From positions 17,241,001 to 17,305,000 of the forward strand of contig OY997596.1 in the NCBI GenBank assembly GCA_963921825.1: DNA of 64,000 nucleotides, given 5' to 3'. Position numbers and translations under genes: made by a program. Of the stretch, positions 1 through 64,000 are shown one piece after another (positions within the stretch are counted from its first letter, which is position 1; every line of letters begins with the position of its first letter). This DNA comes from Erodium maritimum (taxonomy: Eukaryota > Streptophyta > Magnoliopsida > Geraniales > Geraniaceae). The notes below the pieces were generated by a model. The model made no database searches, was not told the origin of the DNA, and saw only the letters and a program-made list of their open reading frames with translations.

Positions 1-60
1 TTAGATCTATTGGAGGCTGACTTTTTGGGTTAAAAAGGGGAAAATCGAGTTTGAAACGAA

Positions 61-210
61 TTAGGGAAACAGGTCTGCGCGCGCGTCACGACTCCGTGAC
101 GCTGACCGTCATGGATCCGTGACGGATCAGAGAGTTTTGGCAAAATTTTGCCTTCGTCACGGCTCTGTGACCCTACCCGTGACGGGTTCTGTCACGGATC
201 CGTGATGGCC
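61..210. repeat. cluster of short palindromes, GTCACGGATCCGTGAC type
   Basis: About six variants of a 14-18 bp inverted motif (for example GTCACGGATCCGTGAC) lie in 150 bp. The same motif type recurs at 24655-24845 inside a Tekay-like solo LTR, so this edge may be a piece of a related LTR cut off by the window. I see no LTR end here, so that assignment is an inference. Confidence 0.55.
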
Positions 211-587
211 CTGCCTTCATCCTGCTTCTTTAATCAGCAACTTTCCGAATTTATCCCTTTTTTGATGCGTTTCCGCTCGTATTCCATGCTATCACCTGCG
301 AACCATGAGAAATGTTGGAAACGAGTAAAACATAAGAGAGCGAGACAATAATGGGCTAAAATTACCAATAAAATCCCTCTAAATGTGGCATTTTTAATGC
401 TAAGATGTGTCCGCATTAGTAGGGTATGGAGATTTCAACTGCACGAAGATCTGATGGCTACTATGTCTGGATACTACTAGATCATAGGCCAAAGATGCGG
501 AACGGGATCAAGTATGACAACCCAAGTAAGAGAGTCAGGCCAAACAATGAAAAACCGGAAAATTAGATAAATGACGTCTAAAGTTAG
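211..587. other. no recognisable gene
   Basis: Mixed-composition DNA. Short open stretches on both strands show no family signature. It could continue the repeat at the left edge; nothing firm is seen. Confidence 0.4.
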
Positions 588-1029
588 GGCTCTTTGCAAC
601 ATGACCTTCATCGAATTCCTTTTATTTCGACTTTTAAGGCAAAAACCAAGAAAAATACCATTTTACCCTCAAGTAAAAACACTCGTCTCTTCTCCTCCCC
701 TCCAAACACAACACAACTGTAACTCTTCTCCTTCACTCTCTTTTTCTAAAGGTCACTCTCCAAGTTAAGTTGAAACTCAATTGAACACTACGAATCCGAT
801 CAAGAGAAGTTTCTCGACGTCTTCGTCGCTCCTCTGTCCGGTCCTTGTAGTGAAGGCGTTGTTTCGAGGTCCTCACACAGCTCACCGTCTCTGAGGTATG
901 TAGTAGGGAACATTCTGGTCGATTTTCATGTAGAAAGGTTGGGCAGGACGATTTTTAGAGGTTTAAGTTGCAGCATTGATGTAGATAGGTTTATTTCTGA
1001 TGACCGGATAGCTGAAGGTCACGATCAAC

Positions 1030-1395
1030 CAGTAGGGTTTGTCTCTATCGAGACTAGGAAATACGAAAAACATTCAAGTTAGGGTTGTCACGATCAAGAA
1101 CACTGCAGGCCACTAGAATATGTCTCTATCGAGACCAAATCAAGCTAGTAGGGTTTGTCTCTATCTACAAGTAAGGAATTTCCCAATCGAGACTTAAGAA
1201 ATCCTTGGAACGGATAAGTCTATTAAGACCATATAAGGCCAGTAGGGTTTGTCTCTATCTAGACGTAAAAATTAATGGGAATTGTTATATCTTTATCGAG
1301 ACCATATCAGGTCATTAGGGTTTGTCTATATCGAGACCAAGGACATTCTAGGAATAGTTATGTCTCTATCGAGACCCTATCTGACTAGTAGGTTT
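1030..1395 (+). repeat. imperfect minisatellite, GTAGGGTTTGTCTCTATCGAG
   Basis: Roughly six copies of a core like AGGGTTTGTCTCTATCGAGA occur at irregular 45-90 bp spacing, near 1031, 1119, 1148, 1239, 1314 and 1363. They lie in the presumed first intron of the DUF1985-type gene. Spacers between cores are also partly similar. Confidence 0.7.
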
Positions 1396-1796
1396 TGGCT
1401 TTGTGTAACTTGATCGACCATGTTTTTGGGTAAGTGAGTTTGAGAATAAAAGTGTTTATGATGCTAATCGACCGATCACATTTTGTATAGATCAAGAACG
1501 TATGTGTTGTAGATTATTCACGTGAACAATAATGTATGTTGTTTTCCGTACATGATAGTGAATTAAAATGGAAAGAGCGTAGAGAATGAGTTACAAATGT
1601 GAAGATGATGATATTACAAGTGAGAACAAACTACCTCAATTGGAACAAGAATAAAAAGACGTTGAAGAACATCATTCAGTTCAATGTTCGACCGGCCAAT
1701 CTCTTCCATTAGGAGATGAAGAAGCTGAAGATCATGATGTAGATCAAAGTGAAGGACCTGAACTAGAAGAACAAGAAATATATGAGGTTATACAAC

Positions 1797-3622
1797 GGGA
1801 CTTACTATCCAATACAAACCATATGGTTTAATACAAACTAGGGGCTAATAATAATCGTTAGATGAAAAGATTTGAATGGATGAGATTAAATATATCAAAA
1901 ATGATAAAAATAATAATTTTCAATATTTTCGTTTTTAATCTTTACATTTAACTCCTACGTAAGGATATTTTCGACCTTTCATTTTCCCCCCTAATCCTTA
2001 TTAACCCTAAACAGTTCATTTTTTGTGTGCAACAGCTTCTCTTCATATACGACAACGGCAATTTCCTCGCCATTTCTCCATCCGGCGACGACAAGGTTAG
2101 ATTTGTGACTTCAACCCCATTCTCGCAAAAACTATTATACGTGAGCAAAATCTATCCAAAGCAGTACATGTTTTGAAGAAAGATCGTGAAGCGGAAGAGG
2201 AATGGCAGGCTTTGGTCGCTGGAGAATAGATCTGCTTGCCGATGTCCTCTCCGTTGCTCCGTCACATGAAGAGGTGGCTCGGGTGGACGACAATGAGGTC
2301 ATGGTGGAGGAGGAGATGGACGAGCAAGGGAAGATGAAGGTCGCGACGGAAAGCGATTCGAAGATTACGAGGGTTTTTTTTTCGTGCACCGAGGACTCAA
2401 GTGCCCCCATCGTCTTCGCTCATCTCGATCGGTGCCTCCAACCACGTTCGTCGTTGCTCCAAGCCCGGCCATGTCGCCTCCATCTCTGATCTGGAACTCC
2501 AATCTTGTTGTAGGCCTCGAACCAGGATCAGGACGAGAAGGACATGGACGACGTTGACAGAGAAGGATATCCATAAGAGTACTTTAGTCACCATTTTATT
2601 ATATATTTGCATTTGGAATCAAATCTCGCAGCAGGTCTACTACGGTACCCTTTTCCCCATGTTTTGTAAATTCTTTAAATTGTCGTTCAGATGTTGCTTA
2701 TTCTCTTCTGTAGTTCTATATCGAAGAATTTGGGTTTGTTTTGGTACAAGTCAAATAATTGATTATATGCAATTGTTCGCGCTCAGAAGTCATTGTGAAG
2801 GACGTACTTTTGTAATCATGCTATACTATCATACTACAGTAATTAGATTAACCATGAGCTTGGTAGACTTGAATGTATTGTCATATGTGCTGCCATATAT
2901 TTTAGGTACAATAACTAATTTTTTTGTGATCATGTGATATTGTCATTTGTGATTATGAAACATCAAGCCCATCGAAATGAAACATTAAGTTCAGTTAAAT
3001 GAAACATTGAGTTCAACGAAATGAAAACTTCATTCTCGGTACAATGCACTGTTCTGGGGAAATGTAACCCCATTTTATATGATCCGGGGAAATGAAACAT
3101 CAAGCTCAATGAAATGAAACATCAAGCTCAAGGAAATGAAACACCATTTTTTATGTTTAGACGTAATGAAACATCATGCTCAACGAGATGAAACATCAAC
3201 CCCAACGAGATGAAACGTTAAGTTCAATTAAATGAAACACTATTTATTCAAATGAAACACTGCAAAATGAAAAACTCATATCAAATAAAAGACACGATTC
3301 ACTTCACTCAAATGAAACAACTAATTTGATTCAGATCTGACAACAACAGATGAAACATTTGATTCAGATCTGAGAACAGTAGATGAAACATCTAGTTCAT
3401 TCAAATGAAACAACTAATTTACTACAGTGGCGTCGTGCCATAGAAAATCAGATTTTTTTTTTCTTTCTATTTAAAATGTCTAAAATGTATTTAAATATAT
3501 ATTTATTTACATCATTGCCATTACTAAGATGTTTAATCTCACTCATCCATTTATTCTAATCATATGGCCACAATTAGTCCCTAGTTTGTATTAAATCATT
3601 GGTTTTTAGTAGATAGTGTCCC
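1797..3622. mobile_element. non-autonomous TIR element with captured gene-like fragments (Pack-MULE-like)
   Basis: The ends are inverted: GGGACTTACTATCC on the left against GGGACACTATCTAC on the right, followed by a shared TTTAATACAAACTAGGG block and further matching sequence. Flanks carry an exact 8-bp duplication TATACAAC (1789-1796 and 3623-3630), or 9 bp with one mismatch. The interior has GC-richer exon-like sequence: a plus-strand segment reading QLLFIYDNGNFLAISPSG ends at a possible donor near 2096, and an acidic segment (DREAEEEWQALVAG) lies near 2180-2226. No transposase is present. I do not recognise the captured gene. A hAT origin is possible given the 8-bp duplication, but the GGG-type ends favour MULE. 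Confidence 0.75.
2955..3425 (+). repeat. minisatellite, GAAATGAAACATCAAGCTCA
   Basis: At least a dozen degenerate copies of a 19-22 bp unit (AAATGAAACATCAAGCTCAA) occur head to tail inside the TIR element. Unit length drifts towards the right end, where the motif is mixed with GATTCAGATCTGA. Confidence 0.75.
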
Positions 3623-4787
3623 TATACAACGGTGCATTATACAAGAACAGCCACCTGTAGTTGTAGAAGAATGTGCAGGCAAAGAATTTACATCCAAATA
3701 ATTTCCAATAGTACAAGAACAAGTAGAGAATTCACAATTGTACAATGAAGAAGAACAAAAACACGAAGAACATGTTGAAGTAGATGAATAACTTGAAGAT
3801 ATTGAAGAACATGAAATTGACCAGAATAAGGAACTACATCTAGTATTACAAGAAGCAAGGGTTGAAGAAACTACAACCTCCTCGGGTACTTGTACCCCAC
3901 CATCTTCACCAAGCCCACATGCTTTTACTCAAATTTCAGCTCTTTTAATAGAAGATGAACAATTCGAATTTCGGATGACGATAAAGTGGAAATACAAGTT
4001 GTGGAGGGAAATCACACAACAATTGCCTAATGATACAATGATCCTGAATCTGCTACTAGAAGATCCACTTGAAAAGTTGTTTGACTTATCCTCATTATTT
4101 GAGAATTCAAACAACATAATGTGGGTACTTATCATTCGAGAAGACTCTATCCACAAATCTTTAGAGAAATGGTTGTGGTGAACGAGACACCAATCAAGTC
4201 CTCCATAAAGGAGTTTGCTCTTATCACTAGGTTGGAATGTTCAAAACTCCCAAACTTAGACAATGTAAAACATTGAAGGATGAAAGAGCAATTCAGAAAT
4301 GCTAAATTTTTGGAGAGACACTTCCCCGGACAGGGGGGATCAGTGAAAGGAGAAGAAGTAGAAGCAAAATTCAGGAAACTGGTTGAAATACATTTTCTTC
4401 AAAAGAAGAATAAGAATCAACTTCACTTGGAGATGGTGAAAATGGCGCAATTGTGGTTCCTGGTTGCCGTTTTGATCCCAGGTAACAAATAAACAATGAA
4501 AATCGATGAAAATGGATGAGATTGGTTTAGAACCTTGATATGTTCAATGATTACCCATGGGGTTATATTTTTTATGAACATCTTAATGTTGAACTTCAAC
4601 GAAAGAAGTTGATAGAGAAAGTAGAGCAACTTCGCAAGGATACCATCGGGCATACCACCGAGGCCACATACTCAATGTCCAACTATCTTATTACTCTAAT
4701 AGTAAGGAAAATAAACACTAAACGGTTTATATTAATCATGTATATTTCTATGAGCTAAGATCTGACTCCTGCATATATATATATATA

Positions 4788-5038
4788 GGATAACTATCAG
4801 GTACAAATTTTATAATTTCGTCAGAACGTAGAACTTTCAATTTGGGCCCTTGGATCGTAAAATTAAAGGCCCAGATTGAATGCATATCTTTTTAATTAAT
4901 GCATATCTTGTAATTGATTTCGTAATTAATCACAACCCACCCCCCCTGAATTTCGGTGGCCATCCGATTTGGGTAATCAATGGTCCAGAATGGTTCTACG
5001 TTCTGACCCGAAAATAGTTTTGTACTCGATAGTCCCCC
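4788..5038. mobile_element. small TIR element in a TA tract (copy M1)
   Basis: Ends pair imperfectly: GGATAACTATCAGGTACAAA on the left against GGGGGACTATCGAGTACAAA on the right. Both sides are (TA)n tracts. At 251 bp with no coding capacity it is MITE-sized. The TA flanks could be a TA target duplication or insertion into a (TA)n microsatellite, as known for rice Micron elements. The superfamily is not resolved. Confidence 0.65.
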
Positions 5039-5056
5039 TATATATATATATATATA

Positions 5057-5530
5057 ATTGGTATCAGGTACAAACCACCCTTATTGTGCAAACTACAAAC
5101 CAATCTGAGTCATAGGATCTCCCCAAAGTGATGTCAGTAGAGCGCACCAGATGCTGACACGTGGGCAATTAAATATATAAAACACCGCACCTTATTGTGC
5201 ACACTACGAACTCACTAGATGCTGACATGTGGGTGCGCGCGCTGCTTGTGCGCGCGCATAAAGTGCTGATAGTTTGCATAGCACAATGCTGATAGTTTAG
5301 TACAAAAGTGCTGATAGGTTACATTTGTACTAAAATATCAGCACTGTGCTATGTAAACTATCAGCACCGTGCGCGCGTGGACCAGCACTATGTGCGCGCG
5401 CGCTGTTGGTGCACGCGCGCACCACGTGTCAGCATTTGGGGCGTTCTGCTGACGTCACTTTGACCGCATCCTATGGCTTAGATTGGTTCGTAGTTTGCAC
5501 GATAAGGGTGGTTTTTACTGGATAGCTACC
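5057..5530. mobile_element. TIR element in a TA tract, long arms (copy M2)
   Basis: About 474 bp between TA tracts. The arms are long, around 110 bp each: the left reads TATCAGGTACAAACCACCC and CTTATTGTGCAAACTAC, and the right ends with the complement. The core holds short GTGCTGATAGTTTACAT-like units and a GC-rich alternating purine-pyrimidine stretch (GCGCGCGC). It is related to 5556-5896 and 18765-19320 and could form a strong hairpin. Confidence 0.75.
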
Positions 5531-5555
5531 ATATATATATATATATATATATATA

Positions 5556-5896
5556 GGATTGGTATCAGGTACAAACCCCCCCCCCCCCCCTTATTGTGCA
5601 AACTACGAACCCATGAGAGCCACAAGATCCCCCCAAAGTGATGTCAGTAGAGCGCACCAGATGTTGACACGTGGACAATATATATATAAAACACCGCACC
5701 TTATTGTGCAAACTACGAACTCACCAGGCGCTGACACGTGGCGCGCAGAGTGCTAATAGTTTGGGCGCACAGTGCTAATAGTCCCAAACTATTAGCACCG
5801 TGCTGCGCAAACTATCAGCACTAAACGTGCCACGTGTCAGCACCTGGTGAGTTCGTAGTTTGCACAATAAGGGTGGTTTTTACTGGATAGCTACCC
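5556..5896. mobile_element. TIR element in a TA tract (copy M3)
   Basis: About 341 bp between TA tracts, with the same termini as the 5057-5530 copy (GGATTGGTATCAGGTACAAA and its inverted counterpart). The core is shorter and made of GTGCTAATAG-type units in both orientations. A C run of about 13 near 5577-5590 lies just inside the left end. Confidence 0.75.
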
Positions 5897-6849
5897 TATA
5901 TATATATATATATAACATTCAAATATTTGTCGGACTGGCATGTGAATTTTCAGAATGTAAAGATGATTCCTCAACTGCACCTCATATATAAAAATGTCTA
6001 AGAAATGGGTTAAGCCACCTAATCAAACAAAAGTTGTAAAAGCATTGAAAGGGTTGGATATTTATAGCAAAATTTCTGATTTTTTATTTTATATTTTTGA
6101 CCATTTTTATTAATTTTTAAAACGTTATTACTGTTGACCAACACTCTTTTTTCCAACTCAACACGACGTCTCACGGGTCCATTAGACACCACGGGATGAG
6201 GGTCACGAACCCCGCGGCTCTGTTAGATGATTTTAACCATCCGGTTCCGGTTCTTGAAACCCCCTCGGGGATTCGAATCTCCTTGTTCTGGCTGTCTGCA
6301 ACATTATGATTTTGATTCTGGGTTTTCACGTTATGACTCAAATCCACAAAAGAGCACGTTGTTATTGCTCTTATGGTTGAATCGACGGACTGTGTTGTAT
6401 TATTTTATGCCATATGTCACTGTTTTGTGGAAAAGGACTTATACATTAAGTAGTTTCCGAGTGTTTACAATGGTTAACACACTGCTGTTTTCTTAGTAAT
6501 TACTTTAGGTTATAAATGTAATCATTGTGTTGGCGTTTGCGATAAATCAACATTTACCAGATCTTTAATTATGAATTTCCAAGGAATGGAGTCAGTGTTA
6601 TAGAAAAAAAGAAAGATGCCGAGTCTTTTTTATTGAAGTCATGAGTAACATGGAGAAGAGAGAAGGAAAGCAGACCATCCATAAATAAGCCTACACTTAA
6701 TCCTTTAATGATAATGGAGATATAGTCGGTTATGTCGAAATAACTAAATGCCTTTACGAAAAGGAAACTTGAAAGAAACAGAAAAACCAATCCTGTCTTG
6801 ACCTGCGACTAACCAAAGAAGCCTAGATGCACCTCGAACTTGTCTAGAG
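5897..6849. other. intergenic DNA without a recognised gene
   Basis: The first 160 bp may be the tail of the DUF1985-type relic. The rest has no frame with a family signature. A T-loop-like GGATTCGAATCTCC near 6270 has no partner D arm and is not a tRNA. Confidence 0.4.
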
Positions 6850-8840
6850 GATTACTAAAAGTCTAGATAAAATGTGTGATGTGGGCAGGGAGCTCTGGGA
6901 TAGGTATAGGATCCCAAAAAAGGATGGGTTGTTGTTACTCCCTAAAAAATCGAGACCACCAAGAAGCCTCATTGCTTCCAGTGAGACTGTTTTTCAGCCC
7001 TCGATTCTATGTAATCTTAAGATGCTTCCACTCAATTCATGTTCAGGATATCTTTTGGCCCAACGCCTTCAGCGATAGCTTGGAATCCTACCGGAAAACC
7101 AATTCTCGTCCTACCTACCCAAATGTTAGGCAGGACATTGGGTGTCACAACCATCCTCACATCCCAAATCGAACCCTTCTCTGTCTCTTCTAGTGGGCGG
7201 GATTGGGGAACCTGAGGTGTGTTAGACAGAACGTCGGGTGGAAAATACTGGCCCTAGCAGAGATATGCGAGAAGCCCAAGGGGATTTCCTTGTAGACCGA
7301 GCCTTCCAATCCTCATTGATTGGTGGACCCAGCTTAGCAACCCTATCTTGCGCAAGAGAAGATGAGCCTTGAGACACCTAGAAAAGGTGTGTCACAGTCT
7401 TGAGCCGTATACCCCAAACACCCACAGTTGAAGCAAAATAGCGAAAGACATTCATACTTGAGGGTAACCTGGACTGGCTAAGGAAGCTCTTTAAACCGCA
7501 GGACCGTGGAACGGCTCATGGGTAGCGATGTCATACCAAAATCAGACACAAATCTTTCTTCCCTAGTAGAGTCCCCAAGTGTCAGATTACACTTTGAAGC
7601 AACCCCAAGTGTGTTGTCTACGGTGGTTCCAGTAGCCACTTTCATCACCTTTGGCGAAAGACCCCACACCTGAGCCCGTAGTTGGATCTAATTCATCTAG
7701 GATAGGGTTAACCCATCACTCAGCATGTTGGCGAGGAGGAGAGGTGCACGATCGAAACACCAGGGCTTGTCTCTCTGAACCCGGTCCTTTGCCTCTTGCG
7801 ACGAGAAGAACAACTCATACATCCCTTGAGCTAGGTCCTTTGTTACTAGATACTCGACCGAGGGACCCCATCCCTTGGCGACGATCTAGAGCATGACCTC
7901 TCTATTATACGGTCATGGAGATGGTAGACGACCTACCATCATGTACTAGAGACAAACCGGTGAGGCCGTGTCCATCGGCGTAGGAGGACCTCGATTATTG
8001 CGTCCTCATCTAGAAGTAAAGAACATACAGCGAGGGTCCCTTGTATATCGTCGAGGGACGGGATGGAGAGGACGTGACCAAGGACAACATTCATTGGTAC
8101 AGTCCCTGCAACATATATGGCTGAGGGATAACCGGAGAGCATGATGTCCCTATCAGCAACGAACACGCTGAGAGGCCTCTCTGGTTAACGTCTAGGGAGG
8201 GAGGAGACGAGGTCGGAGTCCTCGACACTACAGGAGACCACGGCCCAATAAAGATAGAAGATGACGATTGAGGCCGCCTCTTAATAGTTGGCTTGCGTGG
8301 GCGCTTGTTCCGGCCAACGATAGGATCTGTTGGTAGAGACGACCTTGCATGAAATATTGGTAGGATGACCTCATCATATGCATCTTGGATAGGGAGCACA
8401 TCGTTGGTTCCCGAGGGGTCATGGGGAAGGTAGTATCGACTATAGAAGGAAGGGGCATATAGTCATTGACAACAACGATGAGATCGACAGAGACCGAAGC
8501 GTCAAGCTCTTTCTGAATTGTCGCCTTCCAAGTCATTCTCTTTGGTAGGACAACCTCATGGGAGGGTTGAGGTGGAGGCTTTAGAACAGCCATGAATAAA
8601 GGTTGCGACAACGGAGGCGGAGATGAAGGCTGAAAAGGAACACTAGAAGATCACTTATTAGCCTTTATCCCTTGGGACAGCTTGATGAATGCAGTGGTGG
8701 AGTATGGGGGTTGCACCAATGAGGGAGAAGAATCGATTAATATCGGGGGATTGGGGGTCGACGGAGGGAGGTTGTGGTTAGAGAACGAAAACGGCAACAT
8801 GGTTGGCGTGACTAGAACCCAGAGAGAAAGATACCAATGT
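6850..8840 (-). pseudogene. L1-type LINE ORF1 relic (DUF4283/CCHC)
   Basis: Minus-strand translation carries the hallmarks of plant L1 ORF1. A DUF4283-like segment (MWGLSPKVMKVATGT) near 7625-7669 is followed by ERFVSDFGMTSLPMSRSTVL and then by a zinc knuckle (LFCFNCGCLGYTAQDC) near 7390-7440. A more basic, degenerate C-terminal part continues to about 6850, and the N-terminal part reaches about 8840. ORF1 proteins bind the LINE RNA. Several stops and frame changes are present. The neighbouring LINE at 9093-13560 has its own 5' end, so this is a separate, ORF2-less fragment. Confidence 0.6.
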
Positions 8841-9263
8841 TTTATGGTTTCTTTTTTACTCCCAAAATGCCTTTTAGACGCTGAGTCATTTCAAAGAAGA
8901 TACCATAAATTTTCAACTATACTAATTTACTCATGTCTTTTATTTTTTGTATAAATTGTATAAGAAAATAGTGGTAGTATCATATTTTCACAATTTGTTA
9001 AATATATGTACCACTATGGTCAAGAGTAAAAGACTTTAACAGTGCTTGGTCCTTCTGTTTTATGTTTTAATCGAAAGAGAACAATATGAGGATTTTTTTT
9101 TGTGATAAAGGTACGAACTTTATTAAATATCACTAGTGAGAATACGGGTAAGTGCATCAGGAAAAGCTCATGGCCATTAAAGGACTAACATAGAATGGGC
9201 TTCTCTAGCTTACCAGTGAGTTGTCTTATTCGCAATTCTTTTTACAAATTGGAGAGAGATTCT

Positions 9264-9515
9264 CTAATTTTGAGTCAACATAAGACTTATGTCCCTAATA
9301 ACGGCGCCGACCGAGGAAACTGGAAGGTCCTCTTTGTCAATCATGTTAATCAAGATCTGGGCATCAGAGCGGATGACTATTGGGGTCTCTATTAGGATTT
9401 CCAAACCGCATCTCAGGATGATCCAATTTTCTGTGAGACCTACCCGCCCATCTTCATATCGGGTTATCAGGCCCCATGCAGATTGGTCTGTATCCTGAAA
9501 ATTTGCATTGTCCAC
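9264..9515 (-). pseudogene. LINE RNase H-like C-terminal domain
   Basis: An open segment with WGLITRYEDGRVGLTENWI followed by VIRSDAQILINMIDKEDLPV resembles the RVT_3/RNase H-like tail of plant L1 ORF2. That domain removes RNA from the RNA-DNA hybrid during reverse transcription. The S-D-A acid position typical of the family is visible. The segment sits at the 3' end of the LINE as expected. Confidence 0.65.
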
Positions 9516-10523
9516 ATTGATTACCCATGTTCCACTTGGGGGAGGGACGAATTTGGATGGCCATCTAATCGGAGATTGAGTGGGGCACGTACTGTGGCAT
9601 TAGCTTCCGTCCAAGCTAGGAGATGGGCTCGCGCATCTGAGATAACTCCCAAGGCCGTTGGGGTTGTCCCATTACAAGTTAAAGTGTTCTTAGCTTTCCA
9701 AATTTCCTATAAACGCTCAAAATTTCCGCTTCTCTGTATTTTGGTTGGGCCTGTTGAGATAATTTCCCACCATTCCTCAAATGTCTGATGGGGTGAGGGT
9801 GGTGGAATACCTCCTAGTTGTCTCCAACATGTTTTTGAACCCCGCATATGAGGAGGAGGTGGGCTACCATTTCAACCCCCTGTCGCATATGGCACAAACA
9901 CAAGTTATGGGAACATACCGGCGAGCTAAATTGGATGCTACCTGGAGAGTGTCAGTGAGTTATCTCCACAGAAAGACTCGGAGTCTCGGCGTGACAGGTA
10001 TTACCTAGATCGCAGCCCAAGTCACTACTACAGTATTCTGATGTTGTTGATGACTCTCTATTGCTAATATATTGTTCCCACCCTTTGTTGTGTAGAGGCT
10101 CTGTCTATTCGTAGCCTAGTACCACTCGTCCTTATCCTGATTCTCCGATAATGGAACCTATAGAATATTGAACATGTCTGGTTCATCAAAAGGCTGGTAT
10201 AGGAGATCCACATTCCAACGTCCGACTAGCCATGGAGTGCCTTGGATCAACGTGTCACACCCATCTCTAATGGCAACACGTAGGCCATTCCGCAGTAGCT
10301 CCTATGTCGAATGGATACTGGACCAAGTAAACCTTGGGCTACCACATATCTACGCTTGTAGGAAGTCCGTTCTAGGGAAGTACTTGGCCTTGAGAACACG
10401 GGAAACCAAGGAGTGTGGTTGATGAATGAGGCTCCATGCTTGTTTGCCTAATAGGGCAGTGCTAACATCCTGCAAGTGTCTGAAAGCCATACCCCCACTA
10501 TCCTTTGGTTTACATAGTTTGTC

Positions 10524-11944
10524 TTAATCTTTCCAGACAAGAGAGCGAGCTGACTTTCCTCCCCACCAGAAGCGAGCCAGGGCCACGTGAATCTGAGAAA
10601 CTATCCTCTGAGGGACTCTGAATACTGACATAATATAGACTGGAAGCGAGGTAAGAACTGAGTGGATCACAACCTCCCTACCATTCGGGGATAGAAGTTT
10701 CCCTTCCCACGACCCAATTCGAGCTAACACTCGGTCACACAGGTATGCCATAAATGCATTACGATTCTTGCCAATCATTTTTGGGACTCCCAGATACATA
10801 GAAGTTGTGGCTGCTACGGTTATGGATAGTATATCAACGTAGGCTCAGCGTTCCACCGGCAAGGTATTCGTGTCGAACATAATTGAAGATTTATCAAGAT
10901 TGAGAACTTGACCTGGCAGATTACCAAATGTAGTCAAGATAGTATGAATCCGGTGGGCTTCCTTAGGGGTGGCCCTACAAAAGATGTAGCAGCCATCAGC
11001 AAAGAGCATGTGCGACATTTCGGGTACCCCTCCTGCAATTTTGACCCCATGAATAAAACCTGCCGCCTGATATCTAAATAGCAGCTGAGACAAACCTTAC
11101 ATACATAGGAGGAATAGGTAGGGGGATAGTGGATCACCTTGATGGATCCCCCTACTTGGGGTAAGTTATGGTGTTTCCCACCCCCCTTGACGTAACAGAA
11201 TATGTCACGGTGTGCATACGAGAGGCCATTAATTTGATCCATTCCTTAGAGAAACCTAGCTTGCCCATGATTGTCTGCAGGTAGCTCCATTCGACCCTAT
11301 CATAGACTTTACTCATATCCAGCTTTAAAGTCATGAATCCTACCGCCCCTATGTTTTTGTTTACAAAAAATGAATAATCTCAAAGGATATCAAGACGGTA
11401 TCTTGAATGCATCGACCGGGTATAAAAGCGCCTTGCGTTTCTAAAATGACCTTTTTGAGGAGGGGTCGAAGTTGATTTGCTAGTACCTTGGATAATATCC
11501 GAAATATAATGTTGCAAAGAGCAATAGGTCCCAAATCAGTGACAACCTCAGGCACCGTTTTTTTTTTGGAATCAAGACAATCGAGGTATCATTCAACTCT
11601 GGATCGAAGACCTTGTCATTGATGACCCCGTGAATAAATCAGATAACCTCATCAGCAATCGATGACCAGTAATGTTGGTAGAATCTAGGGTTCAAACCAT
11701 CAGAAACAGGCGATTTATCTGGCCCCATTGGAAAGAAGGCATACCGAATTTCATCAGCGGTACCTAGTGTTAGGAGAAGTGAGTTATCAGCCTGAGTGAT
11801 TCGTGTTGGTAGGGTAATCGGGAAGTCTGATAGGTTCGGTTGACTGGTAGAGAATAACCGGGTAAAGTAGTCTGTGATGAGGTCTTTCATACCTGATTCC
11901 CAAATGACCATGTTTCCAAGAGTCTTGAAGGGACATAATTGCAT
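10524..11944 (-). pseudogene. LINE reverse transcriptase domain, broken
   Basis: Several open segments in changing frames keep RT landmarks in order. They are GPDKSPVSDGLNPRFYQHYW (finger), ALCNIIFRILSKVLANQLRP, TQGAFIPGRCIQDTV, LDMSKVYDRVEWSYL, MLFADGCYIFCRA and, in the thumb, LSPNGREVVIHSVLTSLPVY. The catalytic FADD motif reads FADG, a change in the second Asp. Frame breaks occur between the segments, so no functional enzyme is encoded. Confidence 0.8.
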
Positions 11945-12149
11945 TTACTCGTCTCTGATACCTGGCTGAGGCCTGAAAAAAATTGGTATTCTTGTCTCCT
12001 TCCGCTAGCTAGTGTTGTTTTCTCCTTTGGCGCCAGAAAGCCTCTTGAGCACATAAAGCGTTCTCATACATTATTTGAATTTCTTCCTGCCTATGGATCC
12101 CTGCCCTGTCCGTACAGCCGTTTAGTTCAACGATACGTCTCTGGCACCA

Positions 12150-13020
12150 TTTAATATGATTCACATTTTTCCTGAAATAGTTGCATCCCCAATCATCCAG
12201 CGAATTGCCCATTCCTTTTATAACATCCTTTTTATTTGTCCCCATATATTTATCCCAATTTTGATGTACTATACGTCCATATTCCGGATCCCTGATCCAT
12301 TGAGATTGGAATCGGAATTTCGGTTGGCCCCATTATGTTGTTTTCGAGCAAAGGAAAGAAGAATAGGCCAATGATCGGAAGTGGTAACCCCTTTATTACG
12401 AAGGTCCAGGTCTGGGAGGGATGAGAAAAAAGCCTCAGTAATGAGTGCTCTATCCAGTCTTGTTTCAATACGCCTACCTAGGGTCCGTCTTTTGAACCAT
12501 GTGAACTGATGGACCGATAGTGGTATATCAATAAGATCCAATTCCTCCACTACTTGACAGAAATCATTTATCAAATTTGTGGATAACCCCCTCCGCCCAT
12601 AGTTTCATCTGGGCTAAGGATACCATTGAAGTCACCAATGATGATCCAATTCGGTCGTGAATATGTGTGGAGTCTGCGTAACATGTCCTAGGTACGATCC
12701 CTATGATTTCGATTTGCCTCCCCATAGATCCCTGTAAGACGTATATCATCATATCCTAACACTGAGAGTTCCACATCAATATGGTGGCCATCTTTAGCAC
12801 GGAGATCCACCGTAATACCTTGTACCAGAACAGTGCCAATCTCCGTTATGTATCCGACTTTGGTTCACATATATAACCACAAAAGCCCAACGACCTAGCC
12901 AAGAGTCTACAATTCTGATCGGAATGAATAGTTTCACAGAGAAATAGAACGTGGGGACTATGATCTCGGAGTAGGTGTCGGAGTTGCTGCTTGTGTAGTT
13001 GGGAGCCCATGCTTTGGCAA
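12150..13020 (-). pseudogene. LINE endonuclease domain, broken
   Basis: Minus-strand pieces include an early HSPHVLFLCETIHSDQNC-like segment near 12900-12970. Near 12380-12560 they include IPLSVHQFTWFKRRTLGRRI, TRLDRALITEAF and GVTTSDHWPILL. The last carries the S-D-H of the apurinic/apyrimidinic-type endonuclease of L1 elements, which nicks target DNA. Several frame breaks are present. Confidence 0.7.
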
Positions 13021-13801
13021 TTTCATGCCAGAATTCGCAGGTCTGGTCGTTCGACGAATGGATTATTGTTGTGAATCGGTCCAGAACCCGGGTCAATACG
13101 GCGCCGGCATTGAGGTCTGGGTGTTGGCTGGGAGAGCCCTAAAGTTGATGTTGATGCCCGTGATAGAATAGGCGAGAATCCTGTCGTTTGTGATTGAGGG
13201 GTAGATGATTCAATTCGTGGACCCAGATTTTATTGGGCACTCGGCTGACTCGGTGAGAATGGGGGAATGGCTGTCGAGGCAAAGTGAGGTGGATTGGGGG
13301 ATATGGCTGGAAGCTCTAGGGGGAAACTGATTGTTGGGTCGACAAAGGCTGGAGTGACGCAGATGGGTAGGTTGAATGGGGAATTTGTATCAGCGATGGC
13401 TTGGAGTTGGTTCGCGAAGGAGATTGGGACGAGACTGGGGAGACGGTTATAGGGGGAGAGGGAGAGGAGCGCTATGGAGACTGAGAGATGGTGTCGGACC
13501 GAGACTGAGAGTGACAGAGACATCCCGAGGGGAACCGTTTATTCGCTAGCGGTGATAAAACCCTAACAGAAGCCATACGATAAAAGTTTTTGCAACGATA
13601 ACAATATAATGATTCAAGTTAAGTGAATAGTCAAATTTATGATTTATTCTCCATCAAACTCTCCGATGCAAAAATACAATAATTATAATAAAAACAAAAT
13701 AGTTTTACAGCCAATCAAGCAATCAATTGACTTCTCTACCGTGTCTCACCCCGAAACAAAATACTAATCCTGCAAATATAGATAACCACCATATAACCTA
13801 A

Positions 13802-14356
13802 TCAGATGTACGAGGGAATGCGACCAGAAAAGGTCGTGATAGTCGCAAATTCAACGAGAGTCAACGACGTCGTGTCATGAGCAGAACCATTGCAACTCGT
13901 CTTCTTGGGCTGTGGCGGCGCCTGGATCGTACGGTCCCTGCAGACCGGGCAGTGAAGCGAGCGCACCACGAGCCACTGATCGATGCAGTCCACGTGGAAG
14001 ACGTGCTTGCACCTCGGCAGCACCCTAACATTTTCCCCAATCTCGAACTCCGCCAGGCAGATCGCGCAGCTCTCCGCCTCAGAATCAGCGCCCTGGGAGT
14101 GGGAGTGGGGCCCGCTGTAGATGACTATCGCAATCGCATCGAGCTCAGACTTAGGGTCCCGGAAAGAGGCGGCGGAAGAATCCCTGCTGCGGCGGCGGCA
14201 GAAGAGGTAGCTCCAGTAAGTGAGGGCGAAAGCCAAGACGAGGAGGAGCGCAGAGCCGGCGTTGATGGCTTGATGGTAATTCCGGTGTGATTGCGACGTG
14301 GCCGGCGCGTCTCCTGTGACGGATTGGAGAAAGCGTCTAGGACTCCTCATCATCAC
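13802..14356 (-). CDS. ATL-type RING-H2 E3 ubiquitin-protein ligase
   Basis: An uninterrupted 184-codon single-exon frame starts at ATG (complement of 14354-14356) and stops with TGA at 13802. One transmembrane helix lies at about residues 33-52 ([20 protein letters not shown]), followed by a basic stretch (CRRRSR). An [12 protein letters not shown] segment stands where ATL proteins carry the GLD motif. The RING-H2 domain runs from about residue 96: [20 protein letters not shown], then KHVFH, then [17 protein letters not shown] Pro lies two residues before the third Cys. The spacing is C-x2-C-x15-C-x1-H-x2-H-x2-C-x11-C-x2-C, one residue longer than the usual x10. By family it should be a membrane-anchored E3 that passes ubiquitin from an E2; the substrate is unknown. 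Intronless structure and about 180 residues are typical of ATLs. The nearest neighbours are a LINE and AT-rich DNA. Confidence 0.9.
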
Positions 14357-15139
14357 GATAATTTTGTTACGCTTACGAGATAGGCTCGCCGTCTCTAAAA
14401 GACCAAATCTGTTAGGGTATGGACGCGGTGACGCGTCTCATGCATGTACGCCTCTTCTTTGTTCATCCATGTTTCTTAATAATTAAGAGTATATTAATTA
14501 TCCAAAATATCATCCCGTAAACAAGAAATAGCTTTCTAGAAATGAATAGAGTGATTCAAGAAAATATATGTTTTTTTCTGTATTTTTTAGGACATAAATA
14601 CTCTTGTTATACCTTAAATAAAATTCTATTTTTCATCTTCATCCTTTATTTTTTGAAAAATAATAATATATTTTTAATTAATTTATTCAAATCTAGTTTC
14701 AAAATAAAGTTTTTATTCAATTTTATTGATTTATTAAAATCAGATTTCAATTTATTTTTTTCAAAATTAGATTATTTTGATTAATATTTTTCATTATGAT
14801 TTTACAATGTCCACTCAAGTTCGGATCATCAACGTAGAATATCTAATGTGCCATAAGATGAATAAAACACAACTATTTGAGAAACGCAACCACAAACACA
14901 AGTACAAGGATGGTTTATAATACGATCCAAGCCCAATATGAGACCATGCGCTACCTATTCTTAACAGTGGATCACACACAATAAAGCATGGTCAACGATC
15001 TAAATAGTCGTGTGCAATCTCAGCTCACACCCAAACGTTCACATGCTCCTATCTAGGGGTAAATATGGAAATCCATATCAACGTAATTGTCATACAATAA
15101 AACGGAAACATAATTGGCGACCTTTTGAATTAAACGCTA
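14357..15139. other. upstream region of the ATL-type gene; AT-rich tract
   Basis: The first ~150 bp upstream of the ATL start should hold its 5' UTR and promoter, but I see no convincing TATA box. 14530-14790 is a strongly AT-rich, TTTTTAT-type tract with a meaningless open frame. 14800-15139 is mixed sequence with no recognised gene. Confidence 0.5.
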
Positions 15140-15149
15140 TTATTTGAAA

Positions 15150-15310
15150 GCCATGATCTTCACTAATCGTGCTGGAGATCGATATCACTGACAGAGATTG
15201 CACATCTCATCACTAATTGCGTTAGAGATCGATTTTCGCAACAGAGATCAAGATCGACGATGAACAGACCACTAACCGTGTCAGAGATCGATATCGGCGA
15301 CGGAGATCGC
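15150..15310 (+). repeat. three imperfect tandem units with GAGATCGAT
   Basis: Units of about 55-65 bp share CACTAATCGTG, GAGATCGATATC and ACAGAGAT in the same order (near 15158, 15211 and 15271). They have drifted from one another. Confidence 0.6.
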
Positions 15311-15319
15311 ATACCAACA

Positions 15320-15930
15320 TTGAGGATTACGTCGACGCTAACCCTCGGCCTATTTGATGGATACGAGCCCTTGAATCGTTGGATGTCGAATCGCTTGGAG
15401 ACACGTGGCCCTAAAATTATGGTGTCATTAAAGTCTAAAGTAAATTTCGGGTTTAAATAATGGCAATTGTTTCTCCTTCATCTTCACCAACTCACGATTC
15501 CACAACTCTCCTCACCGTCAGACTCTTTGAAGAAAATTCCACGACGAGCAAGCAGAAGCTCTGGCGTTCCAACACTACCGCTTCTCCGACAAACAAGAAC
15601 AAGCTCTACTGTTCCACTCGCCTCACATTTTGTAGAATCGCTTCCTCGTCCACCTAGTGCATAATATCTCTAGCGTTCCCGCACCACAAATTCTCCGGCG
15701 AGCAAGCATAAGCTTCGCTTGTTTGCAGAATCTCTCTCTCTCTCTCTCTCTCGTTTACTAGGTGTAGAATCTACCACTGCAACCTCTCTATCTCTCCAAC
15801 TGCATCCATGGCTAACAAGAACATTAGAACAACCAAAAGTATCCCTTGGAGTTCACATGAAAATGGGATTACGTCCTTGACTCGCAGCACTACTCATGCA
15901 AAAGGAGGAGCAGTTTTGGGGCCAGGATGA
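15320..15930 (+). other. unassigned, with (TC)n microsatellite
   Basis: 15470-15660 reads as two overlapping serine-rich frames, consistent with a pyrimidine-rich leader rather than a gene. A (TC)11 run lies at 15731-15752. A partial internal duplication exists: GGCGAGCAAGCATAAGCTTC near 15698 resembles GACGAGCAAGCAGAAGCTCT near 15542. Confidence 0.45.
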
Positions 15931-16189
15931 CTATGTTCACTCGCCGATATAATGGATGGTCCCAACCTTGCCCGTGTACAACTGATCTAACCCGTATCCG
16001 AGTTTCGCTTCAACATTCCAGCGTGGGATGACGTTTGAGGGCTCTACCACGTACCCGAGGTCTAGCTCACAATTTGAGGGCTCACCACCTACCCGGGTTT
16101 CAAATCGGGAACAGTATTTAATATGTTGTTGTATCGGAAATGCAGCGTCCACCTAAGGTCATACACATCCGTGTCCCACCGGCTCATTA

Positions 16190-16690
16190 AGGGAGAAGCC
16201 AGTCAAACAACCCAGACGCCCCCGTATTTACCAGAAGTGGACTCGGACTAAGGAGGAAGCATTGGTGTGTGCATGGCTAAACCACACCGAGAACTTAGAG
16301 CATGGGGCCGACCAAGAATTTTGTGACTCCATTCGGAAGGAGCTTGCCCTCGTAACCCATGAATCACCATCAATGAAGCGGTCAACAAAGAACTACAAGC
16401 ATCATTGGAGCGTCACCAACCAGAAGGTGAAGATGTTCTAGGTGTACTAGTCAAAGTTCAAGCACATCTACCAATATGGTAGATCCAGTGACCGGATTAT
16501 GAATTATGCAGAGACGAAGTGTGCGGAGAAGTACTAACATGTGTCCGCATGGAAGCATCAGTGGGTCCTCGTGCGAAACAAGTCTTGTTGAGTGCATCGT
16601 TTTGAGAACGAGTTCTCGATGACCAGTGGGATTTAGCCAGCATAGACGACCATCACACGCTGAGAAGACCTGGCTTGAGCACCTCAATGT
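16190..16690 (+). pseudogene. PIF/Harbinger Myb/SANT-like accessory protein relic
   Basis: The plus strand reads YQKWTRTKEEALVCAWLN, DQEFCDSIRKELALV, MKRSTKNYKHHWSVTNQKVK and then an FKHIYQYGRSSDRIMNYAE-like helix. This pattern (charged W-T/S-x-x-E-x-x-x-L, later K-x-H-W and I-x-x-Y) is that of the Myb-like ORF1 of plant PIF/Harbinger elements, often annotated as 'glutathione S-transferase T3-like'. In the family it helps the transposase bind DNA and enter the nucleus. Multiple in-frame stops (for example near 16438 and 16448) make it a relic. No DDE transposase was found beside it. Confidence 0.6.
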
Positions 16691-16704
16691 CCACTATATC
16701 ATCT

Positions 16705-16905
16705 TTTATCTTCTGCTACAGGGGCCCTTTCCATGGCGTCGCAGAAGTTACTTTCTTCCGCGGCGTCGCAGTATATGTGTTCTTCTACGATGTCATAGTA
16801 TGACGTCGCAGAGGGAACAATACTTTTACGATGTCATACTATGACATCGTAGAGGGAATAAATTCTTCGACGTTATACCTATGGCGTAGTAGAAGTTATA
16901 CCGTC
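16705..16905. mobile_element. CACTA-type subterminal repeat region
   Basis: Four to five copies of TACGATGTCATAGTATGACG and GGCGTCGCAGAAG occur in both orientations within 200 bp. Dense inverted TGACGTCG-type repeats just inside the end are typical of plant CACTA (En/Spm) elements. The preceding CTGCTACAGGGGCC may be a worn CACTACA terminus. It fits with the TNP2-like fragment at 18145-18480 on the same strand. Confidence 0.5.
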
Positions 16906-17358
16906 TTTAATACTTCACCAACTTGTCATTACACTCCCTACCAAACTCTTTCTTCTCACTCAGAACCTCCCTTCCTCTCAAAATTCCGCAGAATTTTCTT
17001 CACTCTCTCACAAAACCTCTCAAATATCTTCCTCTCTCAACTCTCCTCTATTAATCTACTTCCAAACAAAAAAAAAAAGAACGTCAACAAACTCGTTAAT
17101 GGTATGTTTTATATATACTTATATTTGACGAATATATTTTAGTTTGTGGAAGAAATAATTTTTTATATACTCATTTTGATTAATATATTTTAGTTAATTT
17201 GTGGAAGAAATTATTTTTGATATTATATATTTAGGATATATATAATATTTTTTTAGTGTTTTTAATGTAATGGTAAATTATTTAGCATTGATAATATATA
17301 GTGTGTTTTTTAATTATATGATTAATTAATATGAATTGTATATGTATATACATATATA
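16906..17358. other. AT-rich stretch, probably CACTA interior
   Basis: A pyrimidine-rich block (CTCTCTCAAAACCTCTC type, 16920-17060) resembling an untranslated leader is followed by AT-rich DNA to 17350. No gene is recognised. Confidence 0.4.
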
Positions 17359-18030
17359 GGAGAGCAATCATGTGTGAACCCCTTTAGAGTGTGAACATGT
17401 GAACTCAACCATATTGTGCCAAGTGTCGCGCTTAAAAAATGCCCCCATTTTTTTATAATCAAGTTTACTAATTTGATTTTTTCTGTTTCGTTTCGACTTC
17501 GATTTCATTTTTTCTTGCACCAATATTCTTCTTTTTTCAAGAGTTTTCTAACAAGTAGTGTATTGCATATGTTTTGATGTGTTTTTGGATATGTGTGTGG
17601 ATGTGTGAATATGAGTGCGAAAAGTGTGATTTGGTTTGCAAATATAGGGGTTGTGGTTTGAGAAAAGTGTGACGTTGTTTGCAAATATAGGGGTTGTGGT
17701 TTGAGAATACGGTGATGCGAGTTGAGAATATGAGGGATGTGATTTGAGAATATGAGGGATATGATTTGAGAATATGAGGTATGTTGGTTTGAGAATAAGA
17801 TGGAGATGATTTGAGAATATGAGGTAGGTTAGTTTGAGAATACGAGGGATATGATTTGAGAATATGAGGTATGTTGGTTTGAGAATGTGAGGTAATTTAG
17901 TTTGAGAATATGAGGTGTGTTGTTTGAGATTGTAAGTGAAGTGGGTTGAGAATATGAGACACGTGGGTTGAGAATACGAGTGACACTCGCGACTGCCACG
18001 TTTACGGACTTAACACTCGCGACTGCCACG
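17359..18030. mobile_element. TA-flanked element with TTTGAGAATATGAGG minisatellite (copy M6)
   Basis: The left end (GGAGAGCAATCATGTGTGAA) follows a TATATA tract. The next 150 bp resemble the left part of the 19330-20211 element (GTGTGAACCC, then TTTTTTCTTGCACCAATATT). The core at 17640-17960 has about 14 copies of a 20-24 bp unit, TTTGAGAATATGAGGTATG. The right end is unclear: no matching inverted end was found, so this copy may be truncated near the ACTCGCGACTGCCACGTTT duplication at 17987-18033. Confidence 0.5.
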
Positions 18031-18144
18031 TTTTGCTGCACCGTATACTTCCTATCATAATACGCCTGTTTGTATGTGGCACCAAAAGTGGCTTTCAAAT
18101 AACCTTTCTTCAAAACCCTTTGTTCACGCGAGTTGTCAAATAAT

Positions 18145-18480
18145 CAGGTTATGCAGTTGAAGACAGAGATTGTTGACATAATGTCCAGGTTGGAGATGAT
18201 ACTTCCTCCCCCGTTTCATACTATCATGTTGCATTCATGCAAACACCTTCTAGATCAAATCCTTCAAACGGGTCATGTACATTACACTTGGATATTTTTC
18301 ATGGAAAGGTACATGCTAGTATATATATATTAAACGTGTATGTATTGATCTCTATATACGTTATATATATGTAGAAAACTTGTGTACTATAAATTTTAGG
18401 TACGCAACCTTTGTTACCCCGAGGGTTTCATCGTGGGCCATACATTCTTCATCAATGTTCAACGCATATGAATTTATATC
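18145..18480 (+). pseudogene. CACTA TNP2-like protein fragment (DUF4218)
   Basis: Plus-strand translation reads VMQLKTEIVDIMSRLEMILP, PPFHTIMLHSCKHLLDQI, TGHVHYTWIFFMERYM. It continues after an apparent intron (from about 18309 to 18399) with YATFVTPRVSSWAIHS. This matches the DUF4218 pattern of plant CACTA proteins (E-I-x-x-x-x-C-x-L-E-x-x-F-P-P-x-F, then G-P-V-x-x-x-W-M-Y-x-x-E-R-Y-M). The rest of the transposase is absent. Confidence 0.65.
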
Positions 18481-18764
18481 TTGATAAAAGAGTCGCGAAC
18501 ACAAGAAATGTCGACCCCACGCCAGTCAACAGGAACGTTTCAATTTATAATTAATCAATGACGTCGTTACGCCCTATATGTATGAAAGTGTTGAGCGATC
18601 CTTAAATTGCACATGCACATTGAATGGTAATGACAATGTGTGATGAAGCTGACAAACAGTACAAATCATTTACAACAACGTACAATAATGTGTTTGGCAA
18701 CCGACAAAATTTACAACAACAAATGGATACATTTTACATGGCATTCAAGAGCACTGTAAGTTAT

Positions 18765-19320
18765 TATTCAAGAGTACAAACAACCTCTTATTGTGCAAAC
18801 TACAAACAAATCTAGGCCATAGGATCCACCCAAAGTGATGTCAGCAGAGCGCACCAGATACTGACGGGTGGGAGCGCACGTTGTAGATGCGCGCGCCCAA
18901 TACTGATAGTTTACATAGCATAGTGATGATAGTTTACATAGTATAGTGTTAATACCTTATTGTTGATACCTTACATGCATATGTATTCTGCACTCAGTGC
19001 TGGTAGTTTACATAGCACGGTGCTAATACCTTATATGCAAAACAGTGCTAATACTTTACATGTAATTGTACTAATAGTTTACGTACACGGGTGCTGATAG
19101 GTTATATATACGAGTACTGATACCTTAAAATCACAGGGTGTTAGTGCCTTTCGCGCTGTGCGTGTGATCAACATGCGCTACTGTGCGGGCAGAGGCGCGC
19201 GGGAAGTGGCCACGTGTCAGCATCTGATGCGCTCTGCTGACGTCACTTTGACCGCATCCTATGGCCTAGATTTGTTTGTAGTTTGCACAATAAGGCCCGT
19301 TTTTACTGTATACCCACTAC
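18765..19320. mobile_element. TIR element related to M2/M3 (copy M4)
   Basis: About 555 bp. The left arm (AAACAACCTCTTATTGTGCA, then AGTGATGTCAGCAGAGCGCA) pairs with the right arm ending GTTTGCACAATAAGG, and both match the 5057-5530 element. The core contains about nine variants of GTGCTGATAGTTTACAT. The extreme left end is ragged; the right end abuts a TATATA tract. Confidence 0.7.
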
Positions 19321-19577
19321 ATATATATAGAAGGTTTCAGGTGTGAACCCAAATTGGGGTGCAAAGTGCGAACTCTCTCCCACAGAATGACACATGGCAG
19401 AATTTTGGATGGAGCATTTATTTTTTTCCCAAGTTCGTTAATTTAATCATTCCCGCTTCGTTTTAACTCCAATTTTTTTATTCTTGCACCATTATTTTTA
19501 TTTTTCAAGATCTATCTATATAGATGCATATTGAATATATTTGGAGCACGGAAAAACAAAATAGGAAAAGTGTGACG

Positions 19578-19760
19578 CACATAGTGTTGGTACAATACGC
19601 ACATAATGCTGGTATAATACGCACACAGTGCTGGTATAATACGAACATAGTGCTAGTACAATACGAACATAGTGCTGGTACAATACGCACACAGTGCTGG
19701 TACAATACGGTACAATACACACACAGTGCTGGTACAATACGCACATAGTGCTGGTACAAC
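19578..19760 (+). repeat. 22-bp minisatellite, GTGCTGGTACAATACGCACA
   Basis: Eight near-identical units run head to tail with one internal slip near 19707. Two further units appear at 20068-20106. Because 22 is not a multiple of 3, periodic Tyr/Cys/His-rich open frames arise on both strands; these are not genes. Confidence 0.85.
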
Positions 19761-19816
19761 TAAACCCTAAACCCTAAAAATAAAGCCTAAACCCTAAAAC
19801 TAAACACTAAACCCTA
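19758..19816 (+). repeat. interstitial telomere-like CCCTAAA repeats
   Basis: ACTAAACCCTAAACCCTAAA is followed by degenerate copies (AAAGCCTAAACCCTAAA, AACACTAAACCCTAA). Five good CCCTAAA heptamers lie in 60 bp, the plant telomere motif, directly after the minisatellite. Confidence 0.8.
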
Positions 19817-20399
19817 AGGAAAGTAATACCAAAGTCCTAATATGAATAAAGGAAATCTAAAAACCTAAAAGAAATTTTAAAAAAAAATCCAAAATCTAAA
19901 CCTACAATTTTGACCCTCCAAATGACATCGGATGGCCGAAAAACATCGTACAACACAGCGTAGTAGTGACTATTGCTCGGAAGGCCGTTTCCACCCAAAA
20001 AATGCTAGGGTTTTGTCAAATTCTGACACTGATTTCAGCTCAGGTTCAATTCTGTCGATTCAATACATACACAAGTGCTGGTACAATACGCACACAATGC
20101 TGGTACTAGATATACATGGGTGCTTGTATGTGCGCGTGAACAACAGATTGCGCACGCGCGCAAAAAGGCCATGTGTCGCTCTCCTGTGAGTTCGCAGTTC
20201 GCACAATAAGGTATATATATATATATAATGAATCGATGTTACTAAAAAACCGTTTTATTTCTCTAGTAGATATTCTACGTTGACGATCCGAAATTGGTAG
20301 GACATTAAAAGGTCATGAACAAGGTAGCACATCGGGGAAAATAAAATGATTTTTCAATTTATGTATCTTTGAGTCATAAGTTTCAGTGGTTTTCGGCCA

Positions 20400-20957
20400 C
20401 CGTCCTAGATCTATCATTTCTCAGTGTTAGTCGTCGGCGTGTCGGTCACCATTAACTTTCGGAGTTGATGGTCTCGAAGAGTTAGGTTGTTCTTTTCAAT
20501 TAGGGTTCGGTTTTGGATTGTTACACATGTAGTCTAGTGGTTGTTGTGGAAGTGTTCGGTGTGGTTGATAGTTTGAGGTTGTTTTGTTTTGTGCTTCTTG
20601 GGGTAATTCTTAGGTTTTTAGACCTATTTTTTTCTGGTTTCTTGTTTTCCCCTTGTTGGGCTTTTATCAGTCTCTTGTTTATCAGTAGTTTTGTGCTTCA
20701 TGGTTGGAATATAAGGTTCCTTAAGTCAAAATCTGGTTCACCCCTGGTTGGGTTTGACTTAGGTCTGCTTCATGTTTTTAATATTTAGGTTTTAGATATA
20801 TTTATCCTCTCTGGGGTCTGTTGTAATTGTTGAGATTGGTTACCTCTAGGCTCCTTATCCTAGGGATGTCTTTGTTTGTAATGTCGTTTAAGGGATTCTT
20901 CCTTTTGTCTCATCTGTATTTCAAGGCGAGGTATTATAATAATTTACTGATAAAAAA
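20400..20957 (+). mobile_element. probable LINE 3' end fragment
   Basis: A T/G-rich sequence typical of plant L1 3' UTRs ends in TAATAATTTACTGATAAAAA, the type of tail seen in plant L1s. There is no coding part apart from meaningless hydrophobic frames near 20513-20788. It lies immediately upstream of another LINE. The 5' limit is a guess. Confidence 0.45.
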
Positions 20958-21142
20958 ACTACTTGTCAAATTGCATGTTCCTTTCACGAAGTACTTTCCA
21001 TAATGTCAATTTATGCATAATTGCGCAAACCATGAAACTATGTCTTTCATCCGCATTGCATCAATTAATCGTATAATAAAAAATCGCTTTCATATAAAAT
21101 CTCTCTCGTCTCGAGATCCCCTGCTGAGAAACCCTAGCCCCT

Positions 21143-22722
21143 ATGGCCTCCTCTGCTCCAGCCACCACCGCCGTCGACATGTCTGCCTCTAATGGACATG
21201 TCCCTTCGCCGTGTGCCCAGGTGCAGTCCTCGGTACTTGTACCGCCGCCTCGCCCTTCCTCGGACGTGGTGCCCCCCCCCCCCCCCCGCACGATAAGGAG
21301 ACGTCGAAAGCCACTCCAACCAGTCAAAACGTCTTCTACTCTCCATCTCAGTCCTCTTCCTCCTTCTCCGACCACGGCAGAGGGTATTTTCTCCCTTGGT
21401 CAGGAAACACCTGTGACAAAACCCCGTTGGGGTCGTACAAATAAATTCCTAGGGCTTGCGTCTTCTGCAAGCAAGCCTAGGGCTCCACTACTCCAACCTC
21501 CAACTGATCTAGTGGCCGCAGTGGCTGGGTTCACCCCTCTCCACCAGGGGAAGAATCGGATAGGGCTCCGATCCCTATGGTTCCATCTGAAATTACTCTT
21601 GCGTCTTCTGCAAGCAAGCAAGCCAAGGGCGCCACTCCTCCAACCTGCATCTTATCCGATGGTCGTGGCGGCTAGGGCTCACACCTCTCCACTAGGGGCA
21701 GATTCGGCTCGGGCTCTGGCCCTTGAGGTTCCACCTGGGTTTGCTCCCCTGACTGCATGTGCTCCTATAGCGACGACCTCGACGAACACAAAACCGTTCC
21801 AGGTTCCTTCCTCTCCACGCTATCGAGATCCTATGCGAGGGAAGGCTCCTGTGTAGGACTCAGGACAGACGATGATATGGGAACTCTATGAGGGAGGGCT
21901 TACCCAGAACATCGACTGTATCCCTATTGTCCCTACTGCTATGGATCTACCTCCTGGAGTTGATCGGTGTCGGCCTTCAAGTCTAGGGACACCGGTTCCA
22001 CCTCGGAGTCTCCATCGGCGGGGCCACCACTGGATGTTAACCTCAACAATCTTCAGGACAGCTTCTCGGCCTTCTTGCTGGATGGTGAAGAGGAGGTGGA
22101 GGTCATGATTCCAAGTGCATCGTTGAACCCCTCCTTGTTGGCTCGCCAACAATTTGCCATAATGGGTAAATTTTGGGCGTCCAGACCACCTCGGAAGGAG
22201 GTGCTGCTCCAAGTCATCACCAGGGCATGGGGCAGGTCGTGAAGGGCCTGGTCATCAAGGAAATTGGACCAGGATTATTCGGCTTCTACTTCGAGTCAGA
22301 AGAAGCACACATGTGGGTCCGTATAAAAGAAAACTTGGTGCTTTGACGGACGTCCTCTCCTCCTCGGGGACTTGGACCCGATGGATATGGTGCCTCCAGC
22401 CTTGGATCGGCTTCAACTTTGGGCCCATGCTCACGGTCTTCCTCCCTTGGTGCGAACCAAGAAAACGGGGGAGATGATCGGCTCGGTATTGGGGTTGAGC
22501 GTTGAGGTGCCGTGTGACAAGTGGGGCACCAGTTGGGGATGAACCGTTCATATTTGGTTCAGGCACCTGATGGAGCATCCCTTGCATCGCCATCTCCTGC
22601 TCCACTTTCGGGAATTTCCCGACCCAATTCGGGTATCTCTCACATACTCTAAGTTAACTAAATTCTGCGGTAACTATGGGATGATTGGACATGGCCTCAA
22701 GGAGTTCCCCGGGAAGTGGTGG
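21143..22722 (+). pseudogene. L1 ORF1 (DUF4283 plus CCHC knuckle), broken
   Basis: The first 237 codons from ATG 21143 form a Pro/Ser/Ala-rich N-terminal part (MASSAPATTAVDMSASNGHV). In other frames follow the DUF4283 landmarks LLARQQFAIMGKFWASRPP near 22135, GLVIKEIGPGLFGFYFESE near 22245, and LDPMDMVPPALDRLQLWAHA near 22372. A partial zinc knuckle (KFCGNYGMIGHGLKEFPGKW) lies near 22650-22720; its second and last metal positions read Tyr-for-Cys and Phe-for-Cys. At least three frame changes or stops occur. ORF1 would bind LINE RNA. The C-terminal part continues after the solo LTR, from 25751 to about 26280. Confidence 0.7.
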
Positions 22723-23007
22723 TGTCACGCCCCAAATCCGGTTTTGACCGGAATCGAGACGTGAACTTAAATAATGAATAAATAAAGCGATTTAAAAGAG
22801 AATAAATTCTGAAATAATAATCCGAAAGTAATAAATCCGATAAAGTGAGTCAACAACTCATAAATCCAGCAATAAACGTTTACTTTAAAATAGAGGGTAC
22901 GTCTCTAGACCAGACTAGCCTAAGACCCTCGCTAGCTCCCTAGCTCCAATAATCCCGCTAGACCACATCCCGCTCAAAACCTGTAGAACAATAAAGTAAA
23001 GGGGTGA

Positions 23008-23378
23008 TGTAACACCCCGCCGTGCCAGACCCGGGTCCCACGCGCGGCGATGTTAGGTCTGCAGCCCAATACACCACAACCCCTATGGTGTATTGTCCAC
23101 AGACAAATACCAACCTAGGTTGTTGGTGAGACTTGAACCCAAGACCTCACCCTTTATAGCATTTCCTTGAGTGATGATATCACCAATTGAGCTGCTCAAT
23201 TGGTGATAGCATCACTCAAGGAAATGCTATAAAGGGTGAGGTCTTGGGTTCAAGTCTCACCAACAACCTAGGTTGGTATTTGTCTGTGGACAATACACTA
23301 GAGGGGTTGTGGTGTATTGGGCTGCAGACCTAACATCGCCGCGCGTGGGGCCCGGGTCTGGCACAGCAGGGTGTTACA
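23008..23378. mobile_element. 371-bp near-perfect palindrome with tRNA-like boxes
   Basis: It begins TGTAACACC and ends GGTGTTACA, and is flanked by an exact 5-bp duplication GGTGA (23003-23007 and 23379-23383). The two ~185-bp arms differ at only about six positions and meet at one unpaired base (about 23193), so there is no loop. Each arm, read outward from the centre, has a box A-like TGCTCAATTGGTGATAGC and, about 45 bp on, a box B-like GGTTCAAGTCTC, the layout of an RNA polymerase III tRNA-type promoter. A further ~115 bp run outward to the terminus. It could be a foldback element, a head-to-head pair of tRNA-derived SINEs, or an inverted pair of very short LTRs. No coding capacity. Confidence 0.8.
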
Positions 23379-24654
23379 GGTGAGCTTTTTCTTAGTTGGA
23401 AAGTAGTTAAGGTGATGTGTATCCGCTCACCACCACGAGTAACCGTCCAATTAGGGCATATTAGCAGAGCACAACACTAATCACACCCACGGAGAGCACA
23501 TAACCACAAACACACTTACATGACCACTATCGCCCTGTACTCACATCACTTATCCGATCATCAAGCATACAATACACAGTAAACAATCACACGTCCCGTA
23601 CAGCAGTCCCCGAACTCCGCCGGCTGTACATAGACCGACTCTATCATATCGTACTGGAAGACTCAGCATCGGCCTAGATATCTTCCCGGAACCGCATCGG
23701 GGCACAATCACGATACATCATACCGGACCACACATCATCGGCCTAGATGTCTTCCCGGGAATCCGTTGGGGCACAATCACGACACATCATATCGAATCAT
23801 AAACTGTCGGCCTAGATACTCTACATCGGCATACCCCCTCGATGTAGGTATCGTACCAAAACCACACCGTCGCCTAGATACCACCCTACACCGGCATACC
23901 CCCTCGGTGTAAGTACCATACCAGAATACAACTCCTCTTGGGACATGCATCAAGAAAGTCTCACGCATCGCAATGCCATAATTCAACCATGGTATACCAA
24001 CCGAGTCAATCTTACCACAACACAACACATCGGTCTATCAATCACCCGATCATATCACAACCATTGGTTCACGTCATATCAAGCATGACACACTTGCCCA
24101 AAACATAACAACACGCTACACCGAGCATATCATAACATGATTCTCAATCTAACAACGGATAAACTGCACATCAAGCATCACAATCATAGATCATGGCATC
24201 ACAATCAACACACAACCTAAGGGCTCGACATGGCCCACATGCATTTCTACTGCACGACAATTCCCAAACTTACGGCTCGACATGGCTCGTAAGCTATCTC
24301 TCATTTCACTCGTTCCTCGCATCCTAACATGCAATTCTAACAATTAAATCAAGTATTCGAAACCTATATGCATACTAATAACTTTCCGCAATTCGACCGG
24401 TATTCGCTACTTTCCATATCTTGATCGCTTTCCGAATGCTTAGTCACTTCACGAGGTCCAAAAGTCTCCTCCTCCTCCAAGCTTGGGTCCAAAGTCTAGG
24501 ATCACAATTAAATACTAGAATCAAGAGTAATTCACTATTGGATTAAAGAGGAAATCATTTCCAAATAACCCCAAAAGAGCTCTGTTATAGATAACCGTCC
24601 CAATTACTCGAAATCCAACAAAATGGGCCCAAAAGGCCCAACTCTGGTCTGTCA

Positions 24655-24845
24655 CGGTTCGGGTCACAGACCCGTGGTCTACACCGTCACGGTTCTCCTC
24701 ACGGAGCCGTGATTGGCGCCGTCACGGTTCTCCTCACGGAGCCGTGACTGGCGCCATCATGGTCTCCCTCACGGAGCCGTCACGGTCATCCTCACGGAGT
24801 CGTGACGTCCGCCATCACGGTCCCCGTCACGGATCTGTGACGGGT
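24655..24845. repeat. palindromic tandem repeat inside the solo LTR
   Basis: Six to seven units of about 27-32 bp are built on GTCACGGTTCTCCTCACGGA followed by GCCGTGAC; each unit is itself an inverted repeat. They lie about 900-1095 bp from the LTR start. Confidence 0.8.
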
Positions 24846-26586
24846 CTGGACATTTTCGTCCTTCTTCTTCCTCCAGCTCCGATTTCACGAAAAACAACCT
24901 CAAAACCTCCATTTTTGACCTTCCCAACCTCCAAATCAGTACTAAAAACGTCTCCACTTCAATACCCATGATGGGTATTCATCAAAACCACAACAATCCA
25001 ATTAAAATCTTTCATCTAACTCCCTTTTATCTCCAAAAATCATCATCTAATCATCTAAATCAAAAACCCATTGAAACCAACCATGTTCATCCTTTTTTTC
25101 TCCCAAACCCACAATCTAAATCCCAATGAAAAAGAAAAAGGATTGAAGATTTACCTTAGAAATGGAGAATAGAAGAAGAAACTAGTGATTTTGATGAGAT
25201 TTGAGTAGAAAATTAGTTCAAGACACCCTTTTTCCTCCTTTCTTCTTCTTCAAGCTTCCATAGCTCTCTTTCTTCCTTCTCTCTCTCTAAATTTCGGCCA
25301 CCCTTGATAAAATGGGCTGAAATGCCTTCATTTCGTGCCTAAAACCTAGATGAGAATAGTCTATAATGCCCCTTTAAGCTTCTTCACTCTCCATGGCTCA
25401 AGTGGGGGCAAAATGGTCAAATCTCCCTTCTTTCTTCTCCCCTAAGCCAACATGGACAAGTGTCCATGTGGGGACCACTTATACCCAAATTAAATCTCAT
25501 CACATTTAATTAATTCTTTAAGGCTTAAGGTTTGACCGAAATTGACCCCGAGTTGACTTTTTCACAAAAGAGACAGTTTGAAAGGAAACGACCCAACTAA
25601 GATAACCGTAACGACAGCTAAGCTTTTTGGGTCCCGGAAAGGTCCCGAATGACTCCCGGAGTCATCGATTGACTTTTTCGAAAAAAAGTCAACTTTCGCC
25701 GAAAATCACATGTTCGACCGGGATCGACCGGGGGCGGTTCTTATAGGTGGGAACCCCACGGTTCGACTCTTCCATGTTGGAGTATCAACAGGATCGGGAC
25801 AACAAGGTATACGCAAAGGATTGGAAATTGGTATCCTCGACTACTGCACATAATGGACCATTGTATCGAGGCTGTGGTCCGATTGTATCCCCGACTACTG
25901 CACCTAATAGTGCGAGTCCTAAGGGCGCCACTCAAACCTCCTCGGTGGATCCGGGCTGGAAAAATCTGGTGGTCGGGAGCCTAACACCCCAACCCTGCTT
26001 ACCATGGAGATAGAAGTAGACCTGGTATTGTGTCTGGATCTGTTACAGGGGCGAAGTTGGGGGAGTGAAACAGAGTTGTACTGATGAACCCCAGGAGGAC
26101 CAAGAGCGAACGGGAAAGCATTCCCGCATAGAGGAAGGAAAGGAATCCAGTGCTCTAGGGACTGGCCCTGGGAGGGGTCCCTGGTAAGAGCGTTGCCTCC
26201 GGAAGAAGTGGATGACAATAGGTTCGGTCATACTCTACTGTACATGCAACATTTAGGCATGACCTCGAGCAGCCGTAGTCAACTTCGTTTAAATTTAATC
26301 TTATTATGTAGCCTCTGTGGCAGCCCATTCAATACCGTTAGGGACGATTATAGCATGAAAAGAACTGTGGCACCATTGTGTCTCTTGTTTGTTCTTCGTG
26401 GTCAGGGATTTATCCTTGATGCACTCAAATATATTGGAATTTAAATTAATAAATTGTACCTTTCGCTAAAAAAAATCATATAATAAAAACACATTCTTTA
26501 CATAGAGCATAAGCCAATATATTCATATTTATCATCCAATACATTCTACACGATGTTGATGAGATTATAATATTATATATAATTCT

Positions 26587-29175
26587 ATAGTTAAATACTA
26601 TTTTATATCTTAAGTTCGGTCCATGGACCTTAAGGTATCCTTATGTTTGGAAAAAAAAATTGGTACTCTTATGTTCGGTCCAGGAACATTTTGTGCATTT
26701 AGGGTTAAAAAACTAACAAAGTATTCTATTCCGTTAGTCATTTAACAGTATGTACAGTTAAATTGAGAGTAAAATGACAATTTTTCCCTTGTACATATGG
26801 ATCTTTTCAATTTTGAAGGGGAATTTACCATTCTACCCTCGTTTCATAATAAAAGAAATTTTTAATGAAAACAATTATTTTATAAGAGAACAATAAAAAA
26901 TATAAAACTAATTTATCATATCTACATATTCTAAACTCTCCTCTACTAGGGTTTTGACAGTCATGCCGCCGTCTACACCTTCACGCCTATGGCTATGACA
27001 ATTGTGATAGCTTATGCCATGGTTCTTCTTCTCTATTCGTCCCAATCTCCCCTTCGCACTTTCCCCTTGGATCCTGCGAAGTTTTTCTTTACTTGGGCTT
27101 CTTTCAAGCCATCCCTAGCCACCGTCATGTTGGCCGCCTCCCTCCACCAACGAAGCATCTCCTGATCTGATTCGGTCTCTCCTCTGCCCCAAGGGTTACC
27201 GTCTCTACAACCGTTGTTCTTGATGCTGTCGTTGCCATCCTTGAAGACGCCGCTGCCCCTACTGTTGTCTCCGCCATCCCTGAAGTTGCAGCAGCCGGCT
27301 CTATCGTAGCGGCGCGTCCTTTTCCCTGGCCTCCACCGCCGCAACGACTCGTCCCCTTTCACAATTATGACTCTGGCTAATCGAAAGGGTTTCGTTTATT
27401 TGTTTGAGTTTGTATTTGCGGGATCAATGCCTATCGATCAGAGAATCAAGGACTTCTCTAAGGAGGGGAGCATTAGGGACTGGCCCGACCAAGACGATGT
27501 TTTGCTTTCCACCATCACTATTACTATTGAGGTCCCTCAGGATCTCTGATACCTTGTTCTCCCTCTCTGCCTTCTCTCTCTGCCCAAGAGGCATCAAAAT
27601 ACCGTTTGTGACAGTTATGATAGTATAAGGTTCAGAGAACTATTGTTCGTTACTACTGGCCTTCCGATGGTTGGGGAGCATGTTCTCCGATGCATGATAA
27701 TGTAATCGTTTTAAAGTAATAACGTTGCACCCTTAGTTAAAAAAAAAAAGCATAATCTAAACTCTCTAATGCAAAACCAACACATCTCTCATCTCTTAGC
27801 CCTCTTCATCGTCCTTCTGCCCTCTCTATCTTCATCATGCATCTACCCACTTAGTGTGACCATCTCTCAGCCCTCTCTCATCCACGATGACCTTGGAGAA
27901 AGGCTTGGTATCTCGTGCGAGCTCGTGACAAGGAGAACAAGGTGTGAGACGATGGAGGACCTCTACCGAGTTAACAGGTAGCGGCGGTAACCTGGAATGA
28001 GGGAGAAGATCCAGTCCTTCTTCTCCAGATTAGTTCAAGGCTTGGTCGGCTCGACCAAAGATCTTATCCTATTTCATTCTTCTTCCTCTCGTAGATATGG
28101 AGCCTCTGGACACGCCTCGACCTCTCCCCCTCTCCTTTGCCTCTAGCTTCGCCCCTCCGTCTGGTGGTGAAAGGAACTCCGCTGCAACCTTCGTCGGTGA
28201 GAACACCTACGGAGCTTCAATCCAAATGAAGATGTACAGTGACCGAAGAAAAATCTCTAAGAGAAAAGATCTGTCGAGGATGCCGACGAGCCAAAAAAAA
28301 TTGAGGGTTTGTTCATTGAGAAAATATGAACATTTGAAGGTTTCTTCACCTCTTCTCTAAGAAAATCTGCACAAGGGTTTGTTAATTTCTTGAACTTGTG
28401 TGGAAAATTTGAGGGGTTGTTCCGAGAATTTATTTTATTTTGGTTAGAATTTTGTAAAATCAATTTTTTCATCGCGTTCATTCATGTTCTCTTAGAATTT
28501 GTAAATTTTATAGTCATGCTGGAAATTTTGGTTGTCGATATTGAATCTAGAGAAATCGTGCTAAATACTCTAATATGAAACGTAATATCAAAAGAAAGAA
28601 CCAAAAACAAATAAATTAGAAAAAACAGAAAGAACATTAAAATCAATTTTTAACTCTCACATTATCAAAAAATAAATATATTTTATTTTTTTTATAAAAA
28701 AATTATTAAATTATTTAGAAAAGGGAAAACAAATGAGAATAAATATTAAAAGTCATATTTTATAAAAAAAAAGATATTAGAAAAAAATTTATATTTATTA
28801 AAATCGTCATAATTAAAAATATTTATCAAAATAAAATGATAGTCATGAAAAAAATATTTTTATTATGAATAAAAATATTAAATATTATCAAAATTAATTA
28901 AAAAAAATTAACAATATTCTTATGACTTAATTAAATTATTAATGAATTATTAAAGAATTAATGATGAAAATGGGTAAAATGGTCTTTCAGCTTATAAGAT
29001 TACTTAATTAGAAATGGAAAGGGTAAAATAGTCCTTTAACATTACTCTTTTAGTTTTTTTAATCCCACATACACAAAAGGTTCGTGGACCGAACATAAGG
29101 GTAACAAAAAGTATAACATAAGGGCACCTTAATGTCTGTGGACCGAACATAAGGGTACCAAAAAGTATGTAACCC
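26587..29175. mobile_element. second TIR element with captured gene-like DNA (Pack-MULE-like)
   Basis: The left end (GTTAAATACT from 26590, then CTTAAGTTCGGTCCATGGAC) pairs with the right end read in reverse (GGGTTACATACTTTTTGGTA, then CCTTATGTTCGGTCCACAGA). The motif CCTTATGTTCGGTCC occurs twice in each end region. The 8-bp duplication ATAATTCT lies at 26579-26586 and 29176-29183. The interior 26950-28260 is GC-rich and exon-like. One plus-strand segment from about 26989 reads MAMTIVIAYAMVLLLYSS and then LDPAKFFFTWASFKPSLA, with a hydrophobic start; I do not recognise it. 28560-29030 is AT-rich filler. No transposase. Confidence 0.7.
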
Positions 29176-29183
29176 ATAATTCT

Positions 29184-29737
29184 TTAAACATAAAATCACA
29201 TCCTAAACGGATGACAATATTAAAATATATATACATATACATGCACATATTACTTCATCAAACGTTCATGTAAGCATATGTATAGACCCTGAATATGATT
29301 AAAAGAATAGCAGGTAACAACAAGTTTTTGACTTGATCAGTCTCAGTGTACCTCGAAAGCCGCAATGTTACTATCTTTCTCCTCCCTCTGCTCCGAATTA
29401 GTTTCCTTATATGGAGATTACTGTAGCATAGTTGCAGGAATTAAGGAGACTAGGAAGGACCCATGCGTCAAGACTATACGCAAGGGAACGGCCAAGTCAA
29501 AGTCTCTGTTGACAGCTTCTGGTACACCGTGTTCTACCAAGCATGTCACAGAGAAGTCGAAGAAGGGAGGGATTGTTGAGCCTTCTACTAACCGTGTTCC
29601 TGTGGTGAGGAGCAATTGAATAGGGGTAGAAGCTTCGGAAGTATAGAGATTTGTAGAGAAGAAGATAGATTGACGACTTCGTTCAGGTCGACCAACTATT
29701 CCCGTCACAGGGAACTCCAAGCGTATGTTCGTTTAAA
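29184..29737. other. unassigned DNA left of the transporter-like array
   Basis: Modest open frames overlap on both strands near 29365-29720 (84 codons plus, 100 codons minus). The plus frame is Lys/Thr/Ser-rich. Neither has a recognised motif. The junction to the array at 29738 cuts through the last exon of copy A. Confidence 0.4.
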
Positions 29738-30615
29738 ATATATAGACCTACCAATATGATACATGTTCCCATGATCATATAGATCAAATCATCACTAATA
29801 TTATCAATTAAAAGAAAAAATTGCAACAAGAAACAAGAAGCTTGTTTTGTTTGGTAGATCAAAAAATGGAAACGAAAAGGACTCACTTTCCTAGAGATAT
29901 TTTCTCAACTAAAATGAAAGAGCCAAAAGCAGCTGAAAGCACCATATGCAGAGGGTTGAAGAGCTAACGAACACTGATCCTCTCTTCTTCATTACAACCC
30001 CACATGCAAAATAGGCTACCCCTGATAATACCTCTGCCATATTCCAACCACTTTTTGAAATTGGAATCACATCGATCAATTTATCTTAAAGAATAACATA
30101 TGTTGAAATTTTATTCTATATGGAATGAATATATCAAATGTGAATCCAATATTCGATTTTACAATGTATTGTATCAATAATTGACTAGAAGTATTAATTT
30201 AATGTTTAAAATATTAGATCATATTGTCTTGTTTGAGAATTATAAAATAATTATAGATGATACCTCATAAAAAGTTGTAGCCAATCGTAAGTCAAATCTT
30301 AGATCCAAGCTTCAGGGTTGGTACCCTCCATAATGAGGGCCAAAATGGTAACATGAACCATCCCATTCATGGTCATTAGTGTAGTAAGAGTCAATTAAGA
30401 TGGATACGATATCAACATATAGGCCTGCGATTAAACATCAAATAACATAAAAGTACATCTCATTATAGCATCCATATAAATAATAAAAATTCTCTTTTTG
30501 ATGAGCTACATTGTTTAAGAATGACAAGTAGGGATAAAAAACACATCGAAATGTCACCAGTGTATAATGGATAGGGACAAAGTGGCCATATTTGAATGAT
30601 GACAAAAGAGGACAA

Positions 30616-33228
30616 TGTAAGACCCGCCCCCGGTCGATCCTGGTAGAACCGGTGAATCCTAACTAAGTTTGACTTTCGACCGGAAAAGTCAATTGATGAC
30701 TCGGAAAGTCATTCGGGACCTTTCCGGGGCCCAAAAAGCTTAGCCAACATCACGGTTAGCTTAGTTGGGCCGTTTCCTTCAGTTTGACTGTAATATTGTT
30801 AAAGTCAACCGTCGGTCAAACTTGGGCTTAATATAGGTTGTTTTTCGATAAAATCTTGGAAAGCTGGAAATTAATTAAGTAGGAGTGACCCCACATGAAA
30901 CTTGTCATGCTTGGCTTGGAGGATGAAAATGGGGATTCAAATGACCCTCATACCCTCCTAACTTGCCTTTAAAGGGATAAGACCTTAAGGGCTTTTGAGT
31001 AAATTGACATTTTAGGTCATTTAAAGGAAAGGGAGCAACAATTCAGCTCATTCCTTGTTGGTGCAGCCGAAATTCACTAGGAGAGTGGAGGAGGAGAGCT
31101 CATTTCTTGAGGAAGAAGATAGAGAAGAAAGCTTGGATTTTGGAGCTTGTTCTTGGTCTTTTTGGCTCCATTTTCACTTCATCTTCTTCATCTCATCTCC
31201 CTAGAGGTAAGGATACTCTTAACCCTCCATTTCATCCACTTCCAATCTTTGGGTTTTGTGGGTTTTGGTTTAAAAGTTGAAGAACTAGCTTTGTGGGTGT
31301 TGCTTGGAGAAGAAGTAGTGAAGTAGGTTGTTTGGATTGTATTTTGGTTGAAGTTTCGATGAACCCATTGAGGGTGTTGATGTTGGGTAACTTTGGATGA
31401 ACATTTTGGAGTTGAGAGGACTTGGAAATGGGGTTTTTATGGTGATTTTCGTGAAACTCGAGTTGGGGAAGAAAGGGGAAGAAATTGGTCAGGTTTGATA
31501 TGGAACGAGGTATGGAGAGTGCCACATTCCGGCCCTCTGAGTGGCACGGGACGTGCCACATTCCGGCCCTTTGAGTGGCACGGAACGTGTCACATTCCGG
31601 CCCTCTGAGTGGTATGGAATGGGTCACATTCCATATCAGACCCCTAGAACCCAAACCCCTTCCTTTTAGCCCATTTTGATTCCTAAATCATTTCTTAAAA
31701 CCTTAATTCCATTATTTGAGTGTTGTTCTATACTTTGGGGATAAGAACATCGTTGAGTTTTTAACTTTGGCCTTTTGGTGGTCTAAGACCGTGGTATCGA
31801 GCAAGGAAGGAAGGAAGAACTTGGACTTGAGCTTGAAGAACGAAGAGTCACGCCGGAACCCGTGTGAAGAACGGTGGGGTGATTATCGTTTGTGACATCA
31901 GAGTGTTGAGAGGAAGACCTTGAGGTAGGGAAAGTCTTAACTTCTCGTTTAAATGCTTAGTATGCATGTTAGGCTAGTAAAATTGGAAAGGTCCTAGGAA
32001 TGCCTATAGGATGCGAATAACTAGAATAGTTGTCTTTCAATTACTAATAACCGAAAGTGTCTAGTGGTGACTGATTAGGGTGCCAATCACTAGTGTAACT
32101 CGCTTTCAATACTTGAGAATTGTTTTACTGGTAGATCGGCCTTGGCAAAGCCCTCGGATTAGTTGCGTGTTAGGATCACATGCTTGGTTGTTTGGTTGCT
32201 TAGTGGATAGGCTAAAGAGTCTAATGGAGCTAGTTGAATTGCATATTTGAATGCTCGTCTGAAGGTTTTCATGTTTGGTTGATTGAACTCGTATTTGACT
32301 GTTGGATGTATTTGAATGATTGCTTGATTTCCTTAAATGGTTACTTGGAGCATCGAGTATGACTGGTTGTACCGAGCGGTGCAATCAGGCGATCGATGCC
32401 TCGATGGGTCGTGACTGGTAAGTGAACGGTAAGTTGTGATTGTGTGATTCGTGGGTTGTGACCATGTGATTCGTGTGCGGTGGGTGGTGGTGAAACGGTG
32501 ATGCGTGAGCTATGTGTGATAGTGGATTGGTGTTTGTTGGGATTGGATCGCTTCGTGTTTCGGTTTGAGTGTGTTACTCAATTATTATCTGAGTATTATT
32601 GAATTGCCCAAGTGTATGCTTCCTATGGGAGTAATACATTGGTTCCCGAGGACATGAAATCCCTTGGAGACGTTTCTGAGAATCCCGATGATAAGCGCCC
32701 TCAGGGGGTTGTTTCCGGTCGCCTCAATGATATGTGTCTCCTCTGGATTTGAGGGAAAATCCGAGAGGACACATTATATGTGGGTCGGAGGGTGGTGACT
32801 TCATGTGCCACGACATTGACTGGATTACCTATTACCCGTGTTTGTGAAGAATTATCTTGTCGACTTTGCTGTTGAAATTATTGAGTTTAAAGTCCACCAT
32901 GTTATGTATTTTCCCTACTGAGCGCGAGCTCACCCCTATGAGTTTATTGTTGTGATCACAGGGTTTTTTGAGGAGTAGAGGCTCGGGAGCTTCTTGGTGT
33001 GGGTGTCCTGTAGAGACTTCGTTTTCATTTCATTTCAGTTTTGAACAAACCTTGTTGGAGGATTATTATTACACCCCTGGAGGGTTATTTATGTTTTAAA
33101 TTGAGTTTTGTGGATTTGAGTTTTATATTGGAGACTTTCGGAAAGTTACTGTTGAGTTACTGCCCTTTTAATCGTTTTATCCTAGTCATGCCTCGAGTCC
33201 GGGCAAGAACCGGATTTGGGGCGTGACA
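30616..33228 (+). mobile_element. solo LTR, Tekay-like Ty3/gypsy, in copy A
   Basis: 2613 bp from TGTAAGACCCGCCCCCGGTC to ATTTGGGGCGTGACA. Duplication GACAA (30611-30615) and GACCA (33229-33233) match at four of five positions. The intact sequence in copies C and D reads GAGGACCAACTC, which confirms the insertion point. No internal region is left. A GAG/GTAAGG site about 590 bp in lies at the same place as a similar site in the LTR at 22723-25745. It is a fossil. Confidence 0.88.
31517..31640 (+). repeat. palindromic tandem repeat inside the solo LTR
   Basis: Four units of about 31-33 bp have GTGCCACATTCCGGCCCTCT followed by GAGTGGCACGG; each is an inverted repeat around the GGCCCT core. They start about 900 bp from the LTR start. 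Confidence 0.85.
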
Positions 33229-34416
33229 GACCAACTCAGGCACCCTCCCAAGACGAACACAAACCCTTTAACAAGGTCTTGTTCATGTGATTAGCATTGA
33301 GAAGAAGATGGAGAAGGAGAATAAAAAATAGTGTTGAATATTGAAGTTGACCATGGAAGCTTTGGCCCTTTCACTAGAGTCATCAGCATTTATCCCCCCA
33401 ACACTCCTTATTGTCCTCACCATCTTGACCAGGATCGAAAATCTCCTCCAATTACGGAACAGATTCAAAAATATAATTTAGGGTATGTTATCGACCATTG
33501 CTAAATGTCATATAAAAAAAATTCAAACCACGTGCAAAATACATGCAAGACAGATCGTAAAATGACCATAAATATTTCACTCGAACTCCGATCTAGGCAC
33601 GTAAGATATCAAATTGAAGGTGATTGAAAATTCTACGATTTTATATAACTTTGTTTGGATATGGGTATTTTATAGAATACTTTATACCCCCTCTAAATCC
33701 TCCCTTGCATCTCAACTTCCTCGAACCATGTCAGTGGAAAACTAATGTGAGGCATCAACATTGTAGCCGTCATTAATTCTATTAGATTTATCCTATGGTA
33801 ATGGAAACTAACGTAATGGGTAAAGAGAGGACCGAATCTTACAGTTTACATTATATGCACCCATCATCAAGGTAAAATAGGAAATTACCTTTCAATCAAT
33901 ATAACCAATATAATTACCTTACGAAACCAAATATTTTTCATACATTTGAGACACATAATATATCTCATACAAGCCCAGGTAATGGGCTTAAATTAAATGA
34001 TATTCAACATACCTTACATATTCAATTCAATCAGCATAACCCTAATGCTCTTTAGTTCTCAATTTATACGACTGATTCTAGATGCAACGTCTGACGCACC
34101 CATGGTTTCCCCACCACCTCTTCCACAAGTCAAGAGAACCAGCGATGAACAAGGACAAAGTAACAACGAACATTTTCTGAGCGCTAACTTCTATCTCAGC
34201 TTTAAAATTACTAACTGTTTCCTTAATCTTCCTTATTTGAATTGAAATGAAACTTGGGGCTCAAGGCATCTGTAACACCAAGCCTCTAACTTTGAGGGAC
34301 CCCTTCAATAAAAATTCAAAAGAAGACATGACAGCACTCCGTTTTGTTTTGTTGAAGACACCATGAACCTTAAAATGTCCCATTTGATCTTCTTCATTTT
34401 CACATTCAACTGGCTT

Positions 34417-36420
34417 TATTTCCTAACTCTTATCCCCCACAACACCATATATAGACCTACCAATATGATATATGTTCCCATGCTCATATAGATCAAATCA
34501 TCACCAACATAAGCAATTTAAAGAAGAAATTGCAAGAAGAGACAAAAAGCTTGTTTTGTTTGGTAGATCAGAAAATGGAAACGAAAAGGACTCACTTTCC
34601 TAGAGATATTTTCTCAACTAAAATGAAAGAGCCAAAAGCAGCTGAAAGCACCATATGCAGAGGGTTGAAGGAGCTAACGAAGACTGGTCAAGTCTTCTTC
34701 ACTAATACCCCACATGCAAAATAGGCTACCCCTGATAGTACCACTTCCATATTCCAACCACTTTTTTTAAATTGGAATCACATCGATCAATTTATCTTAA
34801 AGAATAGCATATGTTGGAATTTTATTCTATATGGAATGAATAGATCAAATGTGAATCCAATATTCAATTTTTAAAATTTGTTGTATCAATAATTGACTAG
34901 AAGTATTAATTTAATGTTTAAAATATTAGATCATATTGTTTTGTTTTAGAATTATATAATAATTATGGATGATACCTCATAAAAAGTTGCAGCCAATCGT
35001 AAGTCAAATCTTATGATCCAAGCTTCAGGGTTGGTACCCTCCACAATGAGGGCCAAAACGATAACATGAACCATCCAATTCATGGTCATCAGTGTAGTAA
35101 GAGTCAATTAAGCTGGATATGATATCAATATATAGGCATGCGATTAAACATCAAACAACGTAAAAGTACATCATATTATATCATCCATATAAAATAATAA
35201 AAATTCTCTTTTTGATGAGCTACATTGTTTAAGAATGACAAGTAGGGATAAAAAAAACATATCGAAATGTCTCCAGGGTATAATGGATAGGGACATTGTT
35301 ATCGACCATTGTTAAATGTCATATATAAAAAATTAAAACCATGTGCAAAATACATGCAAGACAGATCGTAAAATGACCATAAATATTTCACGTGAACTCC
35401 GATCTAGGCACGTAAGATATCAAATTGAAGGTGATTGAAAGTTCTACGATTTTAGGGTATGTTATCGACCATGGTTAAATGTCGTATAAAAAAATTCAAA
35501 CCATGTGCAAATTACATGCAAGAGAGATCGTAAAATGACCATAAATATTTCACGCGAACTCCGATCTAGGTACGTAAGATATCAAATTGAAGGTGATTGA
35601 AAGTTCTATGATTTTATATAACTTTGTTTAGATAGGGGTATTCTATAGAATACTTTATACCCCCTCTAAATCCTCCCTTGCATCTCTACTTCCTCGAACC
35701 ATGTTAGTGGAAAACTAATGCGAGGCATCAACACTGTAGCCGTCATTAATTCTATTAGATTTCTCCTATGGTAATGGAAACTAACGTAATGGGTAAAGAG
35801 AGGACCGAATCCTACAGTTTACATTATATATACCCATCATCAAGGTAAAATAGGAAATTACATTTCAATCAATATAACCAATATAATTACCTTACCAAAA
35901 AAAATATTTTAAATACATTTGAGACACATAATATATCTCATATAAGCCTAGGTAATGGGCTTAGATTAAATGATATTCAACATACCTTACATATTCAATT
36001 CATTCAGCATAACTTAATGCTCTTTAGTTCTCAATTTATACGACTGATTCTAGATGCAACGTCTGACGCACCTATGGTTGCCCCACCACCTCTGCCACAA
36101 GTCAGGAGAACCATCGATGAACAAGGACAAAGCAACAACGAACATTTTCTGAGAGCCAAATTCTATCTCAGCTTTCAAATTACTAGCCGTTTCCTTAATC
36201 TTCGTTATTTGAATTGAAATGAAACTTGGAGCTCAAGGCATATGTAGCACCATGCTTCTAACTTTAACGGGACCCCTTCAATAAAAATTTAAAAGCAGAC
36301 ATGAAAGCACTCCGTTTTGTTTTGTTGAAGACATCATGAACCTTAAAATTTCCCATTTGATCTTCTTCATTTTCACATTCAACTGTCTTTATTTCCTAAC
36401 TCTTATCCCCACAACACCAT
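34417..36420 (-). pseudogene. WAT1-related transporter pseudogene, copy B
   Basis: It has the last exon (about 34483-34417, MGTYIILVGLYMVLWG), the penultimate exon (about 34797-34596, ending FFILVEKISLGK-like) and exon 5 (about 35140-34976). Exon 5 carries the same TAA as the other copies (35110-35108). Exons 3-4 are missing: about 300 bp present in copies A, C and D is deleted at about 35296. A ~160-bp intron segment is duplicated in tandem (about 35296-35455 and 35456-35620). The sequence downstream of the stop (charged tail EIKPVECENEED in another frame) also persists. It is not expressed as a transporter. Confidence 0.75.
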
Positions 36421-36963
36421 TGTAAGAACCGCTCCCGGTCAACGCCAGTCAAATCGGCAGAAAAACAGAAAAATTTAAAATTTTGGGACAGACACTTAAA
36501 TGAACCTTAATTTGACCCCGAGGGTCATATCGGACTTAGGTTGACCCCGATATCGACCAAAGTGAGTTTTGGGGGACTCAAGGCAACTTTTGGCTAATTT
36601 GGGAAAGGTTGACTTTTTGCGGGAAAAGTCAACCGAGCGACGTTTTGGTCCGTTCGAGGTCCGTTTTGGATCCAAAAAGCTTAGCCGTCATTACAGCGGT
36701 CTTATTTGGGCCGTTTCCTTGTAACACGTGAAATTTTGTAATTTCTTAGAAAATGGGCCCGCACGGGGCCCGAGACGGCCGAATTTCGCGAATCTAACTG
36801 AAAAATATCTACAAAGATATTTTTCATGAAGGTGGGACCCACAAGACACTTGTCATCCAAGTGGTGGTAGTTGATTTTTAAAATAAAGAAAAACAAAAGA
36901 TGAGTGGTAGTTTTGTAAATAAGTACTTGGTATTTTTGAACAAAACAAAAGGAAGAAGAGGTG

Positions 36964-39900
36964 TGTAAAACCCGCTTCGCTTCAAAAGGGTTTTAATTTG
37001 CAACCTGAAAACCTTAGGGTAGGTTTTTGAAACAAGTGGGAAAGCAAAAAAAAATGAAAACTGGGCAGGCCAGGCCTGTTTCGGCCAGCCACGTTTGGGC
37101 CTTGGGCCCATTTTTTCGGCTGAGGCCCGAGAGGCTCGGCCCAACGCGTTTCCCTTATAAGCTGAAACCCTAGGGTTTCAGCTTCAGAAAACGCGCAGCC
37201 AGCCCTCACCCTCTCCCTTCTCTCTCGATCCAGCCCTCTCTCTCCCTCACCTCCCTCGCCGAACCCTCTCCGTCCACCACCGTTTTCGGCCGCCACCTCC
37301 CTCACCACCCTCGTCCCATCCTCTTTTCCTCCATCCCGACCCCGTTACCGCTCCGGCCAGCCCACGCCACCAACGTCCCCGACCTCCCTACCTCTCTCTC
37401 CTCCATCATCTCCCGACCCATCTTCTCCGTCTCCGTCCAAAAATCGTCCGTCCACCACCGGTTCCGGCCGACCTCACGCCACCGCCCCTCTTCCGGTCTC
37501 CGACCTCCCCGTCCCGAGCCCTCACTCGCCACCGAGCTGCCGCTGTCGCCGGCCAGCTCGTCAGATCCGGAACGGGACCGAGTCGTCCGGACCCGAAGCG
37601 AACTCCCCGCCGTACACCGCCGGACACCGCCGCTTCCACCACCGCACCCACCGCCGCTCTCCACCGACTCCCCTGCTACCGTTTCGGTACGGTGAGTTCT
37701 CGGTCTGTGAAATCTCGGCCGATAACGGCGTCGCCGGTGGTCGGCCGCACCCAATCCGATCTCGTTCTTCTTCTTTTGCTTTCCCTTTTCCCGAGTTCGT
37801 TCAGATCTGGTCGGGATGGAACGGAACTCCCGGAATGGAAGGGAACAGAACAAAAAAACGTGAATTCGGTTTTGTTTAAAGGATTATTGTAACTGGTGTA
37901 AATCTAAAATTGTAAAGAAGAACAACGAATTTAAGATATTGTTATTATGTTTCAATACGATTCAGATCTGTTTAACTGTGTATAAGGATTTAAGTTGAGT
38001 TTTTAAAACCAAAATCGGAATTAAAACAAAAGGGCGATCTTTGCAATTTGGACGTAAAATGGTTCTTGATAAAAACTAGATCTGATTAAATTAAATGGGT
38101 TTTAAAACGAAAGTCGGTCGTTAAAATGAAACGTGAGTTAAGTTAAATCGAAAAGGGGGGAAAACGAAATCAAATCAGCTTTAGAAGGGTTCTGGACCAA
38201 AAATCTCGAGTTTGGAAACGAGCTGAAGGAAATCGTTTTGTTTTAAAATCAAAGTCGAAACTAATTACGGCAAGGAGTTTCAAAGACGGTTTAAGATAAA
38301 AAGGGGTTTTAACTGGGTTTAGATCAAATCTGGGTTCGGTGCGCGGGTGCTCGAACCCGATCCGTCGTAACCCTACTGTTAGCCCGCTCGAGTGTAAAAG
38401 ACAACTGTCGTATTTAAACTGGACAAATCGTAACCTTTAACTTAACGGCGGAACCGTTATTAATTTGGGGCTTCGTGTTAAATTTGGAGTCTGGCTTCGA
38501 TCGAAAGGGAGCCCCGGAAGGCAATTTACAAAACCCGGGCAGATTCGCCATGTCGGGCGAATCGGGACTTTGCGGGTCCTTTTTGACAATGTCGAGTAAT
38601 TGGGAAGTTTGGGAGTGATCGACAGTGTCGGGGTTACGTTTGGGCGTTAAGTTTATTAATTTTCGGTTTGTTCCTACTAGTTTGAAAGTGTGTTGAATTT
38701 GTGTTCTTTTAGATCGTGCTGCGGACCGAAGCAAAGGGAGGCTCGGCGAGTGACTGTGATCATCTCGGGTTTAGTGGAGCGCTTTTGTAGTTGTTTACGA
38801 GGTAGGGAAAAGTAGCCGGATCTCGGCCCTGACTAGGGAAAGTTAACTGTAGAATTGCATGTGACACCGGGGTGTCGTGGGTTACTTAGGTTATCGAATA
38901 TTAGAAATGCAGGATACGGGAACGTAGCGAGTACTGGAAATGCATGTGACACTTAGTAGTGTCGTAGGAACAGAGAACTTAGCGATAATTGATTTACTGG
39001 AGGCATATGACCATGCCCAGAGGTTGTTTGTGAAACTAGTGACCTTAGGACTGTTGGAGGCATCGATTATGCCGGAGGTTGTTGTGTGTTATTTACTGTT
39101 GAGTTGGGTGGCCTTGAGAGCCCGTATTATTTATTGTCAAGTTTGGGGGGCCTTGAGAGCCGTGTTATTTATTGCTGAGTCTTGGGTGGCCATGAGAGCC
39201 CGTGTTGTCGTTTCTGTGTTTTGGTGGCCGTGAGTGCCCGTGGGGTTTTGAACCCGTACTTTACCGTTGGTGTCTTGGGCGGCCATGAAGGCCCGTAGGG
39301 TTGTTGAACCTGTGTTTGGTTGTTGGTGTCTTGTTTGCCTTGAGTGCATGTGGAGTTGTCACCGGTGTCGTTACTGTCTGTTTGAACTTGTTTGTGATTG
39401 TGATTGGTTACTTGATACTGGTGGAGGTTGTGTGGTGTAGCTAGCCTCCCGACTGGGATCGGGAGAAGCAGAGGGGTTGTGGGCTAGCTCCCCGACTGTG
39501 ATCGGGGGAAGGACGCACGGGTGTGGCTAACCACCCGACTGGGATCGGGTGAAGCGGAGAGGTTGTGGGTTAGCCTCCCGACTGGGATCGGGAGAAGTTG
39601 CGCGACAGGTCGACCGCCTGACCACGTCTGTGATCGGTAAAGGGCGAGAGACAGAGATTGGTTACTGAGCAGCCGGTTTTCAATCCTTTGTGATCTTGTT
39701 TGGTATTGTGTGGTCAGTCGTGTCTTGGAGGAGGTCGTCGATCGTAGTGTGGGGTCTACATCACGTGTCCGAATGTTGAGTCAGTTGAGGAAAATACTGG
39801 TCGTGTGTGTGTCTTTTGAGTCGTTGTTGGTGTCACCGGCTTTGTCTGCTAATTATGCCGTAGTCAGTCTGTTATCTGTGGTGGTGAGCGAACGCTCACC

Positions 39901-40178
39901 CCTAGCTGCTTTTCCTACAGGTACCGTTCGCAGCCTGGACTAGGTGAGCTTCTGAAGCTTGAAGAGCTTGAAGCGGGTTGCTGGGTGTTTTGAGTCTAGT
40001 GACGTGTACCTACCCTTTTTGTCCTAGTGTGGGACTAATATTATTTTTGAGATGTAAATAATATTCTTTTGTGGAACTAATTTGGCTTTTAAAGTAATTT
40101 AACGAAAACAGGTTTCAGTATTGTAACTTTTTAAACGTTCGCGTCCCGAGTTCGGTTCGCTGAAATTGGTGCGTGACA
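36964..40178 (+). repeat. 5' LTR of the nested retrotransposon
   Basis: 3215 bp, from TGTAAAACCCGC to GGTGCGTGACA. A promoter-like stretch has a TATA-like CTTATAA at 37154-37160. Directly after it comes a 22-bp perfect palindrome (37161-37182) made of two AAACCCTA telo-box motifs back to back. A long CT-rich leader (37190-37700) and a possible donor (TACGG/TGAGTT near 37690) follow. A TAGCC...CCGACTGGGATCGGG(A)GAAG unit is repeated four times at 39440-39600. Confidence 0.9.
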
Positions 40179-40181
40179 GCT

Positions 40182-40193
40182 TGGTATCAGAGC
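40182..40193 (+). other. primer-binding site, initiator tRNA-Met type
   Basis: TGGTATCAGAGC lies three bases after the 5' LTR and is complementary to the 3' end of plant initiator tRNA-Met, the usual primer for these elements. Confidence 0.9.
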
Positions 40194-40869
40194 TCGAGGT
40201 TTCACACCTCGGACTGCTTGTCAATTAGGTGGGAGAGTCGAGTCAGTAGAGTCCCGTCCTGCGTCGGGTACGCAAGTCGGAACTCGGGTGTAGACCCGTT
40301 AGGATTTGAGGCCTGTTTTGTTTTGTGCTTGTGCAGTACAGGGTTACTGGCACAGTGTTTGTGTGTTGATGCGTGAAACGTTTTTAAACTGTCGCGACTC
40401 GACTCAGGAGCGCTCCTGTGGTCGAGCGTGACGGTGTTGGTATCAAGTGGCTACAACGTAGTCCGGGGACGCCTGGACGGGGTTGTAACTACCTGATGCC
40501 AAGAAATGAGGATTTTTAATGGAGTGGAAAAAGTTTTAAAATTGGTTGGCCCAGTGGGCGTGTATTCGTTACTCGGCCGTGTTGGCTTGTGTTTGAGGTC
40601 GGTCTTGAGTTGTCGATTTGGTTGTTGTTGTTGTTTCGCTGTATGGTTGGTTGGTCATTGCGTGTTTTGGTGCACGTTATTGCAGTCTCTTTGAGGTTTC
40701 TTTTACTAATACTAATATTTAAAGTATTAATAACGTGAGCGGCGTGACGTATTAGTGATATACGCGCTAGAGTAAACTTAGACCGTGTGAACGTTAGCGT
40801 ACTTGAACTTGTTGTGTTTATTTGAGTTCGCAAACTGAACGTTTGCGTGTATCCGTGCAGAGGATACTG

Positions 40870-42130
40870 ACTATGGCTCGCGGTAGACGTGGACGAGCAT
40901 CGGGAGCACGGGGTCAGGCGCCCACGCAGGGCCGGCGTGGACGGTCAGCGGGGACACCGGGAAGGGTGCCCACCGTCGAGCCCGCCGAGTACGCGGAAGC
41001 GTAGGACACTCCTGTCGGAGAAGACATGAGAAGCCACGCGGGGCTGTCTGCAGGCACACCCGGCGTTCCGCCCGTCGCAGACCCTCCCGTCATGGCTGCC
41101 CTTGATGAGCTGACCAGGACAGTCCAGAGTTTGGTGGCGGTCATCGCCAACAGAGAGTCGGCTTCACCAGCACCTGAGGCAGCCGCGGTCCCAGTGAGAC
41201 CCGGTCAGACAGAGGATCATACATCCCGAGCACTACTAGACTTTCTGAAGCTCGGGATACCTACTTTTGTCGGGGAGCCGAACCCCGACCTAGCCGAGAG
41301 ATGGCTAGATCAGGTCACGCGAGACCTGGATACGTCGGGTGTCGAGGACGGCCGTCGTAGAGTGTCCTTCGTGGCCCATCAGCTGAGAGACAGCGCCTAC
41401 CACTGGTGGGGGCGTGTGAAGGACATGGTCGGCTATGACTACAGCGTCTTCCAAACAGTGTTTCTGGAGCAGTACTTTCCCGAGTCGGCTCGGCTGGAGC
41501 GACATCGACAGTTCCTAGACTTGGAGCAGGAAGGGATGACGGTAGCAGAGTACGAGGCCAGGTTCACAGCCTTGGCCAGATTCGTGCCAGAGATGCTGAT
41601 GAGCGAGAAGAACCATTGCCTGCGGTTCCAGGGAGGACTGAGGTTGGGGATCCGGAACCAGGTTCTCGCTTTGAGGCTGCGGAAGTACACCGACCTCGTG
41701 GACACCGCGGCTACAGTGGAGCAGGGCATCTGGGATGCAGCTAGGGCCTGTGAGGTCCGACAGCGGCCGATCAGCTGCCGTCCGACTCACGAGACTCGCG
41801 GAGACAGAGGACCACGGGGTTCTTCCGACCACCGACTCACCAGGGTGGATCGAGACAGCGGGGGTCAGTGGCAGCAGTTGGGCCAGTAGCACCAGAGAGG
41901 GCGCCGACGTGCTTTACCTGCGGGCAGCGAGGCCACTTCCGTCGCGAGTGCCCGATGGAAGGGAGGCCTATGGCGCTGCCAGCGACCAGCCGTACCAGCC
42001 AGTGCACGGAGTCGAGAGCCAACGAGATCGGCTGTTTTCGATGCGGCCGGGTTGGGCACACCATTGCATGGTGCCGTGAGCCGTCAAGGGCAACGTCAGC
42101 ACAGCGACCGCAGCAGTCGCGGACAGTGTA
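40870..42130 (+). pseudogene. gag region (fossil)
   Basis: A basic, Arg/Gly-rich N-terminal part precedes the retrotransposon gag domain at 41026-41889 (ALLDFLKLGIPTFVGEPNPD, AYHWWGRVKDMVGYDYSVF). Two CCHC zinc knuckles follow near 41910-41960 and 42040-42075. Gag forms the particle shell and packages the RNA. The region is broken. Confidence 0.85.
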
Positions 42131-42275
42131 GTCGCCTAGGGGACGTCCTCATTAGGGTCAGCAGTCCAGACCGTCACAGCCTTCTACGAGCGCACCGATT
42201 CCGAGACAGCAGCAGAGTCACGGGTATTCAGCGGCCAGTGCGCCGGGTCAGAGGCAGCAGGCCTCGCAGGGGAGA

Positions 42276-45200
42276 GTGTATGCAGTCACCGACTCCAAAG
42301 CCTTAGGACCGGGCACGTACCGCGAGACCATCCAGGGTACGTGTTTATTGTATCATTTATGGGCTTTATTCTTGTTTGATACCGAGGCGTCGCACTCTTT
42401 TATTTCGTCGGGTTGTGCTGAGAGGTTGGGGTTGAGCTTAGAGTCGTTGAGTCCACCCCTATGCCTGGACAACCCAGTTCGGGGTGGTGCATCGCTGACT
42501 AGAGTATGTCGTGCCTGCGAGATTAGAGTCGCAGACTGTCCTTGCCCTGGTGATCTCCTCGTGTTGGGGATGACTACCTTTGATGTGATCTTGGGAATGG
42601 ATTGGCTGCCGAGGTACCGAGCCAATATCGATTGCTACAGGCGACGAGTGACAGTGACAGTGGGTGGCACGAAGGTGACGTGTGTTCTGGGTAGTAAGAG
42701 CGGGGTCCTCCTGTCGGCGTTGTCCGCAGAGGAGGAGGCATCGGCTGTGCAGAGCCGAGAGTTACCGCGAGTAGTATGCGAGTTCCCCGATGTCTTCCCC
42801 GAGGAGTTGAGCGGGTTGCCACCGGTTCGTGAGGTGGAGTTCGGGATTGACCTGGTGCAGGGAACGGCGGCGATATAGATGGCGCCTTACAGGTTTGCGC
42901 CGACAGAGTTGATTGAGCTGAAGCGTCAGCTAAAGGAGCTTCAGTAGAAGGGGTTTATCCGTCCGAGTGCATCGCCGTGTGGAGCACCAGCACTCTTCGT
43001 GAAGAAGAAGAGTGGAGAGCTACGGATGTGTATAGATTACCGGAAGCTGAACCGGGTTACGGTGAAGAACCGATACCCGATGCCGAGGATCGATGATTTG
43101 TTCGACCAGTTGATGGGGGCGACCTACTTCTCGAAGATCGATCTGTGGTCCGGTTATTATCAGTTGCGAGTCTGTGAGGGGGACGTCGTAAAGACTGCAT
43201 TCCGGACGCGCTATGGGCACTACGAGTTCCTGGTAATGCCATTCGGACTGACGAACGCACCTGCAGCATTCATGGACCTGATGAACAGCATCTTCCGGTC
43301 GTACCTAGATCAGTTTGTGGTGGTGTCTGTGGACGACATCCTGATATATTCGCAGAACGAGGCGGCGCATCAGTCACATCTGAGGGCTGTTCTGACACTA
43401 CTGCGCGAGCATCAGCTGTATGCCAACCGGGAGAAGTGCGAGTTCTGGCTCTCTGAGGTGAGATTCCTCGGCCACATCGTGTCCCGTGACGGTATCCTGG
43501 TCGATCCGTCGAAGATTGACGCGGTCTCGAAGTGGGCACGGCCCACGAGTGTTTTCGAGATCCGCAGCTTTCTGGGATTGGCAGGCTACTATCGGCGATT
43601 TGTCTAGGATTTTGCACGACTAGCCGCACCGATGACTCTTTTGACGCGCAAGGGTGTCGGGTTCGTGTGGACAGATGACTGTGAGCGTGCATTCGCGGAG
43701 TTGAAGACTCGACTGACTACAGCTCCAGTGTTAGTGGTGCCCGAGCGAGGAATCGGTTATGATGTTTACTGTGATGCGTCCGGAGAGGGACTAGGCTGCG
43801 TACTGATGCAGTTGGGCAGAGTTGTGGCTTATGGCTCCAGGCAGCTGAAGACGCATGAGCGCAACTATCCTACCCACGACTTGGAGCTAGCAGCAGTCGT
43901 GTTTGCGCTAAAGAGATGGCGATATTATCTGTATGGCGAGGGGTTTCAGGTGTTCTCGGATCACAAGAGCCTCAAGTACATATTTTCCCAGCGAGACCTG
44001 AACATGCGTCAGCGACGGTGGATGGAGCTACTCGAAGAGTACGACTTCGAGCTACATTACCATCCGGGCAAGGCGAACGTGGTCGCCGACGCCTTGAGTA
44101 GGAAGTCGATCCCGAGCCTCGCCAGCATATCAGTCCGAGAGTGGGACATGATGGGGGAGTTAAGCACATTCGGGCTTGAGCTAGAGGAGGTTACGGGTGA
44201 CATGGCCATGTGCTCCTTAGTGGCTCAGCCCTCACTGCTTGCCCAAGTGTTGGAGGCGCAGACGGAGGACGTTGAGACGGCACAGATCCGAGAGAGGGTC
44301 GTCAACGGCGACGAGGTAGTAGGTTGGGAGATCAGTACAGATTGGGGACTACAGTACCGAGGAAGGTTGTTCGTGCCGGTTAACTGTAGAAACGACGTGT
44401 TGCGAGAGGCACATCACTCACGTCTTACGGTGCACCCGGGGGGCACCAAGATGTACCGTGACCTCAGACGACATTTCTGGTGGCGCGGGATGCGAAGAGA
44501 AGTAGCAGAGTTTGTGTCGAGATGTCTCGTCTATCAGCAGGTGAAGGCCGAGCACCAACGTCCAGCGGGATTGTTACAGCCACTACCGATTGCTCAGTGG
44601 AAGTAGGAACACATTACGATGGACTTCGTGTGTGGACTACCGAGATCGCCGAAGGGGAACGACGCAGTATGGGTGGTAGTCGACCGGTTGACCAAGTCGG
44701 CCCATTTCCTGGCTATGAGGATGACCGACCCAGTCGACAAGTTGAGCAGCTTGTATGTTCAGGAAATAGTGCGTCTCCACGGGGTCCCGGTGTCGATAGT
44801 GTCTGACAGGGATCCCCGCTTCACGTCCAGGTTTTGGCCGAGTCTACAGAAGGCATTGGGGACCGAGGTGCTACTCAGTACAACGCATCATCCCCAGACA
44901 GACGGTCAATCCGAGCGCACTATCCAGATCTTGGAGGACATGCTACGAGCATGTGTGCTGGATTTCAGGGGATCTTGGGAGACCCACCTGCCGTTGGCCG
45001 AGTTCGCCTACAACAACAACTTCCAGGCCAGTATCGGGATTGCACCTTTCGAAGCGTTGTATGGGAGGCCGTGTCGGTCACCAGTAAGTTGGGCAGAGGT
45101 GGGGGACAAGAGTCTGCTGGGGCCAGACCTTGTCAGAGAGACGACGGAGAAAGTCGCACTGATCCGCGATCGGTTGAGGACCGCGCAGAGCCGGCAGAAG

Positions 45201-45660
45201 AGTTATGCCGATAGGCAACGTCGACCTCTTGAGTTTGCAGTCGGGGATCACGTGTTCCTGAAGGTGAGCCCGAGGAAGGGCCTGGTGCGGTTCAGGCGCA
45301 GCGGGGGCAAGTTGGCTCCGAGGTACATTGGCCTGTTCGAGATTTTGGGCAGAGTGGGAACAGTGGCTTATCGTCTGGCGTTGCCACCGCAACTTGGGAG
45401 AGTCCATAACGTCTTCCACGTGTCTCAGTTGCGGCAATACAACGCAGACCCCTCCCACGTCATTGAGTGGACTGATATCGAGGTGACTGATGATGTCTCC
45501 TATGAGGAGCAGCCGGTTCGGATCATGGACACACGGGAGCAGATTCTGCAGGGAGGCAAGATTATCCACTTGGTACGAGTGTAGTGGAAGCACCACGGGG
45601 CTAAATCAACTTGGGAGCGTGAGGACGAGGTTCGCGCGAAGTATCCCGCCTTGTTCGTTT
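42276..45660 (+). pseudogene. pol region: protease, RT, RNase H, integrase, chromodomain-like tail (fossil)
   Basis: The blocks lie in order. Aspartic protease is about 42300-42650. Reverse transcriptase is about 42900-43610 ([15 protein letters not shown] and [10 protein letters not shown] visible). RNase H is about 43640-44100 ([18 protein letters not shown]). Integrase is about 44380-45190, with a zinc-binding N-terminus and a core with HGVPVSIVSDRDPRFTS. A C-terminal GTVAYRLALPPQLGRVHNVF segment and chromodomain-like end run to about 45660. The protease-to-integrase order and the RVHNVFHVS tail are typical of Tekay chromoviruses. The region is broken in several places. Confidence 0.9.
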
Positions 45661-45703
45661 CCCGAGGTACGCCTGTTTTAAATTCCATGGGCGAAATTCC
45701 TTT

Positions 45704-45711
45704 AAGGGGGG
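45704..45711 (+). other. polypurine tract
   Basis: AAGGGGGG lies just before the 3' LTR at the position where plus-strand synthesis is primed. Confidence 0.75.
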
Positions 45712-45716
45712 TAGAT

Positions 45717-48700
45717 TGTAAAACCCGCTTCGCTTCAAAAGGGTTTTAATTTGCAACCTGAAAACCTTAGGGTAGGTTTTTGAAACAAGTGGGAAAGCAA
45801 CAAAAAAAAATGAAAACTGGGCATGCCATGCCTGTTTCGGACAGCCACGTTTGGGCCTTGGGCCCATTTTTTCGGCTGAGGCCCGAGAGGCTCGGCCCAA
45901 CGCGTTTCCCTTATAAGCTGAAACCCTAGGGTTTCAGCTTCAGAAAACGCGCAGCCAGCCCTCACCCTCTCCCTTCTCTCTCGATCCAGACCTCTCTCTC
46001 CCTCACCTCCCTCGCCGAACCCTCTCCGTCCACCACCATTTCCGGCCGCCACCTCCCTCACCACCCTCGTCCCATCCTCTTTTCCTCCATCCCGACCCCG
46101 TTACCGCTCCGGCCAGCCCACGCCACCAACGTCCCCGACCTCCCTACCTCTCTCTCCTCCTTCGTCTCCCGACCCATCTTCTCCGTCTCCGTCCAAAAAC
46201 CGTCCGTCCACCACTGGTTGCGGCCGACCTCACGCCACCGCCCCTCTTCCGGTCTCCGACCTCCCCGTCCCGAGCCCTCACTCGCCCCCGAGCTCCCGCC
46301 GTCACCGGCGAGCTCGTCAGATCCGGAACGAGACCGAGTCGTCCGGACCCGAGGCGAACTCCCCGCCATACACCGCCGGACACCGTCGCTCCCACCGCCG
46401 CTCTCCACCGACTCCCCTGCCACCGTTTCGGTACGGTGAGTTCTCGGTCCGTGAAATCTCGGCCGATAACGGCGTCGCCGGTGGTCGGCCGCACCCAATC
46501 CGATCTCGTTCTTCTTCTTTTGCTTTCCCTTTTCCCGAGTTCGTTCAGATCTGGTCGGGATGGAACGGAACTCCCGAAATGGAAGGGAACAGAACAAAAA
46601 AACGTGAATTCGGTTTTGTTTAAAGGATTATTGTAACTGGTGTAAATCTAAAATTGTAAAGAAGAACAACGAATTTAAGATATTGTTATTATGTTTCAAT
46701 ACGATTCAGATCTGTTTAACTGTGTATAAGGATTTAAATTGAGTTTTTAAAACCAAAATCGGAATTAAAACAAAAGGGCGATCTTTGCAATTTGGACGTA
46801 AAATGGTTCTTGATAAAAACTAGATCTGATTAAATTAAATGGGTTTTAAAACGAAAGTCGGTCGTTAAAATGAAACGTGAGTTAAGTTAAATCGAAAAGG
46901 GGGGAAAACGAAATCAAATCGGCTTTAGAAGGGTTTTGGACCAAAAATCTCGAGTTTGGAAACGAGCTAAAGGAAATCGTTTTGTTTTAAAATCAAAGTC
47001 GGAACTAATTAAGGCAAGGAGTTTCAAAGACGGTTTAAGATAAAAAGGGGTTTTAACTGGGTTTAGATCAAATCTGGGTTCGGTGCGCGGGTGCTCGAAC
47101 CCGATCCGTCGTAACCCTACTGTTAGCCCGCTCGAGTGTAAAAGACAACTATCGTATTTAAAATGGACAAATCGTAACCTTTAACTTAACGGCGGAACCG
47201 TTATTAATTTGGGGCTTCGTGTTAAATTTGGAGTCTGGCTTCGATCGAAAGGGAGCCCCGGAAGGCAATTTACAAAACCCGGGCAGATTCGCCATGTCGG
47301 GCGAATCGGGCCTTTGCGGGTCCTTTTTCGACAATGTCGAGTAATTGGGAAGTTTGGGAGTTATCGATAGTGTCGGGGTTACGTTTGGGCGTTAAGTTTA
47401 TTAATTTTCGGTTTGTTCCTACTAGTTTAAAAGTGCGTTGAATTTGTGTTCTGTTAGATCGTGCTGCGGACCGAGGCAAAGGGAGGCTCGGCGAGTGACT
47501 GGGATCATCTCGGGTTTAGTGGAGCGCTATTGGAGTTGTTTACGAGGTAGGGAAAAGTAGCCGGATCTCGGCCTTGACTAGGGAAAGTCAAGGCCGAGAT
47601 CCGGAGTTGTAGAATTGCATGTGACACCGATGTGTCGTGGGTTACTTAGGTTATCGAATATTAGAAATGCAGGATATGGGAACATAGCGAGTACTGGAAA
47701 TGCATGTGACACTTAGTAGTGTCGTAGGAACAGAGAACTTAGCGATAATTGATTTACTGGAGGCATATGACCATGCCCAGAGGTTGTTTGTGAAACTAGT
47801 GACCTTAGGACTGTTGGAGGCATCGATTATGCCGGAGGTTGTTGTGTGTTATTTACTGTTGAGTTGGGTGGCCTTGAGAGCCCGTATTATTTATTGTCAA
47901 GTTTGGGTGGCCTTGAGAGCCGTGTTATTTATTGCTGAGTCTTGGGTGGCCATGAGAGCCCGTGTTGTCATTTCTGTGTTTTGGTGGCCGTGAGTGCCCG
48001 TGGGGTTGTGAACCCGTACTTTACCGTTCGTGTCTTGGGCGGCCATGAGGGCCCGTAGGGTTATTGAACCTGTGTTTGGTTGTTGGTATCTTGTTGGCCT
48101 TGAGTGCCTGTGGAGTTGACACAGGTGTCGTTACTGTATGTTTGAACTTGTTTGTGATTGTGATTGGTTACTTGATACTGGTGGAGGTTGTGTGGTGTAG
48201 TTAGCCTCCCGACTGGGATCAGGAGAAGCGGAGGGGTTGTGGGCTAGCTCCCCGACTGGGATCGGGGGAAGGACGCGCGGGTGTGGCTAACTACCCGATT
48301 GGGATCGGGTGAAGCGGAGAGGTTGTGGATTAGCCTCCCGACTGGGATCGGGAGAAGTTGCGCGACAGGTCGACCGCCTGACCACGTCTGTGATCGGTAA
48401 AGGGCGAGAGACAGAGATTGGTTACTGAGCAGCCGGTTTGCAATCCTTTGTGATCTTGTTTGGTATTGTGTGGTCAGTCGTGTCTTGGAGGAGGTCGTCG
48501 ATCTTAGTGTGGGGTCTACATCACGTGTCCGAATGTTGAGTCAGTTGAGGAAAATACTGGTCGTGTGTGTGTCTTTTGAGTCGTTGTTGGTGTCATCGGC
48601 TTTGTCTGCTAATTATGTCGTAGTCAGTCTGTTATCTGTGGTGGTGAGCGAACGCTCACCCCTAGCTGCTTTTCCTACAGGTACCGTTCGCAGCCTGGAC

Positions 48701-48938
48701 TAGGTGAGCTTCTGAAGCTTGAAGAGCTTGAAGCGGGTTGCTGGGTGTTTTGAGTCTAGTGACGTGTACCTACCCTTTTTGTCCTAGTGTGGGACTAATA
48801 TTATTTTTGAGATGTAAATAATATTCTTTTGTGGAACTAATTTGGCTTTTAAAGTGATTTAACGAAAACAGGTTTCAGTATTGTAACTTTTTAAATGTTC
48901 GCGTCCCGAGTTCGGTTCGCTGAAATTGGGGCGTGACA
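45717..48938 (+). repeat. 3' LTR of the nested retrotransposon
   Basis: 3222 bp, collinear with the 5' LTR over its full length, including the TATA-like box and the telo-box palindrome (45917-45938). Unlike the 5' LTR it holds an 18-bp inverted copy of its own sequence around 47562-47605 (CCGGATCTCGGCCTTGAC and its complement, about 8 bp apart). Confidence 0.9.
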
Positions 48939-51226
48939 AGGTGATAGGTTCGGCCATTTAACAAAAACAGGAGAAGAAGGAGAGAGAAAGAAGAGAGAAG
49001 AAGGAGAAGGAGAAGGAGAAAAGGAAAGGAAAAGGAGAAAAAGTGTTAGGGTTTTGCGATTTCCCGACGATCCAACCGACGGATCGTCTCAACGGTTGAA
49101 GAATCAAGCTCCCATCGTCATTCCCTACGGTGAGAACCTATTTGATTCTCGTTTTGGTACGTTTGAAAGTTAGGGTTTGTGTTTAAACGAGTTAAATATG
49201 GTTGAGTTGAGGGGTGGGGTTCGTTGGAGACGTTTTGAGACGAAAATGACCGAATTCCGGTGACCGGAGGCTCGTGGGAGCTCCGGCCACCGTGGGTGGT
49301 GGCTGGCCGGAGCTAGAACCGGCCACCACTATGGTGAAACGGTCCAGCCACCCACGGCTAGTAATGGCCAGGTGGGGCCCACGTGTCGGGTCTCGGGTTT
49401 TTCATGTTCTGGTGGTTTTGGACGATCCCCAAGTCGTTAATTCACACCCGGAACGAATTATGGAATTAAAATGTGAAAGTTGGGAGTTTCGGGTTTAGAA
49501 ACTTTAAACGCGAATTAAATCGCTCGGAAGTCGGAAATTGGTTCCGTCGATTGCATTGGAACCCTTGAATTATTCTAAGATCGTAGAAACGAAAACGGGA
49601 ATTTTCGGAGCCCCAGAAGGGCTTTTTCCAATCCCGGGCAGATTCACCGAGCCGGGCGAATCGGGCCTTTCCGGGCCCATTGTTGACAATGTTGAGTAAT
49701 TTGGAAGTTTGGGAGTGATCGGCATTACCGGGTTGCGTTTGGGCATCTAATTCTTTAAAATTCAGCTTTGTCTGCGAACTTAAAAAGTGTTTTAATTGTG
49801 TTCATGTTAGATCGTGCCGCCGACCGTAGAAAGGGGAGGCTAGGCGAGTGATCGCGAGCACGCCGGAGCTTGGGCGTGTACTTTTGGGAAAGCGTTACGA
49901 GGTAGGTAAAAGTAGCCGGATCTCGGCCTTGACTAGGGAAAGTTAACAGTAGAAATGCATGTGACACTTAGTGGTGTCGTAGGATAAGTAAATTTATCGA
50001 ACAATAGAAATGCAGGCGACACTTAGTGGTGTCATAGGATACGTGAACGTATCGAACAATAGAAATGCATGTGACACTTAGTAGTGTCGTAGGATAAGTG
50101 AACGTATCGAACAATAGAAATACTGGTGGCTTTTGGTTGTGCCCGTAGGTTAAGTAACTTGTTGTGTTTATGAGGGTGGTCATGTGTGCCTTTGGGGTGT
50201 TGAACCCGTATGTTATTGTTTGTGTCTGTGGGTGGCCATAAGTGCCTTTGGGGTGTTGAACCCGTATATTACTGTTGGTGTGTCGTGGGTGGCCATGTGT
50301 GCCTGTGGGGTGTTAAACCTGTATTGTTTTTTACTGTCCTACCGAGGGGTAGTGAGTCGTATATTATGGTCGCTATTTGTTAAACCTTGGGTGATGACTG
50401 TGGTTGCATGGAGGTTGGGGCCCGCCTGACAGAAAAGGGGTCCTGTGGTCGCGCGCGTGGGGGTTGGCTAGCCTTCCGACTAACAATCGGTAAAGTTGTG
50501 CATTCTTCTGCGATGAAGGGCGGCTCCCCTTCCGACTAGCTATCGAAAAAGTATTGATGTATATGTCGCGAACAGGTCGACCGCCTGGCCCGACTGCGTG
50601 TCGGGGAAAGTTGGGTGGGGCAGGCTCAAGCCCAGCCGGTTAGCAACCGGTACTGAGTAGCTGGAGTGCGATCCTTTGTGATCTTGATTGTTGTGTGCGA
50701 TCCTTTGTGATCTTGGGTGTGGCGTGGTTATTATTTGCGCTTTTGGTTGAGGTCGTAACTGTTGTGTCGGGTCTACATTACGCGTCCGGGTTTTGAGTTG
50801 GTTGGGGAAAGTAACAGTTTTCGTGTGACAGTCGGGTTACTTGAGTTTGGGGATAGTAGTCCCCGGTGTTTTGTATGTTGTTGGTGTTTCCGGCATTTCT
50901 GCTAGTATGCCGTAGTCAGTCTGGTATCCGTGGTGGTGAGCGAACGCTCACCCCTAGTTGCTTTTCCTACAGGTACTGGTCGCGAGGCGGACTAGGGAAA
51001 CTCTCGAAGCTTGAAGAGCTGGGAGCGGGAGTCCGGGTTTTGGGGAGTTTAGCGACGTACGCTTTGGTTTTTGTCCACTTGTTTGGACGCTTTTCAGTTG
51101 TAAAATATTGTTTTTGATTAACTCAAAGTGGCGATTTTAAGCGGTTTTATTAAAATGTTTGAAAATGGTTTTATTGTTTCACCGTTCGCGTTCCGGGTTC
51201 GGTCCTACTGAATTCGGGGCGTACAA

Positions 51227-53250
51227 ACCATATATAGACCTACCAATAAGATACATGTTCCCATGCTCATATAGATCAAATCATCACCAACATTAGCAAT
51301 TTAAAGAAGAAATTGCAAGAAGAGACAAAAATCTTGTTTTGTTTGGTAGATCAGAAAATGGAAACGAAAAGGACTCACTTTCCTAGAGATATTTTCTCAA
51401 CTAAAATGAAAAAGCCTAAAGCAACTGAAAGCACCATATGCAGAGGGTTGAGGGAGCTAACGAAGACTGGTCCTCTCTTCTTCATTATAACCCCACATGC
51501 AAAATAGGCTACCCCTGATAGTACCACTTCCATATTCCAACCACTTTTTTTAAATTGGAATCACATCGATCAATTTATCTTAAAGAATAGCATATGTTGG
51601 AATTTTATTCTATATGGAATGAATAGATCAAATGTGAATCCAATATTCAATTTTTAAAATTTGTTGTATCAATAATTGACTAGAAGTATTAATTTAATGT
51701 TTAAAATTTTAGATCATATTGTTTTGTTTGAGAATTATAAAATAATTATAGATGATACCTCATAAAAAGTTGTAACCAATCGTAAATCAAATCTTATGAT
51801 CAAAGCTACAGGGTTGGTACCCTCCACAATGAGGGCCAAAACGGTAACATGAACCATCCCATTCATGGTCATCAGTGTAGTAAGAGTCAATTAAACTGGA
51901 TACGATATCAATATATATAGTCATGTGATTAAACATCAAATAACGTAAAAATACATCATATTATATCATCCATATAAAACAATAAAAATTCTCTTTTTGA
52001 TGAGCTACATTGTTTAAGAATGACAAGTAGGGATAAAAACACACATCGAAATGTCACCAGAGTATAATGGATGGGGACAAAGTGACCATATTTAAATGAT
52101 GACAAAAGAAGACCAACTCAGGCACCCTCCCAAGATGAACACAGACCCTTTAACAAGGTCTGGTTCATGTGATTAGTATTGAGAAAAAGATGGAGAAGGA
52201 GAATAAAAAATAGGACCATGGAAGCTTTGGGCCCTTCACTAGAGTCATCAACATTTTTCCCCCAACACTCATTAATGTCCTCACCATCTTGGCCAGGCTC
52301 GAAAATCTCCTCCAATCCAGGGACGGATTCAAAAATATAACTTAGGGTATGTTATCGACCATTGCTAAATGTCGTATAAAAAATGCAAACCACGTGCAAA
52401 ATACATGCAAGACAGATCGTAAAATGACCGTAAATATTTAACGCGAACTTCGATATAGGCACGTAAGATATCAAATTGAAGGCGATTGAAAATTCTACGA
52501 TTATATGTAACTTTGTTTGGATATGGATATTCTATAGAATACTTTATACCCCCTCTAAATCCTCCCTTGCATCTCGACTTCCTCGAACCATGTCAGTGGA
52601 AAACTAATGCGAGGCATCAACACTGTAGCCGTCATTAATTCTGTTAGTTTTCTCCAATGGTAATGGAAACTAACGTAATGGGTAAAGAGAGGACCAAATC
52701 CTACAGTTTATATTATATATACCCATTATCAAGATAAAATAGGAAATTACCTTTCAATCAATATAACCAATATAATTACCTTACTAAACCAAATATTTTA
52801 CATACATTTGAGACACATAATATATCTCATACAAGCCCAGGTAATGGGCTTAGATTAAATGATATTCAACATACCTTACCTATTCAATTCATTCAGCATA
52901 ACCCTAATGCTCTTTAGTTCTCAATTTATACGACTGATTCTAGATGCAACTTCTGACGTATCCATGGTTGCCCCACCACCTCTGCCACAAGTCAGGACCA
53001 CCAGCGATGAACAAGAACAAAGCAACAACGAACATTTTCTGAGAGCCAACTTCTATCTTAGCTTTCAAATTACTAACCGTTTCATTAATCTTCCTTATTT
53101 GAATTGAAATGAAACTTGGGGCTCAAGGCATCTGTAACACCAAGCCTCTAACTTTGAGGGACCCCTTCAATAAAAATTCAAAAGAAGACATGACAGCACT
53201 CCGTTTTGTTTTGTTGAAGACACCATGAACCTTAAAATGTCCCATTTGAT
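51227..53250 (-). pseudogene. WAT1-related transporter pseudogene, copy C
   Basis: Same exon order as copy A. Exons 3-4 are at about 52315-52110 (KMVRTLMSVGGK-like, then LVKGPKLPW and LSW in shifting frames). Exon 5 is near 51900-51765 with TAA at 51893-51891. The RGPLFFIITPH-bearing region near 51470-51500 shows that the GPVFV-type exon is drifting. The last exon is cut by the older solo LTR within GLYMVLWG. The C run in exon 3 is five long here. 52859-53107 holds the unit's 5' segment, also found near 34030 and 36010; it has an open plus-strand frame with no known motif. Confidence 0.75.
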
Positions 53251-53284
53251 CTTCTTCATTTTCACATTCAACTGGCTTTATTTC

Positions 53285-54696
53285 CTAACTCTTATCCCCC
53301 ACAACACCATATATAGACCTACCAATATGATATATGTTCCCATCCTCATATAGATCAAATCATCACCAACATAAGCAATTTAAAGAAGAAATTGCAAGAA
53401 GAGACAAAAAGCTTGTTTTGTTTGGTAGATCAGAAAATGGAAACGAAAAGGACTCACTTTCCTAGAGATATTTTCTCAACTAAAATGAAAAAGCCAAAAG
53501 CAGCTGAAAGCACCATATGCAGAGGGTTGAGGGAGCTAACGAAGACTGGTCCTCTTTTCTTCATTATAACCCCACATGCAATATAGGCTACCCCTGATAG
53601 TACCACTGCCATATTCCAACCACTTTTTGAAATTGGAATCACATCGATCAATTTATCTTAAAGAAAAACATATGTTGGAATTTTATTCTATATGGAATGA
53701 ATAGATCAAATGTGAATCCAATAGTTAGTTTTTAAAATCTGTTGTATCAATAATCGACTAGAAGTATTAATATAATGTTTAAAACTATAGATCATATTGT
53801 TTTGTCTGAGAGATAAAATAATTATAGATGATACCTCATAAAAAGCTACAGCCAATCGTAAGTCAAATCTTATGATCCAAGCTTCTGGGTTGGTACCATC
53901 CACAATGAGGGCCAAAATGGTAACATGAACCATCCCATTCATGGTCATCAGTGTAGTAAGAGTCAATTAAGTTGGATACGATATCATTATATAGTCCTGC
54001 GATTAAACATCAAATAACGTAAAAGTACATCTCATTATATCATCCATATAAAATAATAAAAATTCTCTTTTTGATGAGCTACATTTTTTAAGAATGACAA
54101 GTAGGGATAAAAAAACACAACGAAATGTCACTAGGGTATAATGGAAAGGGAAAAAGTGACCATATTTGACTGATGACAAAAGAGGACCAACTCAAGCACC
54201 CTCCCAAGATGAACACAGACCCTTTAACAAGGTCTTGTTCATGTGATTAGCATTTAGAAGAAGGTGGAGAAGGAGAATAAAAAATAGTGTTGAAGATTGA
54301 AGTTGACCATGGAAGCTTTGGCACCTTCACTAGAGTCATCAACATCCCCCCCCCCCCCCCCCCCCCCCCCCAACACTCATTAATGTCCTCACCTTCTTGG
54401 CCAGGCTCGAAAATCTCCTCCAATCTAGGGACGGATTCTAAAATATAACTTAGGGTATGTTATCGATCATTGCTAAATGTCGTATAAAACAATGCAAACC
54501 ATGTGCAAAATACATGCGAGACAGATCGTAAAATGACATAAATATTTCACGCGAACTTCGATCTAGGCACGTAGGATATCAAATTGAAGGCACGTAAGAT
54601 ATAACTTTGTTTGGATAGGGGTATTCTATAGAATACTTTATACCCCTCTAAATCCTCCCTTGCATCTCGACTTCCTCGAACCATGTCAGTGGAAAA
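53285..54696 (-). pseudogene. WAT1-related transporter pseudogene, copy D (truncated)
   Basis: Exons are at about 53351-53285 (MGTYIILVGLYMVLWG), 53656-53458 (WNMAVVLSGVAYIACGVIM, then KKRGPVFVSSLNPLHMVLSA and FGFFILVEKISLGK before GTGAGT), 53996-53835 (exon 5, TAA at 53969-53967) and about 54420-54160 (exons 3-4). It is the best-preserved copy of the KKRGPVFV exon. The unit stops near 54696, where homology to the other copies ends. The family consists of ten-helix membrane proteins (two EamA domains) that move auxin, amino acids or other metabolites; only the C-terminal EamA half is visible here. Confidence 0.8.
54346..54371 (+). repeat. 26-bp C homopolymer in copy D
   Basis: Copies A and C have six and five C at the same place in exon 3. 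Copy D has 26, which destroys the frame at that site. A length error in the assembly is possible. Confidence 0.85.
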
Positions 54697-55571
54697 TTAA
54701 TTGATTGGAGAAAGAGCATAGGCTTGGATTGAGGTTTGTGGTGAGTTGTGGCCGGAAATTTGTGGGTTGTGGCCGGAGATTCTTGGTGGTGGGTTGTGTC
54801 CGGAGAAATGTGGATTGTGGCCGGGAATTGTTCTGGTTCATTTTGTTGTTCGTGAATGGGTTGAAAATTTGGAGTATTCTTGATTAGAGAAGGGTTGTGT
54901 AAAGGGTTTGCTTTAATTAGTTGATTATGTTTTAGTTAATTAATCACTTGATTAAAACCAGTAAAAAATAAAAGAAGAAATGTTAACTTCTTCTTTAAAA
55001 CAATTGAACAAAATTAATTGAAAATTTTAAAAGAATTATTGAAAAAAATAAAAACAAAAAAATAATTTTTAGAAGATAAGTAGTTAAAAAATAAAAACAT
55101 CATTCAAAGAATTACTGAAAAATAAAAGAGAAAATTAATTTGAAAAAATAAAAATAATAAAAGAGATTAAATAATTTTTTTAAAATCAATTTATGAAATT
55201 ATAAATAAAAATAAACAAAATAATTATTAATGAAAATTAAAAATATAATTAATTCATTAAAATTAAAAATAGAGTAAAATTAAAAAAAGAATTAATTCAT
55301 TAAAATTAAAACAGAATTTTTAATTAATTAAAATTAAAAACATAATTATTAATTAATTAAAATAAGTTTTAGAACAATGACATTGATTTGAAAATTTGAT
55401 GGTTAGTGAGGGGTAGTTTTGTCTTTTTACATGTTTTGGATGAAAAGTTAACAATGTTAGACCAAAATGAAAAAAAATATTAAGTTGGGGGGGGTCAAAT
55501 GTCAAAAAAAGAAGTTAAGGGGGTGATGTGAAAATACGGTAATAGTGGGGAGGGTTATGTGTAAATTTCCC
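54697..55571 (-). mobile_element. MULE-like terminal fragment
   Basis: Read on the minus strand, the right end begins GGGAAATTTACACATAACCC at 55571, a classic MULE-type terminus. Long T/A-biased DNA follows (54890-55400). The expected left end was not found. Near 54730-54825 four ~24-bp units (GTTGTGGCCGGA type) are repeated. No coding region is recognised. Confidence 0.5.
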
Positions 55572-55789
55572 TAAAATATATATAATTCAATTTTTTTTTA
55601 GTTTTACTAGTTTTTTTAAATTAAAAAAAACATATACAAATCTAACTATTTTCTAAAGCCATATTTTAATTTTGAATTAAGATTTTTACGTTTAAACATT
55701 TTTAAAACATATTAATTTTTTTATCCGTTTTCATTTAAATTTTTGACCCCTATAATATACTTGTTTGGGCAGAGTACCCAAAAAGGAAT
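55572..55789. other. AT-rich gap
   Basis: AT-rich sequence without recognisable features between the MULE-like end and the LINE. Confidence 0.4.
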
Positions 55790-58700
55790 GCTACGTAACC
55801 AGGATAGCGACCCCCCTAGTCCTTTATTTATATATTTTAATTTACCATAAACCAACTCCAACTAAAATAAGGAAACCTTGCAAAAGGGAGTGTCTTATTC
55901 CCGTAGTTTTAGTCAACTAGAATTCTCTTTTGTGTCTAGACAGACAAGGATGTAGTAGCCCTAACTAACCAATGGGTCGCAACATTCTCTAACCTCTTAA
56001 CAAACACAAGGTTTACATTCTCAATGGAATTTAAAAGCATTTTACAGGCTTGCATAATTTCTCCCAAATGAGAGGTTAAGACAATGTTATCAAAAATCAA
56101 ATCTACCGCGTCCAGAGTGTCCGAATGGATAATCACCCTGGAGAGGTTCTCGTTCTTCACCTATTGAAGTGCATGTCGAATAGTCATAGCTTCCACCGTG
56201 CCGGGAGAAAAATCACCTGCATAAGTTTCATTTTCCCTTCAAACACCACCTCGAACTCAATCCTACAAATGAATGCCCAACCTGCTTTAGTTGAGTGATG
56301 AAAGATAGCTCCATCTGTGTGTATCGAAAGCCAAGAGGGCGGAGGAGGGTTCCAAGTCGGTAAGGCTAGTTGGATAATAGTGGGTTGTTTGAACTGTTTG
56401 GTATTAGCCTCCTTCCCTACATTAAAATGGATCCTAGCCGAGATTTCAATCGAGGTAGGGGCGAACGGTTTGTCATTCCAAAAAAACCATTTCGCATTTT
56501 CCATAAATTCCAAAGCCACGTGACAATTTTCAATTTCTGGTCATCACTCGTAAGATGTAGTACTTTGTCCCACCAAAAACGAAAATCCATTTCAGGCGTG
56601 CTAAGTAGGGGAATTGATGATTGTGACCAACAATCTAGTGCAAAAGGACAATGGAGGGGAAAATGGAATGCAGATTCAGGCTCAAGTAAACAAATCGAGC
56701 ACAAGGGGGAAATAGGGACACACCTTGAGTTCAGGTTCTCGACTACTTGAAGAGGGCCAGTAAGAGATCTCCATAAAAATACCTTGACCCTCGGTGGAGC
56801 TTTGACATCCCAAGTATCTTCCCAAAAGGATTCCATGCCCGATGAAAGCTAGTGTCTCTTTAATTTCTACAACGACCAATAACCATTCTTTGTAGAGTAT
56901 AGACCTTTATTATCACCAAACCAGTTATTCCATCATCCACCTTAAAGGCGGAGAGAGGAATTGTCAAAATAAGGTCTTGGTCAATTTTTGTAAAGATTCT
57001 ACGGATTTCAGCTTCATTCCATGCTAGTTGACCCTAGATAAACAAAGAGTTCACATATTTACCTTCCAAAGTTGTAGACTCTATATGCACCCAAGGATTC
57101 TCACCCATAAGCCACGGTTCACCTGTGATGATGGTGGAAGTTCCCAGGCCTAAAGCCTTCCTTGTGCCTTGGGTTGGAAGAGCTTGAGTGGACCGAACAC
57201 TAGTCCAAAGGAAGCTCGGATTAACTCCTTTTCCTGCAGTCAAAAAGTTTCCAAAGCATCTACTTTTGTCAATAATTTCCAGCCTATTTTGTTTAACAAA
57301 GCCACATTAAAGTCACCCAGATTTTGAAACCCCATACCTCCTTGATTCTATGGGATAAATAATTTTTTCCATTCCTTCCATATAATCGTTCGTTGTGATA
57401 GACTGGTGTTGGCCCACCAAAACCTAGCAAGATCCATATGGATCGTTGAGATCAAAGATTGGGGAAGAAGGAAAACCCCCATATACACTAGAAGAGTCGT
57501 GAGTTCATATTTAATCAACGTTTCTTTCCTCCTTGAGATAATAGTTGGTTGTCCCATGTATTAATTCTGGTGAGGACACGATCGAATATATATTGGAGAA
57601 CTTAAGTTATGTTTCTGCCTATCAGGTTTGGGACACCCAAGTATGTTGAGGCTTAAGAGATTTTTGGAATTCCCAAGATAGTGCAACAGTTGGCCTTGTC
57701 TGACGAGGACATATTAGAGATGAAAAATATGGAAGACGTGTACCTGTTTATTTGTTGTCTCGACATGCCCCTGAACAAGTTCAGAATATTTTGAAAATTT
57801 ACGGCTTCTCTACAATCAGCTCGACAAAAAATGTAGCAATCATCAGCAAACAACATATGTCAAACTAACGGAGCTCCTCTAGCTATGGAGACACTATGGA
57901 TATTACCTAGGGTTTCCGCTATGTTAATCATACAAGAGAGGGCTTTCATGAAAATAGAAAGAGGTAGGGGGATAGAGGATCTCCTTGGCATATCCTACAG
58001 CCCGACACAATTTCAGCCATTGTTTTACCTCCCAAAGTAACAGGGTAGCAGACCGAGACCACACAAGCCCTCATTAGTTTCAACCATTTCTCTCTTAAAC
58101 CTAACTTTCTCATCATTTTTTCAAGAAAAGGTCATTCCACACGATCATACGCCTTACTCATATCAAGTTTAATGGCCATAAAAACCATTAGTTCCTTGGG
58201 TTTTCCGACGTAGAAAGTGGATGATTTCAAAAGTTGTGAAGATGTTATCTCGGATTGCACGACCCGAGACGAAGGCTCCCTGATTTTCCGAGATTAAAAG
58301 GTGGAGAATGAACTTCAATCTATTGGCCAGGACTTCAGAAAAAAACCCTAAAGATCACGTTACAAAGGGAGATTGGCCTTAAGTCTGTAATCTTGGGGGG
58401 GGGGCAGCTTTCTTCGGAATCAGCACCAAAGTGGTATCATTATGCTCTGCTGAAAAGTCACCTCTCTCAATGTCCAACTTGACAAAAAGGGTCACTTGAT
58501 GACGAAGAATATCCCAATATTTTTAAAATAAATAGAGATTAAGCCCGTCTGGTCCTGGGGATTTGTAAGGACCCATTTGGAACACTACTTCCCTCACATC
58601 CTTATTATTCACGGTACTCAAAAGGGCTGCATTCTAATCATCTATACCCAAGCTACGGAAAAGGGAGTTCACAACTGAAGCTTAGGGAAGTCTTGAAAAT

Positions 58701-59580
58701 GTCACGAAAGCACGATATAATAAATTCTCTTAACCCCATTTCCCATGTCATCTCAGGTACCCCCGTCATATTTAAGAACCGTAATATTATTCAATCTAAG
58801 TTTTCTAGAAATTTTCGCGAAGAAGAATTTTTAATTTTTGTCCCCATCAGATAACCAGTGTTTCTTAGCTCTTTGCCTCCAAAAGTTCTCCTGATTTTTT
58901 AGTAAAGAAGCGTACTGTTTTTTACGTAGTCTCTCTTTCCATAATGACAGGTTGATCCTCACACCCATTCAAATAGGCTACCTTCTTCTAGCACTACTTA
59001 ATCTTCTTCTTATTAGCCTTAAAGGTATTCTGCCCCCACTGATAAAGAACATATGAGACTTTCCTGAAAATTGCACCATTGGAGTATATATGCTTTGGTC
59101 TCATTCTTGTTGAATGATCAATCCACATTGAGGGTCAAGCGACCAAATATTCTCGAATTTGAATTTCAGTGGATTTTTTTTCTGAATATAGTCTGTTGAG
59201 AGATTCACTAAAAGAGCCATACGGTCTGATGTTGAGTAGAAGACATTTCAAAGGGAGGCCTGAGGAAATTCCCTTAAAAATCTGTCGATACAAGGCCACG
59301 GTCGAGTTTAGTCTCCACCCTCTTGGATGGGTTTTTTCCCTGTACCAAGTAAACTTGTATCCTTTCATCGGCATGTCCTCCAAAATAATCTCATTAATGA
59401 TATCCCGTAATTTGTCGATCAGTTTTCGGGGATAAGGTTTACCTCGCTTCTTTTCGAAGGAGTGTAAGATACCATCAAAGTCCCCAAGGGCAACCTACTT
59501 ATCCCTGTATTTTTAGTTGCTAGGTCCCGTAGTAGGCGCCATGTCCAATGACTATTGGATAGACCCACAATTTAGACCGA
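55790..59580 (-). mobile_element. L1-type LINE, 5'-truncated and degraded
   Basis: Minus-strand order from high to low: endonuclease part (about 59580-59135), reverse transcriptase (about 58640-57650) with its thumb (57557-57348), zf-RVT (56836-56417), RNase H-like tail (56519-55936). The endonuclease landmarks are LGDFDGILHSFEKKRGK and MKGYKFTWYREK. The zf-RVT region reads VKVFLWRSLTGPLQVVENLN and CSICLLEPESAFHFPLHCP. The RT core keeps MLFADDCYIFCRA, so the catalytic Asp pair is present. ORF1 and the endonuclease start are missing. Many stops and frame changes occur. Confidence 0.85.
56417..56836 (-). pseudogene. LINE zf-RVT region, 139-codon open segment
   Basis: This is the longest clean piece of the LINE. 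It contains the C-x2-C-(x)n-H-x4-H/C arrangement (CSICLLEPESAFHFPLHCPF) of the zf-RVT domain, followed by LWNLWKMRNGFFG, which normally leads into the RNase H-like tail. The tail continues in another frame at 56184-56519 (WLSIHTDGAIFHHSTKAGWA, with the catalytic D-G pair). Confidence 0.75.
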
Positions 59581-59589
59581 ATCTATATA

Positions 59590-60429
59590 CACTAAGACCT
59601 TCTACAGCGGGATTAAGCCGAATCAGTCTAATCTTGGTCTAATTAGGCTTTTTTAAGGCAAATCAGAATTGAATCGACGATGATTCTAGGGTCTAATTCG
59701 TTAGCGATCGCAGTGGGAATAGACACCATCAGTCTATTCCCATTTTAATGTCCCTAGAATAAATCGAATTTTGTGAAACATAATGTTGTTAAAAAACGTA
59801 AAGAGAGCCAATCGGGCACATATTTATTATTTACTCCTAATGTCATTGAGTTACACCTCCAAAAAAAATTACACTTTGTTGGCTATAGGAAACGGTTTGT
59901 GCTTTTTTGGTCGTACTGTCCAGAAACACAATCAAGTTCCCGGGGATTATACAAAACCGACGCATACTACTATTTCTCGAAACATTTAAATGGAAGTTCA
60001 ACATAATATGATTTACAATCCATCTTCGTGGACATTGAGTAATGGGTTTGGGGATATGATATGACGACACGACTTCAAATTTTATTCTCAGTATTCCATA
60101 ATCAAAGATGACAAGTGACGTGGATTCGCTAATGTCACTGCTCAAAGAACATAGCAAGTATTGTCACATGACTGTGTCGAAGATACGGTCATAGGACAAT
60201 ACTTGCTATGTTCTTTGAGTAATAACATTAGTGAATCCACGCAACATGCCATCTTTGATTATGGAATATTAAGGTACAATTTGAAGTCATGTCCGCATAT
60301 AACACCTCCAAAAACAATTACAGGTTCTTCACCATCCGTTGCAGATCTTTCTATATTGCCAAGATGGCTATATTTTTTTTTCTAAATCACATTCATGTCA
60401 CTTGTTATCTTTGACTATGGAAGTGTCTA
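59590..60429. other. unassigned DNA with a hairpin
   Basis: No gene is recognised. It contains the inverted repeat at 60060-60298. The motif ACACCTCCAAAAA is directly repeated near 59850 and 60303. A worn third copy of the arm sequence (CATGTCACTTGTTATCTTTG) lies near 60393. Confidence 0.45.
60060..60298. repeat. inverted repeat with ~105-bp arms
   Basis: The arms at about 60060-60167 and 60195-60298 are complementary at around 85-90% by eye (CAAAGAACATAGCAAGTATTGTC against its complement), with a ~27-bp loop. It may be a small foldback element; no target duplication was identified. Confidence 0.7.
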
Positions 60430-60770
60430 CAACACCGTCCAGTAGGGATGGCCGCACGAGAATCCATCAATGCTACTAGACGAAGTCGTGTCCGTATCTC
60501 CCGACATACACCTCCTCTACAAGTTCCATGACTTGAGCGTCGGACCAACCAGGTTAATAAATGTACTTCAGCTCCGACCAACACTCATTTAAACACTTCA
60601 TCTTCCGGTTGACGAAGGTCCAATGATATTTGCAGTTCTCGGTGGACCGCTCAATCGCCGGGGTGTTTGACAGGTCACTTGGGCAAGCTCCCCCCATATG
60701 TCATCCGAAAAGGCATCGTCGGATTGGTCACCCCCTTGCTTCTCAGTGTCTGGTGGCCGTGATACGGGGG
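60430..60770 (-). pseudogene. PIF/Harbinger Myb/SANT-like relic, second copy
   Basis: Minus-strand translation reads SDDAFSDDIWGELAQVT. In another frame it continues AIERSTENCKYHWTFVNRKM, CLNECWSELKYIY and a VMELVEEVYVGRYGHDF-like helix. It aligns with the relic at 16190-16690 (RSTKNYKHHWSVTNQKVK) but lies on the opposite strand. Stops and at least one frame change are present, and no transposase is nearby. Confidence 0.5.
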
Positions 60771-60786
60771 GGGGGGGGGGGGGGGG
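60766..60786 (+). repeat. 21-bp G homopolymer
   Basis: An uninterrupted run of 21 G adjoins the Harbinger-like relic and the GTGGAGAAACGG repeats. Length is likely to be unstable or uncertain in assembly. Confidence 0.8.
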
Positions 60787-60839
60787 TTGACCTCGATCCT
60801 GGCTTCGTGGACGACCCTTCAAAGGGGGTGTTGTCGATC

Positions 60840-61130
60840 ATTGGTGGAGAATCGGAGGTGGGAGACACGACAGGTGGACAAGCGGTGGTGGAGAAACGGC
60901 AGAGGTCAAAGGTAATGCTAGTGGAGAAACAGTAGTGGCGAACCGCCGGAGGAGAAACGGCAGGGGTGAAACAGGCTACTTCTTGTGGAGAAAACGATGT
61001 GGTAGAAACAGTAGTGGTAGAAACGAAGGAGGAGAAACGATAGTGGCCCGGAATTGTGAGGGAGAAACGGTGACGGAGAGACGTCGGTGGTAGGAACAGT
61101 GGTGGAGAAACGATAAGGGTTGAAGAAGAT
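60840..61130 (+). repeat. GTGGAGAAACGG minisatellite
   Basis: About twelve copies of GTGGAGAAACGGCAG/GTAGTG-like units of 12-30 bp are present. On the minus strand this gives a Ser/Pro/Thr/Val-rich open frame that should not be read as a gene. Confidence 0.7.
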
Positions 61131-61199
61131 GAAGAAGAAGAATCGTGAAGAAGACGAAGCGTCTGGCCCATTCTTTAACCCCGTAACGTGTCACACGTC

Positions 61200-63160
61200 A
61201 CAACCAGATTCATCAGTTTAAGATTCGGCTGGACCCGAATCCGTCGATTCAACGGCTCACTGAGTCTACAGAAGCATTGACGTCAAATCTGCACTTTCGC
61301 AAATTTGACACAGACCCGACTCTGCGAATCCGATTCGACGCCTTTTTCCATCGTCACGTTAGATTCGACGGACTGAATACACACCGTTTCGACGCCACTA
61401 TGGGTAGCCTATTGCTCCTCCACCTCCGTCGACGTCAATCACAGCGACATTGCAAAGTTTGAGCTCCCACGTGGTTGCTCTGGTTCATGGCTGGTACGTA
61501 GTCCTTGTTTATTATTTAATATAACAGTTGGGGATCTGAATTGTGCTCTTTTTCTGCCGATTATGCTGCCTAATTAACCACATTACTTATTATTATAAGT
61601 TCAATTTCACAGTTGCGATCGGTCTTTTTGTTGTTTGTAGTAGAATTGGTGCATTGTAGAATGGCTATGTGTATTGGGTGCTTTGCTCGGATCATGTGAT
61701 AGGGAAATGTAATGTTAGATGGAGGTGGTGAATGGTGGCTTTATCTACTGATTTGATTTTCTTATTTACACATAATAGCTCCCTATTGTCAGGTTTTCTA
61801 AACCTAAAGAGTACATCTACTGTCTATAGTACAGCCCAACTAATATGATTTTGTATGGAACTAAAAGTTAGGGCATAGAAAGATAAGATTAGGGACAAAG
61901 TCATCGAAGCAAGAGTTGGGTAACATCTATTGAAGATTAGATTAGGGAAAACTGTGTTATGCAGATTCGCAAGGACGGGGGGAGAGAATTCGGCTAAGGT
62001 ATTGGGTAGAGCCAAGGTAACGTGGAAAACAGTAATACGAGGTAACACACGAGTTAACTGAGGAGGTAGCATCCCATTGAATACAATGCAAGGGGAGAAT
62101 ATGAGTAAAAGATCAGCTATGGTTGTGCTTCTCAGATATTTAATTTCCCTACTTTCATTCCCCATTTCCAGTGATCTCAACAAGTATTGGTCTTCGATGG
62201 TTATGGATGTGCTATTTGAATCATGTCTAAACATTTAGGACTAAGATATCTACGTTTCCTTGTTCTGCCTTTTCATTTTATTGGCAAATGATTGAAACTG
62301 CTCATTCAGAATTAGTTTCTGACATATTTCTTGATTGTTTTGTAGTTGGTTTTTGTGCTAAAATGGCCCCTCGAAATGCGATATCTTTCTTGTAGTCTGA
62401 ACTCGGACCAGTTTCAATATATCTTGTTTTGCCAAGAGGAAAACTATGCATTCATTCACAATACACCGTAACACCACACATAATTATCCCTTCAGGTAGG
62501 AATGGGGAGGAAATTTCAAGAAGCGACGTTGACCTTGTGTGTACTCAGGCATAGAAATGAAGATGTCTGGTCCCTTATTATGTCTACAGATTCATGCTCA
62601 CATCTCCTAATACACAGATTACTCAAGCACTCATGGTGTGGAGCAAAGAGGGAAACATTGGTTTTGGTTAACGGGAGATCGCAATGAACAGCTACAGATA
62701 TTTGGAATTGCCAATTCAGTTGAAGATGGTTTCAGTGCCAGTGACTCAACGAAAGAGTGGTAAATATGCATGACTGATCCCAAAGATACAACTATTATAA
62801 CTTGTGGACATATATATGGTAAGAGCATTAATCCTTTCTTTAACGAATTTTTAGTCGAAAATATGATATAACTATTTACATTCAATATGCTATGAACCTG
62901 ACCGCTATCGGGTCAAGGAGGAATAAGACTGTAAGTGTAACCAACCCCCAACTTCGCTTGGGAAATGACTTAGTTATGGACATATGGCCTGGTTATTGGT
63001 TGTACAATTGAAAGGTGGAAAAAGCTATTCCCATGTACACTATACATGGTAAGAGTACCAAGAAATCTTGTATATAATTTTGCATATTCCAGGTGTACCC
63101 TTGACTTATATGATGTGATTTATAATGATGTTCAATAGAACGTTTTTTGAACAACCAATG
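61200..63160. other. unassigned 2-kb region
   Basis: 61200-61460 is GC-richer and shows TTCGACG-type short repeats. 61820-62240 contains an open minus-strand frame of 136 codons that starts at an ATG but has no motif I recognise. 62500-62690 contains a short plus frame, also without motifs. A worn duplication (ACATGGTAAGAG-type) is present near 62810 and 63045. This could hold exons of a host gene or an old transposon; I cannot decide. Confidence 0.4.
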
Positions 63161-63610
63161 TGTTATGGGCCTTACAGACCGTAATGAGATGGGATAAGCC
63201 CTCCACAATGGAAAGAAAAGTCTCGCGCGCAGCAAGGGGAATAGGAGTCGGCTGAAGTTATTTCCTTTTTATTAGTTATCTTATTTTACAAGTGTATTAG
63301 GATTTGGAAACCTAGTTGGCAATTAATATTATTAGGAATAGGTAAGTTAGATAATTACCAATTATAATGGTATTAGGGTTTTGGCTTTTAGGTAACCTCT
63401 TGGCTATATATACCGAGAGAGTATTATGAATAAATCAGACTTGAATAATACGAATATTTTCGTCTCTCCGAAGGTCTTTGAGTTCCCTTTACAACGAGCT
63501 CGTACCCTACATCATTGGGAAGAGGAAGAACAAGGATTCGCTCCAGCGAACCCTTAATCTACAGTCTTACCGAGGTCCCATAACGAGATCCATAAGTCAG
63601 GAACCTAACA
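63161..63610 (+). repeat. 5' LTR of a second Ty3/gypsy retrotransposon (element cut by the window)
   Basis: 450 bp from TGTTATGGGCCTTACAGACC to AGGAACCTAACA. A TATA box (CTATATATACC) lies near 63401, with a short leader after it. The 5 bp before it (CAATG) are the candidate target duplication; the other copy lies beyond the window. The 450-bp length is unlike the ~3 kb Tekay-type LTRs, so this is a different family. Confidence 0.85.
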
Positions 63611-63613
63611 TAG

Positions 63614-63626
63614 TGGTATCAGAGCC
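63614..63626 (+). other. primer-binding site, initiator tRNA-Met type
   Basis: TGGTATCAGAGCC begins three bases after the LTR. Confidence 0.9.
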
Positions 63627-63633
63627 GAACGTT

Positions 63634-64000
63634 ATGGACCCAGAGATGTCTTTTCAGCAGAAATTCGAGTTGTTCATGACCAAATATGAAGCTGATCGGC
63701 AGGAACTCGTGCAGCAGCGTCATGAGTTCAAAAATTTGGCCTTACAGGTACAGGCTCTATCCAACCCGACACTGGCGCAGGAGGAGAGCTCAGAACCAGC
63801 AGCGCCGTCGCCGCGGGCGGTTTCAATGTCCTCAGGCTCGGCCGGCGACGGGGGTTCCCTGATTCCTCGTTTTGCTCGGCTGGAGTTTCCTAGGTTCGAT
63901 GGGCGTTCTGACCCCACGGCGTGGCTAAACCGTTGTGAGGGTTACTTCCTCCATCAACGGACACCGGCAGAGGAAAAGGTTTTGCTGGCATCGTTCCATA
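63634..64000 (+). CDS. gag start of the second Ty3/gypsy element (partial)
   Basis: A plus-strand frame from ATG 63634 stays open to the window edge (122 codons seen). A coiled-coil-like N-terminal part (FMTKYEADRQELVQQRHEF) is followed by an acidic/Ala-rich linker. Then comes the beginning of the retrotransposon gag domain (RFARLEFPRFDGRSDPTAWL, then NRCEGYFLHQRTPAEEKVLL). The pattern fits plant chromoviral gag; the lineage cannot be fixed without the pol region. The visible part looks whole; the rest cannot be judged. Confidence 0.85.
   Translation, partial: MDPEMSFQQKFELFMTKYEADRQELVQQRHEFKNLALQVQALSNPTLAQEESSEPAAPSPRAVSMSSGSAGDGGSLIPRFARLEFPRFDGRSDPTAWLNRCEGYFLHQRTPAEEKVLLASFH

Follow-up and report, generated by a model that had tools for sequence, protein, structure and literature searches.

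Small non-autonomous retroelements are usually sorted into SINEs, which move on LINE machinery, and miniature LTR elements, which have two repeats, a PBS, and a PPT. tRNA-derived SINEs are short and non-coding, with a tRNA-like head that contains A and B boxes. Among the open-licence PMC literature, the elements nearest to the family described here are Helenus/TRIMp3 and Cassandra. Helenus is a miniature LTR retrotransposon with a tRNA-like sequence in its LTR and 5-bp duplications, and it occurs in plants and fungi, with Selaginella moellendorffii as the sole plant species in the sections of the paper drawn on here (PMC10886601). Our family has in common with it a non-autonomous nature, a tRNA-like promoter (here predicted), 5-bp duplications, and a presumed dependence on an autonomous LTR element; however, Helenus, as those sections describe it, has a PBS and a PPT enclosed by two LTRs (PMC10886601), whereas our family shows inverted arms, a 16-bp palindromic linker that lacks both of these sites, and helper fusions. 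Words starting with palindrom-, invert-, or dimer- are absent from the main text of the Helenus paper (PMC10886601). The Cassandra TRIM likewise has a Pol III promoter in its terminal repeat (here predicted) and repeat-spacer arrays, but in the parts of its description used here the promoter is of 5S type, the units are direct, and PBS and PPT are present (PMC7215508), whereas our units are tRNA-like and inverted, and sister copy L013 has no 5S rRNA match up to E 10. In LTR-mediated retroposition, a foreign RNA copy enters the genome joined to LTR-retrotransposon sequence (PMC8232201), which appears to happen here too; the passenger here, in contrast, is a repeat family with its own LTR-like terminus, found joined at dozens of places. 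No palindromic tRNA-like LTR or SINE family came up in searches of the open-licence PMC literature.

The locus under study lies in a 64,000-nucleotide stretch of Erodium maritimum DNA, referred to as the window. Sequence comparison resolves it into two 185-nt arms, complementary at 97% and 1 nt apart, which agrees with the near-loopless palindrome of an earlier note on this DNA. Scanned over its full length for palindromes with a short loop and arms ≥45 nt long, the window yielded this one only. The element terminates in TGTAACACC...GGTGTTACA, with GGTGA directly outside both ends (Table 1). When the flanks were joined without the insert, all 40 scored paralogous places (from 4324 first-look candidates) matched at 90 to 93% across the junction, and both empty-site paralogues inspected base by base (n = 2) carry a single GGTGA. 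These matches indicate a clean insertion of the palindrome with a 5-bp duplication, bearing out the exact duplication that had been proposed.

Table 1. Palindrome and insertion site, in window positions
Feature	Position	Strand	Basis or remark
Target-site duplication GGTGA, left	23003..23007	.	5 bp; single GGTGA at empty sites
Left arm, tail outward, head central	23008..23192	-	Sequence comparison
Tail end TGTAACACCCC of left arm	23008..23018	-	Like U5 terminus of Ty3-type LTRs (GGGGYGTKACA, outward reading)
B-box-like block, left arm	23129..23139	-	Motif resemblance; weak tRNA-model match in sister copy
A-box-like block, left arm	23183..23192	-	Motif resemblance
Palindrome centre	23193..23193	.	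Single base here; family's commonest centre is GAGC-TGCA-GCTC
Right arm	23194..23378	+	Sequence comparison
A-box-like block, right arm	23194..23203	+	Motif resemblance
B-box-like block, right arm	23247..23257	+	Motif resemblance
Tail end GGGTGTTACA of right arm	23369..23378	+	Sequence inspection
Target-site duplication GGTGA, right	23379..23383	.	5 bp
Host site: Ty3-type LTR, apparently solo	22723..25745	-	Own GGTGG duplication at 22718-22722 and 25746-25750

Both arms carry, directed outward, the blocks GCTCAATTGG and GGTTCAAGTCT, which are A-box-like and B-box-like, respectively. The Rfam tRNA model matches the head of sister copy L013 over model positions 6 to 65 of 71 at 16.9 bits (gathering threshold, 29), and ARAGORN calls no tRNA at the palindrome; the head is therefore termed tRNA-like only, as it had been in the earlier note. 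Elsewhere in the window, ARAGORN predicts a tRNA-Ala (AGC) at 50608-50686. A segment that follows the PBS of a Ty3-type element (L101:2264-2304) shares 85% identity with the B-box region of the arm across 41 nt, and a search for segments of this type gave 1892 candidates, 40 of which were scored, with 40/40 matching. From its sequence, this segment is a possible relative or source of the arm.

A genome search with the palindrome (763 Mb, nine large contigs) yielded 677 first-look candidates. Among the 40 scored, full-length matches are present on all nine large contigs, nearly all with 90 to 96% identity and one with 81%. An exact 27-base arm core occurs 582 times genome-wide, with none for the reversed control. 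The palindrome is thus a member of a family with hundreds of arms, and the many full copies found genome-wide at such identities show that it did not arise from a local assembly error, a possibility that had been raised beside the expectation of a family of full palindromes with 5-bp duplications. Three sets of loci were fetched: 40 regions (39 distinct) around the best places, a set biased to intact palindromes; 15 of 30 linker places, of which 4 overlapped the first set and did not enter the counts; and 40 places on contig C1, selected chiefly because they stand single among the 100 matches listed.

In most fetched copies the arms stand head to head, usually meeting at GAGC-TGCA-GCTC, and their tails terminate in TGTTACA. 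Neighbouring palindromes in longer copies have their tails linked via AAAAAGTGCACTTTTT or a close variant, which is found at 30 places genome-wide at ≤2 mismatches; only this 16-bp palindromic linker or its variants stand between units, where no PBS or PPT is recognisable. A few copies have head-to-tail joins, which in L010 and L019 again read TGCA. Taken together, the head-head, tail-tail, and head-tail joins define a unit (T)GCAGCTC...TGTTACAAAAAAGTGC(A), with the common joins overlapping at TGCA. Our best reading of the arm is a SINE-like unit of ~200 nt, from near (T)GCAGCTC to ...GGGGTGTTACA AAAAAGTGC(A). The two arms are identical in L006 and in L024. The tail-tail junction of L013 (L013:693-873) scores 43.8 bits with Rfam MIR474 (gathering threshold, 48), perhaps only through its inverted-repeat form; small RNAs arising from such a foldback may be worth considering there.

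To characterise insertion, 90 loci were judged (L097 was left out), of which the 45 with a tail at both ends entered the duplication test; the other 45 are single, truncated, or head-out. An exact 5-bp duplication, and none longer, flanks 32/45 of the tail-out elements, four of five bases match in 4 more, and 9 have none. In L010, despite the lack of a duplication at its ends, AACTT repeats further out on inspection by eye. One inverted pair makes up 31/45 of the tail-out elements, while arrays also hold directly repeated units, which are not twins. The exact duplication surrounds 11/14 elements with more than two arms, so arrays either entered as arrays or grew within one insertion. TG...CA ends with a constant short duplication are those of the integrase (LTR) type, as had been supposed.

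Single arms lack a duplication of their own in 22/22 cases, the longest string common to the 60-nt head and tail flanks being 4 to 7 nt, with a mean of 5.7 nt for the longest string shared at random between unrelated loci. The sign of SINE origin that the earlier note had named, single arms with longer duplications, is absent from these 22, and the variable longer duplications and A/T-rich tail of LINE-type insertion are not seen among these 5-bp duplications and single arms. A LINE-dependent SINE whose copies were paired by recombination after insertion would explain the tRNA-like head, and the SINE-like segment behind the PBS of a Ty3-type element also speaks for it. That explanation is nevertheless scarcely credible, as the 5-bp duplications surround whole palindromes and single arms have none. 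The arm thus resembles tRNA-derived SINEs in its tRNA-like head, short length, and lack of coding sequence, but differs in its integrase-type ends, 5-bp duplications, palindromic form, and unduplicated single arms. The previous suggestion of a mobilised head-to-head SINE dimer came close to our best reading.

Arm heads were also found joined to Ty3-type LTRs. A pattern search of the genome located an arm head ≤14 bases from TGTCACGCCCC, the reverse complement of the U5 end GGGGCGTGACA, at 59 places, with 0 for the reversed control. Following the U5 end is a three-base spacer, mostly ATT or GCT among the 100 rows listed, and then TGGTATCAGAGC, presumably the initiator-tRNA binding site (PBS); GGGGYGTKACA plus TGGTATCAGAGC marks 6,088 U5-PBS sites genome-wide. 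As many as 48/59 joins can be explained without filler, as the head up to CTGCA plus 0 to 12 nt of U5-PBS spacer, a count that is lenient because five spacer forms were allowed. Heads are usually trimmed, being intact to CTGC or beyond in 12/59 joins, and extend past CTGCA in only one, ambiguous, case. The exact tail terminus GGGGTGTTACA precedes a PBS at one place, and the common U5 form GGGGCGTGACA differs from it at two bases. A search for joins to the U3 end, which covered some LTR families only, gave seven matches, six of them arm heads and the seventh a linker, with 1 for the reversed control. A few arm heads, e.g., that of L091, adjoin the U3 start (TGTAAKAACC) and not the U5 end; these sequences suggest that the helper's left end can also be joined to an arm, more rarely than the U5 end.

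Fifteen of the 59 head-LTR joins, with part of the far side of each, were analysed for joint integration. In 8/15 arm+LTR chimeras the 5 bases outside the arm tail recur exactly after the far TTACA/TGACA end, ~3 kb off, whereas a mismatched control, each duplication against the far sides of other loci, gave 0/210. The shared 5-bp duplication indicates that, in no fewer than 8 chimeras, a single integration used the arm tail and the LTR U3 end as its termini. No duplication was demonstrated in the remaining 7/15, which comprise 2 whose LTR is followed by internal-type sequence, 1 that no longer has its tail, and 4 others. In L084, a U3-like start is followed by a polypurine-like tract (in L103, by eye), and the far side of L125 (L126) matches L103 past this tract with 84% identity over 393 nt; the far ends of L084, L110, L119, L123, L125, and L127 were not found in the further stretches searched. 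The first reading of single arms, LTR elements inserted into the palindrome centre, was rejected because no facing pairs occur within 30 kb among the 59 joins, it is the U5/PBS end that is joined, and in eight of the 15 chimeras the duplication lies around arm plus LTR. Two head-LTR joins on contig C8 (C8:41070989 and C8:41073971) stand 3 kb apart, their arms facing each other and their LTRs on the outer sides.

That the arm shares a terminus with the helper and integrates jointly with it points to dependence on a Ty3-type integrase. A DNA transposon of foldback or MITE type, bounded by long inverted repeats and making 5-bp duplications, would match the palindrome, its inverted termini, and the constant duplication length, but it does not accommodate an arm that has its duplication in common with the end of a fused Ty3-type LTR, nor a terminus resembling that of U5. 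In addition, we know of no fixed-linker arrays in such elements, and we regard this explanation as very unlikely. No transposase superfamily known to us fits the arm termini and duplication. The idea of a new foldback family, as far as a DNA transposon is meant, is weakened by the joint duplications. A family with LTR-type ends had been anticipated correctly, while the linker arrays and the LTR fusions, the latter pointing to the helper, had not been foreseen.

Given the likeness of its tail to the U5 terminus of Ty3-type LTRs in this genome, the arm would have one integrase-competent end only. It is probable that the unit has a single such end and is mobilised by an integrase of Ty3 type. With moderate confidence, we read the family as a tRNA-derived SINE-like unit whose single integrase-competent end is the tail, moved by a Ty3-type retrotransposon and acquiring its second end through head-to-head doubling or through fusion to cDNA of the helper. 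Pol III would produce the arm RNA, and the helper's reverse transcriptase would copy it into cDNA. Arm RNAs may pair tail to tail at the self-complementary AAAAAAGUGCACUUUUUU, each priming the other, and the cDNA may turn round at the head (TGCA) to yield the second arm, after which the helper integrase would trim both tails to CA and insert the palindrome. A head without turn-round would undergo end joining, in most cases with helper cDNA at its right (U5) end. The removal of 9 to 10 nt beyond the tail CA exceeds the usual trimming by integrase. The specific priming and turn-round steps are put forward tentatively.

To examine how arms become paired, their likeness was compared by type of join. 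Head-head joins occur at 86 places genome-wide, and of the 50 centres listed, 27 have the perfect 12 nt, 9 have one substitution, and 14 are not full length; most centres are thus whole, in contrast to the usually trimmed heads of the LTR joins. Arms joined by their heads belong to the same subfamily in 35/44 pairs (22.9 expected) and diverge by 4.0%, compared with 5.7% between loci (5.0% within a subfamily). Tail-tail arms, in a sample of 8 pairs, match in subfamily in 2/8 (4.2 expected) with 6.2% divergence, and head-tail arms in 5/6 (3.1 expected) with 5.3%. Private variants in 33 dimers lie in one arm only in 41 cases and in both arms in 1, so the likeness does not come from later conversion, and homogenisation of arms after insertion is weakened as an explanation. 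In 21 linker arrays, partial arms included, divergence is 6.3% for tail-tail pairs, 5.6% for direct unit pairs, and 4.8% for head-head pairs. The outermost arms of six arrays differ by 4.4% (41/927), versus 4.8% for head-head pairs there, a likeness that the turn-round scheme does not predict and that goes against it. Arm likeness would also follow if the palindrome were copied as a unit.

Plain end joining, in which random ends of extrachromosomal arm DNA and helper cDNA would be joined with no hairpin or tail priming, and any product with two integrase-competent ends gets integrated, finds support in the trimmed ends and short overlaps of LTR-arm joins (28/59) and in the centres that are not full length. 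It is less easily reconciled with the 36/50 listed centres that keep the full 12 nt, and the subfamily matching of head-joined arms is unexpected from random joining; we consider it rather unlikely. Under the Ty3-dependent reading, we infer from these sequences that a single molecule probably doubles back at its head, whereas tail joins bring separate molecules together. The unmatched tail-joined arms weaken the idea that one RNA primes itself through a hairpin at its tail, and they favour the pairing of two RNAs. The tail linker is self-complementary and ends in T6, a predicted Pol III stop. A candidate RNA of L013, whose folded stretch starts at an arbitrarily chosen point 12 nt inside the opposite arm, is predicted to form a head hairpin with a UGCA loop, although its tail is left unpaired (z-score, -4.05). 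Linker and predicted hairpin together suggest tail pairing as the primer and the head hairpin as the turning point, a manner of turning that resembles rolling-hairpin replication. We infer that this route would give both palindromes and alternating arrays.

Classical LTR replication is weakened, as array units are hardly more alike than strangers. The same comparison bears on a Helenus-like TRIM with a Pol III promoter, whose LTR would be the ~374-bp palindrome and whose internal region would be the 16-bp linker, single palindromes being solo LTRs. The 5-bp duplications and TG...CA ends are as expected of such an element, and two-unit elements, with the 30 linker places, resemble LTR-linker-LTR. 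Yet AAAAAGTGCACTTTTT offers neither PBS nor PPT, direct unit pairs within arrays differ by nearly as much as arms from separate loci, head-to-tail unit joins also occur, and the 59 head-LTR fusions are left unexplained, so that we find a TRIM improbable. Lack of a recognisable PBS or PPT and the near-stranger likeness of array units also weaken the notion of an inverted pair of very short LTRs.

The family seems TRIM-like in borrowing an LTR-element integrase, yet it fails the defining features of both TRIM and SINE, and the chance is fair that it merits a separate kind. Such a kind might be described, with considerable reserve, as a Pol III-type parasite of LTR retrotransposons with one end of its own, which is inserted only once it has acquired a second terminus, either through rolling-hairpin reverse transcription or by capturing helper cDNA. 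Carrying just one LTR-like end, the SINE-like unit seems to go through the LTR pathway with neither two repeats nor a PBS or PPT. If so, what integrase needs (a short terminus) is separable from what reverse transcription needs, the dozens of helper junctions are a natural record of cDNA joining, and priming without a tRNA becomes testable. Pairing as mirror images, or fusion to a full-size retrotransposon, suggests an unfamiliar route of spread for a tiny parasite.

The window itself contains a Ty3-type internal region (40182-45584), with a PBS at 40182 followed by five reading pieces. Pfam matches there comprise gag, protease, reverse transcriptase, RNase H, integrase zinc-binding, and SH3; a match to the integrase core falls short of the Pfam cutoff and no chromodomain is listed by Pfam for this region, and for these reasons the helper is named no further than "Ty3-type." A second Ty3-type LTR at 30616-33228 has plus-strand orientation, the reverse of that of the palindrome's host LTR, and is flanked by GACAA/GACCA (4/5 matching). 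The two LTRs form an 81% inverted repeat, 25582-25743 with 30618-30779.
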